DNA of 64,000 nt from NCBI GenBank assembly GCA_902523535.1, contig CABYZQ010000002.1, positions 1-64,000 on the forward strand, written 5' to 3'. Position 1 is the first letter of the stretch. Each line of letters begins with the position of its first letter. Made by a program: the position numbers and the translations under genes. The notes beneath the pieces were generated by a model. The model did not search any database, had not been told where the DNA came from, and was given only the letters and a program-made list of their open reading frames with translations. The DNA is from an uncultured Pelagibacteraceae bacterium (GTDB taxonomy: Bacteria > Pseudomonadota > Alphaproteobacteria > Pelagibacterales > AG-422-B15). Of the stretch, positions 1 to 64,000 are shown piece after piece.

Positions 1-2
1 TA

Positions 3-602
3 TTACTTGTTTTTTCGGTAGTCGGATCAGGGATAATGGCTGAAAACTTATCTCCTACAAATGAAGGTGTTGTATTGCTTGCTAATGCAATAGCAACAGG
101 AGCGATGCTTTACGTGATAATATCAATATTTGGTCCTATATCTGGAGCTCATTTTAATCCAGTTGTTACACTTTATTTTAGATTTAAATCAGATATTAAT
201 AACGTAACGATGATATTATTTATCATTTTTCAACTAGTGGGTGGCACTTCTGGAGTCATTTTAGCAAATTATATTTTTGATGATTTATTTATTGAATTTT
301 CAACTAAAGAAAGAACAGGAATTAATATTCATGTCTCTGAAGTGGTTGCAACAATAGGCTTATTAATTACAATTGTGCTCACACTAAAGGCAAAAAGAGA
401 TCCAGCAATAGCGGTGGCTTTATATATAACTGGGGCTTATTGGTTCACATCTTCAACATCATTTGCCAATCCAGCTGTCACGATCAGTAGATCATTCACC
501 AACACATTTACCGGTATAGATCCACAGCACGTGTTGATGTTTATTTTTATGCAATTAATTGGACTCTTAATTGCATATTTTATTCTTCGATTTTACGATT
601 AA
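3..602 (+). CDS. Aquaporin / MIP family channel (5' end outside window)
   Basis: Integral membrane water or small-solute channel. The frame is open to the left edge and reads LLVFSVVGSGIMAE, the conserved first helix of MIP proteins, so the ATG at 36 is internal and the gene is truncated by the window. The first pore motif is NPV instead of NPA (HFNPVVTL); the second is a normal NPA followed by the filter arginine (ANPAVTISR). Several further hydrophobic helices follow. The GSGIMAE segment is typical of the glycerol/arsenite-type bacterial aquaporins (AqpS-like), but the substrate cannot be read from sequence. It ends directly against the convergent phnM with no spacer and may belong to the phosphonate island only by position. 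Confidence 0.85.
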   Translation, partial: LLVFSVVGSGIMAENLSPTNEGVVLLANAIATGAMLYVIISIFGPISGAHFNPVVTLYFRFKSDINNVTMILFIIFQLVGGTSGVILANYIFDDLFIEFSTKERTGINIHVSEVVATIGLLITIVLTLKAKRDPAIAVALYITGAYWFTSSTSFANPAVTISRSFTNTFTGIDPQHVLMFIFMQLIGLLIAYFILRFYD

Positions 603-1745
603 TTATATCGCTTGTCCAGATACCCATACTTTTTTTACTATTGGTAAATTGTTATAAATACTGAAACTAACTAGGTCCGCCTTCATGCCGCACTGTATAC
701 TACCTCGGTCTAGAAGCTGTGTAGCTATTGCTGGGTTTCTTGAAATAGAGGCAATTGCTTTTGGCATATTACCGGACTCTAAACCCCATTTGACAGCTGA
801 AGAAAGTAGGGATGACGGGATATAGTCAGAGCTAAAAATATCAAGGCAATTTTCGTCTATGAGTTCTTGAGCTGAAATATTTCCAGAATGTGACCCACCT
901 CTCATTAAATTTGGCGAACCCATGATAATTTTCATGTCTTCTTTTTGCGACTCTTTTGCTGCTTCGATTGTTGTTGGAAATTCTGCTATTGAAACTCCTA
1001 GATTTTTTGAACTTAATACATCTTCTATAGTAGTGTCATCATGACTCGCAAGAACACATTGAAATCTCATTTGTGCTTCAGATATTTTCTTTATATGTAT
1101 TTCACTATTTTTTGACTGCAGTGCTTTTAATTTAGAGAAGTGATTTTCCATTTCTTCATCAGATAGTTGATATTTACCTGCTAAATATTCCTTATATTTA
1201 TCTGTATTTCTAAATTGTCTTTGTCCCGGTGTATGGTCCATAATGCTTATCATTTTAATGTTGCTTGATTCATCAAACTCATCAAGTTCATTTGCTAACG
1301 TTTCAGATGCGGTTTCTGCACGCAAGTGAATATAATGGTCAATTTTAAAAAGTTTATTTTTTTTTAAAGTTGAAATTTGGTCAGCTGTTGCTTTAGCATA
1401 TTTTTTATATTCACCTTGAAGGTTCCCTTTTGGTATCGATCCAACTCTAAGTGCATCAAATACCGTGGTTATACCGACGGAAGACAATTCTCTATCATGA
1501 GCTAGCAATGCGTTTATAATTGGCCATTCTACTTTTGGCCTGGGTGTTAAATGTCTTTCGATATTATCTGTATGAAGTTCGATTAAACCAGGAATTAAGA
1601 AATCCTTGTTTAAATCGAAAGCAGAATTTCCTGTATAATTTCCTTTACTTAAATCTTTTATTATACCGTTTGCAATGTAAACATGGCCCATAAAAGATTC
1701 GTCCGGACAAACAATATGGGCATTTTTTATTACAAATTCATTCAT
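603..1745 (-). CDS. phnM: Alpha-D-ribose 1-methylphosphonate 5-triphosphate diphosphatase PhnM
   Basis: Amidohydrolase-superfamily enzyme of the C-P lyase pathway; it removes pyrophosphate from ribose-1-phosphonate 5-triphosphate before C-P cleavage by PhnJ. The 380-residue length is normal for PhnM. The metal-binding signature HTDNIERH lies at residues 58-65, followed by a second histidine motif (LASHDD) in the middle and a C-terminal KADLVSF strand typical of amidohydrolases. It is the only phn lyase-pathway gene separated from the phnG-N run, by the oppositely oriented DUF1045 gene. A 49-bp divergent spacer separates the two starts. Confidence 0.95.
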   Translation of the reverse strand: MNEFVIKNAHIVCPDESFMGHVYIANGIIKDLSKGNYTGNSAFDLNKDFLIPGLIELHTDNIERHLTPRPKVEWPIINALLAHDRELSSVGITTVFDALRVGSIPKGNLQGEYKKYAKATADQISTLKKNKLFKIDHYIHLRAETASETLANELDEFDESSNIKMISIMDHTPGQRQFRNTDKYKEYLAGKYQLSDEEMENHFSKLKALQSKNSEIHIKKISEAQMRFQCVLASHDDTTIEDVLSSKNLGVSIAEFPTTIEAAKESQKEDMKIIMGSPNLMRGGSHSGNISAQELIDENCLDIFSSDYIPSSLLSSAVKWGLESGNMPKAIASISRNPAIATQLLDRGSIQCGMKADLVSFSIYNNLPIVKKVWVSGQAI

Positions 1746-1750
1746 ATTTA

Positions 1751-1800
1751 TTTAACAAGATATTACTAATTTATTAGATTATTGTTAAAGTATTATGACT
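1751..1800. promoter_or_regulatory. Divergent phnM/DUF1045 intergenic region with weak 11-bp phased TTA repeats
   Basis: On the + strand TTTAAC (1751), ATTACT (1762), ATTAGA (1773), GTTAAA (1784) and ATGACT (1795, overlapping the start codon) recur every 11 bp, the periodicity of tandem PhoB half-sites. The individual matches are poor and the region is AT-rich, so this may be chance. It must nonetheless hold the promoters of both genes unless they are read from further upstream. Confidence 0.25.
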
Positions 1801-2511
1801 AATTACAAAAGAGTGGCAATTTACTTTTTGCCTAAAAAAAACTCGAGTTTAGAAAACTTCGGGAAAAACCTTTTAGGTAGAGATATCAATAAAAAGAAAA
1901 AAATATCACTAACAAGACGTCAAAAATATTTTATTAATAGAGGTTTTACATACTTTGATGAACTTAAAGACTATTGTGAACAGCCAGCAAAGTATGGGTT
2001 TCACGCAACATTAAAGGCACCATTTAGACTTAAAAGAAATGTTAAAACAAAAAATTTTTATGATGTTATTGGCCATATAGCAGCACAACATAGTAGATTT
2101 AAGATAAAAGGTTTAAAAATTGTTTATAGTAAAAAATTTACTTTAATAACGAGCAGAAAACCAAACAAATTATTAATAAACCTTGAGAATGATCTTGTTA
2201 AACATCTAGATACTTTTAGGGCAGAGCTAAATAAAACAGACATAAAAAAAAGGATCCCTGATTCTTTAACTATTAAGCAAAACAAATATTTAAAAGAGTG
2301 GGGGTATCCATTCGTCTTTGATCAATTTAAATTTCATATGACGCTAATGAACCAAAATAACAATAAATTATCTAACAAACAAAAATTAGAACTAGAAAAA
2401 TTAATTTACAAAACATCAAATAATGTAATTGAATTTAATGAAATTAGTTTACTTGGTGAAAATAAAAATGGCTATTTTGAGGAAATAAAAAGGTTTAAAT
2501 TAAACTTTTAA
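1795..2511 (+). CDS. DUF1045 phosphonate-associated 2H phosphoesterase-like protein
   Basis: A 238-residue protein of the DUF1045 family (annotated elsewhere as putative phosphonate metabolism protein), which is found almost only in phn operons. Two H-x-T motifs, HAT in YGFHATLKAPF (about residue 67) and HMT in FHMTLMNQ (about residue 182), are the paired catalytic motifs of the 2H phosphoesterase superfamily (2'-5' RNA ligase, cyclic phosphodiesterases). No phnP is visible in the window, so this protein could open the ribosyl 1,2-cyclic phosphate released by PhnJ; that role is inference. Its 3' end overlaps the convergent phnN by 17 bp, and it diverges from phnM. Confidence 0.85.
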   Translation: MTNYKRVAIYFLPKKNSSLENFGKNLLGRDINKKKKISLTRRQKYFINRGFTYFDELKDYCEQPAKYGFHATLKAPFRLKRNVKTKNFYDVIGHIAAQHSRFKIKGLKIVYSKKFTLITSRKPNKLLINLENDLVKHLDTFRAELNKTDIKKRIPDSLTIKQNKYLKEWGYPFVFDQFKFHMTLMNQNNNKLSNKQKLELEKLIYKTSNNVIEFNEISLLGENKNGYFEEIKRFKLNF

Positions 2512-3046
2512 TTAATGCAGTTAAATTCATAATACCTTGATCAATACTGCTATTATTTTCTAAATATTTTGTACTTGTTGGTAAATTATAATTTCCTCTT
2601 TTTATTCGAGAGTTGATTTCGAATTCGTTCTCTCTTTTTCTATCAATAATTCGTTGACTCAATAAATTACTAGTAGCATTTATGTGTATAACGATAGAAG
2701 AGGATATATCATATAATATATTATTTATATATTCTCTAGATCCAGCAAATATTATGTTTTTACCATTTTTAAGATCATCAATTGCATCTTTGTGAATACC
2801 ATAATTGCAATTATTTGCATTCCATGTTGTACAAAATAAATTTTCACCCTTCATTTGTGTAAATATCTTTTCATCAATGGGGTTGTGGTCTTCATTAATA
2901 TCTATTTTAGTTCTAGTGATGTATCTTTTGATCGCCTTTAGATTATCGATATTTTTACAGGCTCCATTTATAAGGGTGTTTTTACCAGATCCTGATGGAC
3001 CTAAGACGATAAAAGCCTTGCCGTTTTTTTTAATGCTTTGTTTCAA
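2495..3046 (-). CDS. phnN: Ribose 1,5-bisphosphate phosphokinase PhnN
   Basis: Converts ribose 1,5-bisphosphate to PRPP, returning the C-P lyase sugar carrier to central metabolism. Guanylate-kinase-like P-loop GPSGSGKN at residues 16-23 and the YITR segment near residue 42 match the PhnN family; the length (183 aa) is normal. Its start lies 17 bp inside the end of phnL, so it is the distal, translationally coupled gene of the phnG-N operon, and its end overlaps the convergent DUF1045 gene. Its integrity is relevant to the disrupted phnL immediately upstream: no frameshift is seen here. Confidence 0.93.
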   Translation of the reverse strand: MKQSIKKNGKAFIVLGPSGSGKNTLINGACKNIDNLKAIKRYITRTKIDINEDHNPIDEKIFTQMKGENLFCTTWNANNCNYGIHKDAIDDLKNGKNIIFAGSREYINNILYDISSSIVIHINATSNLLSQRIIDRKRENEFEINSRIKRGNYNLPTSTKYLENNSSIDQGIMNLTALIKSLI

Positions 3047-3706
3047 TGTTTAGATCAATCTCTCTTACATTTAGCTTTTTTCGCGAATATTCATCATGAA
3101 AGATTCCAATAATTGATACTCCTCTATTAGATTTCGCTTTAATTAAATTGATAATTATATCACGATTTTTACTGTCAAGACTTGCAGTTGGCTCATCAAG
3201 TAACAAGTAAGGAAGGTCTTTTATGAAACCTCTTGCGATATTAATTCTCTGTTGCTCGCCCCCAGAAAAAGTTAGCGGAGATAAGTGCCACAAATTCTTT
3301 TCAATATTTAAGTCCTTTAAAAGTTTTATCGATTTTTTATAAGCATTATTTTTATTATCACCTGAATTTAATAATGGTTCCATTATTACATCTAAAGCAG
3401 AAATACGGGGTATCACTTTTAAAAATTGGCTCACATACCCAATTGAAGTTTTTCTAAGTTTAAGTATTTCCTGAGCTGATAGAGTGGCAATATTTTTATT
3501 ATTTATAATTATAGCACCCTTATCAATTATATAACTTCCATAAATCATCTTTAAAATACTTGATTTACCTATGCCTGATGGTCCTTTAAGGGCTACAATT
3601 TCACCTGGATTAACCTCAAAATTTAAATTTTTTAAAAACTGTTATCTTCGCGTTATTTTGGTTAAATAAAGTAAACGATTTATTAACTTTTTTTTACCTC
3701 AATCAT
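3030..3706 (-). pseudogene. phnL: phnL, C-P lyase ABC-type ATPase, interrupted by two single-base shifts
   Basis: The second ABC-type subunit of the C-P lyase machinery. An ATG at 3706, one base after the phnK stop, begins MIEVKK and then hits a stop (TAA, 3685-3683). Removing one A from the A8 run at 3688-3695 reads VNKSFTLFNQNNAKITVFK; removing a second A from the A6 run at 3628-3633 joins KNLNFEVNPG and the Walker A GPSGIGKSS. The rest is intact: ISALDVIMEPLL, WHLSPLTFSGGEQQRINIARGF and LLLDEPTASLD. Restored length would be about 224 aa, close to the usual 226. As written, the longest open piece starts at an internal ATG (3548) and lacks Walker A. This may be true decay, transcriptional slippage or homopolymer sequencing error. 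Confidence 0.85.
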
Positions 3707-3707
3707 A

Positions 3708-4478
3708 TTAAACGTGTAACACCGAACTTACTAATAGCTGTGTATATTCTTGCTGAGGATCTTCAAGTACCTGATCGCTTAAACCAGACTCGATTACAGT
3801 ACCGTTTTTCATGACAATCATTTTATCTGCAAGTAATCTGATAACGGCTAAATCATGTGATACAATAATTACTGTAAGGTTCAATTCATTAACAAGTGAT
3901 CTTATCAAATCAAGAACACGAGCTTGAACTGACACATCTAGCCCACCAGTTGGTTCATCCATAAAAATAACATTTGGGCTTGTTATTAGATTTTTTGCTA
4001 TTTGAAGTCTTTGAAGCATTCCACCTGAGAAAGTAATGGGTAGATCATCAATTCTACTTTTGTCTATTTCAACTTTATTCATCCATTTTGTTGCTAAGCT
4101 TCTTATATTTCCATAATGTCTATAGCCAACAGACATTAATTTTTCGCCTATATTACCACCTGCTGATACATTTAATCTTAATCCGTCACGTGGGTTTTGA
4201 TGAACAAAAGCTAAATCTGTTCTAATAAATTTTCTTTTCTCTGACTCTGATATATTTAAAAAGTCGGTTTCTTTGTTGTTAATATTGAAAATTATTTTTC
4301 CTCTATCAGGCTCAAGATTGCCGGATAAGCAGTTAATTAAGGTTGTTTTACCGGAACCAGACTCACCGACAATGCCCAATACTTCACCTGGATATAATGA
4401 CATTGAAATATTTTTACATCCAACAATGTTATCATAAGATTTGCTTAAATTTGTAACTTTTAAAAGAGGGATTATCAT
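3708..4478 (-). CDS. phnK: Phosphonate C-P lyase system ATP-binding protein PhnK
   Basis: ABC-type ATPase that docks on the PhnGHIJ core near PhnJ. Walker A GESGSGKTT is at residues 38-46, the Q-loop region reads FVHQNPRDGLRLNVSAGGNIGEKLM (a PhnK-specific stretch), the signature is SGGMLQRLQIA, and Walker B is VIFMDEPTGGLDVSVQARVLDL. Length 256 aa is normal. Its ATG overlaps the phnJ stop by 4 bp (ATGA), so the two are translationally coupled; phnL began 1 bp after its stop. No unusual features. Confidence 0.96.
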   Translation of the reverse strand: MIIPLLKVTNLSKSYDNIVGCKNISMSLYPGEVLGIVGESGSGKTTLINCLSGNLEPDRGKIIFNINNKETDFLNISESEKRKFIRTDLAFVHQNPRDGLRLNVSAGGNIGEKLMSVGYRHYGNIRSLATKWMNKVEIDKSRIDDLPITFSGGMLQRLQIAKNLITSPNVIFMDEPTGGLDVSVQARVLDLIRSLVNELNLTVIIVSHDLAVIRLLADKMIVMKNGTVIESGLSDQVLEDPQQEYTQLLVSSVLHV

Positions 4479-5365
4479 TTATTTTTTCTTTTATTACAAA
4501 AATCTGTATCTGAGCAAATAAAAGATTTATTTCCCGCATCATCAACAATAATCTCATCTAAATATGTATTCTTTGATCCACAAATATCACATGCGTGTTC
4601 AGCTTTAAATGGGTCAAATGGGTAGTCTTCAAAATCGAGACTTTTAACTTTTGTATATGGTGGAATAGCATAAATTCTTTGTTCTCTTCCAGCACCAAAT
4701 AGCTGTATCGCTGGTGAGTTATTCATTTTAGGATTATCAAATTTTGGTATTGGGGATGGATCCATTATATAACGATCATTAGTTTTTACTGGATAAGCGT
4801 AAGCAGTTTCTATATGCCCATTTTTTGATATATCTTCATAGAGCTTTACGTGCATTGCGCCATATTCGGAAAGAGAGTGCATTTTTATTGTTTCAGATAC
4901 TTTAGGTTCTAGAAAGGCCAAGGGTTCAGGGATGGGTACCTGATAAACAAATATTTGTTTCTTTTTTAATGGTGTTTCAGGAATTCTATGTCTAGTTTGT
5001 ATCAATGTTGCTTTTTCAGTAATTTCAGTAGTTTTAATATTTGAAGTTTTTTTGAAAAAATTTCTTATTGATACAGCGTTGGTAGTATCGTCAGCTCCCT
5101 GATCTATTATTTTTAAAGTGTCTCTTTTTGTTAAGCAGCTCGCAGTAACTTGGACTCCACCTGTTCCCCATCCATAGGGCATAGGCATTTCTCTAGAGGC
5201 AAAAGGAACCTGATAACCTGGAATACATAAAGCTTTTATTATTGCACGTCTTATCATTTTTTTTGTATTCTCATCTAAATACGCAAAATTATATTCTTGA
5301 TCAAAAGGTAGACTTTTGTCTACTTTGAAATCTTTAATCTTAATTACGTTATTTGTTTTTCTCAT
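4475..5365 (-). CDS. phnJ: Alpha-D-ribose 1-methylphosphonate 5-phosphate C-P lyase PhnJ
   Basis: Radical-SAM enzyme that breaks the carbon-phosphorus bond. Cysteines 259, 262, 284 and 290 (HACDICG ... FICSDTDFC) keep the exact spacing of the three Fe-S ligands and the thiyl cysteine of the E. coli enzyme, and Gly50 in LCIPGYQVPF corresponds to its glycyl-radical Gly32; both sets are offset by the same 18-residue N-terminal extension. Highly conserved blocks REMPMPYGWGTGG, DQGADDTTNAVSIRNFF and DPSPIPKFDNPKM are present, so the enzyme looks fully functional. It overlaps phnI by 17 bp and phnK by 4 bp. Confidence 0.98.
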   Translation of the reverse strand: MRKTNNVIKIKDFKVDKSLPFDQEYNFAYLDENTKKMIRRAIIKALCIPGYQVPFASREMPMPYGWGTGGVQVTASCLTKRDTLKIIDQGADDTTNAVSIRNFFKKTSNIKTTEITEKATLIQTRHRIPETPLKKKQIFVYQVPIPEPLAFLEPKVSETIKMHSLSEYGAMHVKLYEDISKNGHIETAYAYPVKTNDRYIMDPSPIPKFDNPKMNNSPAIQLFGAGREQRIYAIPPYTKVKSLDFEDYPFDPFKAEHACDICGSKNTYLDEIIVDDAGNKSFICSDTDFCNKRKNK

Positions 5366-6419
5366 ACTCTTTACGAATTCTTCTAACTAATTCCAGCTCT
5401 GATTGAAAATCAACATAATGGGGTAACTTTAAATGTTCCAAAAACCCAGTTGCCTGTATATTATCACAATGTGACAATACAAATTCCTCATCCTGAGCAG
5501 GAGCTCCGACAAACTCTTCACCAATTTCTTTCCACCTTAATGCCCTATCGACTAGGGCCATTGATACTGCCTTTCTTTCTAATTGACCAAATGTCAATCC
5601 ATATCCTCGTGTAAATTGTGCGGGTGTTTTTTTGCTTCCTTGAAATTGATTTACACTCTCGCACTCAGTAACAATTATTTCTGCAATATCGATCTCAATG
5701 TCCAATTCTGGAATGTTGTACTTTACTTTTACATAACCAATTCTTAATTCACCTACAAAAGCATGATTTCTAGCGTAGCCTCTTTGAGTTGAATAAGCTA
5801 AAGCAAGAAGAAATCCTTCATCGGCCCTAGAAAGTGATTGTAACCTCTCACTTCTATTAGCTGGAAACTCAAGTGGATTTCTTGTGATGTCTTTTGGCTG
5901 ATAATTATTATTTTTTTCTTTTTGAATAAGGCCTTCTTTATTTAAAAATCTCAATACGTGAGGTATTTTTTCCTTTAATACTTTTCGTTTTTCTGCCTTA
6001 GGTATATTGCCTTCAGCCAGTAAACTAAAGTCTAAAAGTCTATGTGTATAATCAAATGTAGGCCCTAATTTTTGTTTTCCAGGAATATCTTTATAAGTTG
6101 CTGAGATTCTTCTCATGCATACCATATCTTCTGTTTTAATAGGGGGGGATGTTCCAAATCTTGGTAGAGTTGTACGATAGGCCCTGATTAAGAAGATGGC
6201 TTCAATAAGGTCACCTCTTGATTGTTTTATGGCGAGAGCTGCTAGATCAGTATCATATAATGATCCTTCTGACATGACCCTTTCAACAGACAATGTCAAC
6301 TGTTCTTTAATTTGATCAATTTCGAGGTTGGGAACATTAACATCACCTCTCCTTATTTCTGAAAGCCAATTATGAGCATTTTCAATTGCTTTTTCACCAC
6401 CTTTAACAGCTACATACAT
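5349..6419 (-). CDS. phnI: C-P lyase core subunit PhnI
   Basis: Core subunit that, with PhnG, H and L, is thought to displace adenine from ATP by the phosphonate to give ribose 1-phosphonate 5-triphosphate. The MYVAVKGGEKAIENAH start, the LYDTDLAALAIKQSRGDLIEAIFLIRAYRTTLPR block and the C-terminal HCDNIQATGFLEHLKLPHYVDFQSEL are characteristic. Length 356 aa is normal. It starts 5 bp after the phnH stop and overlaps phnJ by 17 bp, in the usual phnG-H-I-J order. Confidence 0.97.
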   Translation of the reverse strand: MYVAVKGGEKAIENAHNWLSEIRRGDVNVPNLEIDQIKEQLTLSVERVMSEGSLYDTDLAALAIKQSRGDLIEAIFLIRAYRTTLPRFGTSPPIKTEDMVCMRRISATYKDIPGKQKLGPTFDYTHRLLDFSLLAEGNIPKAEKRKVLKEKIPHVLRFLNKEGLIQKEKNNNYQPKDITRNPLEFPANRSERLQSLSRADEGFLLALAYSTQRGYARNHAFVGELRIGYVKVKYNIPELDIEIDIAEIIVTECESVNQFQGSKKTPAQFTRGYGLTFGQLERKAVSMALVDRALRWKEIGEEFVGAPAQDEEFVLSHCDNIQATGFLEHLKLPHYVDFQSELELVRRIRKEYEKNK

Positions 6420-6424
6420 AGAAA

Positions 6425-6991
6425 CTATCCTTTCTTTTTAATTTTTATTGATCTTGGAATGCAAAAAAAATTGCTTTTATTGGTAAAATAGAAATCTATA
6501 CCAAGGGGGAAGGAGTTATTTACATCACTTATTTTATTCGCATGTGGTAAGTAGATATCTTTGCTGCCTTTGATACCGGGCCCCGAAACACTTACATTGT
6601 CTGATTTAAATGTTGTCTCAATTATTAATGTACATGATCTATCCGGAAACTCGTCTGATCCTCTAGAAAATTCTGTAAGGGGCAACATGTCATTGAAAGT
6701 ACCAATTGCAAAATTTGCAAATTTTTTATCTACTATTTTAGAGTTTGTATGAAAGGCTACCCAATCTCTTAAGGATTTAGTATCTAATGATTTTCCAATA
6801 TAAATGGTGCTGGTGTGATCGCACATAGTGGACAAAATAGAAGCTGAAGATGTAGATATTTGTTTAGGTTTATTTATCTCTAAAAACTTTTCAATTGATC
6901 CAGGATAAGAAGTTGCAAATAATATAGCTCTGAATGCATCGGCTTTTATAATAGACTCATTTTCATTTGTATTAATCATTTCAAGTTTCAC
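6425..6991 (-). CDS. phnH: C-P lyase core subunit PhnH
   Basis: Structural subunit of the PhnGHIJ core, PLP-transferase-like fold without a PLP lysine. The FRAILFATSYPGSIEKF segment near residue 20 corresponds to the FRALLDAMARPG region of the family, and DRSCTLIIE, VSGPGIKG and the C-terminal FPLGIDFYFTN / GIPRSIKI-like end (here CIPRSIKI) match PhnH. At 188 aa it is normal length but diverged. Start overlaps phnG by 11 bp. Confidence 0.93.
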   Translation of the reverse strand: MKLEMINTNENESIIKADAFRAILFATSYPGSIEKFLEINKPKQISTSSASILSTMCDHTSTIYIGKSLDTKSLRDWVAFHTNSKIVDKKFANFAIGTFNDMLPLTEFSRGSDEFPDRSCTLIIETTFKSDNVSVSGPGIKGSKDIYLPHANKISDVNNSFPLGIDFYFTNKSNFFCIPRSIKIKKKG

Positions 6992-7412
6992 CTCGCACCA
7001 AAGTAAAGAAATCTACAGCTGTTGACTCTGATTTTGACATTACATCTTTTTTTAAATTTTTATCGCCTACAACTAGAGGACGTATTATATTTTTAATTAA
7101 AAAATCTCTTTTATTTGTTTGCATTAAAGCATCGCATATAGCAACAATTTCAGCCTTATGTTTATTTCTTCCTTGCACGTATCCGTGACCAATTTTTCCT
7201 TGTGAGGTTTTCAATTGACAACGGGTAATAGTAACTTCACCAAAATTGAAATTATTTCCTGTTACTCCAATTTTTCCTTGACACATTATACTGCCTATTT
7301 CCGGTTTTCTAAGCCATGTGAAATTTACCTCAATACCAAATTTTTCCCAAAGAGAAGTTAGGTGGGCATCATTGCATGTAGCCAATGTACTAAGCCAAAA
7401 TTTTCTTTCCAT
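6981..7412 (-). CDS. phnG: C-P lyase core subunit PhnG
   Basis: First gene of the minus-strand C-P lyase operon. The 143-aa protein begins MERKFWLSTLA (family: R..W...LA.) and carries the typical GEVTITRCQLKT and GKIGHGYVQGRNKHKAEIVAICDAL blocks. It forms the hetero-octameric PhnG2H2I2J2 core with PhnI. The start at 7412 faces phnF across an 87-bp divergent control region. Confidence 0.93.
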   Translation of the reverse strand: MERKFWLSTLATCNDAHLTSLWEKFGIEVNFTWLRKPEIGSIMCQGKIGVTGNNFNFGEVTITRCQLKTSQGKIGHGYVQGRNKHKAEIVAICDALMQTNKRDFLIKNIIRPLVVGDKNLKKDVMSKSESTAVDFFTLVRGET

Positions 7413-7419
7413 ATTAATC

Positions 7420-7445
7420 TATACAACTATACAAGTATACTATAT
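7420..7445. promoter_or_regulatory. Candidate PhnF operator between phnG and phnF
   Basis: The segment holds a perfect interrupted palindrome TATACAAGTATA (7428-7439) and an extra TATAC (7420-7424) that can pair with the same GTATA half. GntR/HutC-family repressors bind short palindromes of this GT-N-AC type, and the site sits just upstream of phnG in the divergent region with its regulator. This would permit autoregulation and control of the lyase operon. Binding is inferred only from position and symmetry. Confidence 0.5.
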
Positions 7446-7450
7446 TGATT

Positions 7451-7491
7451 ATGACGATTCGTTTCAATTTATTTATTAAAATTATGTTACA
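7451..7491. promoter_or_regulatory. Possible degenerate Pho-box half-sites upstream of phnG
   Basis: On the + strand ATGACG (7451), GTTTCA (7461), ATTAAA (7475) and GTTACA (7486) resemble the RTTRCA repeats seen upstream of phnC and of the MFS gene, with 10-, 14- and 11-bp steps. On the minus strand they read TGTAAC ... TGAAAC ... CGTCAT toward phnG. The match is weaker than at the other two sites and the spacing is broken once, so this is tentative. Confidence 0.3.
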
Positions 7492-7499
7492 ATAACTAA

Positions 7500-8201
7500 A
7501 TGTTTGCCTGGGAAGAAATAAGGGACTCAATAAAAAAAGATATTATTGATCGTAAGCTTCGATTAGGGGAAAAAATCTATTCTGAAAACTATTATGCTAA
7601 GCTTTTTAAGGTGAATAGGCATACAGTTAGACGTGGAATCGAGGCCCTTAAAAAAGAAAATATCATTTATTCGAGAAGAGGTTTAGGATATTTTCTTAAC
7701 TCTAAGAAAATAAATTATAAAATCGGAAAAACAGTAAGGGCATCACAGAATTTAAATCAAGAGACTACTGATATTGCTGTAGATATTATTTCTATAGATA
7801 AGAGAAAAGGGTACAGCAATGAAATAAGAGAATTTAATTTAAAAAAAAATGATTCAGTTTTCTATATTTATACAATCTCTAAAGCTAATGGTATTCCACT
7901 TATTTTAACAGAAAGATTAGTCCCAGAAAAAAGATTTAAAAATTTTGATTTATTTTTTCGTAAAACTGTCTCTATGACATTGTCCTTTAATAAATATGGA
8001 TTAAAAAAAATATATAGAAAAAAAACAACAGTATCAGCAGAGAGTGCGAATAATGTACAATCCAAATATTTAAAAATAAATGTCGGAGACCCGTTAATAC
8101 ATACAAAAGCAATAAATACAGATATTAATAACAAACCAATTGAGATAAGTGATAGTTATTTTGTTGGAAGTAAAATTCAATTAGAAGTAAGCAAATTATA
8201 A
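7500..8201 (+). CDS. phnF: GntR/HutC-family regulator PhnF
   Basis: Transcriptional regulator of phosphonate genes. Residues 1-70 form a winged helix-turn-helix (IRDSIKKDIIDRKLRLGEKIYSE, then FKVNRHTVRRGIEALKKENIIYSRRGLGYFL); residues about 85-233 match the UTRA effector-binding domain, including the final PLIHTKAINTDINNKPIEISDSYF strand pattern. It is divergent from phnG, the standard place for phnF, and overlaps the convergent MFS gene by 6 bp. The ligand is unknown. The assignment rests on family and context. Confidence 0.88.
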   Translation: MFAWEEIRDSIKKDIIDRKLRLGEKIYSENYYAKLFKVNRHTVRRGIEALKKENIIYSRRGLGYFLNSKKINYKIGKTVRASQNLNQETTDIAVDIISIDKRKGYSNEIREFNLKKNDSVFYIYTISKANGIPLILTERLVPEKRFKNFDLFFRKTVSMTLSFNKYGLKKIYRKKTTVSAESANNVQSKYLKINVGDPLIHTKAINTDINNKPIEISDSYFVGSKIQLEVSKL

Positions 8202-9410
8202 TTCGTGCATTTGATTTGTAGGTTTCTCGAAAATTATTAGTAAGAAAGAAAACGCTGATAAGATTGCAGTTATTACAATCGTAATCGTAAATAAGTTTAA
8301 ATTATACGCAAAAAGAAATGCACCTACTGCTGGACCTACGGCAAAGCTAATGCTCCTAGAAAGGGCCATCCACCCTTTAGCTTGGCCATAAATTTGTGAC
8401 TCAAAATACAAATTGGTGACATAACCATATGTTATTGTTAAAACACCGTGACCCATTCCGAAAAAAGCCATACTAATTGCGGCAACAAAAATATTATTTG
8501 TAAATTGAGCTGTAAAAATTGAAAAAATTACAAACAAAAAGGCTATTAAGCCTGTATATCTTGCGTCGTAATGCTTTCCAATTTTCATCTCCAAGTATCT
8601 TCCTACAAGTTGAAACGGACCATATATACTCGCAAGTAAAACCGCGATACTAATGTCATTAAATGTTTCTGTAAAAAAATTTACCAATGCAAGGGTGAAT
8701 GCTACAAAAAAAAAATTTTGTAAAGAAGATGATATTGTAATGTAAAAAAATGATTTTTTTTGAGTCTTATTTAGCTCATTCCAATTAAATAATAACTTAC
8801 TTTCATCTAAGTATTCTTTATTTGATTTGTATTTCATTTCCTTTGAAGACACAAGTAAATAGCCAATTAATAAAATAATTGAAATAAATAAACACGTATA
8901 GAATAAGCCTACATTGTATATAAGTGGATAAATTGAAAGCCAGGTAATAGTGCTTGCTACCGCTCCATAAAAAGTAATTATTGAAATATTTTTTCTAGAA
9001 TTGATTTCATCCATTTGGACTGCTGCATTGAACGCTACTTCATAGGTTGACATACCAAGTCCCAGGGTAATTAGAGACATAGAAATAAGTACCCAAAATA
9101 CATTTTTGAAAATAAATAAATCAATCTCTGTTATTCCAATAAAAATTGAGCCAATCATACCTAATAACAGGCCGTATTTAATTACGACTAGGCTTCCATG
9201 ATGGTCTGACCATTTTCCAATCCGAGGCGCTAATAGGGCTTGAAATAATAGGGCTAAACTAAATATTGTGAGAATTAATTCCTCACTTAAATTGGTGTGC
9301 AGTGAGATATACTCTTTTAATGGGGCAATAGTATAGAATAAAAATCCGTAACCAATGATTGTTACAATTCCAATTGTATGAACAGGAAATAAACTATTAT
9401 TTTCTTTCAA
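8196..9410 (-). CDS. MFS transporter, substrate unknown
   Basis: A 404-residue protein with about twelve hydrophobic segments and the MFS motif A loop between helices 2 and 3 (GKWSDHHGSLVVI). It belongs to the arabinose-efflux-like MFS group; I cannot name a substrate. It lies between phnF and the phnCDE importer, and its upstream region has a repeat array nearly identical to the one before phnC, so I infer that it answers to phosphate starvation. Export or uptake of a phosphonate-related compound is possible but unproven. Confidence 0.85.
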   Translation of the reverse strand: MKENNSLFPVHTIGIVTIIGYGFLFYTIAPLKEYISLHTNLSEELILTIFSLALLFQALLAPRIGKWSDHHGSLVVIKYGLLLGMIGSIFIGITEIDLFIFKNVFWVLISMSLITLGLGMSTYEVAFNAAVQMDEINSRKNISIITFYGAVASTITWLSIYPLIYNVGLFYTCLFISIILLIGYLLVSSKEMKYKSNKEYLDESKLLFNWNELNKTQKKSFFYITISSSLQNFFFVAFTLALVNFFTETFNDISIAVLLASIYGPFQLVGRYLEMKIGKHYDARYTGLIAFLFVIFSIFTAQFTNNIFVAAISMAFFGMGHGVLTITYGYVTNLYFESQIYGQAKGWMALSRSISFAVGPAVGAFLFAYNLNLFTITIVITAILSAFSFLLIIFEKPTNQMHEL

Positions 9411-9505
9411 CTTGATGCCTGTTTAGTATTCATTTTTATAAGTCATTGAATAAATTTGTTATTTTTACAATAGTTAAAAAATAGATTGTTTGCCAATTTT
9501 TAAAT

Positions 9506-9543
9506 ATTACAAAAATATTAAGAAATATTACAATAATGTTACA
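9506..9543 (-). promoter_or_regulatory. Tandem Pho-box-like array upstream of the MFS gene
   Basis: Half-sites ATTACA, ATTAAG, ATTACA and GTTACA start at 9506, 9517, 9527 and 9538 on the + strand, giving 11-, 10- and 11-bp spacing. Read on the minus strand they are TGTAAC/TGTAAT direct repeats pointing toward the MFS gene. The 18 bp at 9526-9543 differ from those upstream of phnC (14601-14618) at only one base. PhoB binds 11-bp-spaced TGTCA-like direct repeats. The last half-site runs into the start codon of the + strand gene, arguing that the array serves the minus-strand gene. Confidence 0.55.
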
Positions 9544-9887
9544 TGAAACGATTCGTGCTTTTAATGTTCATTTTTAAAATTCTGCTGAGCACAAACATCA
9601 ATGCTGACGACTTTAAGAGTTGTGTAGCTTACTTTCAAAACACTTCAACTCTAGAAATAGGGTACGATGAGACATTAATTAATTGTGAAATATATTTTAA
9701 TACTCATCCTAGCAGTAACTTCAATGAGTATAGTCTTTGTATGTTGCAGAATATTAAATCAGCTAAAAATATTGATGATTATTTTTATGAGTCAGACCAA
9801 TGTGTGATTAATCACTGTTCTTCTAATATAGAAACTTTTTTTAATGGTAGTGATCCTGGCTTTTGTACGTTATTAGAAGAGGTGTAG
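9543..9887 (+). CDS. Small secreted cysteine-rich protein, unknown
   Basis: Not recognised. The 114-aa product has a clear N-terminal signal peptide (MKRFVLLMFIFKILLSTNINA, cleavage expected after the last A) and seven cysteines in a mature part of about 90 acidic residues, suggesting disulfide bonding in the periplasm. It stands alone on the + strand, ending exactly where the convergent 145-aa gene ends. Its start codon overlaps the last Pho-like half-site. No close family comes to mind. Confidence 0.6.
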   Translation: MKRFVLLMFIFKILLSTNINADDFKSCVAYFQNTSTLEIGYDETLINCEIYFNTHPSSNFNEYSLCMLQNIKSAKNIDDYFYESDQCVINHCSSNIETFFNGSDPGFCTLLEEV

Positions 9888-10325
9888 TTAAAAAATCTGC
9901 CACCATGACTTTTCTTTTTCATTTTCTGTCTCTTCTTGCAGTTCGTCTGACTCATTAACAATTCCAATTCTCATATCTTGTCCGGCAACATTGCCTTCTC
10001 TCGCTATAGTTTGAGCCTCTTTCAATTTCATTTTTGCAAGGACGTTTTGATTTTTATTACACAATTCCATTCCTTCAAGCATTAAATTCTGTGCTTGCGT
10101 TGCTGAATCTGGGTCAGCTCGCTGTATATCGTTTTTAATTGATCCACGAAGCATTAATATACTTAAATCCTCACAGTTTCCTATATTTTTTTCAAATGTA
10201 CTTTCAGTATTGGTAGAATAGTCACTTCCAGCTTGCCCAATAGTATTGTCTTCATGACTGTCTGCAAAAGCAAGAGATAATAACATGTACGACGTTATTA
10301 AAAAGAATTGAATAAATTTAACCAT
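9888..10325 (-). CDS. Small secreted protein, unknown
   Basis: Not recognised. The 145-aa product starts with a signal peptide (MVKFIQFFLITSYMLLSLAFA), followed by a low-complexity acidic linker, a helical central part with two cysteines (NCEDLS ... GMELCNKN) and an acidic C-terminus ending WWQIF. The helical section (LMLEGMELCNKNQNVLAKMKLKEAQTIAREG) resembles short helical-repeat periplasmic proteins. It is downstream of, and may be cotranscribed with, phnE2, 53 bp away. Confidence 0.6.
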   Translation of the reverse strand: MVKFIQFFLITSYMLLSLAFADSHEDNTIGQAGSDYSTNTESTFEKNIGNCEDLSILMLRGSIKNDIQRADPDSATQAQNLMLEGMELCNKNQNVLAKMKLKEAQTIAREGNVAGQDMRIGIVNESDELQEETENEKEKSWWQIF

Positions 10326-10378
10326 GATTAATTATACAAATAGATTGTTAAAAAAATATTAAGATCATAAAATAAAAA

Positions 10379-11788
10379 TTATTTTTTTGCCATTTTTGCC
10401 AATTGTAATTCTGCTCCTAGCGTTTCATCACCAATCAAAGCCCTTCTTACTTTTGAGGACATTGTATCCATGAAAATCACAACTCCTAAAATCAACAATG
10501 ACATATACATAACATTTTCCCAACTGGTACCCGTATTTATTGCTCCAAGTAATTGTAAACCTATGCCGCCCGCGCCCATGGCGCCAATAATAACAGCTCC
10601 TCTCGTGTTTGATTCTAAGTAGTAAAGAGTTTGGGAAATAAAAATAGGAAGTATTTGGGGTATAATTCCAAATCTGTGTTGAAGAGTTTTGTTCGCTCCC
10701 GTAGACTCCACACCTTCTTGTTGCTTTTCTTCAGTGTTTTCTATTGCTTCAGACATTAATTTACCAAGAGTTCCTGTATCTGTAATTGCAATAGCAAATA
10801 TTCCAGTAAATGGTCCTGGTCCGAAGGCTCTTAAAAAAATTAAGCTCCAAATCAAAAAATCGATACCTCTTAATGTATCAAATAATCGTCTTAATATCGT
10901 TCGAACAAATTTAAAAGGTGTTACATTGTAAGCTGCAAAAAATGCTAGAGGAAAACCCAGAAGAGCGGCTAGTAGGGTGCCCAATAGAGCCATAAAAATT
11001 GTCTCTAATAAAGCCCACAATATTTGTCCATGATGCCACATATCATTATTTAGAAATTCTTGAATTAGAAGAGAAAAATTAGAAATATTGGGGTCAATTC
11101 TATCACCTGAGAATGAAAGTGAAATGGCATTCCAAATTCCATATGGTTCTAGAGGACTGTCAAAGTCAAACCAGAAATAGTTCCAACCAAGACTGTACCT
11201 ATGAACTTCAACTTTTTTTGAATAAACTTGAACTCTTTCGTAAAGAGATGGTCTAACCTCTATTTTATTTTCCGTTATCCTAATCCATTTTGGTAGATTA
11301 TCTACATTTTCAACGTAAGGCTTACCTTGGGCATCAAGACTAAAAACAAGTGTTTCTTGGGTGTCTGGCCAGTTTTCTATTGTAACTTTATCATCGTATA
11401 GATTTACAAACCCTCCATTTTTAAAACTTATTTTTGTTTCACCCTCTGAACCTATGGAAGTCCATTCAGGATACCTTGCTGGAAGACCGTCACTTTTTTG
11501 ATAGGGGCCAACATACTGAGACCACCTGCTTCCTTCAAAGGACATAATTATATCATCTGGTTCACTCCATTTCATTATGACATGGTCTTTATGCGCATAT
11601 GTGTCGAGGGCAAACAATGAAGCTCTTTCAGGACTCCATTTTTTATGAATCTGCAATATGTCGAGGCTTAAAATTGCTATGATTAAATACACTATAATCC
11701 CGAGCACTAAAAAAGTTGACCACATTTTAGATGAAAATTTAGTAACTACTATATCTGAATAATTTTCAATAATTTCGGACCTGTTCAT
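10379..11788 (-). CDS. phnE: Phosphonate ABC transporter permease PhnE2, with large N-terminal extracytoplasmic domain
   Basis: Inner-membrane half of the phosphonate importer. The C-terminal ~230 residues carry the permease helices and the EAA loop (EAIENTEEKQQEGVESTGANKTLQHRFGIIP) that contacts PhnC. Before them come one N-terminal helix (about residues 22-42) and a ~190-residue soluble, probably periplasmic domain. The start at 11788 is preferred over 11818 because it gives a 4-bp ATGA overlap with phnE1 instead of a 34-bp overlap; product 469 aa. Similar long PhnE2 proteins are known in alphaproteobacteria. Confidence 0.92.
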   Translation of the reverse strand: MNRSEIIENYSDIVVTKFSSKMWSTFLVLGIIVYLIIAILSLDILQIHKKWSPERASLFALDTYAHKDHVIMKWSEPDDIIMSFEGSRWSQYVGPYQKSDGLPARYPEWTSIGSEGETKISFKNGGFVNLYDDKVTIENWPDTQETLVFSLDAQGKPYVENVDNLPKWIRITENKIEVRPSLYERVQVYSKKVEVHRYSLGWNYFWFDFDSPLEPYGIWNAISLSFSGDRIDPNISNFSLLIQEFLNNDMWHHGQILWALLETIFMALLGTLLAALLGFPLAFFAAYNVTPFKFVRTILRRLFDTLRGIDFLIWSLIFLRAFGPGPFTGIFAIAITDTGTLGKLMSEAIENTEEKQQEGVESTGANKTLQHRFGIIPQILPIFISQTLYYLESNTRGAVIIGAMGAGGIGLQLLGAINTGTSWENVMYMSLLILGVVIFMDTMSSKVRRALIGDETLGAELQLAKMAKK

Positions 11789-12651
11789 GATTTCAATCCT
11801 ATTAATGATTTTCGCCAATAACTTGATAAGTAATCCAATGCAATGATCGTAGACACAAGTAAAAACATTATTGCAATAGTGTCAGCTTCATATTTCCACT
11901 GTATATTAGTGTAAAGTTGCTCACCGATACCTCCAGCGCCAACAAATCCCAAAATAGTTGAAGCCCTTATATTAATCTCAAATCTTAAAATTGTGTAAGT
12001 TAGAAATAGAGGGAGTGCCTGAGTTACCACACCAAATCTTATTCTGGTAAACCATGAAGCTCCACAGGACTCAAGACCTTCAATTGGATTTTTGTCGACA
12101 TTTTCAATAGCTTCTGAAAACAGTTTGCCAAGAGCTCCTGCGGTATGAATTATGATGGCAATTACAGCAGGCAGTGCTGACTTTCCCAGTAGATACAACA
12201 AAACAAGTGCAATAACTAATTCTGGAAAAGATCTGCATATATCCATGATGCGTCGAAATATTAATACAGTAGTTTTACTTTTGATTAAATTACGACTTGA
12301 AAAAATACTTAAAAAAAAAGCTAGCAACGTACCCATTGCTGTTGAAAATAGAGCCATATTAATAGTGCTTATTAAATCTGGAAGGTATTCAAGTAACAAT
12401 AAATTCCATCTATAACCGTATTCCCATGACCCAACAAATAGATCAATAGGGTAATCGAAAAATTTAGGTAATCCAACCCAGATGCTAGTCGCATTTCCTG
12501 TTTCTGCTACAATTAAACCCGAATAAATAACTGCTATCAATGCTGCAATTGAGAGAAAAGAATAAATTGATCTTGTTCTTGTAAGAGATTTTAAATTATT
12601 TTCAATTTTAATTAAATTTTCTGGCAATGATGATTGCACTGTTTCCTCCAA
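11785..12651 (-). CDS. phnE: Phosphonate ABC transporter permease PhnE1
   Basis: A 288-aa permease of the phosphonate importer with about six transmembrane helices and an EAA loop (LFSEAIENVDKNPIEGLESCGASWFTRIRFGVVTQ). The C-terminal RASTILGFVGAGGIGEQLY block is the usual PhnE motif. Paired with phnE2 through an ATGA overlap, so the importer is likely a PhnE1/PhnE2 heterodimer served by PhnC and PhnD. Separated from phnD by a strong hairpin. Confidence 0.95.
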   Translation of the reverse strand: MEETVQSSLPENLIKIENNLKSLTRTRSIYSFLSIAALIAVIYSGLIVAETGNATSIWVGLPKFFDYPIDLFVGSWEYGYRWNLLLLEYLPDLISTINMALFSTAMGTLLAFFLSIFSSRNLIKSKTTVLIFRRIMDICRSFPELVIALVLLYLLGKSALPAVIAIIIHTAGALGKLFSEAIENVDKNPIEGLESCGASWFTRIRFGVVTQALPLFLTYTILRFEINIRASTILGFVGAGGIGEQLYTNIQWKYEADTIAIMFLLVSTIIALDYLSSYWRKSLIGLKS

Positions 12652-12659
12652 ATAAAAAA

Positions 12660-12698
12660 CTAATTAAGAGGATGGGGCATGCCATCCTCTTAAATTAG
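12660..12698 (-). terminator. Hairpin between phnD and phnE1 (partial terminator or mRNA stabiliser)
   Basis: A 12-bp perfect stem TTAAGAGGATGG/CCATCCTCTTAA (12664-12675 with 12682-12693) around a 6-nt loop, extendable with one bulged A. On the transcribed minus strand a T6 run follows, as in intrinsic terminators. Such hairpins after periplasmic-binding-protein genes typically let the binding protein be made in excess over the permeases. Confidence 0.8.
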
Positions 12699-12715
12699 CA
12701 AACAACTACCGAAAT

Positions 12716-13675
12716 TTATTCGGCTTTTTTAGCTTCGATTTTAGCTTTACGAGCAGCTACAATAGTTTCATAGAAGCTATGATCGACTGGCACCCAAGCT
12801 TTAACGATTCCATTTGCAACATTCTCGCTGCATTGCGGGTCATTTTCATGGATCCATTGTTTCATGCCTACCATGACCTGATGTGCTCTCACAGGCATAT
12901 TAGTTGGCATTACAATCGGTCCATTAGGTATCAAAGCAGATGACCAAATCTGCTTGATGTCATCCATATTTAATAGTCCTTTATCAACCATTTTTCTTAA
13001 ATTTCCAGAAGAGTAACCTTCGCTCCATTCACCAACTCCAGATACCCATGTTACACCTGCATCGATATCACCGTTAAGAACTGCCAAAACGTTATTTTCA
13101 TGACCACCTGAAAATTGTGTAGAGCCAAAGTATGAGTCTGGATCCATTCCTGCAGCCTTTAATTCGATTGACGGTATTAGATAACCAGATGTTGAATTAG
13201 GATCAGCCCATCCAAAAGATTTACCTTTTAAATCATCAAGTGAATTGATACCCGAGTCTGATCTTGTAACCATGACTGAATAATAGCCCATATCTCCTGT
13301 TGGCTGCATTCTGGTTAAAATTGGCACAGCAGCGGTAGGGTCTTCTAAATATACACCCGCATATCCTGAAGAGCCAAACCATGCATAGTCAAGGCTTCCA
13401 CCAAGCATTGACTCCATTGTTCCTGCATAATCTTTAAAAGTATAAATTTTAGCTGGTACTCCATATGCAACTTCCGCATATTCCTTAAGACAAGCATTAT
13501 TCTTAATAATGTCTTGAGCTGATTCATCGCCTAAAAATCCAAGTCTCATTTCAGGTTGATATTTACCCAAGTCCATTGTTGGCCCTTTATAGCCAGATAC
13601 ATCCCATGCGTATGCATTTGCAGACACAAAAAGGAATGAACAAGCAATAATAGACCTTACTAAATTTTTAATCAT
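12716..13675 (-). CDS. phnD: Phosphonate ABC transporter periplasmic binding protein PhnD
   Basis: A 319-aa solute-binding protein with signal peptide (MIKNLVRSIIACSFLFVSANAYA, cleavage before WD). The mature protein shows PhnD landmarks: EMRLGFLGDESAQDIIKNN, GSLDYAWFGSSGYAGVYLE, DLKGKSFGWADPNSTSGYLIPS and FSGGHENNVLAVLNGDIDAGVTW, where ligand-binding Tyr, Ser-Thr-Ser and Asp residues lie. A strong Shine-Dalgarno sequence (AAGGAG, 11 bp before the ATG) fits high expression. The specificity (2-AEP, methylphosphonate or others) cannot be read directly. Confidence 0.95.
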   Translation of the reverse strand: MIKNLVRSIIACSFLFVSANAYAWDVSGYKGPTMDLGKYQPEMRLGFLGDESAQDIIKNNACLKEYAEVAYGVPAKIYTFKDYAGTMESMLGGSLDYAWFGSSGYAGVYLEDPTAAVPILTRMQPTGDMGYYSVMVTRSDSGINSLDDLKGKSFGWADPNSTSGYLIPSIELKAAGMDPDSYFGSTQFSGGHENNVLAVLNGDIDAGVTWVSGVGEWSEGYSSGNLRKMVDKGLLNMDDIKQIWSSALIPNGPIVMPTNMPVRAHQVMVGMKQWIHENDPQCSENVANGIVKAWVPVDHSFYETIVAARKAKIEAKKAE

Positions 13676-13727
13676 TTTTAGTATATCTCCTTGTTAGTTG
13701 TTAAGTTTTTTTTTGAAAAGGCTGACA

Positions 13728-14531
13728 TTATCCTGCCTCTGCAAACTGTTCGTCACCAAGTGAAGTTGAAGTAACTGTTGGTTCAAATGCTTCTTCTGCT
13801 TCAGCACCATAAATTTCTCTTGCAACATCATCTTTTAAACTTGAAGGTACATCATCAAAAACAATTTCCCCAAGTCTCATGCCAATGATTCTGTCACAAT
13901 AATTTTTGGCGGTATCAAGAGTATGAAGATTTGCAAGAACAGTAATCTTCTTTTCTCTATGAATATTTCTAAGTGATTCCATTACAAGTCGGGCGTTAAG
14001 AGGGTCTAGCGATGCAATAGGCTCGTCGGCTAAAATCATTTTTGGTTGCTGCATCATAGCTCTACAAATTGCAACTCTTTGTTGCTGCCCACCAGATAAA
14101 GTCTCTGCTCTTTGCAGCGCGGTTTCAGCCATTCCCAATTTATCCAGAGCCATCAATGCATCAATGCGTTCATCTTTAGTGAAAAGTTTTAAGCTTGATC
14201 GTATAGTACCTTGAATATTTGATCTTCCAAGAATCACATTTGTTAAAACATCTAAACGGGGCACAAGATTGAATTGCTGAAATATCATGGCACAATCTTT
14301 TTGCCATACGCGTTTATCTTTCTTTTTTAATGAAAGTATATCTCTGTCTTCAATAAAAATAGAACCACTAGTTGCGTCTGTTAGACGATTCATTATTCTC
14401 AGTAATGTTGATTTTCCAGCACCAGATCTGCCAATGATACCAATCATTTCAGGTTTATTAATTTCAAAAGTGACATCGTTTACCGCACGGTTGTCACCAA
14501 AATATTTATTTAATTTTTCTACTTTGATCAT
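13728..14531 (-). CDS. phnC: Phosphonate ABC transporter ATP-binding protein PhnC
   Basis: ATPase of the phosphonate importer and first gene of the phnCDE1E2 operon. Walker [10 protein letters not shown] at residues 34-42, Q-loop [24 protein letters not shown], signature [18 protein letters not shown], Walker [17 protein letters not shown] and switch histidine in [13 protein letters not shown]. Length 267 aa includes a short acidic C-terminal tail beyond the usual end. The upstream region carries five phased Pho-like repeats. Confidence 0.96.
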
Positions 14532-14569
14532 TAATATAAATAAAAGTAATACAAAAAAATTAAATCAAA

Positions 14570-14618
14570 GTTGCATTTTTATGACAGATATATTGCAATT
14601 TATTACAATAATGTTGCA
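14570..14618 (-). promoter_or_regulatory. Five-unit Pho-box-like array upstream of phnC
   Basis: On the + strand GTTGCA (14570), ATGACA (14581), ATTGCA (14592), ATTACA (14602) and GTTGCA (14613) are spaced 11, 11, 10 and 11 bp. On the minus strand, toward phnC, they read TGCAAC/TGTAAT/TGCAAT/TGTCAT/TGCAAC; the TGTCAT unit is a canonical PhoB half-site core. PhoB dimers bind pairs of such direct repeats with 11-bp period, so phosphate-starvation induction of the importer is the likely meaning. A -10 element could not be fixed with confidence. Confidence 0.7.
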
Positions 14619-14664
14619 GCTGAAATTATTGACATAAAAAAAAATATAATTAATCATTTAATTC

Positions 14665-15264
14665 ATGCAATTAGATAAAATTCAATCTCTAGAAAATAAA
14701 TTAAATTCAGCTTCAATTACTGAGCGTACAAATGTTTTATGTGAAATTATTGATCAAAGAGGCTCGTGTAGTTTTTATGACGAAGAGATTACTCAATTAC
14801 AACATGCACTTCAGTGCGCAACTTTAGCTAAAGAAAGTAATGAAAGTGATAAATTCATTACTGCTTCACTATTTCATGATTTAGGACACATGTTGACTGG
14901 TGAAGATGTAAATAGCCATGATTTTTTAAACAATGACAAGTATCATGAAAACGTTGCTGCATCGTTTTTATCCAAGTATTTCCCTGAAGAAGTTACTTAC
15001 CCAATTAAAATGCACGTTATTGCAAAGAGATATCTATGTTCTGTTCAATCAGATTATTATGACGGTCTTTCAGATGGCTCCAAAAGAAGTTTTAAACTTC
15101 AAGGCGGATATTTAAACAAAGATGCTATTCGAAAACTGGAAAGTCATAAATATTTTGAAGATGCAGTAAGACTTCGAAAGTATGATGACAATGCGAAAAT
15201 TAGGGGAAAGAAGACTGAAGCTATTTCATTCTTTCATCCTTTTATTAAAAAGTCCTATATTTGA
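14665..15264 (+). CDS. HD-domain mixed-valent diiron oxygenase, PhnZ/TmpB-like (phosphonate-associated HD protein)
   Basis: A 199-aa HD-superfamily protein of the phosphonate-operon-associated HDIG group, which includes PhnZ. Candidate iron ligands are all present: His47 (QLQHALQCA), His71-Asp72 and His75 (LFHDLGHM), His94 (YHENVAASFL), His117 (IKMHVIAKRYL) and Asp174 or 175 (RLRKYDDNAK); Lys121 matches the substrate-binding lysine of PhnZ-type enzymes. Such enzymes oxidatively cleave alpha-hydroxyphosphonates, usually after a PhnY/TmpA dioxygenase, which is not in this window. Divergent from phnC, and its stop overlaps the next start. Confidence 0.85.
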   Translation: MQLDKIQSLENKLNSASITERTNVLCEIIDQRGSCSFYDEEITQLQHALQCATLAKESNESDKFITASLFHDLGHMLTGEDVNSHDFLNNDKYHENVAASFLSKYFPEEVTYPIKMHVIAKRYLCSVQSDYYDGLSDGSKRSFKLQGGYLNKDAIRKLESHKYFEDAVRLRKYDDNAKIRGKKTEAISFFHPFIKKSYI

Positions 15265-15776
15265 ACTTTACTAAAATAAAGCTTTCGAAAATTGTTAAAG
15301 CAAAAAAAAATCTTGGTAATTTGGTTATATCCAGTTGTCCAGGTATCAGTAATTCTAGGTTTGATAAATTTACTTATAAAAAAGATTTAAGAATTATCAA
15401 CGACCTAAATATATCACTTGTTGTTTCATTGATAGAACTTAATGAAATTAAAAGTTTTGAAATTAATGAGTTCCATAAAGATCTAGAGGAGAACAATATT
15501 AGGGCCTACAGCATGCCTATAAAAAACTATGGTATTCCAGCACAGATTAAAAAAAATGAATATATTCAAATTATCAGAGATTGTGGTACTCAATTAGAAC
15601 TCAATAAAAATGTTTACCTGCATTGTTATGCTGGATTAGGTAGATCTGGAATGTTTGCTTCACTTATTTTAAAGACACTAGGACTAGATTCAAAGCAATG
15701 CATAAACCATGTAAGGAATTGCCGGCCAGGTACAATTGAAACAGAGGAACAAGAAAAATTTGTAATCAACTTTTAA
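15261..15776 (+). CDS. Dual-specificity/tyrosine-phosphatase-like protein coupled to the HD oxygenase
   Basis: A 171-aa cysteine-phosphatase-fold protein. The P-loop HCYAGLGRSGMFAS gives Cys122 and Arg128 of the CX5R signature; the preceding YLHC strand and the following RNCRPGTIETEEQEKFV helix fit the CDKN3/DSP-like group. I chose the TTG at 15261, which overlaps the HD-gene stop as TTGA; no ATG precedes the conserved N-terminal part. Pairing with a PhnZ-like gene and phnX suggests a role in phosphonate use or its control, but the substrate is unknown. A general acid Asp is not obvious. Confidence 0.75.
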   Translation: MNFTKIKLSKIVKAKKNLGNLVISSCPGISNSRFDKFTYKKDLRIINDLNISLVVSLIELNEIKSFEINEFHKDLEENNIRAYSMPIKNYGIPAQIKKNEYIQIIRDCGTQLELNKNVYLHCYAGLGRSGMFASLILKTLGLDSKQCINHVRNCRPGTIETEEQEKFVINF

Positions 15777-16609
15777 GGCCCTTCACCGCGTGAAAGCCTT
15801 TTGTTAATATCATCAATAACGGCCTCGATATCTGCAATAGTTTCTATTACGTAATGCGCACCTGCTTTATAAAGCAGATCTTTTGCATATCCTTGTTTCA
15901 TATCAACTTCTTCTTTACTCAGTTCATCAGCTTCTTCTAAGGAATTTATATTCATATAATTCGAATATCGCGTTACACCAACACCCCAACAACCAGCATT
16001 AATTGCTTCTCCAATTCCTGAAACAGTATCATCAACTTTTATAACTGATTGAATGGATTCTATATTCATTATATCTAAATTTTTATATAACATGTGGGGA
16101 AGGGGTCGAACGCCATTTTTAACATCATCACCTGCAACTGACGCATCAGGGGTATATCCCTGTTTTGCTGATTCTTCCTCTAAAATATTAACCATTGACC
16201 GCACAAAACCTGTTGTGCAACCAACTTTTATACCGCTATTTTGAACCCGTTTAATTACTTCTGCTGTTCCGGGTAATAATTTTGAGTACTGTTTTAAGCA
16301 TTTAAGCTGCAGTGGAACAAAATCTGCGTACATATTTTCAACATCAGACATTTGTGGGTCTTTACCATGTACTATGTTCCAGCGCTTTCTTATTTCAGCG
16401 TTCTCTGTGAGTGCTTTTATATGTAAATCTTTTCGTAAACCCATGGGTTCTCTTGCCTCTTCCATGGAGATTACAACCTTTTGTTTCTTAAAAACCTCAA
16501 CAAACACTATAGTTGGAGCAATCACGTATGCGTCAGCAGTAGTTCCACTCCAGTCTAATACCAAACCTTTTATCTCTCCTTTATATCTATTTTCTGACAA
16601 ATATTTCAA
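15773..16609 (-). CDS. phnX: Phosphonoacetaldehyde hydrolase (phosphonatase) PhnX
   Basis: HAD-superfamily enzyme splitting phosphonoacetaldehyde into acetaldehyde and phosphate. The nucleophile motif is DWSGTT with Asp19 (family: DWAGTT); the Schiff-base lysine of phosphonatase corresponds to Lys60 in EPMGLRKDLHI. Later motifs are GCTTGFVRSMV, VAGDDVKNGVRPLPHML and KVDDTVSGIGEAINAG. Length 278 aa is normal. The usual partner, 2-aminoethylphosphonate transaminase PhnW, is not in this window, so the aldehyde must come from an enzyme encoded elsewhere. Ends by overlapping the convergent phosphatase-like gene by 4 bp. Confidence 0.94.
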   Translation of the reverse strand: MKYLSENRYKGEIKGLVLDWSGTTADAYVIAPTIVFVEVFKKQKVVISMEEAREPMGLRKDLHIKALTENAEIRKRWNIVHGKDPQMSDVENMYADFVPLQLKCLKQYSKLLPGTAEVIKRVQNSGIKVGCTTGFVRSMVNILEEESAKQGYTPDASVAGDDVKNGVRPLPHMLYKNLDIMNIESIQSVIKVDDTVSGIGEAINAGCWGVGVTRYSNYMNINSLEEADELSKEEVDMKQGYAKDLLYKAGAHYVIETIADIEAVIDDINKRLSRGEGP

Positions 16610-16645
16610 AACTATTTAACCTTTTCTTGCTTTATTTTGACACTA

Positions 16646-17272
16646 TTATGGCGTTAGCCATTCCTTGTTTAAACTGCCATTTGTGGATGTAAACAAGGCT
16701 CGGCGATGACCTTGACGATGCAAATAAAGCCACTCAATCGAGTGAATTTGAATTTCCACTAAAGTAAAGTTGTTATAACCGTTTTGTAAAAGATCATCGT
16801 CTGGAAGTTCGTTTTGATGCTCTGGCAAGTACCCTGAAGTTGGTTCATCTGACGGGGTCCCAGGCGCCTTTTCAACAACATAACATTTCTTGCTAAATGA
16901 CCTTGAGTTATCCCAGGCTAATTTTGCTTTATCGTTTTTATGATTGACTTCAGCTTTTCCCGACACTTTAATTTGAATCTTTTTGCCATGATCGTAAAAC
17001 AGCATGGTTACTGCATTATTTTTTTTTATTTCATCAATTTTACTGGATCGGATATCCGTATGAAAGCTTATGGTATTATTTTTCTTATCAACATACCTTA
17101 AGACAACTGTTCTAACTGATGGAAATGAGTCATTGAATGTTGAAATATACCCTTGATGTAATTCAGATTTTGACTTTGATTTACCAATTATGAGTTGATC
17201 CCAAATATTATCATAAGTCTTTTCAAGATCATCATAGAAATCAGGTTTATCGTGCGCGTGATCTTTTACCAT
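16646..17272 (-). CDS. Pyridoxamine 5'-phosphate oxidase-like FMN-binding protein
   Basis: A 208-aa protein of the PNPOx-like split-barrel flavin family (Alr4036-type, not the vitamin B6 enzyme itself). Typical features are SVRTVVLRYVDKKNNTISFHTDIRSSKIDEI (FMN phosphate contacts) and the C-terminal EIQIHSIEWLYLHRQGHRRALF. The substrate is unknown. It overlaps the upstream SDR gene by 7 bp, so the two are probably cotranscribed. Confidence 0.75.
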   Translation of the reverse strand: MVKDHAHDKPDFYDDLEKTYDNIWDQLIIGKSKSKSELHQGYISTFNDSFPSVRTVVLRYVDKKNNTISFHTDIRSSKIDEIKKNNAVTMLFYDHGKKIQIKVSGKAEVNHKNDKAKLAWDNSRSFSKKCYVVEKAPGTPSDEPTSGYLPEHQNELPDDDLLQNGYNNFTLVEIQIHSIEWLYLHRQGHRRALFTSTNGSLNKEWLTP

Positions 17273-17943
17273 TCAAGCTTTTTTCCTTCATAGTTTAAAA
17301 ATGAGCCAGAGTTATCTAGATTTAGTTCACTTATAACATTGATCATTCGGGTAATACTCTCAGGTATCTCTAATTTGGCACTTGTGCCACCCATATCGGT
17401 TTTTACCCATCCTGGGTGCAAAATAAGGACAGATATATCATCTTCTTTCCAATCTATGGATAAACTTTTTGCTGCAGAATTAAGAGCTGATTTTGATGAG
17501 CGGTAAAAATAAAATCTACCAGAGTAATTGTCATCAATGCTTCCCATTTGACTGGATATAAAAACTACTTTTTTATCAGATCCCATTTTTAAGTTGTTCT
17601 TTAATTTTCGTGCAAGAATTATGGGTATCACAGCATTAATTCTCATTTCATTCATCCAGACGTCTATATCAAGATCTTCTTTTAACTGCTCGTCACTAAA
17701 AATTCCTGCGTTGTGAATGAGTATGTCAATTTTTTGAGACTCGATACTTGTTACAAAATTATTCACGCTTGCATCAGAAGTTAAGTCAAGTTCAGCGATA
17801 TCGATATTATTAATTTCATTCAACTCTGTTGAGTTATTTTTATTTCGAGTGGTTGCAATTATATTATGGTTTGTATTGCTGTATTGCTTTACAAACTCAA
17901 GCCCAAGACCTCGATTAGCTCCTATGATTAATATATTGCTCAT
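17266..17943 (-). CDS. Short-chain dehydrogenase/reductase family protein
   Basis: A 225-aa SDR of the C-factor/sepiapterin-reductase-like group. NAD(P)-binding GANRGLGLEF lies at residues 7-16, NAG in LIHNAGIF, and the active-site Tyr and Lys in FYRSSKSALN with serines just before (FISSQMGS). The frame stays open upstream to 18036, but the start MSNILIIGANRG at 17943 places the Rossmann strand at the N-terminus as in the family. The substrate is unknown. Confidence 0.8.
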   Translation of the reverse strand: MSNILIIGANRGLGLEFVKQYSNTNHNIIATTRNKNNSTELNEINNIDIAELDLTSDASVNNFVTSIESQKIDILIHNAGIFSDEQLKEDLDIDVWMNEMRINAVIPIILARKLKNNLKMGSDKKVVFISSQMGSIDDNYSGRFYFYRSSKSALNSAAKSLSIDWKEDDISVLILHPGWVKTDMGGTSAKLEIPESITRMINVISELNLDNSGSFLNYEGKKLEW

Positions 17944-18038
17944 TTTATATATAAACTTATAGTACGTCCATGAGCATTTTAGCAAATCCTCTGTGACTAA
18001 TCTTCTTTTTTTATTTATTTTATCTTTATTACTCATAT

Positions 18039-18332
18039 GTGCGACCTGTGCCCGTTGACTCTACAGTAAGAGAAGTGGCAAATTTAATTAGTGATTATGG
18101 AATACACTTTATCTCATTTTTCATACTTGGCGCCCTGGCACAATTGGCTAACAATAAAAACAATGATTTTGTATTTGGGATTAGCCTGGCTCTGATCACA
18201 AGTGTTTTTATTGAGTTTATACATTTTTTTATTCCTTTTCGCGATTTTGTGATGATGGAAGGGGTTACAAATATAGTTGGTTGTTTGTCAGCGATATATT
18301 TAATAAACTATTATAGAAAAAATTATGGATAA
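18039..18332 (+). CDS. Small VanZ-like membrane protein
   Basis: A 97-aa protein with three predicted membrane helices; the IHFISFFILGALAQLA and IEFIHFFIPFRDFVMMEGVTNIVGCLSAI pattern resembles the VanZ-like family, here reduced to a minimal core. GTG at 18039 (or GTG at 18048) serves as start; the only nearby ATG is out of frame. The end overlaps the thioesterase gene by 8 bp, suggesting coupling. Function unknown. Confidence 0.55.
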   Translation: MRPVPVDSTVREVANLISDYGIHFISFFILGALAQLANNKNNDFVFGISLALITSVFIEFIHFFIPFRDFVMMEGVTNIVGCLSAIYLINYYRKNYG

Positions 18333-18693
18333 GCTGATTATTAGAAATATTTGTCAACCACCTGATAGCAATCCTTACGGTACAGCACACGGGGCTTGGG
18401 TAGTTAAACAGATGGCGCACGCAGGAATTTACATGACCCAATTGGTATCAAAGGGCAATGCAGTGCTAGTTGAATCAAAAGTAAAATATAAAAACCCAAT
18501 GCACGTTGGTAAATTTATTAATGTTTATGGATCTGTTGTGGGTGTTAAGCAATCCAAAATGATTTTTAAAATTACTGCAAAAAGATCAGAAATGAATCAA
18601 AAAGAAGTTGATGTGGCAGTGGGGGAATTTTCATACATTGCAATCAATGATAAAAATAAGACAAGAAAATTTAAACCTAATCTAAAGATATAA
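18325..18693 (+). CDS. Hotdog-fold acyl-CoA thioesterase
   Basis: A 122-aa single hotdog domain resembling the YciA/acyl-CoA hydrolase group: the N-terminal RNICQPPDSNPYGTAHGAWVVKQM mirrors the D-x-NPYGTxFGGxLM motif, with the helix HAGIYMTQLVSKGNAVLVE and strand VKYKNPMHVGKFINVYGSVV after it. The catalytic Asp/Asn position is Asn16-like (SNPYG). The preferred acyl chain is unknown. The gene ends just before a strong terminator hairpin. Confidence 0.7.
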   Translation: MDKLIIRNICQPPDSNPYGTAHGAWVVKQMAHAGIYMTQLVSKGNAVLVESKVKYKNPMHVGKFINVYGSVVGVKQSKMIFKITAKRSEMNQKEVDVAVGEFSYIAINDKNKTRKFKPNLKI

Positions 18694-18697
18694 AAAT

Positions 18698-18721
18698 AAG
18701 CCCCCAAGTTAATGGGGGCTT
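18698..18721. terminator. Bidirectional intrinsic terminator
   Basis: Perfect 8-bp stem AAGCCCCC (18698-18705) and GGGGGCTT (18714-18721) with an 8-nt loop. On the minus strand it is followed by TATTTTTA, so it terminates the small minus-strand peptide gene; on the + strand it follows the thioesterase gene by 4 bp with a weaker U-tract. Confidence 0.85.
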
Positions 18722-18728
18722 ACTGTAG

Positions 18729-18827
18729 TTAAAACGGAGCTCCACTCAAAAAGTGGAGGTTTCCATATCTACAATCACATGGAATCTCACTACTCGAGCA
18801 AAGCTCCTCTATACTACTGATAGACAT
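18729..18827 (-). CDS. 32-aa cysteine-containing peptide gene, unknown
   Basis: A short ORF not in any long-ORF list. It begins MSISSIEELC and ends with FLSGAPF; cysteines are at positions 10, 17 and 19 (C-D-C). The ATG is preceded at 6 nt by GGAGG within AAAGGAGGTGATC, which is complementary to the entire 16S rRNA 3' tail, unlike any other gene here. A plausible promoter lies upstream (TTGAAA near 18894-18899 and ATATAT 17 bp downstream), and a terminator follows 7 bp after the stop. Together they make a complete monocistronic mini-gene. It could be a small regulatory, metal-binding or modified peptide; no family was recognised and no maturase is adjacent. Confidence 0.6.
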   Translation of the reverse strand: MSISSIEELCSSSEIPCDCRYGNLHFLSGAPF

Positions 18828-18912
18828 AGATCACCTCCTTTCATTAAATATGGTTTAAAATATAGATATATATATAATTTACTGGATTCTTATTTCAATC
18901 AAGGAGTTTGTT

Positions 18913-19350
18913 ATGTCGCCTGAATTAATTTTTGAACCGGTCATCAACATGTTATGGCTTTCTTTAGCGGTATTTGCCTTTGGGACTACTCTGAGGCTTA
19001 AATCCATTATTATTGATAAAAAAAGCAAAGAAGAAGACTTTAAAATACCCACATTTGATAGTGGTGGCGAGACTATTCAAAATAGTCAAAGAAATCTGAC
19101 CAATTTATTCGAATTCCCAATCTTTTTCTATGCTGTGTGCATCATGATTTATGTAACAGGGAATGTTGATGGTTATTTTGTGCTGTTGGCCACTTGGTTT
19201 TTCTGGTTGAGAGTCGCACACACTCTGACCCATATCTTTTATAATAAAGTCATTCCAGGCATTGCAATACCCGTAAGGACTCTATTTTGGTTACCTTCAA
19301 CAATCATTCTTGGTTGGATGGCGTACAGAGCTTGCTCTATGATGATGTAA
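18913..19350 (+). CDS. MAPEG-family membrane protein (copy 1)
   Basis: A 145-aa protein with about four transmembrane helices. The NLTNLFEFPIFFYAVCIMIYVT segment and FFWLRVAHTLTHIFYN are the conserved core of bacterial MAPEG proteins (membrane-associated eicosanoid and glutathione metabolism family). Start at 18913 is preceded by AAGGAG. It overlaps the paralogous next gene by one base (TAATG). The bacterial substrate is unknown. Confidence 0.8.
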   Translation: MSPELIFEPVINMLWLSLAVFAFGTTLRLKSIIIDKKSKEEDFKIPTFDSGGETIQNSQRNLTNLFEFPIFFYAVCIMIYVTGNVDGYFVLLATWFFWLRVAHTLTHIFYNKVIPGIAIPVRTLFWLPSTIILGWMAYRACSMMM

Positions 19351-19769
19351 TGTCAGAAAATATTTTATTACCTGCAATCGGATTAGTCCTACTTACATTT
19401 ATAGTGGGACTGATTCACACAATTGCCTCAACTGACTTAATGAGAAAGAATAAAAGTTGGGAAGAAAGTGGTATTCCTATAGAGCCTTACAAAGATGCGC
19501 CCTTGTATTTAAAGCTGATGAAAAATAATATCAGCAATTTATTTGAATTTCCTGTTCTATTCTACTTTTTGATAGCGATGATAATTTATTTTAATATCGC
19601 TAATGCATTCCTAGTCATCTGTGCATGGATTTACTTTGTGTTAAGAGTAGCTCATTCAATTTGGCACATTTGTTTTACCGATACAAATATACGGGGCGCT
19701 ATTTGGGTATTTTCCCAAACTGCTCTTTTTCTAATATTCGCTGGTAGTGTTTATATTTTATTAAGCTGA
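19350..19769 (+). CDS. MAPEG-family membrane protein (copy 2)
   Basis: A 139-aa paralogue of the preceding gene: NNISNLFEFPVLFYFLIAMIIYFN and IYFVLRVAHSIWHICFTDTNIRG align with the same core motifs. I chose ATG 19350 (TAATG overlap with the previous stop) over the in-frame ATG at 19287, which lies deep in the upstream gene. The tandem pair may form a hetero-oligomer. It overlaps the convergent Mpo1-like gene by 9 bp. Confidence 0.8.
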   Translation: MSENILLPAIGLVLLTFIVGLIHTIASTDLMRKNKSWEESGIPIEPYKDAPLYLKLMKNNISNLFEFPVLFYFLIAMIIYFNIANAFLVICAWIYFVLRVAHSIWHICFTDTNIRGAIWVFSQTALFLIFAGSVYILLS

Positions 19770-20099
19770 AACCCCAGCTTCATTTAATTTCCTTTTGAGC
19801 TTACCTGTCAGCATTAACCATACCATATGGTGGTCACCCATTAGGGACCATAGTGGGTATTTAAAAGTCGCAGGTTTATTCTTTTCAATAAAGAAGTGTG
19901 ATACCCAAGCTGGCCCATAACCAGCAAGCAGTATTAAAGGTATAAATAAGAAATTTTGAGTTGCAATTAATGTCCAAAAAAGAACCTGATAGGCAATAGT
20001 TCCAAAGTAATGGAAGACCCTAGTACTTTTTTTCCTATGCTCCCTTAAATAGAACGGAAAAAAATCATTGTAATTTGTATATCTCTCTGGATTTTTCAT
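19761..20099 (-). CDS. Mpo1/DUF962-family membrane protein
   Basis: A 112-aa protein with RVFHYFGT, GYGPAWVSHFFIEKNKPATFKYPLWSLMGDHHMVW, the histidine-rich motifs of the DUF962/Mpo1 family. Yeast Mpo1 is an Fe(II)-dependent dioxygenase in alpha-oxidation of 2-hydroxy fatty acids; whether this short bacterial member does the same is not shown. Two hydrophobic helices lie between the His motifs. Confidence 0.78.
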   Translation of the reverse strand: MKNPERYTNYNDFFPFYLREHRKKSTRVFHYFGTIAYQVLFWTLIATQNFLFIPLILLAGYGPAWVSHFFIEKNKPATFKYPLWSLMGDHHMVWLMLTGKLKRKLNEAGVSA

Positions 20100-20122
20100 G
20101 TAATTGCTATTATATTTCGATC

Positions 20123-20203
20123 ATGAATCTTGACAACAAAATAATGTACGTAATGGTCACAGCATTTGTTGTATTCATCTTATATTCAAGTTTTTCTGCA
20201 TAA
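20123..20203 (+). CDS. Possible 26-aa membrane peptide
   Basis: A short ORF MNLDNKIMYVMVTAFVVFIL, followed by six more residues, forms a single hydrophobic helix. It ends 3 bp before the start of the DUF998-like gene and so could be its coupled leader or partner. No clear Shine-Dalgarno sequence is seen, so it may be spurious. Confidence 0.3.
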   Translation: MNLDNKIMYVMVTAFVVFILYSSFSA

Positions 20204-20206
20204 TTT

Positions 20207-20911
20207 ATGAATACTTTCTGGGCGGTTCATATACCTCGATTTGTAATTTTTTACTTTATCTTAGCAAATATTATTGCGATTATACTTTTTCCTGGAGGAA
20301 ATCATCTTGATAGTACTCAGGTTGGATATGATTTCACACTCAACTTTTTTAGCGAACTTGGATTTTACAAGACTTTTTCTGAAGATATAAATTTTCTTTC
20401 ATCATTCTTCTTTAACAGCGCTATGTTTTTATTTGCTGCACAGGGTTTTGGCTTTTTATTTATGCCTTTCTTTTTTAAGGAAAATAAAACTTCATATATC
20501 TTTGCTTGGATAGGAGCTATTTGCATATTTCTTTCAACTATATTCTATGCAATGGTAGGCTTAACTCCTGGTGATCTATATTTTAATGCTCATATATTCG
20601 CAGTTTTTACTGCCTTCAGACTTACAATTCCAGGTGTACTATTTTTGATGCTTGCGTTTTATTTTAGTAGGGCAAGTAATATTTATACTATTGGGGCATT
20701 CTTACTTCTTGCGAGTGTTGTTGCTTACATGTTTTTTATGGGTGACATGCCTCAAATTGACCCTGTAAATGATCGAGAGAACTTTGAAAGATTTGTATCT
20801 ATTGAAACACTTAGGCTAAATGTAATATTACAAAAACTTATCGTGATTGCGATGCTTATATCAATGCTTATGTTTACTTTTGGCTTTCAAAAACTAAAAA
20901 AATCAAAGTAA
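20207..20911 (+). CDS. DUF998-like integral membrane protein
   Basis: A 234-aa protein with about six transmembrane helices. NFFSELG in the first loop and GLTPGDLYFNAHIFAVFTAFR in the middle resemble the DUF998 family (frequent sDLG and H motifs). Function unknown. It abuts the convergent amidase gene with no spacer. Confidence 0.55.
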   Translation: MNTFWAVHIPRFVIFYFILANIIAIILFPGGNHLDSTQVGYDFTLNFFSELGFYKTFSEDINFLSSFFFNSAMFLFAAQGFGFLFMPFFFKENKTSYIFAWIGAICIFLSTIFYAMVGLTPGDLYFNAHIFAVFTAFRLTIPGVLFLMLAFYFSRASNIYTIGAFLLLASVVAYMFFMGDMPQIDPVNDRENFERFVSIETLRLNVILQKLIVIAMLISMLMFTFGFQKLKKSK

Positions 20912-22420
20912 TTATTTAGTTATATCTGGTACTTTATTAATCCATGGCGATGCTTCCTCTAGTTGGGCTGCAAGCGAAATTAATGTATGCTCATCGGCAT
21001 ATCTAGATGCAAATTGAACACCCAGAGGAATATTATTATTCGACCAATAAGTTGGAATAGAGATTGATGGCTGACCAGTAATGTTCTGAAGTATTGCATC
21101 AGGTGCATACCAAAGGCTTTTAGGCGCAAGACCATTCAAAATAGCATCGCGTAATGGTTTAATTCTGAACACAAAACCAAGTTTTAACTTCATTATAATT
21201 TCACTGATCATTTTTGATTGATTGTCAGGTCTAATTTTTCCAATTTCAGGTGGACACTGAGAAATTATAGGGGTTAAAACAACATCATATTTATCAGTAG
21301 CTTGCATTACGGAACGCGCAATTGATTGCATGGTATATCGGGCCCAAGTGTAATCACTTGCTCTAAAACTTTTACCTAAATAATCAAATAATCTTGTAGA
21401 AGTTTCCACTTCATGCGATTTATATTTTCTACCTACAACATCTTTTAATTCATTGAACATTTGACTTACATGAGATGTTATAATTACTGTAAATGCCCTT
21501 GAAGCTAAACGGCCATCATAAGTAAAATTCATTTCTTCAACATCATGTCCTAAATCTTCACAGAGTTTTGCATTATATTTTATGGCCTCTACGGCATCTT
21601 TTGATGGATCTATGCCCACTGGACTTTTTAGATTGAAGCCAATTTTTAATTTTCTCCTATCATCCAAAGATTTAATTAATGATCCTTTTTCATAATGAAC
21701 AGAATAGGGATCTCCCACATTATTATCAAATATTTCATCATACATATAAGCAGTATCTCGTACTGTTCTAGACACTATACCTGAGTGAGTTAAGCCTCCC
21801 CATTTGTCGCCATGTGAAGGTCCAAATGAAGTTCGTGCTCTATTTGGTTTTAATCCAATTAATCCACAAGATGCTGCGGGAACTCTGATTGACCCACCGC
21901 CGTCACTGGCATGTGCAAAGGGGACCATTCTTGCTGCTACACCGGAAGCTGCTCCACCAGAAGATCCTCCAGGAGTTAAATTTGTATCCCAAGGATTTCT
22001 TGTTGGTCCAAATTCAAGCGGTTCTGTTGTAATCATCAATCCGTACTCTGGGGTAGCAGATTTACCACATATCAATGCTCCAGTATTACGAAACTGTCTG
22101 GTCAATTCATTGTCATAGTTCATTTTAGTATTTTTTAAATATTTGCTTCCTTGCATCATGTTGTAATTAGCAAGTGAACTATCCATATCTTTCAATAACA
22201 TGGGCACACCTGCAAATTGACCCTTTAAGTCATTATTTCTATTTATGGACTCAAATGCATAGTGATACATGGTTCTGTGAACAGCATTGAGCTTTGGATT
22301 TAATCTTTCAATTAGATCTATTGCTGAGTCTAGTGCGTCAACAGAAGAAATCTCTTTTTTCTTTATTAAGTCACTTAGTCCAATACCGTCATATTTTGTA
22401 TACTCTGCAAATATAGCCAT
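20912..22420 (-). CDS. Amidase signature family enzyme
   Basis: A 502-aa amidase-signature hydrolase. The Ser-Ser-Lys triad is visible as Lys77 (VPMLLKDMDS), the cis-Ser in TPGGSSGGAASG (about 153-154) and the nucleophile Ser177 (DGGGSIRVPAAS). It is not GatA, since it lacks neighbouring gatB/gatC and has a 6-aminohexanoate-cyclic-dimer-hydrolase-like layout. The substrate is an unknown amide. It is divergent from the DUF502 gene, with 55 bp between starts. Confidence 0.88.
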   Translation of the reverse strand: MAIFAEYTKYDGIGLSDLIKKKEISSVDALDSAIDLIERLNPKLNAVHRTMYHYAFESINRNNDLKGQFAGVPMLLKDMDSSLANYNMMQGSKYLKNTKMNYDNELTRQFRNTGALICGKSATPEYGLMITTEPLEFGPTRNPWDTNLTPGGSSGGAASGVAARMVPFAHASDGGGSIRVPAASCGLIGLKPNRARTSFGPSHGDKWGGLTHSGIVSRTVRDTAYMYDEIFDNNVGDPYSVHYEKGSLIKSLDDRRKLKIGFNLKSPVGIDPSKDAVEAIKYNAKLCEDLGHDVEEMNFTYDGRLASRAFTVIITSHVSQMFNELKDVVGRKYKSHEVETSTRLFDYLGKSFRASDYTWARYTMQSIARSVMQATDKYDVVLTPIISQCPPEIGKIRPDNQSKMISEIIMKLKLGFVFRIKPLRDAILNGLAPKSLWYAPDAILQNITGQPSISIPTYWSNNNIPLGVQFASRYADEHTLISLAAQLEEASPWINKVPDITK

Positions 22421-22475
22421 TATTAATTATCCTAATTTAAAAAATGTGATATTCTAATTACTCAATATTAAGCTT

Positions 22476-23114
22476 ATGTCAGAATTAGATAAGAAAAAAG
22501 GAAATAGCTTCGTAAACTTTATAAAAAGGTATTTCTTTACTGGATTATTAATTTCAGCTCCTATAGGGGCAACAATTTATATAACCATATTTATTGTTGA
22601 ATTTATTGCTGGATTAGTCCCCCAAAGATTTAATCCAAATGGCTTGCTGCCAGAAATAATTGGATATGAAATTCCTGGTTTAGAATTAATTATTGCTTTC
22701 ATATCTTTTATTTTAATTGGATTGATTTTTTCAACATTATTTGGAAAGGCAATTCTAGGATACTTTGACAATTTAATTACAAGAATACCTTTTGCAGGAA
22801 ATGTTTATAAAGCAATAAAACAAATAACTGAAACATTCTCTAATGCAGATGCCGCTTATCAAAAAGTTGTTTTAATTGAATACCCACGGAAAGACATCTA
22901 TGCGATTGGCTTCATGACTGGTGAAACAAAAGGAGAAATCAAAGATCGTAAAAAAATCGATATGGTCAATGTATTCGTTCCAACAACTCCAAATCCAACG
23001 TCAGGGTTTTTACTCTTTATTCCCAAGGAAGATGCTGTAGAGCTTGATATGTCAGTTGAGGATGCAATCAAATTAGTTGTTTCAGCAGGAATGGTTGTTC
23101 CTCCAACCAGATAA
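22476..23114 (+). CDS. DUF502 family membrane protein
   Basis: A 212-aa protein with two N-terminal membrane helices (GLLISAPIGATIYITIFIVEFIAGLV and LIIAFISFILIGLIFSTLFG) and a conserved soluble part: RIPFAGNVYKAIKQ, VLIEYPRKDIYAIGFMTGE and VFVPTTPNPTSGFLLFIP, all hallmarks of DUF502. Function unknown; commonly next to recG in alphaproteobacteria, as here (convergent, no spacer). Confidence 0.88.
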   Translation: MSELDKKKGNSFVNFIKRYFFTGLLISAPIGATIYITIFIVEFIAGLVPQRFNPNGLLPEIIGYEIPGLELIIAFISFILIGLIFSTLFGKAILGYFDNLITRIPFAGNVYKAIKQITETFSNADAAYQKVVLIEYPRKDIYAIGFMTGETKGEIKDRKKIDMVNVFVPTTPNPTSGFLLFIPKEDAVELDMSVEDAIKLVVSAGMVVPPTR

Positions 23115-25172
23115 TCAACCCGTTTTAAGATAATCAATTGCGACATCATTCCTAAATAAATGAAGCAGAACTCTCTGCGCTTTTCCAAGTGGAGATTTTA
23201 ATTGAGGATCATCTTTAATAGTCTTGATAGCTGTTTCCCTTGCTTCTTCTAAGAGATGTTTGTGCTTATCGAGGTTTGATAGTTTAAAGTTTGGCACGCC
23301 ACTTTGCTTGGAGCCAAGAATTTCACCTGCACCTCTTATATCTAGATCTTCTTCAGCAATCTTGAATCCATCATTAGTTTCTTTCATGATTTTAATGCGT
23401 CTTTTAGCGTTTTCAGTTAGAGGGCCGTTAAATAATAAAATGCATGTGGATGTTTTTTCACCTCTTCCAACTCTACCTCGTAATTGATGAAGTTGCGAAA
23501 GACCAAATCTTTCAGCATTTTCAATAATTATTACTGTAGCATCAGGATCATCAATACCTACTTCTATTACTGAAGTAGCGACTAATATATTAACTTTTCC
23601 AGATTTAAATTTTTGCATAACAGAATTTTTATCTTCCTGCTGCATTTGCCCGTGAACAATTTCAACTGAATAATCGCTATAATAACTTCTGAGATCTTTT
23701 AATCTTTCATTAACAGATTGTAGTTGAAGTTTTTCAGATTCATCAACTAAGGGGCAAACCCAATAGATTTTTTCACCTTTATCAATTATTTTGTTAAGAC
23801 TTTTCTTCAGATCTTCAACTTTAGTTATATTTATTGATTTAGTGTTTATTTCTTTTCTATTTTTTGGCTTTTCCATGATTTTAGAAATATCAGTGTCTCC
23901 ATAAGCAGCAAGTTCTAATGTTCGTGGAATAGGAGTGGCGGTCATGAGCAATATATCACAATCGTTCCCTGCTTTTTCATTTAGCAAGATTCTTTGATGA
24001 ACTCCAAATTTATGCTGCTCATCAATCACAACTAAGCCAATATTATCAAAAGAAACTTTTTCTTGAAATAGTGCATGAGTACCAATCAAAATATCAGCGT
24101 TAAAATTATGATTTTCCTTTGTTGAAGATGTTATTAAAGAGCATGTTAAGTCCATTGAATTAATGATCTTTGCTATTGTATTGAAATGTTGTTCTGCAAG
24201 TATCTCAGTTGGCGCCATCAGTATAGATCTTTTTTCATTTTCTAAACATTGCATCATGGCAAATAATGCTACAATTGTTTTACCGCTCCCAACATCACCC
24301 TGTAATAGTCTAAGCATTTTGTTTGGCTTTGATTGATCATGAGATATCTCGTCTATAGTTTTCAATTGATCATTAGTGAGACTGAAATCAAGATTTTCTT
24401 CCAATCGCTTTATAAGTTTATTGTTTCTTTTTATAGGTATGCCTTGAGTATGACTTATTTTATTCTTTATAAGACGTATCGTTAATTGTTGAGCTAATAG
24501 TTCATCAAAAACTAATCTTTCTAAAAAAAGAGAATTAACCGAATCTGATGTATTGACTGGGTTATGTATTTTCTTAATGGCTTCATTCCAATTAGGCCAA
24601 TTATTTCCTTTTATTTTGTCATCAGGTATCCACTCAGGTAGAGGGTCAAGATTAATCAATGCAGAATTTATAGATTTTTGTATAGTTTTTGAGGTTAATC
24701 CTGCAGTAAGTGGATAAATACACTCAATTTTTTTTACGTTATCAAGATTTTCTAAGTCTACTACATGTTGCGGGTGCGTTATTTGAAAGTTTTCATTAAA
24801 TTTTTCAAATTTGCCACTAATTACTTTTTGTCTTCCCACTGGAAATATTTTTTTTAGGTAAGGGCCTCGTAAGTTAAAATATACAATTGAAATTGCCCCA
24901 GTATCATCGGTGCAATTAATGCGATAGGGCATCCTTTTATTGAATGATGGTGAATGACTGTTTATCGTGACTATGATTGTTGCAATTTTACCTTCTTCCA
25001 GATCTACTATTTTTGGACTGTTTCTTCTGTCAATGTATGTAGATGGCTTATGAAATAAGAGATCTATAACGTATTTGCCACATAACCGTTCGATTACCTT
25101 AGCATTTTTTGGTCCAATACCTTTAAGTGATATTATATTTGAAAAAAGCTTGTATAAGATTTTAGGCCTCAT
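23115..25172 (-). CDS. recG: ATP-dependent DNA helicase RecG
   Basis: Helicase that remodels stalled replication forks and Holliday junctions. The N-terminal wedge/OB domain covers about residues 1-220, followed by the SF2 motor: Walker A LLQGDVGSGKTIVA, DEQH box (VIDEQHKFG), TATPIPRT and the C-terminal VATSVIEVGIDDPDATVIIIENAERFGLSQLHQLRGRVGRG. Length 685 aa is normal. Divergent from sdhE (30 bp). Confidence 0.97.
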   Translation of the reverse strand: MRPKILYKLFSNIISLKGIGPKNAKVIERLCGKYVIDLLFHKPSTYIDRRNSPKIVDLEEGKIATIIVTINSHSPSFNKRMPYRINCTDDTGAISIVYFNLRGPYLKKIFPVGRQKVISGKFEKFNENFQITHPQHVVDLENLDNVKKIECIYPLTAGLTSKTIQKSINSALINLDPLPEWIPDDKIKGNNWPNWNEAIKKIHNPVNTSDSVNSLFLERLVFDELLAQQLTIRLIKNKISHTQGIPIKRNNKLIKRLEENLDFSLTNDQLKTIDEISHDQSKPNKMLRLLQGDVGSGKTIVALFAMMQCLENEKRSILMAPTEILAEQHFNTIAKIINSMDLTCSLITSSTKENHNFNADILIGTHALFQEKVSFDNIGLVVIDEQHKFGVHQRILLNEKAGNDCDILLMTATPIPRTLELAAYGDTDISKIMEKPKNRKEINTKSINITKVEDLKKSLNKIIDKGEKIYWVCPLVDESEKLQLQSVNERLKDLRSYYSDYSVEIVHGQMQQEDKNSVMQKFKSGKVNILVATSVIEVGIDDPDATVIIIENAERFGLSQLHQLRGRVGRGEKTSTCILLFNGPLTENAKRRIKIMKETNDGFKIAEEDLDIRGAGEILGSKQSGVPNFKLSNLDKHKHLLEEARETAIKTIKDDPQLKSPLGKAQRVLLHLFRNDVAIDYLKTG

Positions 25173-25202
25173 ATATCTAATGTATCAAATTAATTAAAAA
25201 AT

Positions 25203-25460
25203 ATGGAAGATTTATCAACATTTCAAAAAAAACTATTATACAAGTCAACTCATCGTGGGTCTAAAGAAATGGATCTAATTTTGGGAAAATTTGCGAATAA
25301 GTATCTAACTTTATTCAATGAAGATGAATTGAAGATGCTTGAAGCAATACTTGAAATGGATGATAACGATATTTACCAATACGCATTAAATAAACAAGAA
25401 ATTCCAGATTCTTTAAGCAATAGAGTATTCACACTGCTTAAAGATTACACTTTATTGTAA
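25203..25460 (+). CDS. sdhE: FAD assembly factor SdhE
   Basis: An 85-aa five-helix protein of the SdhE/YgfY family, which promotes covalent flavinylation of succinate dehydrogenase. The RGSKEMDLILGKF motif at residues 18-30 is the conserved RGxxE loop; the MLEAILEMDDNDIYQY helix also matches. It sits between recG and mfd, a frequent alphaproteobacterial arrangement, and its stop overlaps the mfd start by one base. It is not a missing piece of Mfd. Confidence 0.92.
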   Translation: MEDLSTFQKKLLYKSTHRGSKEMDLILGKFANKYLTLFNEDELKMLEAILEMDDNDIYQYALNKQEIPDSLSNRVFTLLKDYTLL

Positions 25461-27829
25461 TGCCATCAGATGCACTAGTTACAGACTCAACGCTTTCAAA
25501 CTTAAATATTAATTTTGAAAGTGATTTTGATTACGAATACACTCTTAATTACTTATCATCGAACGGGTATGTTAGGGTAAGTTCAATACGTGAACCAGGG
25601 GAGTTTTCTGTAAAGGGTGACGTTATCGATATATTTCCATCAGAATTTGCCAAACCTATAAGAATAAATTTATTTGGTGATAAAATAGAAAAATTTGAAG
25701 AATTTGAATTAAAAACTCAAAAAACTATTCAACAAATTAATAGAGCAATCATTCGACCATTCAATGAATTTGCGTTTAATCAAGGAAAGAGATCAATAAA
25801 AGCAGATACTTTTTTATCTGACCTAAGTAGTTTTGAGGAAAATGATCTAATAGTGCATGCTAATCATGGAATTGGTAAATTTCGAGGCTTAAAGAAATTA
25901 GAAGTCTTAGGAAATAGTCATGATTGTATTGAATTAAATTATTTTAATGATGATAAGCTTTATGTTCCTGTCGAAAATATAGAGCTGCTGAGCAAGTATG
26001 GTGGCAACAACGAGTACGTACAAGTTGATAAATTAGGCAATTCTCATTGGCAATTTAGAAAAGCGAGTGCGAAAAATAAAATTAAAGAAATAGCTGAAGA
26101 ATTAATTATCATTGCAGCAAAAAGATCTTTAAAAAAAGGTAAAAAATATAGAATTCAAGAACCTTACTACTCTAACTTTATTAATGAATTTGAGTTTCAA
26201 GACACTGAGGATCAAGTAACCGCTACATCGGATATTTTATCAGACTTAAGTCATGGTGTGCCTATGGATCGATTGATTTGTGGTGATGTTGGCTTTGGTA
26301 AAACTGAGGTTGCACTGAGAGGCGCATTCAATGTTGCACTGAATGGAGCTCAAGTTGCAATTATAGTTCCCACGACACTTTTATGTCAGCAGCATTATGA
26401 AAATTTTATAAAAAGATTTAAAAATTATCCAATCAAAATAGGTCAATTATCAAGATTAGTTTTAGCCTCAGAAACTAGTTCAACTCTAGAAAAAATAAAT
26501 AATGGGGAGCTTGATATTGTTGTTGGTACACATGCACTACTAGGTAATAAAATAAAATTTAAAAATCTTGGTATGCTCATTATAGATGAAGAGCAGCATT
26601 TTGGTGTTTCCCAAAAAGAAAAAATAAAGAACTTACGGTCAGACATTCACGTATTGTCTCTTACTGCAACGCCGATTCCCCGAACACTTCAAATGTCTTT
26701 GGTGGGATTAAGAGATTTATCTATTATATCTACCGCCCCCTTAAATAGGCAATCTATAGCGACAGTGGTCATAAATTTTAATGAAAAAGACCTTACTAAT
26801 GCTATTGAAAAGGAATTAGAAAGAAACGGACAAATTTATTATGTATGTCCGCGCATCAAAGAATTACAAGAAGTGGAGGATTTTTTAAAAAAGGCAATGC
26901 CTGAACTAAAATATAAAATAGCTCATGGGCAAATGTCACCAAAAAATCTTAAGAATACTATGATTGATTTCTACAATAATGAATTCCAATTATTGTTATG
27001 CACAACTATTGTTGAATCAGGTTTAGATTTACAAAAAACGAATACGATGATCATTCATAATGCCGATAAGTTTGGATTATCGCAACTTTATCAATTGAGG
27101 GGAAGGATAGGCCGCTCAAATATCGAGGCTTTTTGTTATTACACCGTTAAAGATATTAATGGCATTACTGAAAATTCATTTAAAAGGCTTTCTTTGCTTA
27201 AAAAATTTAATAGTAGGGGTTCTAGCTTTAATTTAGCTAGTCATGATCTTGATATGAGAGGCTCTGGCAATATAATTGGTGATGCACAATCAGGTCATAT
27301 AAAGGAAATCGGATTAGAGCTATATCATCGTTTATTAAAAGATAAAATCATAGAACTGAAGAATGATAGTGACTCTATAGATAACGATTGGTCTCCACAA
27401 CTTAATTTAGGTTTAAGTGTCTTAATCCCTGAAAAATATATACCTAACTTAAATACACGATTATTCTTTTACAGGAAATTAGCATATTTAAATTCCAATA
27501 GTGAATTGATTGAAGTTAAAAAAGAAATGGAAGAAAGATTTGGTTTAATGCCAAACGAAGTTAATCACTTATTTAAAATAACTGAATTGAGAATTCTCTG
27601 TAAACAATTAAGTGTAGAGAAATTTGATCTTGGAAAAAAAGGTCTAACAATTAAATTTAGAAATAATAAGTTTGATAAAACTGATAAATTGATTGATTTT
27701 ATAAATCTTAATAAATTTGATATAAAATTAAGAACTGACCAAACACTCGTTTATAACTTTAGTAAAATCAACGATAAACAGAGAATTTACAAAGCTTTTA
27801 GCTTTGCAAAAGAATTGGCCTCGCTATAA
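25460..27829 (+). CDS. mfd: Transcription-repair coupling factor Mfd, domain-trimmed form
   Basis: Translocase that displaces stalled RNA polymerase and recruits UvrA. At 789 aa it is far shorter than the usual ~1150. Residues 1-105 match domain D2 (UvrA-binding part of the UvrB-like module: NGYVRVSSIREPGEFSVKGDVIDIFP), then the sequence passes directly to the RNAP-interaction domain (IVHANHGIGKFRGL, about 130-190). The motor is complete: GDVGFGKTE at 275-283, DEEQ, TATPIPRT, QLRGRIGRS, and so is the C-terminal D7-like domain (NTRLFFYRKLA, ERFGLMP). Domains D1a, D1b and D3 are missing. No frameshift or upstream coding remnant is seen; the start TAATG is fixed by the sdhE stop. Confidence 0.93.
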   Translation: MPSDALVTDSTLSNLNINFESDFDYEYTLNYLSSNGYVRVSSIREPGEFSVKGDVIDIFPSEFAKPIRINLFGDKIEKFEEFELKTQKTIQQINRAIIRPFNEFAFNQGKRSIKADTFLSDLSSFEENDLIVHANHGIGKFRGLKKLEVLGNSHDCIELNYFNDDKLYVPVENIELLSKYGGNNEYVQVDKLGNSHWQFRKASAKNKIKEIAEELIIIAAKRSLKKGKKYRIQEPYYSNFINEFEFQDTEDQVTATSDILSDLSHGVPMDRLICGDVGFGKTEVALRGAFNVALNGAQVAIIVPTTLLCQQHYENFIKRFKNYPIKIGQLSRLVLASETSSTLEKINNGELDIVVGTHALLGNKIKFKNLGMLIIDEEQHFGVSQKEKIKNLRSDIHVLSLTATPIPRTLQMSLVGLRDLSIISTAPLNRQSIATVVINFNEKDLTNAIEKELERNGQIYYVCPRIKELQEVEDFLKKAMPELKYKIAHGQMSPKNLKNTMIDFYNNEFQLLLCTTIVESGLDLQKTNTMIIHNADKFGLSQLYQLRGRIGRSNIEAFCYYTVKDINGITENSFKRLSLLKKFNSRGSSFNLASHDLDMRGSGNIIGDAQSGHIKEIGLELYHRLLKDKIIELKNDSDSIDNDWSPQLNLGLSVLIPEKYIPNLNTRLFFYRKLAYLNSNSELIEVKKEMEERFGLMPNEVNHLFKITELRILCKQLSVEKFDLGKKGLTIKFRNNKFDKTDKLIDFINLNKFDIKLRTDQTLVYNFSKINDKQRIYKAFSFAKELASL

Positions 27830-27837
27830 TTAATGGT

Positions 27838-28968
27838 ATGGGTGTACTTAGTGGGTATAGAATAATCGAATTATCAGGAATAGGACCTGGACCGTTATGC
27901 GGTATGTTATTTGCGGACCTTGGTGCAGAAGTGATCAGAATAGATCGAAAAAAAACAACATTACCTAATTCAAAACCAAAGTATGATATCACAGGAAGAA
28001 ATAAGAAATCTTTAAGTCTTAATCTTAAAAATGCAGAATCCCTTAATGTATTTAATAAACTTATAAAAAATGCAGATGCCTTAATAGAAGGCTTCAGGCC
28101 TGGAGTTACAGAAAAACTGGGAGTTGGCCCCGATGATTGTATGAAAATAAACCCTAAATTGGTTTATGGCAGAATAACTGGCTGGGGACAAACAGGACCC
28201 TTATCAAAAGTTGCTGGACACGACATAAATTACATAGCATTAGCTGGCGCGTTGCATTCAATAGGAGTTATTGAAAAACCAACAGTGCCATTAAATCTTA
28301 TTGGTGATTATGGTGGAGGTACAATGTTTCTAGCATTTGGTGTTTGTGCTGCTTTATTGTCAGCTTCAAAAACAGGTAAAGGCCAGGTAGTTGACGCGGC
28401 TATGATAGATGGGGTTTCAACTCTCACGTCAATTTTTTACAGCTTATCACAATCAGGACTATGGGATGTTAACAAGAGGGGAATGAATTTACTTGATGGG
28501 GGTGCTCCATTTTATCAAGTCTATGAAACAAAAGATCATAAATTTATATCTCTAGGTTCACTAGAGCCACAGTTTTATCAATTATTAATTGAAAAACTAG
28601 ATCTTCAGAGTGAATTTAGTAACCAATTAGACATGAACGAATGGCCAAAATTAAAAGATAAATTAGAATCTATATTTAAATCTAAAAATATAAGTGAATG
28701 GAATAAATTATTTGAAGGCACTGATGTGTGTTATTCACCTGTATTGTCGATAAATGAAGCTAAAGATCACCCGCATATGATAGACAGAAATAATTTTATT
28801 GATGTAGATGGAGTTATTCAACCAGCGCCTGCGCCTAGATTTAGTTCTGATGATAAAGCTGAAATTAAAAAAGCACCTGAAATTGGGCAAGATAATAATG
28901 ATATTATGAAGGAAATTGGTTACAGTGATGAAGAAATTAAAAAGTTTTATGAAAATGAGGTTATTTAG
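27838..28968 (+). CDS. CaiB/BaiF (class III) CoA-transferase family, alpha-methylacyl-CoA racemase-like
   Basis: A 376-aa protein with the N-terminal VIELSGIGPGPLCGMLFADLGAEVIRIDR block, AMACR-type VYGRITGWGQTGPLSKVAGHDINYIALAGAL (catalytic His) and LIGDYGGGTMFLAFG (catalytic Asp). These His/Asp positions favour 2-methylacyl-CoA racemase over formyl-CoA transferase. It begins 8 bp after mfd and ends 2 bp before yajQ, so it is probably in one transcript with both. Confidence 0.88.
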   Translation: MGVLSGYRIIELSGIGPGPLCGMLFADLGAEVIRIDRKKTTLPNSKPKYDITGRNKKSLSLNLKNAESLNVFNKLIKNADALIEGFRPGVTEKLGVGPDDCMKINPKLVYGRITGWGQTGPLSKVAGHDINYIALAGALHSIGVIEKPTVPLNLIGDYGGGTMFLAFGVCAALLSASKTGKGQVVDAAMIDGVSTLTSIFYSLSQSGLWDVNKRGMNLLDGGAPFYQVYETKDHKFISLGSLEPQFYQLLIEKLDLQSEFSNQLDMNEWPKLKDKLESIFKSKNISEWNKLFEGTDVCYSPVLSINEAKDHPHMIDRNNFIDVDGVIQPAPAPRFSSDDKAEIKKAPEIGQDNNDIMKEIGYSDEEIKKFYENEVI

Positions 28969-28970
28969 CT

Positions 28971-29456
28971 ATGCCAAGTTTTGATGTAGTAAGTAGATTA
29001 GAGATGCAAGAAATTGACAATGCAGTATCTAATGCAATGAAAGAAATAACTCAAAGATATGATTTTAAGGGTTCTATATCCAAATTAGAGAGATCTGATA
29101 ATGTCGTCACTCTCTTAACAGAGGATGATATGAAGGCAAAACAAGTAATAGAAATACTAACATCACACTTAATAAAAAGAAAAATAGACCCAAAAGCTGT
29201 AAAGTTAAAATCCTCTGAAAATGCCTCAGGCAATACTATCAGACAGAAGTATGATTTGCTGGAAGGCATTGATCAGGAAATGGGGAAGAAAATTACTAAA
29301 ATGATAAAAGATACAAAATTAAAGGTGCAAGCAAAAATACAGGGTAATGAGCTAAGAATAAGCGGTGCTAAAAAAGATAATTTACAAGATGTGATGACAA
29401 AGATTAATGAATTGAAATTAGAATTGCCGTTACAATTTGTTAATTTTAGAGATTAG
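28971..29456 (+). CDS. yajQ: YajQ family nucleotide-binding protein
   Basis: A 161-aa protein with the two ferredoxin-like domains of YajQ: MPSFDVVSRLEMQEIDNAVSNA at the N-terminus, TQRYDFKGS and the C-terminal RISGAKKDNLQDVM ... LELPLQFVNFRD. Xanthomonas and Pseudomonas members bind cyclic di-GMP; here the ligand is not known. Ends at a convergent junction with the DMT transporter. Confidence 0.95.
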   Translation: MPSFDVVSRLEMQEIDNAVSNAMKEITQRYDFKGSISKLERSDNVVTLLTEDDMKAKQVIEILTSHLIKRKIDPKAVKLKSSENASGNTIRQKYDLLEGIDQEMGKKITKMIKDTKLKVQAKIQGNELRISGAKKDNLQDVMTKINELKLELPLQFVNFRD

Positions 29457-30401
29457 TTATCTTATTGGCTGATCTGTTGTGATATTCTGATCTCTAATTT
29501 TTTCTCTGTATAAAATAAATATTCCCGCTGAAACAATTATAGCAATCCCGGACCAGGTTTTAAGATCCACTGTTTCACTCCATATAAACCAACCTAATAT
29601 AACAGCCCATATAAGAAATATATATTCAAATGGGGCTATAATGTAAGGCCGTCCATGTCTATATGCATTAAAGAGAAAAACAAATCCGAATATCACAGAT
29701 ACACCTACAACAAATATCATGAATAAGGACTTCGGATCATTAAAAAACCAGTCTCTAAAAAGAAAATTTAAAACTTCACTATTCGAATTACCAAAGTCTA
29801 AAAATATTCCTGAAAATGTAATTATTGGACAAATTATTATAGTAGCGATGTATACATGTAATGTTTGAGTATAAACATTATCTTTTTCAGAAGTGTATTT
29901 GATAATAATCATGTTTGCAGAGTAGCCTGCTGCACAGAGAATAGGATAGATCATGTAAATATTGAATGAGTTGATATCTGGTGAGACAATGAACAATACG
30001 CCAATAAAGCCATAAACAATGATTGCCCATCTTATTAAACCTATTTTTTCTTTCAAAAATATTCCTGAAAATATCGTAATGAAAAATGGCGCAGTAAAAA
30101 ATAAGGCGGTTGCTTCAGCAAATGTTAAATAATGAAGACCAATATAATAAAAAACAAAAGCTAAAATAAACATTATCGTTCTGAAAATTGATAATTTAGG
30201 AAACTCCGTTTTTAATATAATTTCTTTTTTATTAATTTTTAAAAAGAGCGTGAGTAGTATTAATGCAACAACGCTACGAGCAAACATTACCTGTAGAATT
30301 GAAATATCGACAGCTAGTAATCTTATGACAGTATCTTGCAATGCAAATGCTGTCATACCCAGCATGATATATGTTATTGCAAGAAAATTATTTTCCTTCA
30401 T
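29457..30401 (-). CDS. DMT-superfamily (EamA) transporter
   Basis: A 314-aa inner-membrane protein with about ten helices and two EamA repeats (N-terminal half MLGMTAFALQDTVIRLL ... APFFITIFSGIFLKEKIGLIRW; C-terminal half with GRPYIIAPFEYIFLIWAVILGWFIWSE). Substrates of this family range from amino acids to metabolites; none can be assigned. Divergent from the GMC dehydrogenase gene. Confidence 0.85.
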   Translation of the reverse strand: MKENNFLAITYIMLGMTAFALQDTVIRLLAVDISILQVMFARSVVALILLTLFLKINKKEIILKTEFPKLSIFRTIMFILAFVFYYIGLHYLTFAEATALFFTAPFFITIFSGIFLKEKIGLIRWAIIVYGFIGVLFIVSPDINSFNIYMIYPILCAAGYSANMIIIKYTSEKDNVYTQTLHVYIATIIICPIITFSGIFLDFGNSNSEVLNFLFRDWFFNDPKSLFMIFVVGVSVIFGFVFLFNAYRHGRPYIIAPFEYIFLIWAVILGWFIWSETVDLKTWSGIAIIVSAGIFILYREKIRDQNITTDQPIR

Positions 30402-30484
30402 TTAGCACGTTTTTTTATTTGAATAATAGCTTACTATGCACTAGTTAACCATTATTGATGAGCATAAAAAAAATTTAATTTGCA

Positions 30485-32155
30485 ATGAAATACATAGATT
30501 CTGAATATGATTATATCATCGTTGGCGCTGGTTCAGCTGGTTGTGTATTAGCAAACAGATTATCTGAAAATCCAAAAAACCGTGTTCTTCTACTTGAAGC
30601 GGGTAGGGAAGATAAATCAATAACTTTGAAAATGCCTGCAGCTGTTTTATTAAATCTTAAAAGCACTAAGCATAATTGGGCATTTAAAGGCGAACCTGAA
30701 CCTGAGCTTGCGGGTCGACAGCTTCAACATGATCGCGGCAAAACCCTTGGGGGTTCATCTTCAATAAACGGCATGGTATTTATTAGAGGGAATTCACTGG
30801 ACTACGAAGGCTGGAGACAAATGGGTTGTGAAGGTTGGGGATATGCAGATGTCTTGCCTTATTTCAAAAAAATGGAGTCTTATAGTGGTGGAGGTGATGA
30901 TTTCAGAGGCGATTCAGGTCCATTAAAGGTTCATAGAAGCATACCCAAAGATCCCCTTTCTCTCGCATTTATAAATGCAGGAAAAGAAGCAGGGTACAAA
31001 GAAACAGACGATATCAGCGGATATTGCCAAGAAGGTTTTGGTATTTTTGACCGAACAGTGTTCAAAGGAGAAAGATGGAGTACAACACGTGGCTATCTTG
31101 ATCCAGTGCGAGATAGAGACAACTTAACTATTTTAACGAAAGTACTTGTATGTAAATTAATTCTTGAAAATAACAGGGCAACAGGAGTTTCTTTTATAGA
31201 TAACAGAGATAAAGTATTTAATGTTAAATCTAAAAAAGAAGTCATCCTAAGTGCTGGTGCAGTAGGAACACCACACATACTTATGCTTTCAGGAATTGGC
31301 CCAAAGGATCATTTAAATTCAATGGGTATTAATCTTAAAGCTGACTTACCAGGTGTTGGTCAGAATCTTCAAGATCATCCTGATTTCATGATCAAATATA
31401 AATGCTTAAAGCCAGTTACGCTTTGGCCTAAGACAAAAAGACTAAGCAGTATTGGCGCTGGCATTCAATGGCTATTAACTAAAGAGGGTATGTGTGCATC
31501 TAATCATTTTGATGCAGTAGCGTGCGTTAGGTCAGGGCCAGGCATTGAGTATCCCGACTTACAATTTTGTATTTCACCAATTGCGATGGATGATAACGCT
31601 TGGCAACCTTTACAAGAGCATGCGTTTCAGGTTCATGTTGGCTTAATGCGAACACACAGCCGCGGAAAGATTGAATTACGCTCAAGCAACCCCGCTGATC
31701 CGCCTAGAATATTAGTTAATTATCTAAAAGATAAACGTGATAGGGAATTAATGCGTAAAGGTATCCATTTGGTTCGCGAATTATTGGATCAGCCTTCATT
31801 CTCCGAATTAAAGGGCGAGGAGATTTTTCCTGGTAATGATTGTAAGTCAGACTCTGACCTAGATGAAAAAATGAATTCGCATACTACGAGCCAATGGCAT
31901 TTAGCATGTACGGCAAGGATGGGCCTAAAATCAGATAAATACTCAGTAGTTGATAATTCAGGTAATGTTCACGGTTTTACTGGTTTACGAGTTGTTGACG
32001 CTTCTATTATGCCTTTTGCTCCAAACGGCAATACAAACGCACCTACAATAATGATTGCTGAAAAAATTAGTGACAAAATATTAGGAGTTGATGCTTTAAA
32101 TCGAATAGAGTTGCAAACTTGGCAGAGTCCAAATTATCAGACTGACCAACGATAA
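30485..32155 (+). CDS. GMC-family FAD oxidoreductase, choline dehydrogenase-like
   Basis: A 556-aa flavoprotein alcohol dehydrogenase. FAD-binding VGAGSAGCVLANRLSE is near residue 17, the GMC signature GKTLGGSSSINGMVFIRGN near 85, SAGAVGTPHILMLSGIGP near 260, and the C-terminal VVDASIMPFAPNGNTNAPTIMIAEK. The active-site His is in SQWHLACTARMG. It is BetA-like, but no betaine aldehyde dehydrogenase or BetI is adjacent, so the alcohol substrate may not be choline. Confidence 0.9.
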   Translation: MKYIDSEYDYIIVGAGSAGCVLANRLSENPKNRVLLLEAGREDKSITLKMPAAVLLNLKSTKHNWAFKGEPEPELAGRQLQHDRGKTLGGSSSINGMVFIRGNSLDYEGWRQMGCEGWGYADVLPYFKKMESYSGGGDDFRGDSGPLKVHRSIPKDPLSLAFINAGKEAGYKETDDISGYCQEGFGIFDRTVFKGERWSTTRGYLDPVRDRDNLTILTKVLVCKLILENNRATGVSFIDNRDKVFNVKSKKEVILSAGAVGTPHILMLSGIGPKDHLNSMGINLKADLPGVGQNLQDHPDFMIKYKCLKPVTLWPKTKRLSSIGAGIQWLLTKEGMCASNHFDAVACVRSGPGIEYPDLQFCISPIAMDDNAWQPLQEHAFQVHVGLMRTHSRGKIELRSSNPADPPRILVNYLKDKRDRELMRKGIHLVRELLDQPSFSELKGEEIFPGNDCKSDSDLDEKMNSHTTSQWHLACTARMGLKSDKYSVVDNSGNVHGFTGLRVVDASIMPFAPNGNTNAPTIMIAEKISDKILGVDALNRIELQTWQSPNYQTDQR

Positions 32156-32160
32156 AATGA

Positions 32161-33012
32161 TTATTCTTTTATAATTTTCATTCGCTTAGCAATCATTCTA
32201 TCTGCTACACGCTTTGGGAAAAGTTGGAGCATAATATTCTGCATCCTAGTTGGATCAATTCGGTATCGTATCTTATTATTTATATTTTCTATAACAGATA
32301 ATGCTCGTTCAGCTATGACACTTGCTTCTACACCAGCTTTTTCCATATTTTCTGACATTCTCATTAATTTAGATACTGACTCTCTATAGTCTGAGTTGTC
32401 GTATCGTTTAGCTTCATTTTTTTGCATCAATTTTTTCCAGATTGGTGTTTTAACTGGTCCTGGTGCAATAACAACAACATCAATTCCATACATTAATAAT
32501 TCACGTCTAATGCCCTCTGAAAATCCTTCTAAGCCAAACTTGCTCATATTATATGCAGACATGAAAGGCATTCCTATTTCACCTGAAACAGAACTTATAT
32601 TTATTATCTTACCAGGGTCTCCTTTACGGTTTTTATCTGCTCCCAATAAATCTAAATAAGCCTGACAGCAATGAAATACTCCCAAGACATTAACATCAAA
32701 TTGATACTTAAACTGTTCAGCTGAAAGGCTCTGAATAGTTCCCATTACACCAAGACCAGCATTGTTTATTAAGCCAGATAATTTCTGATCACCAATTTGA
32801 TTTTCTACAACCTTGACAGATTTCTTCACAGCAGTCTCATCTGTGACATCAAACATTAGAGGAACAAAATTGCTACCAAGTTCATTAGAAACTCGATTTG
32901 CATCGTTATCATTTCGTACGGACCCGAATACCTTATAGCCATTTTCTATAAAGTGTTTTGAACATGCATATCCAATTCCAGTTGAGGTCCCAGTAATAAC
33001 AATAGATTTCAT
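32161..33012 (-). CDS. Short-chain dehydrogenase/reductase
   Basis: A 283-aa classical SDR: TGTSTGIGYACSKHF (residues 7-21), NNAGLGVMG, the catalytic Ser in INISSVSGEIGMPF and YNMSKFGLEGFSEGIRRELL (Tyr/Lys). The C-terminal extension RYRIDPTRMQNIMLQLFPKRVADRMI is typical of the retinol-dehydrogenase-like SDRs. The substrate is unknown. Convergent with the GMC gene (5 bp), which could reflect shared function or only position. Confidence 0.85.
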   Translation of the reverse strand: MKSIVITGTSTGIGYACSKHFIENGYKVFGSVRNDNDANRVSNELGSNFVPLMFDVTDETAVKKSVKVVENQIGDQKLSGLINNAGLGVMGTIQSLSAEQFKYQFDVNVLGVFHCCQAYLDLLGADKNRKGDPGKIINISSVSGEIGMPFMSAYNMSKFGLEGFSEGIRRELLMYGIDVVVIAPGPVKTPIWKKLMQKNEAKRYDNSDYRESVSKLMRMSENMEKAGVEASVIAERALSVIENINNKIRYRIDPTRMQNIMLQLFPKRVADRMIAKRMKIIKE

Positions 33013-33040
33013 AATAATAATAATACCAAGCAGTTAATAA

Positions 33041-33130
33041 TGGCGGAGAGGGTGGGATTCGAACCCACGGAGGAATTGCTCCCTCGTCAGTTTTCAAGAC
33101 TGATGCTTTCGACCACTCAGCCACCTCTCC
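33041..33130 (-). tRNA. tRNA-Ser (anticodon UGA)
   Basis: A 90-nt class II tRNA. The 5' acceptor GGAGAGG pairs with CCTCTCC, the discriminator is G, and CCA is encoded. The D-arm is GTGGCTGAGTGG, the anticodon loop CTTGAAA gives UGA, there is a long variable arm typical of serine tRNAs, and the T-arm is GTGGGTTCGAATCCCAC. It lies between the SDR gene and a DUF2177 gene. Confidence 0.98.
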
Positions 33131-33171
33131 AGGCAATTTTAATTTATTAGAATTAAAATATATAACAATCT

Positions 33172-33582
33172 TTAATTCAGAAACTCAAATTTTGATATCG
33201 TATAGATTGTTAGAACTGATATTGATAAACAAAGAGCCATCCCCCAAATAATATCAAATACAATTATCTGTGTATTAAGCGTGTTAAATACAGCTTTTAC
33301 AGTAAGCGCGTAAGTCGCGTAAGTAACGAGGCCATAAATAATAGAAGGCATTATAATTGATGAAATGCCATTATCTTTGTTTGGCGCTATTACAAAATAA
33401 ACTAAACCAAATACAAAAATAAAATAAAAAATCAATGCAACTGGTATGTTGAAATCTAATTTGACATCTTTAGGTAAGTTTTTTTCATAAACTTTTCTTA
33501 CAAAAAAACTAATACCTATTAAATCAATAATAATAAAATATATAAATGTTGTAATGTATAGCTTAATCATCATAGTTATCAT
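33172..33582 (-). CDS. DUF2177 family membrane protein
   Basis: A 136-aa protein with four predicted transmembrane helices. The motif IYGLVTYATYALTVKAVFNTLN followed by DIIWGMAL is the DUF2177 signature. Function unknown. Its start is 2 bp from the divergent HPP gene, so both promoters must lie inside coding sequence or the transcripts are nearly leaderless. Confidence 0.8.
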   Translation of the reverse strand: MITMMIKLYITTFIYFIIIDLIGISFFVRKVYEKNLPKDVKLDFNIPVALIFYFIFVFGLVYFVIAPNKDNGISSIIMPSIIYGLVTYATYALTVKAVFNTLNTQIIVFDIIWGMALCLSISVLTIYTISKFEFLN

Positions 33583-33584
33583 TA

Positions 33585-34040
33585 ATGAATAATAACAAAA
33601 TAATCAATGCATTATTGAGTGCGCTTGGAGCTTTAATTTTTATTAGTTTTTTAGCTTTTCTAGACAGGTCATTTGAAGACATGATTTGGCTAATACCGCC
33701 ATTTGGAGCTTCTATGGTTTTAGTGATGGCTGTGCATGAGAGTCCTTTAGCGAAACCAAAAAATATATTACTAGGACATATATTATCCGCTTTATCGGGT
33801 GTCATAATCTTTTATTTAATAGGTGATAATTTTCTTGCTCTAGGAATTGCTGTTGCTCTAGCAGTCTTTGTGATGATCGTTACTGATACGATACATCCAC
33901 CAGCGGGCGCTAATCCAATTATAGTTATTTTAACAGGACAGGGAATATCGTTTGTTTTATTTACTGTAGCAGTTGGTGCATTTATGCTGGTTGTATTTGC
34001 TTATTTGTATAACAAGCTCCTTAAAAGAAATTATCCTTAA
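33585..34040 (+). CDS. HPP family membrane protein
   Basis: A 151-aa integral membrane protein of the HPP family, with LIPPFGASMVLVMAVHESPLAKPKNILLGHILSALSGV and the name-giving TIHPPAGANPI. About four to five helices. Cyanobacterial members take part in nitrite transport; no substrate can be assigned here. Confidence 0.85.
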   Translation: MNNNKIINALLSALGALIFISFLAFLDRSFEDMIWLIPPFGASMVLVMAVHESPLAKPKNILLGHILSALSGVIIFYLIGDNFLALGIAVALAVFVMIVTDTIHPPAGANPIIVILTGQGISFVLFTVAVGAFMLVVFAYLYNKLLKRNYP

Positions 34041-34046
34041 GTAAAA

Positions 34047-34367
34047 TTAATTTTTATTTGCTTTTTCAATTACTGAACAATATTGATCAATAAATGATAA
34101 TCTCATTGGGTTGGGAGGTAATTTTTCAAACTTAAACGATTCAATGTTTTTCAATTGATTTGTAGAGATTTTTGTCGCTGTAGCAATTGCCTTTAAATCA
34201 AGTTCAATACTTTTTCTTAATTTAGATAGCTCTCTAATCTTTTTTACAGTGTCGCTGTCAATTTCACTACTTAAATGAGAAGGTTGGTTTTTATTCATAA
34301 CAAATGTGCCGGTTTCATCTTGAACCATTTCGTTAAATACTCCAGCGTTTATTTTCTGTAAAATCAT
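34047..34367 (-). CDS. Orphan RodZ-type helix-turn-helix domain protein
   Basis: A 106-aa protein consisting essentially of one HTH_25 domain as found at the N-terminus of RodZ: IRELSKLRKSIELDLKAIATATKISTNQLKNIESFKFEKLPPNPMRLSFIDQYCSVI. The transmembrane segment and periplasmic tail of RodZ are missing. The 35-residue N-terminal part is not recognised. It could be a cytosolic cytoskeleton adaptor or a DNA-binding protein. Confidence 0.65.
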   Translation of the reverse strand: MILQKINAGVFNEMVQDETGTFVMNKNQPSHLSSEIDSDTVKKIRELSKLRKSIELDLKAIATATKISTNQLKNIESFKFEKLPPNPMRLSFIDQYCSVIEKANKN

Positions 34368-34451
34368 AAGATATTACTAATTGTTATGCACTATAAATAA
34401 ATATTTGTACGATTTTGAATACCCATTCTGGGTTGATACGTAAGTCTATGT

Positions 34452-35645
34452 TTACGCTATCTTTTCTGGGCCTTCAAATAAGATATCTGCTTTTTTGAGT
34501 CGTTCTATGAGGTGCTCTCCAAGTCCAGTTGAAGTAGTTAACACGCCTCCGGTGTTTGTATTTTCTAAATTCCCATCAGATTTAACCAAGCACAATGCAG
34601 ATTCACATATGAATTTTGCTGTAGTTTTATAGCCTGGATCACCATCGCCATACATTCTTAACTTAAAGGTTTCATTATTGGCATTTTTGCCAACAAATAT
34701 ACTTTCAAACCATCCGTTATCTCGAGTTTTCTTATCAGGTCCATTTCCTGGTTTTGTAAATAATTTTCGAAATAGAGAGCTTATAGGGCTAACAATCATT
34801 AATCCTAGTACTGCAAGTCCAATTGACACCATCAATGCAGAAGAATATTTTTTAACATTCATGAACTCTTTATAAATAAAATCTGATCCATAACCCGATT
34901 GATTCAATGCATGCAATTCAGCGCTTCTTCTGACGACTCTTGTATTAGCAATTGACATAACAAAAGGGGCTGACCATGATTGAATACTGTCTATGTACTT
35001 TATTTTAAATGTATCTTTGTTAACATCTCTATTCTGTTTTACTATGAAATCTTTACTGTTTAATAAGAAGGGATGTCCAATTGAATAGTTTGTTTTGTAA
35101 TTTTTCATTGTAAAAGCACTTTCTACTGTTCCACCACTTACACCGCCACCTCCTCGGTGATAACCATCAATAGACAATAAGTTTTCACCAAGTGATCTTT
35201 GTAAATAAAAACATCCCATATCTGATGGTATTGAGTCATAGCCACACGAAGGAATAATTTTAATTCCTTTTTTTTCTGCTTCTTCATGGTGTTTATCTAT
35301 TAAATCTCTCACCCATATATTTTCACCAGTAATATCTACGTAATGCGTGCTATTTTTCACACAACAATCTACCAATTTATCACTGTATCTATTAAAAGGA
35401 CCCGCCAATGAAGCAATAACATTTGTTTGCGAGGCAATATTATTTAATCCAGCTATATCTTCGCAATCAGCAATAAAATATTTTGGCTTATAAGAGGTAC
35501 TGTTTGATATCTTCTTTAATTTTTCTTCATTTCTACCTGCAATTGCCCAATTGATATCAGGGTAATTTTTATCTAAATATTCAATTACCAAACTGCCAGT
35601 AAAACCTGTTGCACCATATATGATTAAATCATAGTCTTTTTGCAT
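34452..35645 (-). CDS. Saccharopine dehydrogenase-like / trans-acting enoyl reductase family protein
   Basis: A 397-aa protein with an N-terminal Rossmann domain (IYGATGFTGSLVIEYLDKNYPDINWAIAGRNEEKL), the YVDITGENIWVRDLI segment, and GYDSIPSDMGCFYL typical of the saccharopine-reductase-like family that includes the mycobacterial trans-acting enoyl reductase. A hydrophobic stretch (MVSIGLAVLGLMIVSPI) is near residue 285. The substrate is unknown. Confidence 0.8.
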   Translation of the reverse strand: MQKDYDLIIYGATGFTGSLVIEYLDKNYPDINWAIAGRNEEKLKKISNSTSYKPKYFIADCEDIAGLNNIASQTNVIASLAGPFNRYSDKLVDCCVKNSTHYVDITGENIWVRDLIDKHHEEAEKKGIKIIPSCGYDSIPSDMGCFYLQRSLGENLLSIDGYHRGGGGVSGGTVESAFTMKNYKTNYSIGHPFLLNSKDFIVKQNRDVNKDTFKIKYIDSIQSWSAPFVMSIANTRVVRRSAELHALNQSGYGSDFIYKEFMNVKKYSSALMVSIGLAVLGLMIVSPISSLFRKLFTKPGNGPDKKTRDNGWFESIFVGKNANNETFKLRMYGDGDPGYKTTAKFICESALCLVKSDGNLENTNTGGVLTTSTGLGEHLIERLKKADILFEGPEKIA

Positions 35646-35686
35646 AATTGTATAAATATAAGCCTTTATGTGTTAAGTATTGTAGC

Positions 35687-35767
35687 ATGTTAGACTGGAT
35701 AATAGGTGGCTTAGTTACAATTTCTTTCTTTTATTTACTTTATTGGGCCCTAACTTTGATATTCTAG
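35687..35767 (+). CDS. Possible 26-aa membrane peptide
   Basis: A short ORF beginning MLDWIIGGLVTISFFYLLYW encodes a single hydrophobic helix. With the next ORF it occupies most of the 313-bp space between the divergent 34452-35645 and 35959-36855 genes. No convincing Shine-Dalgarno sequence. Listed as a candidate because two such ORFs occur in a row on the same strand. Confidence 0.3.
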   Translation: MLDWIIGGLVTISFFYLLYWALTLIF

Positions 35768-35772
35768 ATATC

Positions 35773-35895
35773 ATGATCAACTTTTTTGTCTCATTATTCC
35801 AAGATCTCTCAATGATCTTTTATTCATTTTCTGCCATCATATTAATACTAATAATTGGAGCTTATTTATTAAATTATTTTAAAAATATGAAGTAA
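35773..35895 (+). CDS. Possible 40-aa membrane peptide
   Basis: A 40-codon ORF starting MINFFVSLFQDLSMIF and ending LLNYFKNMK: one transmembrane helix with a positively charged C-terminus, consistent with the positive-inside rule. It starts 5 bp after the previous small ORF, so they could be cotranscribed. Not recognised. Confidence 0.35.
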   Translation: MINFFVSLFQDLSMIFYSFSAIILILIIGAYLLNYFKNMK

Positions 35896-35958
35896 AAACA
35901 ATAGTTAATTTAATTATTATTATGTAATACTTTAATAAAATATTTGAACATTAAATAA

Positions 35959-36855
35959 ATGATACAAAACATTGATTTTATTGATAAAAATTTAAAAAAA
36001 GACTCATTAATTGTAAATCCAATTAACAGAGTCTCATTAGAACCTATTAAAGAAGCTTCTGAAGCAGGTTTCATAGTACCGCTTTTGATAGGAGATAAAG
36101 TTATTATTGAGGCATTATTGAATGATTTAAGTTGGCATTTACAAACTGATAAAATCATAAATTCTAACAATGAAGAAGAGTCCTCCAGGATCGCATGCAA
36201 ATTGGCCAGTGAGCGTATTAATGATCCTTATTTGATCGTTAAGGGACACTTACATACCGATGTTTTAATGTCAGAGTATATTAAATCTGAATACAAGCTT
36301 TTAATTAAAGGAAGACGACTAAGTCATATATGGTTTATGACTTTTCCAGATAATACCAGAAGTCCCATAATTATCAGTGATGGTGCACTTAATATAAGTC
36401 CCAATGTTGAAACAAAAAAACATATTATAAATAACGTTATTGAATTTACTTCAAAGCTGCCAAATTTTGATCCAAAAATAGCAATTCTTTCTGCTACTGA
36501 AGAAATTTTACCGCAAATGCAAAGTTCAGTTGATGCAAAAGATTTAGTTGAGTGGTCTAGAATAAACCATCCAACCATGGATATTCATGGCCCCTTTGCC
36601 TTCGATAATGCCATATCATCTGATGCAGCTAAAATTAAAGGAATTAGCAATAATGTTGCAGGCAACGCAAATGTAATTGTAGTGCCCAATGTTGAAACAG
36701 GTAATTCATTAGTAAAAATCATGGTTAATTTCATGAACTGTACAGCTGGAGGTTTTGTTACAGGGGGTATATCTCCTGTGGTAATAACAAGCAGATCAGA
36801 CAGTTCAAGTTCACGTCTGTCTTCAATTGTTAATGCTGTTTTGAGTACACTTTAA
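35959..36855 (+). CDS. Phosphate acetyl/butyryltransferase family protein
   Basis: A 298-aa phosphotransacylase. MDIHGPFAFDNAISSDAAKIKGISNNVAGNANVIVVPNVETGNSLVKIM and TAGGFVTGGISPVVITSRSDSSSSRLSSI are the conserved PTA/PTB C-terminal blocks. The size matches phosphate butyryltransferase more than the long Pta. No acyl kinase is adjacent. Likely converts an acyl-CoA and phosphate to an acyl phosphate. Confidence 0.88.
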   Translation: MIQNIDFIDKNLKKDSLIVNPINRVSLEPIKEASEAGFIVPLLIGDKVIIEALLNDLSWHLQTDKIINSNNEEESSRIACKLASERINDPYLIVKGHLHTDVLMSEYIKSEYKLLIKGRRLSHIWFMTFPDNTRSPIIISDGALNISPNVETKKHIINNVIEFTSKLPNFDPKIAILSATEEILPQMQSSVDAKDLVEWSRINHPTMDIHGPFAFDNAISSDAAKIKGISNNVAGNANVIVVPNVETGNSLVKIMVNFMNCTAGGFVTGGISPVVITSRSDSSSSRLSSIVNAVLSTL

Positions 36856-38022
36856 TTACTTTAAAGCTTGAAATAGATCATTAATTAGATCATCTGAATC
36901 TTCAATGCCAACAGAAAGTCTAACAAGTTTCTTGGGAACCTGATTGTAAGATTTATCTTCCAAATAAGCATGTGTCATTAATGCAGGAGATTCAATTAAC
37001 GATTCAACTCCTCCTAAGCTTTCGGCAATGGTAAATATCTTGAGTTTCTTCATGAACTTTGAGATATCTGACATTGTACCTTTATGAATAAACGTAATCA
37101 TTCCACCAAATCCATTCATTTGTTTTTTAGCTATATTGCTTTGCTTATGATTAGTTAGGCCGGGGTAGGTAACATCAGAGAGTTTCTTATGACCTTTTAA
37201 AAATCTTGCAACTTTGATCCCATTTTCATTATGTTTTTTTATTCTAAGCGAAAGAGTCTTAATCCCTCTTAGAATTAAAAAACAATCAAACGGGCTTGGC
37301 ACTGCTCCTGTAGAGTTTTGTATCAATGCAAGTTTTTTTTCTAATGTTTTATTTTTACCTATGACTAACGATCCACCAATAATATCAGAGTGCCCATTTA
37401 TATACTTGGTAGTTGAATGATTTACTATATCAATACCGAAATCTAATGGTCTTTGATTGATTGGCGTTGCGAAAGTATTATCGCAAACAGTTAAAAGCTT
37501 GTGTTTCTTTGCTATGCGAGCAATACGCTTTAGATCGGCAATTTTTAAAAGTGGGTTAGTAGGTGTTTCTACCCAAATCATCTTTGTATTCTTTTGTATA
37601 TGTTTACTAAAATTTGTGTTTAGATCAACAAAAGTGAAATCTATATTTGATGATTTAGCTTTAATTTCATTAAACAATCGAAAAGTACCACCGTATAAAT
37701 CATCGAACGCAATAACATGATCTCCAGGTTTTAGAAGATCTATAACAGCTGTTTGAGCCGCAACTCCTGATGCAAATGCAAAAGCTTTATGTCCATTTTC
37801 TAACTCAGCAAGAGAAGCTTCTAAAACTTCACGAGTTGGATTTTGAGATCTTGAATATTCATACCCCTTATCTTTACCAGGCGTATCTTGTGCAAATGTT
37901 GATGTTGCGTAGATAGGAGTCATAACAGCGCCCGTAAGCGGATCACTTTTGATCCCTGCGTGCACAGACAATGTATCAAATTGATTGATTTTTCTTAAAT
38001 CAGATTTTTTTCTTTTAGCCAT
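36856..38022 (-). CDS. Cystathionine gamma-lyase / gamma-synthase family PLP enzyme
   Basis: A 388-aa Cys/Met-metabolism PLP enzyme. Near the N-terminus FDTLSVHAG and GYEYSRSQNPTREVLEASLAELENG; WVETPTNPLLKIADL in the middle; the PLP lysine is in NHSTTKYINGHSDIIGG; the C-terminus has SLGGVESLIESPALMTH. It overlaps the cystathionine beta-synthase-like gene by 28 bp. The pair forms a reverse transsulfuration module (homocysteine to cysteine) more plausibly than a gamma-synthase. Confidence 0.88.
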   Translation of the reverse strand: MAKRKKSDLRKINQFDTLSVHAGIKSDPLTGAVMTPIYATSTFAQDTPGKDKGYEYSRSQNPTREVLEASLAELENGHKAFAFASGVAAQTAVIDLLKPGDHVIAFDDLYGGTFRLFNEIKAKSSNIDFTFVDLNTNFSKHIQKNTKMIWVETPTNPLLKIADLKRIARIAKKHKLLTVCDNTFATPINQRPLDFGIDIVNHSTTKYINGHSDIIGGSLVIGKNKTLEKKLALIQNSTGAVPSPFDCFLILRGIKTLSLRIKKHNENGIKVARFLKGHKKLSDVTYPGLTNHKQSNIAKKQMNGFGGMITFIHKGTMSDISKFMKKLKIFTIAESLGGVESLIESPALMTHAYLEDKSYNQVPKKLVRLSVGIEDSDDLINDLFQALK

Positions 38023-38966
38023 TCACTATTATACGCCGTATTTAAATATTTTTCACCATTATCACAAACAAATGTTACAACATTCTTCTTTTCTTTTTGT
38101 TCATGACAATACTTTAATGCTGCACAAATTAATGTTCCGCTAGACGATCCACCTAATATACCCTCTTTTAACGCAAGTGTACGAATTGTTTGAAAGGCTT
38201 CTTCATTGCTCACTGAATAAGCTTTTTTTATGTATTTAAGATCTAGCGTATCAGGAAGAAAGTCTTCTCCAATACCTTCAACCAACCACTTATAATCAGC
38301 ATCTTTTAGAGGTTTTTTCTCAACAGCATCTTTTACGATTGAGCCCTCAGGATCAGCAAGAACCATTTCAGTTTTTGGGTTATTCTTCTCGAAAAATTTA
38401 CCAATACCAGAAATAGTCCCACCAGTGCCGACACCGCACACAATCGCATCTACATCTCCATCCATTTGGCTAAATATCTCTGGTGCGGTGGTCAATTCAT
38501 GAGCTAGAGGATTTGATTTATTGGTAAACTGATTAGCCATAAATGAGTTGTGAGTTTCAGCGGCAACTCTTTTAGCCATGTTTACGTAATGGTCTGGACT
38601 ATCAGGACCTACATCGCTTTTTGCAAGCATTACCTCAGCACCAAGAGATTTTAAATGAAAAATCTTATTTTGATTCATTTTATCTAAAATTACGACTTTC
38701 GCTTTATAACCTTTCAATAAAGCTATTAGTGCTAATCCAAGGCCTGTATTGCCAGCTGTAGCCTCGACAACCGTTGATCCCTTTACCAAATCTCCGTTCT
38801 TTTCAGCGTCATTTATTATTTGGAGTGCAACGCGGTCTTTTATAGATGAGCCAGGATTCATATTTTCCATCTTTAAAAAGAGATTGCATTTACCTGCATC
38901 TATATTTTTAGCTTGAACTATTGGCGTATTACCAATTAAATCTACAAGTGATTTTATATCTTTCAT
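37995..38966 (-). CDS. Cysteine synthase / cystathionine beta-synthase-like PLP enzyme
   Basis: A 323-aa beta-family PLP enzyme with Lys43 in PGSSIKDRVAL as the cofactor lysine, EATAGNTGLGLALIA for substrate binding, and VCGVGTGGTISGIGKFF for the PLP phosphate. The Asp in VLADPEGSI and the EGIGEDFLPDTLD loop favour cystathionine beta-synthase over CysK, and the coupled gamma-lyase supports this. It lacks the CBS regulatory domains of eukaryotic enzymes. Confidence 0.88.
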   Translation of the reverse strand: MKDIKSLVDLIGNTPIVQAKNIDAGKCNLFLKMENMNPGSSIKDRVALQIINDAEKNGDLVKGSTVVEATAGNTGLGLALIALLKGYKAKVVILDKMNQNKIFHLKSLGAEVMLAKSDVGPDSPDHYVNMAKRVAAETHNSFMANQFTNKSNPLAHELTTAPEIFSQMDGDVDAIVCGVGTGGTISGIGKFFEKNNPKTEMVLADPEGSIVKDAVEKKPLKDADYKWLVEGIGEDFLPDTLDLKYIKKAYSVSNEEAFQTIRTLALKEGILGGSSSGTLICAALKYCHEQKEKKNVVTFVCDNGEKYLNTAYNSEWLKEKNLI

Positions 38967-38991
38967 AAAATTATGCTATTTATAGATAAGT

Positions 38992-39987
38992 ATGAATTTA
39001 AAATTTAAAATATCATTAATTATAATTATATTTACTATAATTAATCTCTCTTCATTGCAAGCAGATGAAGACTATAGCTTTATCGAATGGCTTGAAAATA
39101 TTAAAAATATTGCCACTAAAGAGGGGATATCTGAGGAAACTATCGATTTATCATTTAGAGATATCGCTATTAATGAAAGGGTTCTAGAACTTGATAGATC
39201 TCAACCAGAATTCACACTGACTCTAGATGAATATCTAAATAATACGACTCCGAAAAGTAGAATGCTTAAAGGCAAAAAGTTATACAGTGAACACAAGGAT
39301 TTACTGTTGAGAATATATAACAAGTATGGTGTGCAACCCCGCTTTATATTAGCCCTATGGGGCATAGAAACAAGTTTTGGAACTTATACAGGATCATTTA
39401 ATGTAATACGTTCTTTATCGACGTTATCGCACGATCTAAGAAGAAGAGAGTTTTTTACAGATGAACTCATAAACGCATTAGCAATCATTGACCAAGGTCA
39501 CATTACAGCTAATGAAATGATGGGTTCATGGGCAGGAGCCATGGGGCAAAATCAATTTATGCCGTCTAGCTTTTTAAATTACGCAACAGATTTTGATAAA
39601 GATGGTAAAAAAGATATTTGGTCTACCTTGCCAGATGTATTTGCTTCATCATCAAATTATTTAAAAGAATCTGGCTGGAATGATGATTTAACGTGGGGCA
39701 GAGAGGTAATGACTTCAAAATCTATTCCAGATGATTTTATTACAACGTCTGCTAAAGAAATTAATATATCAAAATCACTTAGTGAATGGGCTGCTTTAGG
39801 TATATTAAAAAAGAACGGGGAAAAATTACCACTTCGGGATATTCAGGCATACTTAGTTTATCCAGAAGGTGAAGAAGGCCGAAAATTTTTAGTTTACGAA
39901 AATTTTAAAGTTATTATGAAATGGAACAGATCTCTCTTCTTCGGATTATCAGTTGGTATATTGTCTGATATGATTGAATATTATTAA
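38992..39987 (+). CDS. mltB: Lytic murein transglycosylase, MltB family
   Basis: A periplasmic peptidoglycan-cleaving enzyme (331 aa) with an N-terminal signal sequence (residues 1-24, ending LQA). The catalytic Glu126 is in ALWGIETSFGTYTGSFNVI; AGAMGQNQFMPSSFLNYATDFDKDGKKDIW is the classic MltB block. No lipobox, so it is soluble. The start codon of rlpA overlaps its stop by one base. Confidence 0.93.
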   Translation: MNLKFKISLIIIIFTIINLSSLQADEDYSFIEWLENIKNIATKEGISEETIDLSFRDIAINERVLELDRSQPEFTLTLDEYLNNTTPKSRMLKGKKLYSEHKDLLLRIYNKYGVQPRFILALWGIETSFGTYTGSFNVIRSLSTLSHDLRRREFFTDELINALAIIDQGHITANEMMGSWAGAMGQNQFMPSSFLNYATDFDKDGKKDIWSTLPDVFASSSNYLKESGWNDDLTWGREVMTSKSIPDDFITTSAKEINISKSLSEWAALGILKKNGEKLPLRDIQAYLVYPEGEEGRKFLVYENFKVIMKWNRSLFFGLSVGILSDMIEYY

Positions 39988-40826
39988 TGAGAATATTTTT
40001 ACTAATAATTTTTTTAATTCTTTCTAATTGCACTATCGCAAACGTTGTCCCACTCGTAATTGAAGACAGTAATAACAAAAATAATATTGAGTTAATTGAA
40101 AAGCTAATTGAAGAACCATATCAGGTTAATGGCAAGTGGTTTTACCCTTATGATTATAAAAAATTTGAGGAAATTGGCTTAGCGCAATTGGAAACAAGTT
40201 TAAAAAATGGAAGTAAAACTAAAAATGGAGAATACTATCATAATGATACATTAACAGGAGCTCATAGATCATTGCCATTACCATCAATTATTGAAGTTAC
40301 AAACCTTAATAATGGCAAATCTGCAGTAGTAAGAGTAAATCATCGAGAAGCATTTTCTTCGATTAAAGTAGTTAATTTATCTGAAGCCGTTTTTAAAAAA
40401 CTAGATATGAATCAGAATGGCGACTTAGTCAAAATATCTCTTATAGATTCAAATGAAAGTTTTGTTCTTTCTGAGGCATACACTTACGATGAAGAGAAAA
40501 AAATTGTGGAAGCTCCAGTATCAAGTGTTGTTGTAGTTGAAAAAGATAAAGATGAATCATCTATTAATGATACAAATATTAAAGATAAAAGTTTATATAA
40601 TAAGATCTTCATTAATATAGCGAGCTTTGCATTCAAAGAAAGTGCTCAAAAAATTAAAAGAGATCTGTCAAGCTATGATGTTAGAATTTTTGAAAGTCAA
40701 AATTTGTCTGGCAATACGGAATACAGGGTACTAATTGGTCCCTATAGCGATGTAGAGTCATTATTAATAGATCTTAATGATGACACATTTAAAAAATATG
40801 AAGATTTATCAATATATTTAATATAA
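39987..40826 (+). CDS. rlpA: RlpA-like double-psi barrel protein with SPOR domain, altered active site
   Basis: A 279-aa envelope protein with signal sequence; Cys15 in ILSNC could be a lipobox although Asn at -1 is unusual. The RlpA barrel is about residues 60-150 (LTGAHRSLPLPSIIEVTNLNNGKSAVVRVN); a SPOR domain (INIASFAFKESAQKIKRDL ... YRVLIGPYSDVESL) ends the protein. Two aspartates important in active RlpA are replaced: NGE-YYH (His85 instead of Asp) and RVNHREAF (His119 instead of the Asp of RVNDRGPF), while Glu82 and His93 remain. It may bind denuded glycan at the septum without cutting it. Confidence 0.85.
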   Translation: MRIFLLIIFLILSNCTIANVVPLVIEDSNNKNNIELIEKLIEEPYQVNGKWFYPYDYKKFEEIGLAQLETSLKNGSKTKNGEYYHNDTLTGAHRSLPLPSIIEVTNLNNGKSAVVRVNHREAFSSIKVVNLSEAVFKKLDMNQNGDLVKISLIDSNESFVLSEAYTYDEEKKIVEAPVSSVVVVEKDKDESSINDTNIKDKSLYNKIFINIASFAFKESAQKIKRDLSSYDVRIFESQNLSGNTEYRVLIGPYSDVESLLIDLNDDTFKKYEDLSIYLI

Positions 40827-40835
40827 TAATATTCT

Positions 40836-41972
40836 ATGCATAGATTCATTTTAACGTTCTTATCTATTTTCTTGCTAAATTCGGTACTAGCGTTTGGTTC
40901 ATACATAGACACTGATGCTAAAACTGCAGTAGTTATTGATGCAACTACTGGAAAAGTACTCTTTGAAAAGAATAAAGATGAAAAAACCTTTCCAGCATCT
41001 ATGACAAAGATTATGACGACGTTAATTGTATTTGAAAAGTTATCCAATGGAACATTATCTCTTGATGATACTTTTTTAGTCTCCGAAAGAGCCTGGAAAG
41101 AAAGAGAAGGTTCATCAATGTTTGTTGAAGTGGATAAGAACATAAGAGTAGAAGACCTTTTGCGCGGCATTATAGTTCAGTCTGGTAACGATGCGTGTAT
41201 AGTTGTTGCTGAAAATATTGCTGGTACAGAAGAGTCTTTTGCTAAAATGATGACTCAAAAGGCTATAGATATTGGCATGGCCAATACCAACTTTACTAAT
41301 TCTACAGGCATGCATGACGAAAATAATTTTTCTACTGCCTATGACCTTGCAATTCTATCTAAATATTTAATTAGTAATTATCCTGAATATTACCACATGT
41401 TTGCTGAAACTGATTTTGAATGGTCAAATATCAAGCAAAAAAATAGGAATCCCCTTTTATATAAAAATATGGGTGTTGATGGATTAAAAACAGGTCACTT
41501 ATCTATTTCAGGTTATGGTCTTGCAGCATCAGCAATAGATGGTGATAGGCGAGTAATATCTGTCACTAACGGATTTAGCAGTACACAAAAGAGATCGCAA
41601 GGATCTTCTAGACTTATTACTTGGTCGTTTAGAGAGTTCGAAAATATAAAGCTTTTTGAAGATTTTACAGAAATTGCAAGTATTAATATTCCTGGCTCTA
41701 ATGAAAACAGTTCTTTAATCGGCGCAGTTAACGATATAGTCCTGACAGTTCCAAAAACAAAAGATAAAAAATTAGATTATGAAATTGAATTATTTGAAGA
41801 TGTAATATTTCCAATAAGTTCAGGTGATATTATTGGAAAAATAAGAGTTGATATTCCAAATGAAGAGTCAGAATATTTTGATGCAGTATCTGTAAACGAT
41901 GTAAATAGAAGTAATATGTTTTCAAGGTTCTTTACTTATATTTACAACTCAGTGATAAATTTATTTATTTAA
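40836..41972 (+). CDS. dacA: D-alanyl-D-alanine carboxypeptidase (PBP5/6 family)
   Basis: Trims the terminal D-Ala of peptidoglycan stem peptides. A signal peptide precedes residue 21; the active-site SxxK is S55-M-T-K58, SGN is in IVQSGNDACIVVAENIAG, and KTG in GVDGLKTGHLSISGYG. A C-terminal PBP5-like beta domain and an amphipathic membrane anchor (MFSRFFTYIYNSVINLF) follow. It forms a wall-enzyme cluster with mltB and rlpA. Confidence 0.93.
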   Translation: MHRFILTFLSIFLLNSVLAFGSYIDTDAKTAVVIDATTGKVLFEKNKDEKTFPASMTKIMTTLIVFEKLSNGTLSLDDTFLVSERAWKEREGSSMFVEVDKNIRVEDLLRGIIVQSGNDACIVVAENIAGTEESFAKMMTQKAIDIGMANTNFTNSTGMHDENNFSTAYDLAILSKYLISNYPEYYHMFAETDFEWSNIKQKNRNPLLYKNMGVDGLKTGHLSISGYGLAASAIDGDRRVISVTNGFSSTQKRSQGSSRLITWSFREFENIKLFEDFTEIASINIPGSNENSSLIGAVNDIVLTVPKTKDKKLDYEIELFEDVIFPISSGDIIGKIRVDIPNEESEYFDAVSVNDVNRSNMFSRFFTYIYNSVINLFI

Positions 41973-41975
41973 TTT

Positions 41976-42605
41976 GTGATCAAGCCACGATTTATATCAT
42001 TTGAAGGTGGAGAAGGATCAGGTAAGTCAACACAAATAAAACTGCTAGCAAAAAGACTCGCTAAATACGGAGATGTTATCACAACAAGGGAACCCGGAGG
42101 AACAATCGAAGCAGAAATAATTAGAAATTTACTTGTTAAAGGCAAAAAGAATAAATGGAGTGGGGTAGTAGAAACTTTACTTTTATACGCGGCACGCAAA
42201 GACCATATAGATAAGATAATAGATCCAAGTTTAAAAAAAAATAAATGGGTTTTATGTGATAGGTTCAAGGAATCTACTTTAGTTTATCAGGGGCATGCAA
42301 AAAATGTCGACATAAATCTTATTAAAAAGCTTGATAAAATAATAACTAATAATTTAACGCCTGGTTTAACTTTTATTTTAGATATAGATCCCATAATTGG
42401 CTTAAAAAGGTCTAAACGAAAATCAAATACAGAGACACGTTATGAGAATATGTCTTTAGGATTTCATAATAAAATTCGTAAAGCGTTTAGAACTATAGCT
42501 AAATCAAATAAAAAGAAATTTGTACTAATTAATGCAAATCAAGATATTAATTTAATACAAGACATTATCTGGAATGAAGTATTAAAAAGAATAAATGCAA
42601 AATAA
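41976..42605 (+). CDS. tmk: Thymidylate kinase
   Basis: Phosphorylates dTMP to dTDP. P-loop FEGGEGSGKSTQ at residues 9-20, DR(Y/F) motif in LCDRFKESTLVYQG, TREPGG in the substrate loop, and RYENMSLGFHNKIRKAF near the LID. Length 209 aa is normal. The start is GTG at 41976, which opens the frame 3 bp after dacA. It overlaps holB by 11 bp. Confidence 0.95.
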   Translation: MIKPRFISFEGGEGSGKSTQIKLLAKRLAKYGDVITTREPGGTIEAEIIRNLLVKGKKNKWSGVVETLLLYAARKDHIDKIIDPSLKKNKWVLCDRFKESTLVYQGHAKNVDINLIKKLDKIITNNLTPGLTFILDIDPIIGLKRSKRKSNTETRYENMSLGFHNKIRKAFRTIAKSNKKKFVLINANQDINLIQDIIWNEVLKRINAK

Positions 42606-43545
42606 TAGAAATCTATATTCAAGTGAAGTAAGGGCTTTATATAAAATATTTAAATCGCAATTGCCTAATTCAATAATACTTACAGGACAAGATACTGATA
42701 TTATTTCAAACATTGCTAAAAATCTTGCTTCATTAATAGTATCAAAAAAATTAATTAATAATTGTCACAACTTTGAAGATTACTTATTAAACCCTGTTCA
42801 TGAGGATTCTAATTTTATTTTAAAAATTGAGCCTATATTTCTTGAAGACAAGCAACGATTTAAAAAGAAACTTTATAGAGAAGATATTAAATATGTTAAT
42901 AATTTTTTTTCAACTAAAGATGAAAATGATCAAAAAAGAGTTTGTATTATAAATTTGATAGATGATCTCTCTGTAGATGCTGCTAATTCAGTTTTAAAAA
43001 TAATTGAAGAGCCCAATAGAAATAATCATTTTATTATAGTAAATCAAAATAAGAGTAAGTGCTTAAAAACAATTGTATCAAGATCAAATAGAATTTTTTT
43101 TGGAAAGTTAAACTATGATAATTTTGTTAATTATTATAAAGGCTCTGAAAATGAAGAGTATTTAAATTACTTATATCAAATAACAAATGGTTCTTCATAT
43201 TTAACTAAACAGTTTATAGAATACAATTTTTATGAAATTAACGATCATTTCAAAACACTCTTAACTAATAAAAAAAAAGTAAAGGCAAACACTGCAAATC
43301 ATTATATTGATTACTTACATAATTTTAAAAACGTAGATCAGGCGGTTCCAGTTTTTTTTAACTATTTACAACTATTGATTAATGATGAAATTAAAAAACT
43401 TTGTAATACAAATGAAAATAATTTAGTTATAAAATTATTAAATATATATACATTGATAGATTCTTTAAATAATAAGAACATTACTTTCAATATTGACTTT
43501 GAAAATGTGATTATTTCATTATTTCACAGATTAAAATATGACTGA
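42595..43545 (+). CDS. holB: DNA polymerase III subunit delta' (HolB)
   Basis: Clamp-loader subunit. The 316-aa protein is strongly diverged but keeps DLSVDAANSVLKIIEEPNRNNHFIIVNQN, the delta'/RuvB-type sensor region, and TIVSRSNRIFF (SRC-like motif). The P-loop is degenerate (TGQDTDII) and the zinc cysteines are missing. Location between tmk and metG is the normal alphaproteobacterial context and supports the call. Confidence 0.85.
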   Translation: MQNNRNLYSSEVRALYKIFKSQLPNSIILTGQDTDIISNIAKNLASLIVSKKLINNCHNFEDYLLNPVHEDSNFILKIEPIFLEDKQRFKKKLYREDIKYVNNFFSTKDENDQKRVCIINLIDDLSVDAANSVLKIIEEPNRNNHFIIVNQNKSKCLKTIVSRSNRIFFGKLNYDNFVNYYKGSENEEYLNYLYQITNGSSYLTKQFIEYNFYEINDHFKTLLTNKKKVKANTANHYIDYLHNFKNVDQAVPVFFNYLQLLINDEIKKLCNTNENNLVIKLLNIYTLIDSLNNKNITFNIDFENVIISLFHRLKYD

Positions 43546-45067
43546 TAGATATTATATTACAACACCAATATATTATGTAAATGATAAACCGCATATAGGC
43601 CATGCATACACTTCAGTTGCAACAGATTTTATTGCAAGATTTATGCGTCTTAATGATTATGATGTAAGGTTTCAAACAGGAACGGATGAGCATGGTCTCA
43701 AAATACAGAAGGCTGCCGAAAGTAAAGGAAAAAAACCATTAGAGTTGTGTGACGAAAACTCACGAATTTTTAGAGATCTTACAACTAAATTAGATTTGTC
43801 GAATGATGACTTTATCAGAACTACTGAACAAAGGCATATTGACGGCGCATCTTTCTTATGGAGCAGACTGCATGAAAGAAATCAAATTTATTTAGGTGAA
43901 TATACAGGATGGTATTCAATTAGTGATGAAACTTTTTACAATGAAAAAGATTTAGTAAAACAAAGTGATGGAAGCTTTAAAACTGTTACAAGTGGGCCCG
44001 TTGAATGGATTACAGAAAAGTCATATTTTTTTAAATTATCTGAATGGTCTGATAAATTATTAGATCTATACAAAAAAAACCCTGATTTTATAAGTCCAAA
44101 ATCTAAAAGAAATGAGGTTATTAAATTTGTTGAGTCTGGCTTAAATGACTTGTCTGTTTCTAGAACTTCATTTAACTGGGGCATTAAAACTCCAACAGAT
44201 AATGATCATATTATGTATGTTTGGCTTGATGCTCTAACTTGTTACGCAAATGGTGTTAAATATCTAACCGACACAGAAAATGAGCTAAGTATCTACTGGA
44301 ACAATGTAGTTCATATAGTGGGCAAAGATATATTGAGACATCATGCTGTATACTGGCCCGCCTTTTTATTAGCGGCCGATTTAAAATTGCCAAATAAAAT
44401 ATTTGCACATGGATGGTGGACAAATGAAGGTAAAAAAATCTCTAAATCCTTAGGAAACGTTATTGATCCTATAGAAATAATTAATAATTACGGTCTTGAT
44501 CAATTTAGATACTTCTTGTTAAGAGAAGTTCCATTTGGCAATGATGGTGATTTTTCAGTTAAAGCTCTCGTGAATAGGATTAATAGCGATTTAGTGAATG
44601 ACCTTGGTAATTTATGTCAGAGATCACTTACAATGATAGAAAAAAAACTTGAGTCAATTATTCCTGGTAAAACTAGTAAGGGTCCTAATGAAGAAATGTT
44701 AGAAAAATCAAGTGAAGAGGTGATAATCAAAGGATCAAATATGATAGATGAGTTTAAGATACATGGATATATTAGACTTGTATGGGAGCACATTGGAAGA
44801 GTAAATAAATATTTTAATGATAATAAACCATGGGAGTTAGAAAAAAGTGATAAAGAAAAGTTTTTAAATGTATTAGCTGTAACAACTGAGCAAATTAGAA
44901 ATATAGCATTCTTTATTAATCCAATTATTCCTGAAACTTCAATAAAAATACTTCAAACAATCGGAATTGATGAATGCCAATTTTCATTTAAAAAGATAAA
45001 TAACCATAATATAGTTGGTAATAATATATCGAGTGTAAATCATTTATTTACAAGGATTCAAGAATGA
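43538..45067 (+). CDS. metG: Methionyl-tRNA synthetase
   Basis: Class I aminoacyl-tRNA synthetase of 509 aa. HIGH is at residues 19-22 (KPHIGHAYT), the KMSKS loop reads KKISKS near residue 305, and WLDALTCYANG belongs to the Met-binding pocket. The zinc-knuckle insertion is without cysteines (the short MetG2-like form), and there is no C-terminal tRNA-binding (Arc1p-like) domain. It overlaps holB by 8 bp and tatD by 4 bp. Confidence 0.96.
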   Translation: MTDRYYITTPIYYVNDKPHIGHAYTSVATDFIARFMRLNDYDVRFQTGTDEHGLKIQKAAESKGKKPLELCDENSRIFRDLTTKLDLSNDDFIRTTEQRHIDGASFLWSRLHERNQIYLGEYTGWYSISDETFYNEKDLVKQSDGSFKTVTSGPVEWITEKSYFFKLSEWSDKLLDLYKKNPDFISPKSKRNEVIKFVESGLNDLSVSRTSFNWGIKTPTDNDHIMYVWLDALTCYANGVKYLTDTENELSIYWNNVVHIVGKDILRHHAVYWPAFLLAADLKLPNKIFAHGWWTNEGKKISKSLGNVIDPIEIINNYGLDQFRYFLLREVPFGNDGDFSVKALVNRINSDLVNDLGNLCQRSLTMIEKKLESIIPGKTSKGPNEEMLEKSSEEVIIKGSNMIDEFKIHGYIRLVWEHIGRVNKYFNDNKPWELEKSDKEKFLNVLAVTTEQIRNIAFFINPIIPETSIKILQTIGIDECQFSFKKINNHNIVGNNISSVNHLFTRIQE

Positions 45068-45855
45068 TCATTGATAGTCATTGTCATTTATTAGCTAGCC
45101 GGTATGATATACCCGTTAATGAGGTCATCGAAAATTGCTTTGCAGAGAATATTAGTCTTCTATTAAATATTGCCACTAAAGAATCAGAATTTAATGAAAT
45201 CTTAGATATAAGTAGAAAGTATAAACGTATTTATAACAGTGTAGGAATACATCCACATGAAACAGAACATTTAGATCCAGGTATTTTTGATAGAATCAAT
45301 AAAGTAATTTTAGAAAATAATAAAACAATAGCAGTAGGGGAGACAGGACTCGATTTTTATTACAATCATAGCAATAAAAAAAATCAAATAGACTCATTTG
45401 AAAAGCATATAGAAAAGGCACTCGAACATAACTTGCCAATTATTGTTCATAGCAGAGAGGCAGAAAAAGACACAAAAGAAATCCTTTATTCATACAAAAA
45501 AAATTCTGATATTACAGGTGTTATACATTGTTTTACGGGATCAGAAAAATTTGCAAAAGAAATGGTTGATATTGATTTCTATATTTCGTTTAGTGGTATT
45601 ATTACCTTCAAAAATTCATCAAATTTAAGAGAAATTGTTTCAATAGTAGATAAAAATAAAATTTTAGTTGAAACAGACTCTCCTTTTTTAGCCCCTGTAC
45701 CAAATCGTGGAAAGGCAAATATTCCAAGTTTCATAATACATACAATTAAACAAATTTCCGATATTCTTGAAATAAATGAAGCTGAAGTAGAGAAAATAAC
45801 TTCAAATAACTTTTTTAACTTATTTAAAAATGTAAAGGTATCTTCCATATCATAA
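45064..45855 (+). CDS. tatD: TatD family metal-dependent hydrolase
   Basis: A 263-aa TIM-barrel nuclease-like protein. Metal ligands are His6 and His8 (IDSHCHL), Glu in AVGETGLDFYY, His in PIIVHSREAE, His in GVIHCFTGS and Asp in VETDSPFLAPVPNRGK. DNase or D-Tyr-tRNA-independent roles of the family are debated. Starts with an ATGA overlap on the metG stop. Confidence 0.94.
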   Translation: MIIDSHCHLLASRYDIPVNEVIENCFAENISLLLNIATKESEFNEILDISRKYKRIYNSVGIHPHETEHLDPGIFDRINKVILENNKTIAVGETGLDFYYNHSNKKNQIDSFEKHIEKALEHNLPIIVHSREAEKDTKEILYSYKKNSDITGVIHCFTGSEKFAKEMVDIDFYISFSGIITFKNSSNLREIVSIVDKNKILVETDSPFLAPVPNRGKANIPSFIIHTIKQISDILEINEAEVEKITSNNFFNLFKNVKVSSIS

Positions 45856-45856
45856 T

Positions 45857-46237
45857 ATGTTGATAAGCGTACCAGTTTCAGTAGGAGAACTTTTTGATAA
45901 AATATCTATTTTAGATATTAAGACTAAAAAAATTAAGAATAAAAATGATCTTAAATTAATTAAGTATGAATTATCTAAATTAAGAAAAATTGTTAGAGAT
46001 AAAAAACTTTCGAATAAAAGTATCCAGAAAAAATACCAATCTTTAAAATTAATTAATCAGAAACTTTGGAACATTGAGAATCAAAAAAGAAAGTGCGAAA
46101 AACTTAATAAGTTCGATAAGAATTTTATCAGTTTAGCAAGAAAGGTTTATATATTTAATGATAAAAGGGCTTTTCTCAAGAAAGAAATTAATCACCTATC
46201 AGGCTCAAGTATAGTCGAGGTAAAATTGCATAAATAA
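45857..46237 (+). CDS. DUF6165 family protein
   Basis: A 126-aa lysine-rich coiled-coil-like protein: PVSVGELFDKISILDIK at the N-terminus, KLWNIENQKRKCE in the middle and FISLARKVYIFNDKRAFLKKEINHLSGSSIVEVK at the end match a small family often next to glycosyltransferase genes. The adjacent convergent heptosyltransferase-like gene fits that association. Function unknown. Confidence 0.7.
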   Translation: MLISVPVSVGELFDKISILDIKTKKIKNKNDLKLIKYELSKLRKIVRDKKLSNKSIQKKYQSLKLINQKLWNIENQKRKCEKLNKFDKNFISLARKVYIFNDKRAFLKKEINHLSGSSIVEVKLHK

Positions 46238-46238
46238 T

Positions 46239-47309
46239 TTAAAGGTATTTTTGAATATATTTATTTGGATTTGAGAAATTTCTAATCTCGACTTGCCTAT
46301 ATTCTTTTAAATTTGGTCTCCATTTATAAAAATATTTGTAAGAGTTATTTCTTATAATATCTACAATCGGCGTCTTTTGTATACTTGCTATGTGTGTTAT
46401 CGATCCATGTATATGAAATATTAAATCTACATTTGACACAATTCCAATCATTTCAGAGATATTTAAATTTTTAATAAAAAAAATTTTCTTATTCTTGTCA
46501 CTAATATAAATATTTTTTTTATTATTAAGTTTATTAATTTTGTAATAGCTCCATACCTTTTTGTTTAAAGAGGTACTATATTTACCATTGGTGACTATTA
46601 AAATAGGACTCTTTTTCTTTTGTATTGTTATTTTTTCGAAAAGATCAATAATAAAATCTTTAGAACTATTGATATCATCCCATTTTTCATCTAAGTGAAA
46701 TAATATAACTTTTTTTTTATTTATCTTGAGTGACGTAAAGATTTTTTTTATTTTAATTTCAAAATGACGAAATGAGTATGGCTTAAGATATTCTAGCTTA
46801 CTGTTTTTAAGATTTAGCGCCTTATTAAATAATTTGCTGTAGTGGCTACCCATTCTAGTTTTGATATCATGTGTATTTAACTCAATTGTATTTATTATTT
46901 CTATTGATTTTAGTAATCTCTTAGAAATAAAGAGGGGGTACTTATATATAATTCGGTTAGTAATCCTACTTATCTTATTTGGAATAATTGCATGAATGTT
47001 TATAGATTTACATAAAAGCGAAATGATCAAATTTTTCCAATCTGATTTTAAAATAAAGACATGATTTAGGTTTAATTTTCTTAATATTGATATTATCGTA
47101 ATATTATCCCTATATGCCTTATATCTGTCTAAGTTGTATAATTTATCAATATATCCATCTTTTTTAAGTATTTTTGCGTATTCTATATTTCTGTCTGAGC
47201 AAATAAGAGTGACATGAGCATCATCGTCAGATTTGTGTATTTTTTTTATTCCGTCTGATGAAACAATTAAGTCACCAATGCCATCATTTCTAAATATCAA
47301 ATAATTCAT
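46239..47309 (-). CDS. Glycosyltransferase family 9 (heptosyltransferase-like)
   Basis: A 356-aa GT-B protein. The N-terminal NYLIFRNDGIGDLIVSSDGIKKI and the late SNVDLIFHIHGSITHIASIQKTPIVDI (donor-binding region) are the typical GT9 motifs; the middle is very lysine/isoleucine rich. Probably adds heptose or a related sugar to lipopolysaccharide core. Extremely AT-rich codon use compared with neighbours. Confidence 0.82.
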   Translation of the reverse strand: MNYLIFRNDGIGDLIVSSDGIKKIHKSDDDAHVTLICSDRNIEYAKILKKDGYIDKLYNLDRYKAYRDNITIISILRKLNLNHVFILKSDWKNLIISLLCKSINIHAIIPNKISRITNRIIYKYPLFISKRLLKSIEIINTIELNTHDIKTRMGSHYSKLFNKALNLKNSKLEYLKPYSFRHFEIKIKKIFTSLKINKKKVILFHLDEKWDDINSSKDFIIDLFEKITIQKKKSPILIVTNGKYSTSLNKKVWSYYKINKLNNKKNIYISDKNKKIFFIKNLNISEMIGIVSNVDLIFHIHGSITHIASIQKTPIVDIIRNNSYKYFYKWRPNLKEYRQVEIRNFSNPNKYIQKYL

Positions 47310-47601
47310 ATTTTTCAGTGGTTTATTTTATTTTCTTAACTTTAAGCATTTGTTAATGTATTTATTTAACAAGTACATTTTAGTCATTGTAAATAAACAT
47401 TAATTATAATTTAACATAATATATATTATACGAATATAGAATAAATATATCATTATATTAATTAAGAGTTTAATAATAATGCTCACTTCTACTTTGTATA
47501 TCTAATTATTTTGATATTGAAAAATATCACTTATTTTTCATGTTTTTATAAATACAGTAATGCTTAATATTAGACTGATTAAATATAAAAGGAGAAATCA
47601 C
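47310..47601 (+). promoter_or_regulatory. Long AT-rich leader of the 142-aa membrane protein gene, with a stem-loop
   Basis: This 292-bp region, the largest gap without any small-ORF candidate, holds many TATAAT-like hexamers (for example near 47408-47413). A perfect 7-bp hairpin TGATATT-GAAA-AATATCA (47512-47529) is followed by a T-rich tract, resembling a weak attenuator. A strong AAAGGAGAAATCAC Shine-Dalgarno sequence sits just before the ATG at 47602. The role of the leader is inferred only from its length and structure. Confidence 0.45.
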
Positions 47602-48030
47602 ATGGATGCAACATCACCTGAATATTTGTTAGCAATTTGGAATATTTTTAATATTGGCCGAGTAGGAAACGCTATGGTCGGTATTGGATCTATATTGGCA
47701 ATCTGGCTAGCGCTGAGAGTAGCTGTAGCTACTAGAACAAGTGAAGAAACCAATCTATTTGCTAAAATTATGTCATCAGCATTCGGCTTAATTGTTGTTA
47801 TGGGCACGTGGATTCAATGGAGTGAAGCAGTTGCTTATTATGTTAATACAGCGGCAGCTTTTGTTAATGCTAAGGCAGCAGGTGCTGAAATTTCACCTGC
47901 AGCAGAAGGATTTATTGAATACGTTGGAACAACAGAGGTTCCAGGTACGCCTACCCCACTCGGAATTGCTTTTTTATTAGTTGTTTTAATAATGATTTTA
48001 GGACAAATTTGGTATCCAAAGCAAAAATAA
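47602..48030 (+). CDS. Small integral membrane protein, unknown, probably highly expressed
   Basis: Not recognised. Using the ATG at 47602 with its strong Shine-Dalgarno gives 142 aa with three hydrophobic helices (about residues 22-40, 55-75 and 115-135) and an alanine-rich periplasmic-type loop (AAAFVNAKAAGAEISPAAEG). The in-frame ATG at 47560 lacks an RBS. Codons are noticeably more GC-rich than those of the flanking AT-rich glycosyltransferases, and the gene has its own leader and terminator. Both points suggest an abundant standalone product. No enzymatic motif is visible. Confidence 0.75.
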   Translation: MDATSPEYLLAIWNIFNIGRVGNAMVGIGSILAIWLALRVAVATRTSEETNLFAKIMSSAFGLIVVMGTWIQWSEAVAYYVNTAAAFVNAKAAGAEISPAAEGFIEYVGTTEVPGTPTPLGIAFLLVVLIMILGQIWYPKQK

Positions 48031-48041
48031 ATTTAATTAAA

Positions 48042-48083
48042 AACACTTCGGCAGTCTTCAAGATGGGGGATTGTTGAAGTGTT
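48042..48083. terminator. Bidirectional terminator after the 142-aa membrane protein gene
   Basis: AACACTTC (48042-48049) pairs with GAAGTGTT (48076-48083), and through G-U pairs the stem continues inward to CAGTC/GATTG, about 15 bp in all, with a 12-nt loop. On the minus strand a T5 run follows; on the + strand ATTT follows. It lies at the convergent junction with the glycosyltransferase gene and overlaps that gene's stop codon. Confidence 0.75.
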
Positions 48084-49137
48084 ATTTAAAATATTGATGT
48101 ATTGGCCAATTATAATCGCTTATTGGCTTGTTTTTAAAAGCAACTTCTAAAAAGTATCTAGTTACTATTTTTTCATTAAAGTACTTATGACCCTTTTCCC
48201 AACCATTTTTTGCTATATTTTTTGCATTGTTAATACTATTCACCGTTTCGAAAAGTTTTCTTCCAAATCCAGCAAGATCATTGGAATCGTAGAATACAAC
48301 TTCATCTTTAGTAAAAAGATCATCTAATTTTGAATTAATGTCTACAAAGAGACATGAACCATTACCCAAATACTGACTAATCCTATCTGAACTGTAATAT
48401 TTAATATATGGCTTTCGACTTAAATTTAAACTTATTGGTGATTTAGCAAGCTCATTTTCAAAATCGTTTCCCCACACAGGTTGCTTGCCTTTATAGCCAA
48501 AAAAATTCTTTTTCATGCTTGGATATTCGTTTGATAAATAATCTAAGAATATTTCCCTATCATAATCTGACTTTTTGCTTCTGATTTTTCCAGTGCCTAC
48601 ACCATAACTAAGTGCATAGAAAACATCGTATAAATAATTAGATTTTTCAAAAATTTTCATATTTTCTATAGATTTGTCAAAAATATTTGGGAAGAAAGAG
48701 ATTGAATTATGATTATTTAAACAAGATTTTATGTCGTCATCTGCATTAGTTATGAAAAAAGCATCAACTAGATGAGATTTCGATATCAACTTCTTTTCTG
48801 TTTTATCAAGGTGATAGTTGTCAACGTTCCACTCAATAATTTTAATATCTTTATTTATTGTTCTAAATTCATTTAAAGTATTATTATGAATTTTATCAGC
48901 ATGTCCAAGAACGACTAGGTCAGGAGCAAAGTTTTTAAAGGTTTGAATCAAAAGCTTATTCAAACTCTTATTATTATTTAATTTATTTATTAGATTCATA
49001 CGACTCATGTCTCTGTCGCTAAATGTACATACATTATGACCATTTCTAATAAAACCGTTATTTATTTTAAAGCAATGATTCCATTGCAATCTTCCTTTTT
49101 GTTTTTGGACAAAATTTGATATATGAAGTATTTTCAT
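48082..49137 (-). CDS. CgeB/DUF3880-like glycosyltransferase
   Basis: Beginning at the ATG at 49137 (MKILHISNFVQKQKGRLQW) the product is 351 aa; the frame stays open upstream to 49293 but that part is antisense to the next gene. LNLSRKPYIKYYSSDRISQYLGNGSCLFVD, near residue 280, and the DEVVFYDSNDLAGFGRKLFE segment match the glycosyl-transferases_1-2 (CgeB-type) C-terminal domain. The sugar donor and acceptor are unknown, probably cell-surface polysaccharide. Confidence 0.75.
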   Translation of the reverse strand: MKILHISNFVQKQKGRLQWNHCFKINNGFIRNGHNVCTFSDRDMSRMNLINKLNNNKSLNKLLIQTFKNFAPDLVVLGHADKIHNNTLNEFRTINKDIKIIEWNVDNYHLDKTEKKLISKSHLVDAFFITNADDDIKSCLNNHNSISFFPNIFDKSIENMKIFEKSNYLYDVFYALSYGVGTGKIRSKKSDYDREIFLDYLSNEYPSMKKNFFGYKGKQPVWGNDFENELAKSPISLNLSRKPYIKYYSSDRISQYLGNGSCLFVDINSKLDDLFTKDEVVFYDSNDLAGFGRKLFETVNSINNAKNIAKNGWEKGHKYFNEKIVTRYFLEVAFKNKPISDYNWPIHQYFK

Positions 49138-49141
49138 ATTT

Positions 49142-49882
49142 ATGGAGCTAACTAAATATATATTTATTTTCTTATCGCTATTTGCTTCTAATACTTTAGC
49201 AGATCCTATTATTGAAGAAAGAAATTTTGTTGTTGAGGCTAAACTATCTATTCTTCCTAAAATACCTGTTATGAGTATTGATACAGTTCTCACAATCGAT
49301 GATCATAATTATGAGTATAATTTTAGTATTAGAACCAATAATATAGTTGATTTTATTAACAAAGTTAATGGTGATGGAAGTATTGTTGGTGTCATTAATG
49401 AATTTTATAAGCCTATCCATTACAAATATAGGTATACAAGAAAGGATAAAGAAAAATTTGTTGAAATAAAATACAATGACTCAATCATTTCCGAACTTAA
49501 CTTAATTCCAGAACCTGATAAAAACAAATTAACTAAAATTGAAGACAATATGCTAATTAATACAATCGATCCTTCTAGTTTTTTTTTAAATATATTAAGC
49601 TATGAATATGTTAACGAATGTGAGAATAAATTTAAAATTTTTGATGGTAAGCGTAGATATGATGTTTTGTTTACAAAAGCTGACAAAATCATTTCAAATA
49701 ACCTCATTTATTGTAAAGCAAATCAAATAAAGCTAGGTGGATATAAAATTGACGATAATGAAGATGTTTTTGCATCATCAGATTATATCAAGGTAATCTA
49801 TAAAAATAATGATGAGAAAGAATTTTATGGTTACGAAGCAAACAATGGAGCAATTACTATATTTATCAATGAATCTAAATAA
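49142..49882 (+). CDS. DUF3108-like secreted protein
   Basis: A 246-aa protein with signal peptide (MELTKYIFIFLSLFASNTLA). The mature part is rich in beta strands and includes IDPSSFFLNILSYE, CENKFKIFDGKRRYDVLF and YCKANQIKLGGYK, which resemble the DUF3108 lipocalin-like family. Its start codon is 4 bp from the divergent glycosyltransferase start. The 3' end overlaps hflX by 8 bp. Function unknown. Confidence 0.7.
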   Translation: MELTKYIFIFLSLFASNTLADPIIEERNFVVEAKLSILPKIPVMSIDTVLTIDDHNYEYNFSIRTNNIVDFINKVNGDGSIVGVINEFYKPIHYKYRYTRKDKEKFVEIKYNDSIISELNLIPEPDKNKLTKIEDNMLINTIDPSSFFLNILSYEYVNECENKFKIFDGKRRYDVLFTKADKIISNNLIYCKANQIKLGGYKIDDNEDVFASSDYIKVIYKNNDEKEFYGYEANNGAITIFINESK

Positions 49883-50948
49883 GCAAATTCTTTAAAGTCT
49901 TCTTCAGATCAGAAACACCCTCACCTGTTAAAGCGCTAATATAATTTTTATTATACTGATACGAATTTTCGAGTCCTTTTAAGTCAATTTTATTATAAAT
50001 TGTTATCATCTCTGCTATTTTATTTTTTTCTACCCCTGTATCTATAAGTATATTTTTAGTTATTCTAATTTTCTGCTTTGCATTTAAGTCATTAACGTCC
50101 ACGATATTTAGTAAAATATCAGCCTTATTAACTTCCTCTAATGTTGCTTTAAAAGACTCTATTAATGATGTTGGAATATTATTTATAAATCCTACAGTAT
50201 CAATAAGTCCTATGTATATGTTTTCACCTAAGTATACCCTGCTAATTTTAGTATCTAATGTTTCAAATAATCTAGATCTACTTGATTGATTTTTTTTAGT
50301 TAATTTATTAAAAAGCAATGTCTTTCCAGCATTTGTGTATCCGATTAAGGCAACTGTTTTAAAATTATTATTTTTCCTTAGATTCCTCTGAACGTACCTT
50401 CTTCTTTTTACTTTACTTAGTCTTTTTTTTATATTTAGAATTTTTTCTTGTATTAATCGCCTATCTAATTCAATTTGAAGTTCACCTGGCCCTCCTATAA
50501 AGGTTGTGCCACCTCTTTGTCGTTCTAAGTGTGTCCAGGCCCTTACAAGTCTTGATTTTCTATAAATTAACTCAGCGAGTTGCACTTGCATTTTACCTTC
50601 ATTTGATTTTGCTCTTCTAGCAAACACTTCTAATATAATGCCAGTTCTATCAGTTACTTTTATTTTGAGTCTATTTTCTAAATTCTTTTGTTGGGCGGGT
50701 GTTAGATTGTTATTTACAACTAATAAATTTATATTTTTATTCTTAATATCATTATTAATTTTTAATAAGTTGCCCTCCCCAATTAAGGTTGATGGGTTTA
50801 TTTTTTTTATAGTTATTATTTCTTTTTTCTTAATAATTATATCGAGATTAATTACTAAATTTTCAATTTCGAAAAGCATTTCTTCTGAAACAAATTTTGG
50901 ATCTGCATCTATATTTAGATGTACAATATGAGAAATAGTTTTATTCAA
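49875..50948 (-). CDS. hflX: GTPase HflX
   Basis: Ribosome-associated GTPase that splits stalled 70S ribosomes. The N-terminal domain has NNNLTPAQQKNLENRLKIKVTDRTGIILEVFARRAKSNEGKMQVQLAEL and the glycine-rich RGGTTFIGGPGELQIELDRR linker; the G domain starts with GYTNAGKTLLF, DTVGFI and NKID. At 357 aa it lacks the longer C-terminal extension seen in enterics. It overlaps the aminotransferase gene by 4 bp. Confidence 0.95.
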   Translation of the reverse strand: MNKTISHIVHLNIDADPKFVSEEMLFEIENLVINLDIIIKKKEIITIKKINPSTLIGEGNLLKINNDIKNKNINLLVVNNNLTPAQQKNLENRLKIKVTDRTGIILEVFARRAKSNEGKMQVQLAELIYRKSRLVRAWTHLERQRGGTTFIGGPGELQIELDRRLIQEKILNIKKRLSKVKRRRYVQRNLRKNNNFKTVALIGYTNAGKTLLFNKLTKKNQSSRSRLFETLDTKISRVYLGENIYIGLIDTVGFINNIPTSLIESFKATLEEVNKADILLNIVDVNDLNAKQKIRITKNILIDTGVEKNKIAEMITIYNKIDLKGLENSYQYNKNYISALTGEGVSDLKKTLKNLLI

Positions 50949-51796
50949 GACAAGCTGATAGACTTAAAATAAATTTCTTTAAATAATATTGTGAATTTTC
51001 CTACGTTACCGTTGCCAATTTTGATATTATTAACTCTAATTACTGGCATAACAAATTGAGTTGCACTTGTAATAAATGCTTCATCTGCATCTTTAATATC
51101 GTTTAAATTAAATCTTCTTTCAGAGTATTTATATCCTACTTTCTCTAAAGATTTGATAAGTGTTGAACGAGTTATTCCATTAAGTATGGAGTTAGAAACA
51201 GGCCTAGTAATTACAGTTTTATTTTTTACTATCCATGCGTTGCTAGAGCTTCCCTCAGTAATATAGCCATTCTCATCTAGAAGCCATGCCTCATCGCAAT
51301 TATTATCAACGGCAAATTGTTTAGCTAAAACTGGCGGAAGTAAATTTAAGGACTTAATATCAACTCGTTTCCATCTTAAATCATTAGTTGTCTTTACACT
51401 TATTCCTTTGTTAAAATTATCATTGTAGTAATCTGATGGTGAATTTTTGCCTATAATAACAATTGAACTTTTTGAATTTTTGGGAAATTTAAAGTCTCTA
51501 CTAGCGACACCCCGAGTAACTTGTAAGTACACAAGCCCATTATTAATTATATTTCGTTTAATAATTTCTTTTATGTGAAATTTGTAAGATTTTTTCTGAA
51601 TTGGCGAAATAATCCTTAATTCATTTAAAGATCTATATAGTCTTTTAATATGCCCCTCATAATCAACAATTTTGCTTTCTATTATGGCAAATACTTCATA
51701 TACACCGTCAGCAAATTGATATCCTCTATCCTCAATATGAATAAAAGATTTATTATAGTCTGTGTATTCTCCATTCACAAAAGCTTCTCTGGTCAT
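50945..51796 (-). CDS. Class IV (D-amino acid) aminotransferase
   Basis: A 283-aa PLP enzyme of the branched-chain/D-alanine aminotransferase fold. GYQFADGVYEVFAI, GHIKRLYRSLNELRI, the lysine in DIKSLNLLPPVLAKQFA, EAWLLDENGYITEGSSSNAWIV and the SNSILNGITRSTLI block all match D-amino acid transaminases. The gene is placed in the trkA-hflX interval typical of Alphaproteobacteria. D-alanine/D-glutamate supply for peptidoglycan is a likely job. Confidence 0.88.
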   Translation of the reverse strand: MTREAFVNGEYTDYNKSFIHIEDRGYQFADGVYEVFAIIESKIVDYEGHIKRLYRSLNELRIISPIQKKSYKFHIKEIIKRNIINNGLVYLQVTRGVASRDFKFPKNSKSSIVIIGKNSPSDYYNDNFNKGISVKTTNDLRWKRVDIKSLNLLPPVLAKQFAVDNNCDEAWLLDENGYITEGSSSNAWIVKNKTVITRPVSNSILNGITRSTLIKSLEKVGYKYSERRFNLNDIKDADEAFITSATQFVMPVIRVNNIKIGNGNVGKFTILFKEIYFKSISLS

Positions 51797-53187
51797 TAAT
51801 ACTCGTTTCTAACTTGAAATAATTCTTCAGCTTTTTTTATGTCTTCAGACATACATAAAAACAATATTTCATCATTTATATCAATTTTAGTATTTTTTTC
51901 TGGAATAATAATTTTATCTTCTTTCTTTATCAAACCAATTCTTAAACCATTTGGTAGATCAGCTTCATCTATAGATTTATTTATTAATTTAGAGCTCTTC
52001 AGAACTTGGGCATGAATAATTTCTGCTTGATTATTATCGATTGAAAATACAGACTCAATTTTACCTTTATGTATATGCTTTAATATTTTGGATACAGTAA
52101 TTTTCCTTGGATCAACAACTTTACTTATACCAAGTACATCTTTTAGTTTATTGTATTCTGAATTATTGACAATAATTATTGATTCACATTTGTTTTTTCT
52201 TGCAACAGCAGAAATTATTATATTAGTCTCGTCATCGTTAGTAAGAGCAAGTAATAAATCTGCATCTTTTATATTTGCCTCATCAAGTATATCCTGATCT
52301 AGGCCATCACCTTTGAGAACTAGAGTATTAGATAGTTGATCTGCTATATATTTTGATCTATCTTCACTATGTTCAACTATACTTACTGATATATCTGACT
52401 GGTATTTTTCAAGATCTTTTGCTAAATTAAATCCAATATTGCCTCCACCGATTATTATTATTTTTCTTATAGGTTTTTCATCATGACCAAATGCGCTCAT
52501 CGTTCTTTTAACATGGTTTTTGTCTGCTAATATATATACATGATCACCGTGTATTAATTTATCTTGCTTTTTTGGAATAAATAGTTTTTCATCTCTGCTA
52601 ATTCCCATGATTGATGCTCTTAGGTTTTTTTCAGAGTTGCTATTTTCTTGGAAGAGTTCGTGAATACTGATTAAATTAGTATCAATAAGAGGACATTTGT
52701 CGTCTATAACTAGACTAAGCAATTCTATCTCGTCGTTTAAAAATGGCACAACATCATAAGCACCAGGTGCCTTTAATTGTCTTTCAATTGACCTTGCAAC
52801 TTCTAACTCTGGACTTATTATTAAATCTATAGGCATATTATCAGCATTATATAAATCTCTCCAAATAGGATTAAGGAAATCTTCTGTTCTTAAACGAGCA
52901 ATTTTTCTTGGAATTTTAAAAAAAGTGTGTGCCATCTGACAAGCAACCATATTTATTTCATCTTGGAGAGTTACCGCAATTATCATATCTGTATCTTCAG
53001 CTCCAGCATTTTTAAGAACAGAAGGATTTGATGCTGAACCAATAATTGTTTTTAAATCAACTTTTTCTCTTAAGTCATCAATCAGCTTTAATGAACTGTC
53101 AATCACAGTCACATCACTTCCTTGTTCAACTAAATGCCTCGCAATACTAGTTCCAACTTTACCAGCGCCACATATAATAATTTTCAT
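51796..53187 (-). CDS. trkA: Trk system potassium uptake protein TrkA
   Basis: Cytoplasmic NAD-binding regulator of the Trk potassium channel; 463 aa in two RCK units. The first starts MKIIICGAGKVGTSIARHLVEQGSDVTVID; the second IIIIGGGNIGFNLAKDLEKY near residue 230; each is followed by a RCK_C domain. No trkH/trkG is in the window. Overlaps ntrX and the aminotransferase gene by one base each. Confidence 0.95.
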   Translation of the reverse strand: MKIIICGAGKVGTSIARHLVEQGSDVTVIDSSLKLIDDLREKVDLKTIIGSASNPSVLKNAGAEDTDMIIAVTLQDEINMVACQMAHTFFKIPRKIARLRTEDFLNPIWRDLYNADNMPIDLIISPELEVARSIERQLKAPGAYDVVPFLNDEIELLSLVIDDKCPLIDTNLISIHELFQENSNSEKNLRASIMGISRDEKLFIPKKQDKLIHGDHVYILADKNHVKRTMSAFGHDEKPIRKIIIIGGGNIGFNLAKDLEKYQSDISVSIVEHSEDRSKYIADQLSNTLVLKGDGLDQDILDEANIKDADLLLALTNDDETNIIISAVARKNKCESIIIVNNSEYNKLKDVLGISKVVDPRKITVSKILKHIHKGKIESVFSIDNNQAEIIHAQVLKSSKLINKSIDEADLPNGLRIGLIKKEDKIIIPEKNTKIDINDEILFLCMSEDIKKAEELFQVRNEY

Positions 53188-54518
53188 TATTTATCCTCTT
53201 CCGTAATTCCTAGTTGCTTTAATTTTCGATGAAGAGCAGATCTTTCCATGCCTATAAAAGCTGCTGTTTTAGAAATATTTCCATCGAATCTATTAATTTG
53301 TGATTGAAGATAATTTTTTTCAAAGACCTTTCTTGCGTTTCTTAGTGGCAAGGAAATTACATTTTTACTTTGAAAATCTTCATATTCTTTAGTTGAGTTT
53401 ATGTCATCGTATTTATCACCAAGAATCATATATTTCTCTATAATATTTCTTAATTCTCTGATGTTGCCAGGCCAATCGTGGTTAATGTACTTTGCTTTAA
53501 TAATTGGTTTCAAATCAATTAATTTTAAATTATTTTTTTGTGAAAATAGATTTGAGAAATGATCAATCAGTGAATCAATATCTTCTGATCTTTCGTTTAA
53601 GGTTGGTAGTTTTATGGTAACCACATTTAATCTATGAAATAAATCTTTTCTAAATGAACCTTCTATTGTTAACTGTTCAAGATTCTTAATTGATGAGCAT
53701 ATAATTCTACAATTCAATTCAGTTGTTTTATTGCTTCCAATTTTAGTAAAATTCTTGTCTGTTAACACTCTCAAAATCTTTGCTTGCGTCTGAAGAGGCA
53801 TTTCCCCTACCTCATCGATAAATAATGTTCCATTTGCGGCTTTTTCTAAATAACCAATGTCATTGAATTCTAAATCTAGAGATCCAAAAAGTAGATTTTC
53901 TAATTTATCAGGTTCCAATAATGCAGCATTAATTGCTATAAAAGGTCCATTTTTGTTGGGTGAGTTTTTATGAATTTCTTTAGCTATTATTTCTTTGCCG
54001 GTGCCAGATTCACCATAAATCATTACTCTACTCGAGGTGGGGCCAATTTTTTTAATTTGATTCTTAATTTTTGTAATAGCTTGTGATTCTCCAATAAATT
54101 CGTAATCGAAAATATTTCCCTGCTTTAATAGGTGATTTTCATTTTTTATATCAAATAGTTCAATAGATCTTTGAACGGATAATAGCAGTCTTTCAGAATT
54201 AAATGGTTTTTCAATAAATTCATTTGCACCATCTTTTATAGCTGATACAGCCATATCAATATTTCCATGACCAGAAATAACTATAATCGGAACATCATTT
54301 TTAATTCTTATCTTTTTTAAGATCTCAAGGCCGTCTAAATTCGAATTATCAAGCCAGACATCTAAAATTATAAGGTCATAATTATTTTTTTCTATAAATG
54401 CCAATGCATCATTTGAATTAAGAGCAAATTGAGCGGTGTAAATTGCTTCATCTTCAAGTATTGCTTTAATATTATTGCAAATATCAATTTCGTCATCAAT
54501 GATTAATATATTTTTCAT
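53187..54518 (-). CDS. ntrX: Response regulator NtrX (NtrC family, no GAFTGA loop)
   Basis: Partner of NtrY. The receiver domain has Asp53 (LIILDVWLDN); the AAA+ domain has Walker A GESGTGKEI, Walker B LFIDEVGEMP; the C-terminus has a Fis-type HTH (NISKTAAFIGMERSALHRKLKQLGI). Where sigma-54 activators carry GAFTGA, this protein reads ENLLFGSLDLEFNDIGYLEKA. It therefore probably does not remodel sigma-54, as noted for alphaproteobacterial NtrX proteins. Length 443 aa. Confidence 0.93.
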   Translation of the reverse strand: MKNILIIDDEIDICNNIKAILEDEAIYTAQFALNSNDALAFIEKNNYDLIILDVWLDNSNLDGLEILKKIRIKNDVPIIVISGHGNIDMAVSAIKDGANEFIEKPFNSERLLLSVQRSIELFDIKNENHLLKQGNIFDYEFIGESQAITKIKNQIKKIGPTSSRVMIYGESGTGKEIIAKEIHKNSPNKNGPFIAINAALLEPDKLENLLFGSLDLEFNDIGYLEKAANGTLFIDEVGEMPLQTQAKILRVLTDKNFTKIGSNKTTELNCRIICSSIKNLEQLTIEGSFRKDLFHRLNVVTIKLPTLNERSEDIDSLIDHFSNLFSQKNNLKLIDLKPIIKAKYINHDWPGNIRELRNIIEKYMILGDKYDDINSTKEYEDFQSKNVISLPLRNARKVFEKNYLQSQINRFDGNISKTAAFIGMERSALHRKLKQLGITEEDK

Positions 54519-54523
54519 TCAAT

Positions 54524-56305
54524 TTACCTACTAAAAGTAATTTTTACTTCAGCCCCTTTTTCTTCATCATTTCTATTTGCCAATTGAAAATCCGCATGAT
54601 GATCGAATAATATTTTTTCTACTATTGCCAAACCTAGCCCAGAACCACCAATCTTTTTCTTTGTGGTAAAATAAGGTTTTACCAATTCATCCTTTTCATA
54701 TTTTAGACCAATACCATTATCTATAAAAAATATTACTACGTTATCTTCATTTTCATAAGAGCCATATATTATTTCACCATTACTTATTTTAGTTACTTGA
54801 ATTGAATGAATTGAGTTAACGATGATATTTTGAAATACTCTAGAAATTTGTGAATTATCAATATTCAACATTATTTTTTTTGAGTGAAGTTTATTTGTAA
54901 ATTTAATATTCTTGTTGTTAAGCTCATAATCAGATATTAAAGCAGATAATGTATCAAATACATTTTTATTTTTAAAATTAGGATTAGGTAATCTTGCAAA
55001 ATTAGAAAATTCATCGACTAAATACCCTATCTCATTCACTTGACGTCTTATTGTTTCAATACATTCATTTATTTCTTTATTTTCAGATTTCAGTTCTTTG
55101 GTTTTTTTTTCTAATCGCTCAGCAGATAGTTGAATTGGGGTAAGAGGATTCTTTATTTCATGTGCTATTCTTCTTGCAATATCAGACCAAGTTTCATGTT
55201 TCTTAGAAACCAGAATCTGATTTCTTTGCTTTACAATATCACTGCTCATTTTATTGAAAGAATCTGCAAGACGATTTAATTCTACATAATCATTATTTTT
55301 TTTTATTTTGTCATCATAAGAACCTTTACTAATATTATTAGTTGCTGTAATGATGCTTGAAATTGGCTGGACTATTCTATCAGACAATTTTATTCCAATA
55401 ATTATTGAAATCAATATAAGTATTAATGAAATAATTATGTAAAGCAGTATAAATATAAGACTAATCTGGTTTCTGCTATTCTCTAGAAATGCATATTCAC
55501 TTTTAGCTGAAACAGTGTCGTTTAATGCCCCAATAACATTTCTGTCCATTGATCTACCTGCATATAAATAATAATCACTAAAATTATTCAGTTTTATTAG
55601 TGCATAAACTTTATTGATTTGAGTAGAAGACATAATGGTCATTTCTCCACTATCTGCCCTATCAAATGATGTCTTAGCTGGTTCATAAAAACGTGCGCTA
55701 TTATCAAAAGCTCTGAACAATATGTCCCCAGCATTATTTACAATATATGTTTCGGGAAGAGACCTAACTAATGCTTGTGTTTTAAGAGCAATCGGCACTT
55801 TAGATAAATCTTTCTTTAGTGCCTCACTTGAGTTATTGAGATCATTTGACATTGCGTAAACATCTCCTTTAATAGTTTCTTTATGCTCTTCCAAATAGCT
55901 TTCGGCTACAAAAACAGAATTATTAATGACATTTTTTATTTTATCATTAAACCAATCATTTATTCCCAGCTCTATTAAAACTAGCCCCAATATTCCTAAT
56001 AAAAGTGCGGGCGTTAATGCAATGGAAATAAAATAAAGTGTGAATTTACTATTTAAGGTACTTACTTTCTTTCTACTTATACGAAGTAATATCGGAAATA
56101 TGATGAAACTAATTGATATAATTAATGCGACTATGAATAAAGAAGAAATAACTATATACAAATTTAGATAGGGTAACGTCTCTAAGTTATTAGATCTCTG
56201 ATTAAATATTGCGAAACTAGAAAGAATAATAAAAATAAATGAAAAAATTATTAAGATAACATTTCTTAAATTAAAAAAATTTAATCTATTTATTTGCTTA
56301 TTCAT
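54524..56305 (-). CDS. ntrY: Sensor histidine kinase NtrY, without PAS domain
   Basis: A 593-aa membrane kinase, shorter than the ~750 aa of most NtrY proteins. Four N-terminal helices flank an extracytoplasmic segment; a HAMP domain (SDRIVQPISSIITATNNISKGSYDDKI) joins directly to the phospho-acceptor His in DIARRIAHEIKNPLTPIQLSAERL, with no PAS domain between. The ATPase domain has NIIVNSIHSI, DNGIGL and GGSGLGLAIVEKI. Pairs with ntrX 5 bp downstream. Confidence 0.93.
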   Translation of the reverse strand: MNKQINRLNFFNLRNVILIIFSFIFIILSSFAIFNQRSNNLETLPYLNLYIVISSLFIVALIISISFIIFPILLRISRKKVSTLNSKFTLYFISIALTPALLLGILGLVLIELGINDWFNDKIKNVINNSVFVAESYLEEHKETIKGDVYAMSNDLNNSSEALKKDLSKVPIALKTQALVRSLPETYIVNNAGDILFRAFDNSARFYEPAKTSFDRADSGEMTIMSSTQINKVYALIKLNNFSDYYLYAGRSMDRNVIGALNDTVSAKSEYAFLENSRNQISLIFILLYIIISLILILISIIIGIKLSDRIVQPISSIITATNNISKGSYDDKIKKNNDYVELNRLADSFNKMSSDIVKQRNQILVSKKHETWSDIARRIAHEIKNPLTPIQLSAERLEKKTKELKSENKEINECIETIRRQVNEIGYLVDEFSNFARLPNPNFKNKNVFDTLSALISDYELNNKNIKFTNKLHSKKIMLNIDNSQISRVFQNIIVNSIHSIQVTKISNGEIIYGSYENEDNVVIFFIDNGIGLKYEKDELVKPYFTTKKKIGGSGLGLAIVEKILFDHHADFQLANRNDEEKGAEVKITFSR

Positions 56306-56353
56306 TGATAATTTAAGATTGAATACTAAAGTTTAAATATATATGTTAATTGT

Positions 56354-57478
56354 ATGAAGACAGCCTGTATTGTTCTTGGATCTGGTTCTGGTAATAGATT
56401 TAGCAAACACCAATCAAAACTCTTTTACAAACTCAATAATCATTTATTAATTGAATATACACTCAAAAATATAACTAAATCGATTAACAGAGATTGTTTA
56501 TATATTACTATTCCTAAAAAAATAACCAAAAAAGAGAAAAGTGTATTATCAAAATATACTGATAATTCACTAATTTTAGGGGGTAATAGCCGGCATCAAA
56601 GTCTTTCTAAGGCCTTAAAATCCATTGATACAGCTAAATATAAATATTTGATGATACATGATGCTGCAAGGCCGAATATATCACCTACTCTAATTAATAA
56701 ACTAATTAAAAAAATAAAAACAAATAAATATGACGCAGTTATTCCTGCGCTTCAGGTTACTGACTCTCTTAAAAAAAATAATAAATCTGTGAATAGAAAA
56801 ATATTCAAAACAACTCAGACACCGCAAGTTTTTAAGATGAAAGATTTTATAAAACAATCAATAAAGTCTGAAGTGCTAATTACAGATGATGTGCAATTAA
56901 TTGAAGGCAAGAGGAATAAGAAAATAATATATATAGATGGAAATTATGAAAATTTAAAAATAACTAAAAAAGAAGATATTAATATCTTAAAAAAATATTT
57001 ATTTTATAAGACAAAAATAGGAAATGGCTTTGATATACATAAACTAGGCAAAGGTAATTATATATCGATTGGAGGAATAAAAATAAAATCTATTTATAAA
57101 GCTATAGGACATTCTGATGGTGATGTAGTGCTTCATGCGGTAATTGATGCTTTACTTGGGGCAAATGCTAAAGGTGATATTGGAAAGTTCTTTCCTCCTT
57201 TAAAAAAATATAAAAATATTTCATCTATTGAATTACTAAATAAAATTAAAAATAAAATAAATCTAGATAACTCAATAATCATTAATTTAGATATTACAAT
57301 TATCTGTCAGAAAATTAGGTTGGAAAAATATAAAGCTCCGATTAAAAATAACTTATCTAGATTGTTAAAATGTAATAAAAATTTAATCAACATTAAAGGT
57401 AAAACAGCTGACAATGTTGGCATTTTTGGAAAATCAGAAGCTATAGGTTGCTGGGCAATGATCAACTTAATTAATTAA
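56354..57478 (+). CDS. ispDF: Bifunctional IspD/IspF enzyme of the MEP isoprenoid pathway
   Basis: A fused 374-aa enzyme: residues 1-215 are CDP-ME synthase (LGSGSGNRFSKHQSKLFYKL, HDAARPNIS, DSLKK), and residues 219-374 are MECDP synthase (GNGFDIHKLGKG with the Asp-x-His metal motif, GHSDGDVVLHAVIDALLGA, DIGKFFP). The C-terminal IKGKTADNVGIFGKSEAIGC is a diverged version of the KATTTE..GF.GR.EGI end. Start near divergent ntrY (48 bp). Confidence 0.95.
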   Translation: MKTACIVLGSGSGNRFSKHQSKLFYKLNNHLLIEYTLKNITKSINRDCLYITIPKKITKKEKSVLSKYTDNSLILGGNSRHQSLSKALKSIDTAKYKYLMIHDAARPNISPTLINKLIKKIKTNKYDAVIPALQVTDSLKKNNKSVNRKIFKTTQTPQVFKMKDFIKQSIKSEVLITDDVQLIEGKRNKKIIYIDGNYENLKITKKEDINILKKYLFYKTKIGNGFDIHKLGKGNYISIGGIKIKSIYKAIGHSDGDVVLHAVIDALLGANAKGDIGKFFPPLKKYKNISSIELLNKIKNKINLDNSIIINLDITIICQKIRLEKYKAPIKNNLSRLLKCNKNLINIKGKTADNVGIFGKSEAIGCWAMINLIN

Positions 57479-57936
57479 TGAAAAAATTTACTAAATATTT
57501 TGCTACACTATTTGGGATTGGTTTTATATCTCTTGCGCCAGGTACATTTGGGTCATTGTTTGCAATCCTTATTTGGTATGTTTTTATTGATTTGTTCTCT
57601 ATTTTTTATTTCATAGTTTTATTTTTACTCGTTTTATCTGTTTCATTTTATTTTACAGATATCTATCTAGATAATTATAAAAAAGAAGATCCCTCTGAGG
57701 TAATTATAGATGAATTTCTTGGTCAATCGATTCCGTTATTATTTGTAGTGAATTTTAGTATATATGAAGTTTTAATTGTATTTGTTGCATTTAGATTTTT
57801 TGATATATACAAAATTTATCCAATAAACAAAATGGAAGACTTAAAGGGATCGTATGGCGTGATATTAGATGATATTGTTGCCGGAATATATTCATTAATT
57901 ATTCTTATGTTATATAAGATATTGATACTGCTATGA
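57478..57936 (+). CDS. pgpA: Phosphatidylglycerophosphatase A
   Basis: Removes the phosphate from phosphatidylglycerophosphate. The 152-aa membrane protein has the signature FGIGFISLAPGTFGSLFAILIWY at its N-terminus, VIIDEFLGQSIPLL in the middle, RFFDIYKIYPI and the terminal LDDIVAGIYSL. One-base overlap with ispDF and 4-bp overlap with the CinA gene, the usual alphaproteobacterial order. Confidence 0.93.
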   Translation: MKKFTKYFATLFGIGFISLAPGTFGSLFAILIWYVFIDLFSIFYFIVLFLLVLSVSFYFTDIYLDNYKKEDPSEVIIDEFLGQSIPLLFVVNFSIYEVLIVFVAFRFFDIYKIYPINKMEDLKGSYGVILDDIVAGIYSLIILMLYKILILL

Positions 57937-58424
57937 CTTCAGATTTATCAAAAATAAAAAAAATACGATCAAAAAAGAAATTTACAATATCTTTAGCTGA
58001 ATCCTGTACAGGAGGTATGATAAGTAAATATTTAACAAGTATTAATGGCTCCTCTCTCTTTTTTAATGGGGCATGTATTTCATATTCAAATCAAATGAAA
58101 ACAAGATTATTAATGGTTCCAAAGAATACTATTATAAATTATGGAGCTGTTAGTCACCAAACTGCTCTTGCGATGGTTAAAGGACTTAAAAAAATAACTG
58201 ATAGTGAAATCCTTCTATCTGTTACTGGGGTTGCCGGACCAAGCGGTGGCACTGCAAGAACACCTATAGGATGTGTATTTTTTGGTATTGGTTCAAAAAT
58301 TAATAAGAAATATACATTTCAAACTATAAAAAAAATATTTCATGAAAAAACAAGGATAGCAATTCAAAAAAAGAGTACCGAATATGCAATTTACCTAATA
58401 TTAAAAGAATTAAAGAAGATTTAA
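57933..58424 (+). CDS. pncC: CinA-family nicotinamide-nucleotide amidohydrolase
   Basis: A 163-aa single-domain CinA-C protein: ISLAESCTGGMISKYLTSINGSSLFFNGACISYSNQMK, SHQTALAMVKGL, and SVTGVAGPSGGTARTPIGCVFFG contain the conserved Ser/Lys-type residues of PncC, which deamidates NMN. It starts with an ATGA overlap on pgpA and overlaps the convergent coq10-like gene by 4 bp. Confidence 0.93.
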   Translation: MTSDLSKIKKIRSKKKFTISLAESCTGGMISKYLTSINGSSLFFNGACISYSNQMKTRLLMVPKNTIINYGAVSHQTALAMVKGLKKITDSEILLSVTGVAGPSGGTARTPIGCVFFGIGSKINKKYTFQTIKKIFHEKTRIAIQKKSTEYAIYLILKELKKI

Positions 58425-58864
58425 TATATCTCTTTTGCGCGATCAATAAATGCACTAACCATTCTCTGAAATGCTAAGTTGAAAAATTTTTTCATCAATA
58501 CATCTAATAAAGAAAGATTTAATTCAAAATCAATCATAAATTCAATTTCAGAATTATTTTCATCAACATCAGCAAATTTCCATTCATTGGTAAGATATTT
58601 AAATGGACCATCAAGATTTTTGACATTTATAAATGATTTATCTTTTGCTAGTTTCACCTCACTTCTATATGTATAAACAAATTGGTCATATCCAATCTCT
58701 AAATCTGCAATAACTATCTCATAGTCATCAAATTTCTCTCTACTAATAATTTTAGAGTCATTGCACCATGGAAGAAATTCTTTATATTCGTCAATATTTG
58801 AAACTAGATCAAACATCTGATCTCTCGTATATGAAACGATTTGTTTTTCTTCTTGCTTAGGCAC
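58421..58864 (-). CDS. START-like (Coq10/RatA) family protein
   Basis: A 147-aa polyketide-cyclase-like protein: YTRDQMFDLVSNIDEYKEFLPWCNDSKIISRE, YRSEVKLAKDKSFINV, GPFKYLTNEWKFADVD and a C-terminal amphipathic helix LMKKFFNLAFQRMVSAFIDRA. In alphaproteobacteria this gene next to lipA is taken to be the coenzyme Q-binding Coq10; the same family is annotated RatA in enterics. The ubiquinone role is more likely. Confidence 0.85.
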   Translation of the reverse strand: MPKQEEKQIVSYTRDQMFDLVSNIDEYKEFLPWCNDSKIISREKFDDYEIVIADLEIGYDQFVYTYRSEVKLAKDKSFINVKNLDGPFKYLTNEWKFADVDENNSEIEFMIDFELNLSLLDVLMKKFFNLAFQRMVSAFIDRAKEIY

Positions 58865-59780
58865 CTGAATGTAAATGTTTTAATTTATTAAAATCACTCT
58901 CTGCGTGATAAGATGATCTAGTAAACGGTGAAGATGATACAATTTTAAAACCTTTATTTAACGCCTCATCTTGAATGCGTATAAAATAATCTGGATTATG
59001 ATATTTAATTACAGGATGATGATTTAATGTCGGTCTTAGATACTGACCGATAGTAATAAAATCTACATCCTGTTCTCTTAAATCATCCATCAAAACTCTT
59101 ATTTCATCAAACTTTTCACCTAGACCAATCATTATTCCAGATTTAGTAAATACAGAAGGTTTCAAAAGTTTAATTTCTCGAAGTATTTTTAAAGAATGGC
59201 GATAATCTGCGCCAGGACGAACTTCCTTATACAGTCTTTTTATTGTTTCTAGATTATGATTAAAAACATCAATTTCTGTTTTTGCTATAATTCCCAATGA
59301 CAAGTCTTTCCCCCTAAAATCTGGAGTAAGAATTTCGACAGTTGTATTTGGAGATTTTTCTTTAATTTTTTTAATTGTATTTGCAAAGTGCTGGGCCCCA
59401 CCATCATTTAGATCATCTCTGTCAACAGAAGTAATAACAACATGTTTTAGACCCAGACTCTCAACAGTACTTGCAACTCTTGATGGCTCTAAAATGTCAA
59501 CCTTATTGGGTTTTCCTGTTTTAATATTACAGAAACTACATGATCGAGTACATACGTCTCCTAAGATCATAACAGTTGCATGTTTCTTTTCCCAACATTC
59601 CGACAAATTCGGACACATTGCCTCCTCACAAACTGTAACTATTTTATTTTCTTTTAGGGTATTCTTAGTTTGACTGATTTTATTTGATGGAATAGATACC
59701 TTAATCCAGTCAGGTTTTATTGGACTTTTAAAATCAGAAAATTTTTTTCTCAGTAATGCTTTAGAAATTTGATTATCCAT
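58857..59780 (-). CDS. lipA: Lipoyl synthase
   Basis: Radical-SAM enzyme inserting two sulfurs into octanoyl groups. Auxiliary cluster cysteines Cys51, Cys56 and Cys62 (CEEAMCPNLSECW), SAM cluster Cys77, Cys81 and Cys84 (CTRSCSFC), and the C-terminal SSPFTRSSYHAE serine motif are all present. 307 aa is normal. Overlaps the Coq10-like gene by 8 bp. Confidence 0.97.
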   Translation of the reverse strand: MDNQISKALLRKKFSDFKSPIKPDWIKVSIPSNKISQTKNTLKENKIVTVCEEAMCPNLSECWEKKHATVMILGDVCTRSCSFCNIKTGKPNKVDILEPSRVASTVESLGLKHVVITSVDRDDLNDGGAQHFANTIKKIKEKSPNTTVEILTPDFRGKDLSLGIIAKTEIDVFNHNLETIKRLYKEVRPGADYRHSLKILREIKLLKPSVFTKSGIMIGLGEKFDEIRVLMDDLREQDVDFITIGQYLRPTLNHHPVIKYHNPDYFIRIQDEALNKGFKIVSSSPFTRSSYHAESDFNKLKHLHSGA

Positions 59781-59828
59781 TGTTCTTTATTAATAAATAA
59801 AGACAATTCACCTATATTTCAAGTGATA

Positions 59829-60143
59829 CTACTTATCAAAAAATACAATGTATTCGTTTGATTTTCCATAGCCTAAAACATTACGTATCTGTTCGTCAAC
59901 CAGGTCACTATTGGAGCTTAGATTTTGAAGAGAAGAGATCTTAATTTGAAGTAGGTTATTATTCGTCTTTAAAGAACTAATTTTTCCTTCGAGTGCTATA
60001 ATTTCACTATCTAATCTGGCATGGGATAAAAGGCCGTTGTTTCCATCAAATATATTAAATGAAAGATATATGATTATTAATGGCAAGAAAAAATACGGGT
60101 AATACTTTTTAATTCTTTCCTTTAAATTAAGAACTCTATTCAT
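59829..60143 (-). CDS. ftsB: Septum formation initiator family protein FtsB
   Basis: A 104-aa bitopic protein: one transmembrane helix (YYPYFFLPLIIIYLSFNIF, about residues 14-32) followed by a coiled coil (LDSEIIALEGKISSLKTNNNLLQIKISSLQ). These features and its place next to eno identify the divisome protein FtsB/DivIC. The C-terminal LVDEQIRNVLGYGKSNEYIVF segment matches the conserved end of the family. Confidence 0.9.
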   Translation of the reverse strand: MNRVLNLKERIKKYYPYFFLPLIIIYLSFNIFDGNNGLLSHARLDSEIIALEGKISSLKTNNNLLQIKISSLQNLSSNSDLVDEQIRNVLGYGKSNEYIVFFDK

Positions 60144-60259
60144 GAACTACAAAGAATCATAATTCACGAATCATAACAATTCTATTGGATCAAAAATCCT
60201 TAAAAAAATGTAAAAATTAAGTATTTGGACTCTTTTTGTTCTTATTGTCTATTAAAATG

Positions 60260-61528
60260 TCAATAGAACTTATTGTTTTTTATAGAATTTTTTAAGTCTA
60301 AATTTTCTTCTATTCGTAATAATTGATTAAATTTTGCAATTCTTTCCGACCTGGACATAGAGCCTGTCTTAATTTGTCCAGAATTAGTAGCAACAGCTAA
60401 ATCAGATATGAATGTACCTTCTGTTTCCCCTGATCTGTGAGAAATGACAGTCTCATATCCATTAGATTGTGCAAGTTCAATTGCATCCATAGTTTCAGTT
60501 AATGTGCCTATTTGATTTGGCTTTATTAAAACGGCATTAGCAGCTCCTGTTTCAATACCTTTATTAATTAAATTTAAATTGGTAGCAAATAGATCATCTC
60601 CGACAATTTGGATCTTGTCTCCAAATAGTTTGGTAAATTTTATCCAAGATGTCCAGTCATCCTCTGAAAAAGGATCCTCCACAGAAATGATTGAATATTT
60701 TTTACATAAATTAATCAAAAAATTTGAAAATTCATCACTGGTAAAAGATTTATTTTTGCTTTCTAATTTATATTTCTTGTTTTTATAAAATTCTGATGCA
60801 GCAACATCTAAACCAAGCATAAAATCTTTGCCAAGTTTATATCCTGATTTAAGGATTGCATCTTTAATTAGTTTGCATGCATCTTCTTCATTTTTTAGGT
60901 CAGGTGCAAAACCTCCCTCATCGCCTACTGCTGAAGAAAGTCCTTTTTTTTCTAATATGTGCTTTAAAGTGTGAAAAACTTCAGATGACTTTCTTAAACA
61001 ATTATTAAAATTTTGATCATTTATTGGAATAATCATAAATTCTTGAAAAGAAAGATTATTATTTGCATGAGCACCACCATTAATTACATTTAACATGGGT
61101 ACTGGCATTTTAAACGTTTTGGATCCCCCAAGATATTTATAAAGTGACATCTTAAGCGATTTAGCAGAAGCATCGGCTACAGCCAGCGAAACACTTAATA
61201 AAGCATTGGCACCTAATTTGCTTTTATTTTTGCTTGCATCTAATTCGATCATTGTTCGATCTATTTTGTTTTGATCTAGAGAGTCAAGACCAGAAATGGT
61301 GTCAAAGATTGTAACATTTATATTTTCTACTGCTTTTAAAACAGATCGACCATGATATGACTTTCTGTTATCCCTTAATTCAAATGCTTCGTATTTACCC
61401 GTTGATGCACCAGAAGGAACACTTGCCCGCCCCATTGTACCATCTTGCAAATAAACATCAGTTTCAACGGTAGGGTTGCCTCTACTATCAAAAATTTGTC
61501 TGGCTATTATATTTTTAATCTTAGACAT
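60260..61528 (-). CDS. eno: Enolase
   Basis: Glycolytic 2-phosphoglycerate dehydratase, 422 aa. [17 protein letters not shown] at the N-terminus, GASTGKYEA, the [18 protein letters not shown] loop, EGGFAP, and the C-terminal [17 protein letters not shown] with [17 protein letters not shown] are all conserved. The gene is the downstream part of the pyrG-kdsA-eno block common in Proteobacteria. Confidence 0.98.
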
Positions 61529-61558
61529 AAAAAATAACGTTATTAATTAATTATTTAT

Positions 61559-62386
61559 TTAGTTTTCTTTAACTAAATTGTCAATTTGAATAAGTTTAGC
61601 GACCAATTTCTCTAATTCTTCTAGTTTCACCATATTTGGTCCATCTGAAGGCGCAATATCTGGATTATTGTGAGTTTCCATAAATACTGAAGATACGCCA
61701 ACAGCAACCGCTGCTTTCGCTAAAGTTGGGACAAATTTTCTATCTCCACCACTTCTATCGCCTTTTCCACCTGGACTTTGAACTGAGTGTGTCGCATCAA
61801 AAACAACCGGAAAACCAATTTCCTCTTTCATTATTTGCAATGATTTCATATCTGAAACGAGAGTATTATAACCAAACGAAACGCCACGCTCAGTTAATAG
61901 TATTTTGTTATTTCCGCTATCACCAACTTTTTTAGCTACATTAACCATGTCCATTGGAGCAAGAAATTGTCCTTTTTTTATATTGATTACTTTATTTGTT
62001 TTTGCTGCGGCTATCAAAAGATCAGTCTGCCTGCATAGAAATGCAGGGATCTGTAAAATATCTACATGATCTTTAATTTTATCACAATCATCCACACTGT
62101 GAATATCAGTCAAAATATGAATTCCATATTCACTTCTTAACTTATTAAATATTTCAATGGATTGATCAATACCTAGTCCTCTTTCAGAATCGATACTTGT
62201 CCTATTGGCTTTATCAAAGGAAGTCTTATAAACAAAATCAATTTTTAATCGTGAAGTAATTTCCAGTAAAGATTCAGTCATCATTTTTGCGTGTTCGTGT
62301 GACTCTAGTACACAAGGACCTGCAATCAAGACTAACTTCTTTTCATTACTAAATACCGTATTGCCTAAATCTACACTTTTTTGCAT
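61559..62386 (-). CDS. kdsA: 3-deoxy-D-manno-octulosonate 8-phosphate synthase
   Basis: Condenses PEP and arabinose 5-phosphate for LPS. I use the ATG at 62386 (MQKSVDLGNTVFSNEKK), which lies one base after the pyrG stop; the frame is open upstream but that part is antisense-shadow of pyrG. IAGPCVLESHEHA, YKTSFDKANRTS, NIKKGQFLAPMDM, TERGVSFGYNTLVSDM and FDATHSVQSPGG are the standard motifs. The Asn in the metal-site position of VINIKKGQFL marks it as probably metal-independent. 275 aa. Confidence 0.96.
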   Translation of the reverse strand: MQKSVDLGNTVFSNEKKLVLIAGPCVLESHEHAKMMTESLLEITSRLKIDFVYKTSFDKANRTSIDSERGLGIDQSIEIFNKLRSEYGIHILTDIHSVDDCDKIKDHVDILQIPAFLCRQTDLLIAAAKTNKVINIKKGQFLAPMDMVNVAKKVGDSGNNKILLTERGVSFGYNTLVSDMKSLQIMKEEIGFPVVFDATHSVQSPGGKGDRSGGDRKFVPTLAKAAVAVGVSSVFMETHNNPDIAPSDGPNMVKLEELEKLVAKLIQIDNLVKEN

Positions 62387-62387
62387 T

Positions 62388-64000
62388 TTACGTTTTATTC
62401 TTTGCAGCTCCGATGAATGATTTAAATAATGGATGTGGATCAAATGGTTTTGATTTAAGTTCAGGATGAAATTGAACGCCTATAAACCATGGGTGATCTT
62501 TTAATTCTACTATTTCAGGTAATAAGCCGTCAGGGGAATAACCCGAGAAATGAACTCCATTACTTTCAAAAAGTGTTGCATAATTGTTATTAACTTCATA
62601 CCTGTGTCTGTGTCTTTCACTAATCAATTCTGTATCATAAATTTCTCTAACTTTTGAATTATTTTTCAATTTTGCCTCATAAGCCCCTAATCTCATTGTT
62701 CCGCCTAAATCACTCTCTTTTGTTCTCTTTTCAGTGGTGTTATCTACATTAGACCACTCAGTCATTAATCCAACAATAGACTCTTTGCAATCAGCAAATT
62801 CACTCGAATTTGCCTCTTTTATTCCAAGTATATTTCTTGCCATTTCTATCACAGCTAATTGCATTCCAAAACAAATGCCAAAATAAGGAATTTTATTTTC
62901 TCTTGCATATTTAATTGCTGCTATTTTACCTTCTGCTCCTCTCTCACCAAACCCGCCGGGAACTAAGATACCATGGCAATTATTAAGCTTATTTTCAAGA
63001 TTGGAACCGTTCAATTCTTCTGACTCAATCCAATTCAATTTAACTCTAACGTTATTAAAAATGCCGCCATGCGAGAGTGCTTCATTAAGGGATTTGTATG
63101 CGTCAGCCAAACCTGTATATTTACCAACAATACCAATTTCTATACTGCCCTCTGGTTCCAATATTCTTTTTGATACTTGTGACCACATTTTTAAATCAAT
63201 TTCTTTTTTTGATTCTAATCTAAAGTACTCTAGAACTCTCTTATCAAGACCCTCATTGAAAAAATTAACAGGAACTTCGTAAATTGAGTTTGCATTAATT
63301 GCCGGAATAACACAGTCACCTTTCACATTACAAAATAAACCAATTTTTCTTCTTTCATCCTCTGGAATTTCTCTATCAGCTCTGCATAGCAAAATATTTG
63401 GCTGTATGCCTAAGCTTCTCAACTCTTTGACAGAGTGCTGAGTTGGTTTGGTTTTTAGTTCTCCAGAACTAGCAATGTATGGAACTAATGTTACATGCAT
63501 AAACAAAGAATTTTCATGACCATTATCATTATGAAATTGTCTTATCGCTTCTATAAACGGCAAACTTTCTATGTCACCTATTGTTCCTCCTATTTCACAA
63601 ATTACAAAATCTTCATCATTAAGATCCTTAGAAACAAATTCTTTAATTTCATTTGTGACATGAGGAATTACTTGTACTGTGGCACCCAAGTATTCGCCTT
63701 TTCTCTCTTTTGATATAATTTTTTGATAGACTTTTCCGGATGTAATATTATCTGATTTTTTAGACGTAACTCCTGTGAATCTCTCATAGTGACCTAAATC
63801 TAAGTCTGTTTCAGCACCATCATCCGTCACATAAACTTCACCATGCTGATATGGGCTCATCGTACCTGGGTCTACATTTAGATATGGGTCCAATTTTCTA
63901 ATTCTGACTTTGTATCCGTGATGTTGCAGCAATGAAGCAAGTGATGCTGAAGCTAATCCTTTACCAAGTGAAGAAACCACGCCGCCAGTGACAAATATAA
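62388..64000 (-). CDS. pyrG: CTP synthase (5' end outside window)
   Basis: Amidates UTP to CTP. The frame continues past the right edge as [17 protein letters not shown], so the first few codons are missing from the window. Synthetase domain: [37 protein letters not shown]; glutaminase domain: [22 protein letters not shown] with nucleophile Cys, and HPEL near the C-terminus. Directly abuts kdsA. Confidence 0.97.

What the first reader, a model, noticed from the sequence alone, without database searches (positions are those of the whole stretch)
25460..27829. A naturally minimal Mfd: D1a, D1b and D3 absent, UvrA-binding D2 kept
Seen: 789 aa, beginning at the segment equivalent to about residue 127 of E. 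coli Mfd and jumping from the end of D2 (about residue 105 here) to the RNA-polymerase-interaction domain (about residue 130), then a complete motor and D7-like end. Known: D2 binds UvrA; D1a, D1b and D3 complete the UvrB-like module and neighbouring region, and D7 restrains activity. Inference: streamlining removed exactly the domains not essential for polymerase removal and UvrA recruitment. The start is fixed by the TAATG overlap with sdhE, and no remnant of the missing part exists upstream.
Basis: partly seen in the sequence, partly recalled or inferred. Interest (0 to 1): 0.8.

Follow-up and report, generated by a model that had tools for sequence, protein, structure and literature searches.

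The report
Natural short Mfd in SAR11 relatives
A family of tiny-genome ocean bacteria related to SAR11 makes a natural, one-third-shorter version of the DNA-repair protein Mfd that has lost most of its regulatory front end but kept the one small domain that calls in the repair enzymes, while the sister family has lost the gene altogether.

Summary
ORF 25460-27829 is a 789-aa Mfd. It aligns to E. coli Mfd from about residue 114, jumps from 220/221 to 458/460, and ends at 1145. D2, RID, motor and D7 are present; D1a, D1b and D3 are absent. sdhE overlaps the start, and no detached N-terminus was found in the 84%-complete genome. The same junction occurs in four genera of one SAR11-order family, which form one clade in a tree of the motor region. 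Sister-family genomes (about 190, many complete) have no mfd. The other alphaproteobacterial Mfds sampled are mostly full length. In 398 genomes sampled across the phylum, only this one has D2 fused directly to the RID. The gene is under strong purifying selection (dN/dS about 0.04; D2 about 0.09); UvrA, UvrB and UvrC are present. AlphaFold2 gives a folded D2 on a disordered linker. Arg165 (UvrA and D7 contact) is Lys in 36/36 short forms, and Asp1048 on D7 is mostly Glu; both are invariant in 72 full-length Mfds, so the clamp appears rewired. It is not the most minimal natural Mfd: other reduced genomes carry D2-less forms of 701-822 aa. I judge it a real new variant of a known protein; its function is inferred.

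The parts
25460..27829 (+). mfd, short transcription-repair coupling factor, 789 aa
   Evidence: TIGR00580 913.7 bits, above cut-off 800; conserved clade-wide
25505..25771 (+). D2 (UvrB_inter, UvrA-binding domain), residues 16-104
   Evidence: Pfam PF17757 2-91/91, E=2.9e-20; pLDDT 74-88; matches 4dfc chain A (93-aa Mfd fragment) at 31-95, E=3.8e-8
25772..25831 (+). linker, residues about 105-124; deletion junction at residues 107/108 (Eco 220->460), the right side matching the E. coli D3-D4 linker
   Evidence: alignments; pLDDT under 50 at 103-123
25832..25999 (+). D4/RID, RNA polymerase interaction domain, residues 125-180
   Evidence: PF02559 E=6e-20
26213..27118 (+). SF2 motor D5-D6 (DEAD + Helicase_C matches, residues 252-553), catalytic residues kept
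   Evidence: Pfam; Walker A, DEEQ, R685/T710/T868/H842 equivalents kept
27410..27688 (+). D7 TRCF domain, residues 651-743, with clamp residues E689, E692, R693, F694
   Evidence: PF03461 E=2.7e-25; residue comparison
25203..25460 (+). sdhE, immediately upstream, 1-bp TAATG overlap with mfd
   Evidence: Pfam Sdh5 E=1e-21; sequence
23115..25172 (-). recG, divergent neighbour marking the ancestral recG / sdhE-mfd locus
   Evidence: synteny in f1, f2 and full-length alphaproteobacteria

Best explanation
It is a functional, streamlined transcription-repair coupling factor. SHOWN by sequence: in the ancestor of one SAR11-order family the region before D2 and the stretch between D2 and the D3-D4 linker (D1b + D3) were lost, leaving D2 - about 20-aa linker - RID - motor - D7; the gene remains coupled to sdhE and under purifying selection. 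INFERRED: the RID binds the RNA polymerase beta subunit, the D5-D6 motor pushes on upstream DNA and removes stalled polymerase, and D2, now a flexibly tethered domain rather than part of a rigid UvrB-homology module, recruits UvrA2(B). Loss of D1-D3 and the altered D2-D7 contact (R165->K, D1048->E/N/V) should weaken or rewire the autoinhibition known from E. coli, giving a more constitutively active translocase and a less masked UvrA-binding surface.
For: Domain content and junction. Same junction in four genera, one clade with 99/99 support. Tight sdhE-mfd overlap in all genera examined. dN/dS about 0.04 overall, D2 about 0.09. Motor and DNA-contact residues kept. UvrA, UvrB and UvrC present. 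D2 folded, linker disordered in the AF2 model. Arg165 and Asp1048 invariant in 72/72 full-length Mfds and in 7/7 reduced-genome Mfds that retain D1a-D2, but changed in 36/36 and 33/36 short forms. In E. coli, deletion of D1-3 or of the UvrB homology module, or substitution on either side of the D2:D7 surface, derepresses ATPase and translocation while polymerase is still displaced; D2 residues R165/R181/F185 are needed for UvrA interaction and strand-specific repair, whereas D7 is dispensable (PMC3025350). DNA binding swings D2 off D7, and D1a-D2-D1b moves as a rigid body (PMC7385628). A 93-aa Mfd fragment (4dfc_A) is in the PDB and matches D2; that this is the UvrA-D2 complex, i.e. that D2 suffices for binding, is from memory.
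Against: No biochemical or genetic data exist. R165 is one of three residues whose joint alanine substitution abolished UvrA interaction in E. coli; Lys here is conservative but untested. K52 and E692 keep opposite charges in most of genus g1, so the clamp may still close. Other lineages lost D2 while keeping UvrA, so retention of D2 is not forced by UvrA's presence. The sister family dispenses with Mfd altogether.
Confidence: 0.68

Rival explanations
1. Repair-uncoupled form: the short Mfd still removes stalled RNA polymerase, but D2 no longer recruits UvrA and is kept only as a folding or regulatory partner of D7; the lineage is part-way to losing Mfd, as the sister family has.
For: Arg165, a UvrA-contact residue, is Lys in all 36 short forms; R193 is reversed to Glu in most; D2 evolves faster than the motor (dN/dS 0.09 vs 0.024); the sister family has no mfd; D2-less Mfds exist in genomes with UvrA.
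Against: R181 and F185 are kept (Y in two); D2 is still under strong purifying selection and none of the 36 short forms examined across four genera lost it; UvrABC are intact.
Confidence: 0.2
2. The missing domains are encoded elsewhere and act in trans (split Mfd).
For: The genome is only 84% complete.
Against: A full-length alphaproteobacterial Mfd N-terminus (478 aa) finds only the D2 of this gene and UvrB in the genome; sdhE occupies the upstream position in every genus.
Confidence: 0.04
3. Artefact or decaying gene: an assembly join, mis-called start, or pseudogene.
For: One relative (L104/G028) has a frame-broken copy; another (L095/G027) reads through from sdhE into mfd.
Against: The same architecture is in more than 30 independent assemblies over four genera; dN/dS about 0.04; all catalytic motifs intact; the frame allows at most 6 further residues upstream.
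Confidence: 0.02

Closest known systems
E. coli Mfd (TRCF; PDB 2eyq, 6x26, 9n11)
   Same: D2, RID, SF2 motor, TRG motif, D7 in the same order; catalytic and most DNA-contact residues kept; 36-38% identity in the structural alignments with 2eyq, 6x26 and 9n11
   Different: lacks D1a, D1b and D3 (Eco about 1-112 and 221-459); R165->K, D1048->E; about 360 residues shorter
Engineered E. coli Mfd deltaBHM / deltaD1-3 constructs (PMC3025350)
   Same: N-terminal autoinhibitory module gone, RID-motor-D7 kept
   Different: those constructs lack D2 and so lose UvrA recruitment; the natural form keeps D2 on a short linker
Natural D2-less Mfds in other reduced genomes (G649 717 aa; G389/G487 778/822 aa; G453 701 aa)
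   Same: independent natural N-terminal truncations in small genomes
   Different: start after D2 (Eco 418-469 onward); G649 groups with E. coli in the tree
UvrB (domain 2 / UvrB interaction domain)
   Same: D2 is homologous to UvrB domain 2 (matches UvrB models and PDB chains)
   Different: no UvrB damage-recognition domains; attached to an RNAP-binding translocase

Membership tests
Mfd / transcription-repair coupling factor | TIGR00580 curated score (800 bits) | tested here: met
   913.7 bits
Mfd / transcription-repair coupling factor | RNAP-interacting domain (CarD_TRCF_RID) | tested here: met
   PF02559 1-56/57
Mfd / transcription-repair coupling factor | SF2 motor with Walker A, DEE[QH], TRG region | tested here: met
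   residues conserved in 17/17 short forms
Mfd / transcription-repair coupling factor | C-terminal TRCF/D7 domain | tested here: met
   PF03461 2-94/95
Mfd / transcription-repair coupling factor | complete UvrB homology module D1a-D2-D1b | tested here: not met
   only D2 is present. This module belongs to the canonical architecture but is not required by the curated family model, which the protein passes; D2-only is therefore recorded as a variant of Mfd
Mfd / transcription-repair coupling factor | UvrA-contact residues R165, R181, F185 | tested here: inconclusive
   R181 kept 36/36, F185 F or Y, R165 is Lys in 36/36
Mfd / transcription-repair coupling factor | displaces stalled RNAP and recruits UvrA | not testable with these tools
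   needs biochemistry
RecG | TIGR00643 cut-off of 659 bits | tested here: not met
   376 bits, motor only; recG is a separate gene at 23115-25172

The most novel reading that the evidence does not exclude
An Mfd that works with D2 as a freely tethered UvrA-recruiting domain and with a rewired, largely lost D2-D7/D1-D3 clamp: a naturally de-repressed transcription-repair coupling factor, showing that the UvrB-homology scaffold and D3 are dispensable for coupling and forming an intermediate between full-length Mfd and complete loss in SAR11.
Probability: 0.4. Interest if true: 0.7.

Novelty: new variant of a known kind. Interest (0 to 1): 0.52.

Why it matters
It is a natural deletion experiment on a much-studied molecular motor. 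It predicts which parts of Mfd are needed for coupling transcription to repair (D2, RID, motor, D7) and which are mainly regulatory scaffolding (D1a, D1b, D3). The clade-wide, mostly charge-keeping change at the D2-D7 contact gives a directly testable claim about how autoinhibition is relaxed. It also places three states of one locus side by side: full-length mfd in most alphaproteobacteria, the short form in one SAR11-order family, and no mfd in the other.

Tried and rejected
- Upstream or alternative start: rejected, only 6 more in-frame codons. - Detached N-terminal domains elsewhere in the genome: none found (genome 84% complete). - Lateral transfer or several origins of the short form: rejected, one clade, though its place among long-branched reduced alphaproteobacteria is uncertain. 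- 'Unique smallest Mfd': rejected, D2-less forms of 701-822 aa exist. - 'D2 retained because UvrA is retained': weakened, D2-less relatives also have UvrA. - R165->K as plain AT-driven drift: seven reduced-genome alphaproteobacterial Mfds that keep D1a-D2 have Arg 7/7 and D1048 7/7. - Excess of changed near-invariant columns in D2+D7 over RID+motor: 5/19 vs 12/137, one-sided Fisher p=0.04, with related sequences, so weak. - Using the structural superposition to test whether D2 docks on D7: uninformative, rmsd 4-31 A with flexible domains. - Apparent absence of mfd in some family members (G015, G024, G063): these also lack a recG hit, so probably an assembly gap at this locus. - G336 (807 aa): cut by the contig end, not counted as short. 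- Literature on Mfd in SAR11 or on natural truncations: nothing relevant in the held library. Buchnera having a short Mfd is my recollection, not tested.

Full report
WHAT IS THERE. The ORF at 25460-27829 (+) encodes 789 aa; the frame is open for only 6 more codons upstream. The gene shares TAATG with sdhE (25203-25460) and faces recG (23115-25172, minus strand). It passes the curated Mfd model TIGR00580 (913.7 bits, cut-off 800). Pfam gives UvrB_inter (=D2) over its whole length at 16-104, the RNA polymerase interaction domain at 125-180, the SF2 motor, and TRCF (D7) at 651-743. Alignment to E. coli Mfd (fetched as L149) is ungapped from about Eco 113 to 220, jumps to 460, and then runs to 1145. 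A larger alignment puts the jump at 221->458 in all six representatives from four genera. PDB phmmer finds the same two blocks.

NOT AN ARTEFACT. The same short form (788-804 aa stop-to-stop; one at 891 because sdhE reads through, one at 727 cut by a contig end) is present in more than 30 independently assembled genomes. Named records are SAGs/MAGs deposited as 'uncultured Pelagibacteraceae bacterium' AG-xxx, that is, SAR11 relatives. dN/dS against about 95%-identical relatives is about 0.04 for the gene, 0.02 for the motor and RID, 0.09 for D2, and 0.3-0.6 for the 15-residue N-terminal tail. So D2 is selected and the tail is not.

DISTRIBUTION. In a 247-genome sample of the order, 38 genomes have mfd, all in one family (f1; genera g1, g7, g8, g9). 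None of the genomes of the sister family f2 has it, although many are complete. The f2 genomes checked keep UvrA (six) and UvrC (two), and in five examined the recG-sdhE pair is still there with no mfd after it. Three full-length alphaproteobacterial loci whose upstream region was held show DUF502 / recG / sdhE-mfd with a 1162-1171-aa mfd frame, so this order is probably ancestral. In the class sample the listed Mfds are nearly all 1125-1300 aa. The f1 short forms are one clade in a tree of the motor region (99/99). Family members without mfd that were checked (G015, G024, G063) also lack a recG hit, which points to an assembly gap.

HOW UNUSUAL. A profile of the D2-RID junction (A1) searched in 398 genomes of the phylum matched end to end only in the window's own genome; elsewhere the two halves match separately. 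However, other reduced genomes have lost even more: G389 and G487 (778 and 822 aa, matching Eco 418-1121), G453 (701 aa, Eco 469-1105) and G649, a 1.0-Mb complete genome (717 aa, Eco 459-1140) that groups with E. coli. G389, G487 and G453 still have UvrA. Hence natural N-terminal truncation of Mfd has occurred several times; keeping D2 alone is what is special here.

MECHANISM, STEP BY STEP. (a) Polymerase removal: RID, Walker A, DEEQ, R685, T710, T868, H842 and R953 equivalents are kept in all or nearly all short forms; inferred to work. (b) UvrA recruitment: D2 is predicted well folded (pLDDT 74-88) on a disordered linker (103-123, pLDDT under 50). R181 and F185, two of three residues tested together for UvrA interaction in E. 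coli (PMC3025350), are kept; R165 is Lys in 36/36. UvrA, UvrB and UvrC are present. Inferred to work, less certain. (c) Regulation: in E. coli, removing D1-3 or the UvrB homology module, or mutating either face of the D2:D7 contact, derepresses the motor (PMC3025350), and DNA binding breaks the R165/R181-D1048/F1050 contact (PMC7385628). In the short clade both R165 and D1048, invariant in 72 full-length Mfds, are changed: R165 to Lys in all, D1048 to Glu in 29/36, Asn in 3, Val in 1, and kept as Asp in 3. Lys with Glu keeps the charges, so most of genus g1 may still close a weaker clamp; genus g8 (Asp-Asn-Gln-Tyr at 1045/1048/1049/1050) and one g7 member (Glu-Val-Thr-Phe) have largely lost that side. 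Reduced-genome Mfds that keep D1a-D2 retain Arg and Asp 7/7, and two of three D2-less ones have changed D1048, as expected if it is a D2 contact. Derepression is therefore the likeliest consequence, but it is inference.

COMPARISON AND VERDICT. It is an Mfd by the curated model and by motor, RID and D7, and it differs from canonical Mfd in lacking D1a, D1b and D3. I therefore call it a new variant of a known kind. No report of this form or of mfd loss in SAR11 was found in the held library, which is incomplete.

Noticed in passing
f2 genomes, e.g. L182, L183, L184, L185, L186: The sister SAR11 family (complete genomes) has no mfd at all, while recG and sdhE remain adjacent; UvrA present in all six checked and UvrC in the two checked.
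   Followed up: partly
L095 3656-6328 (G027): One extra A in a homopolymer at the sdhE/mfd junction puts sdhE and mfd in a single 891-aa open frame: a fusion or a one-base sequence error.
   Followed up: partly
L104 (G028): mfd is broken into two frames overlapping around query residues 434-478: pseudogene or sequence error.
   Followed up: no
L232 2277-4427 (G649), L201 3349-5682 (G389), L233 2504-4969 (G487), L202 1747-3849 (G453): Independent natural Mfds lacking D1a, D2 and D1b (and D3 in G649 and G453) in other small genomes, some with UvrA retained.
   Followed up: partly
L203 2167-5199 (G276), L204 2015-5095 (G526): Mfds of 1011 and 1027 aa that keep the D2 region but appear reduced between D2 and the RID.
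   Followed up: no
window mfd D2, position equivalent to E. coli R193 (about window 25700): Arg193 of D2, near-invariant in full-length Mfd, is Glu in 31/36 short forms, a charge reversal; perhaps its partner lay in the lost D1a/D1b.
   Followed up: no
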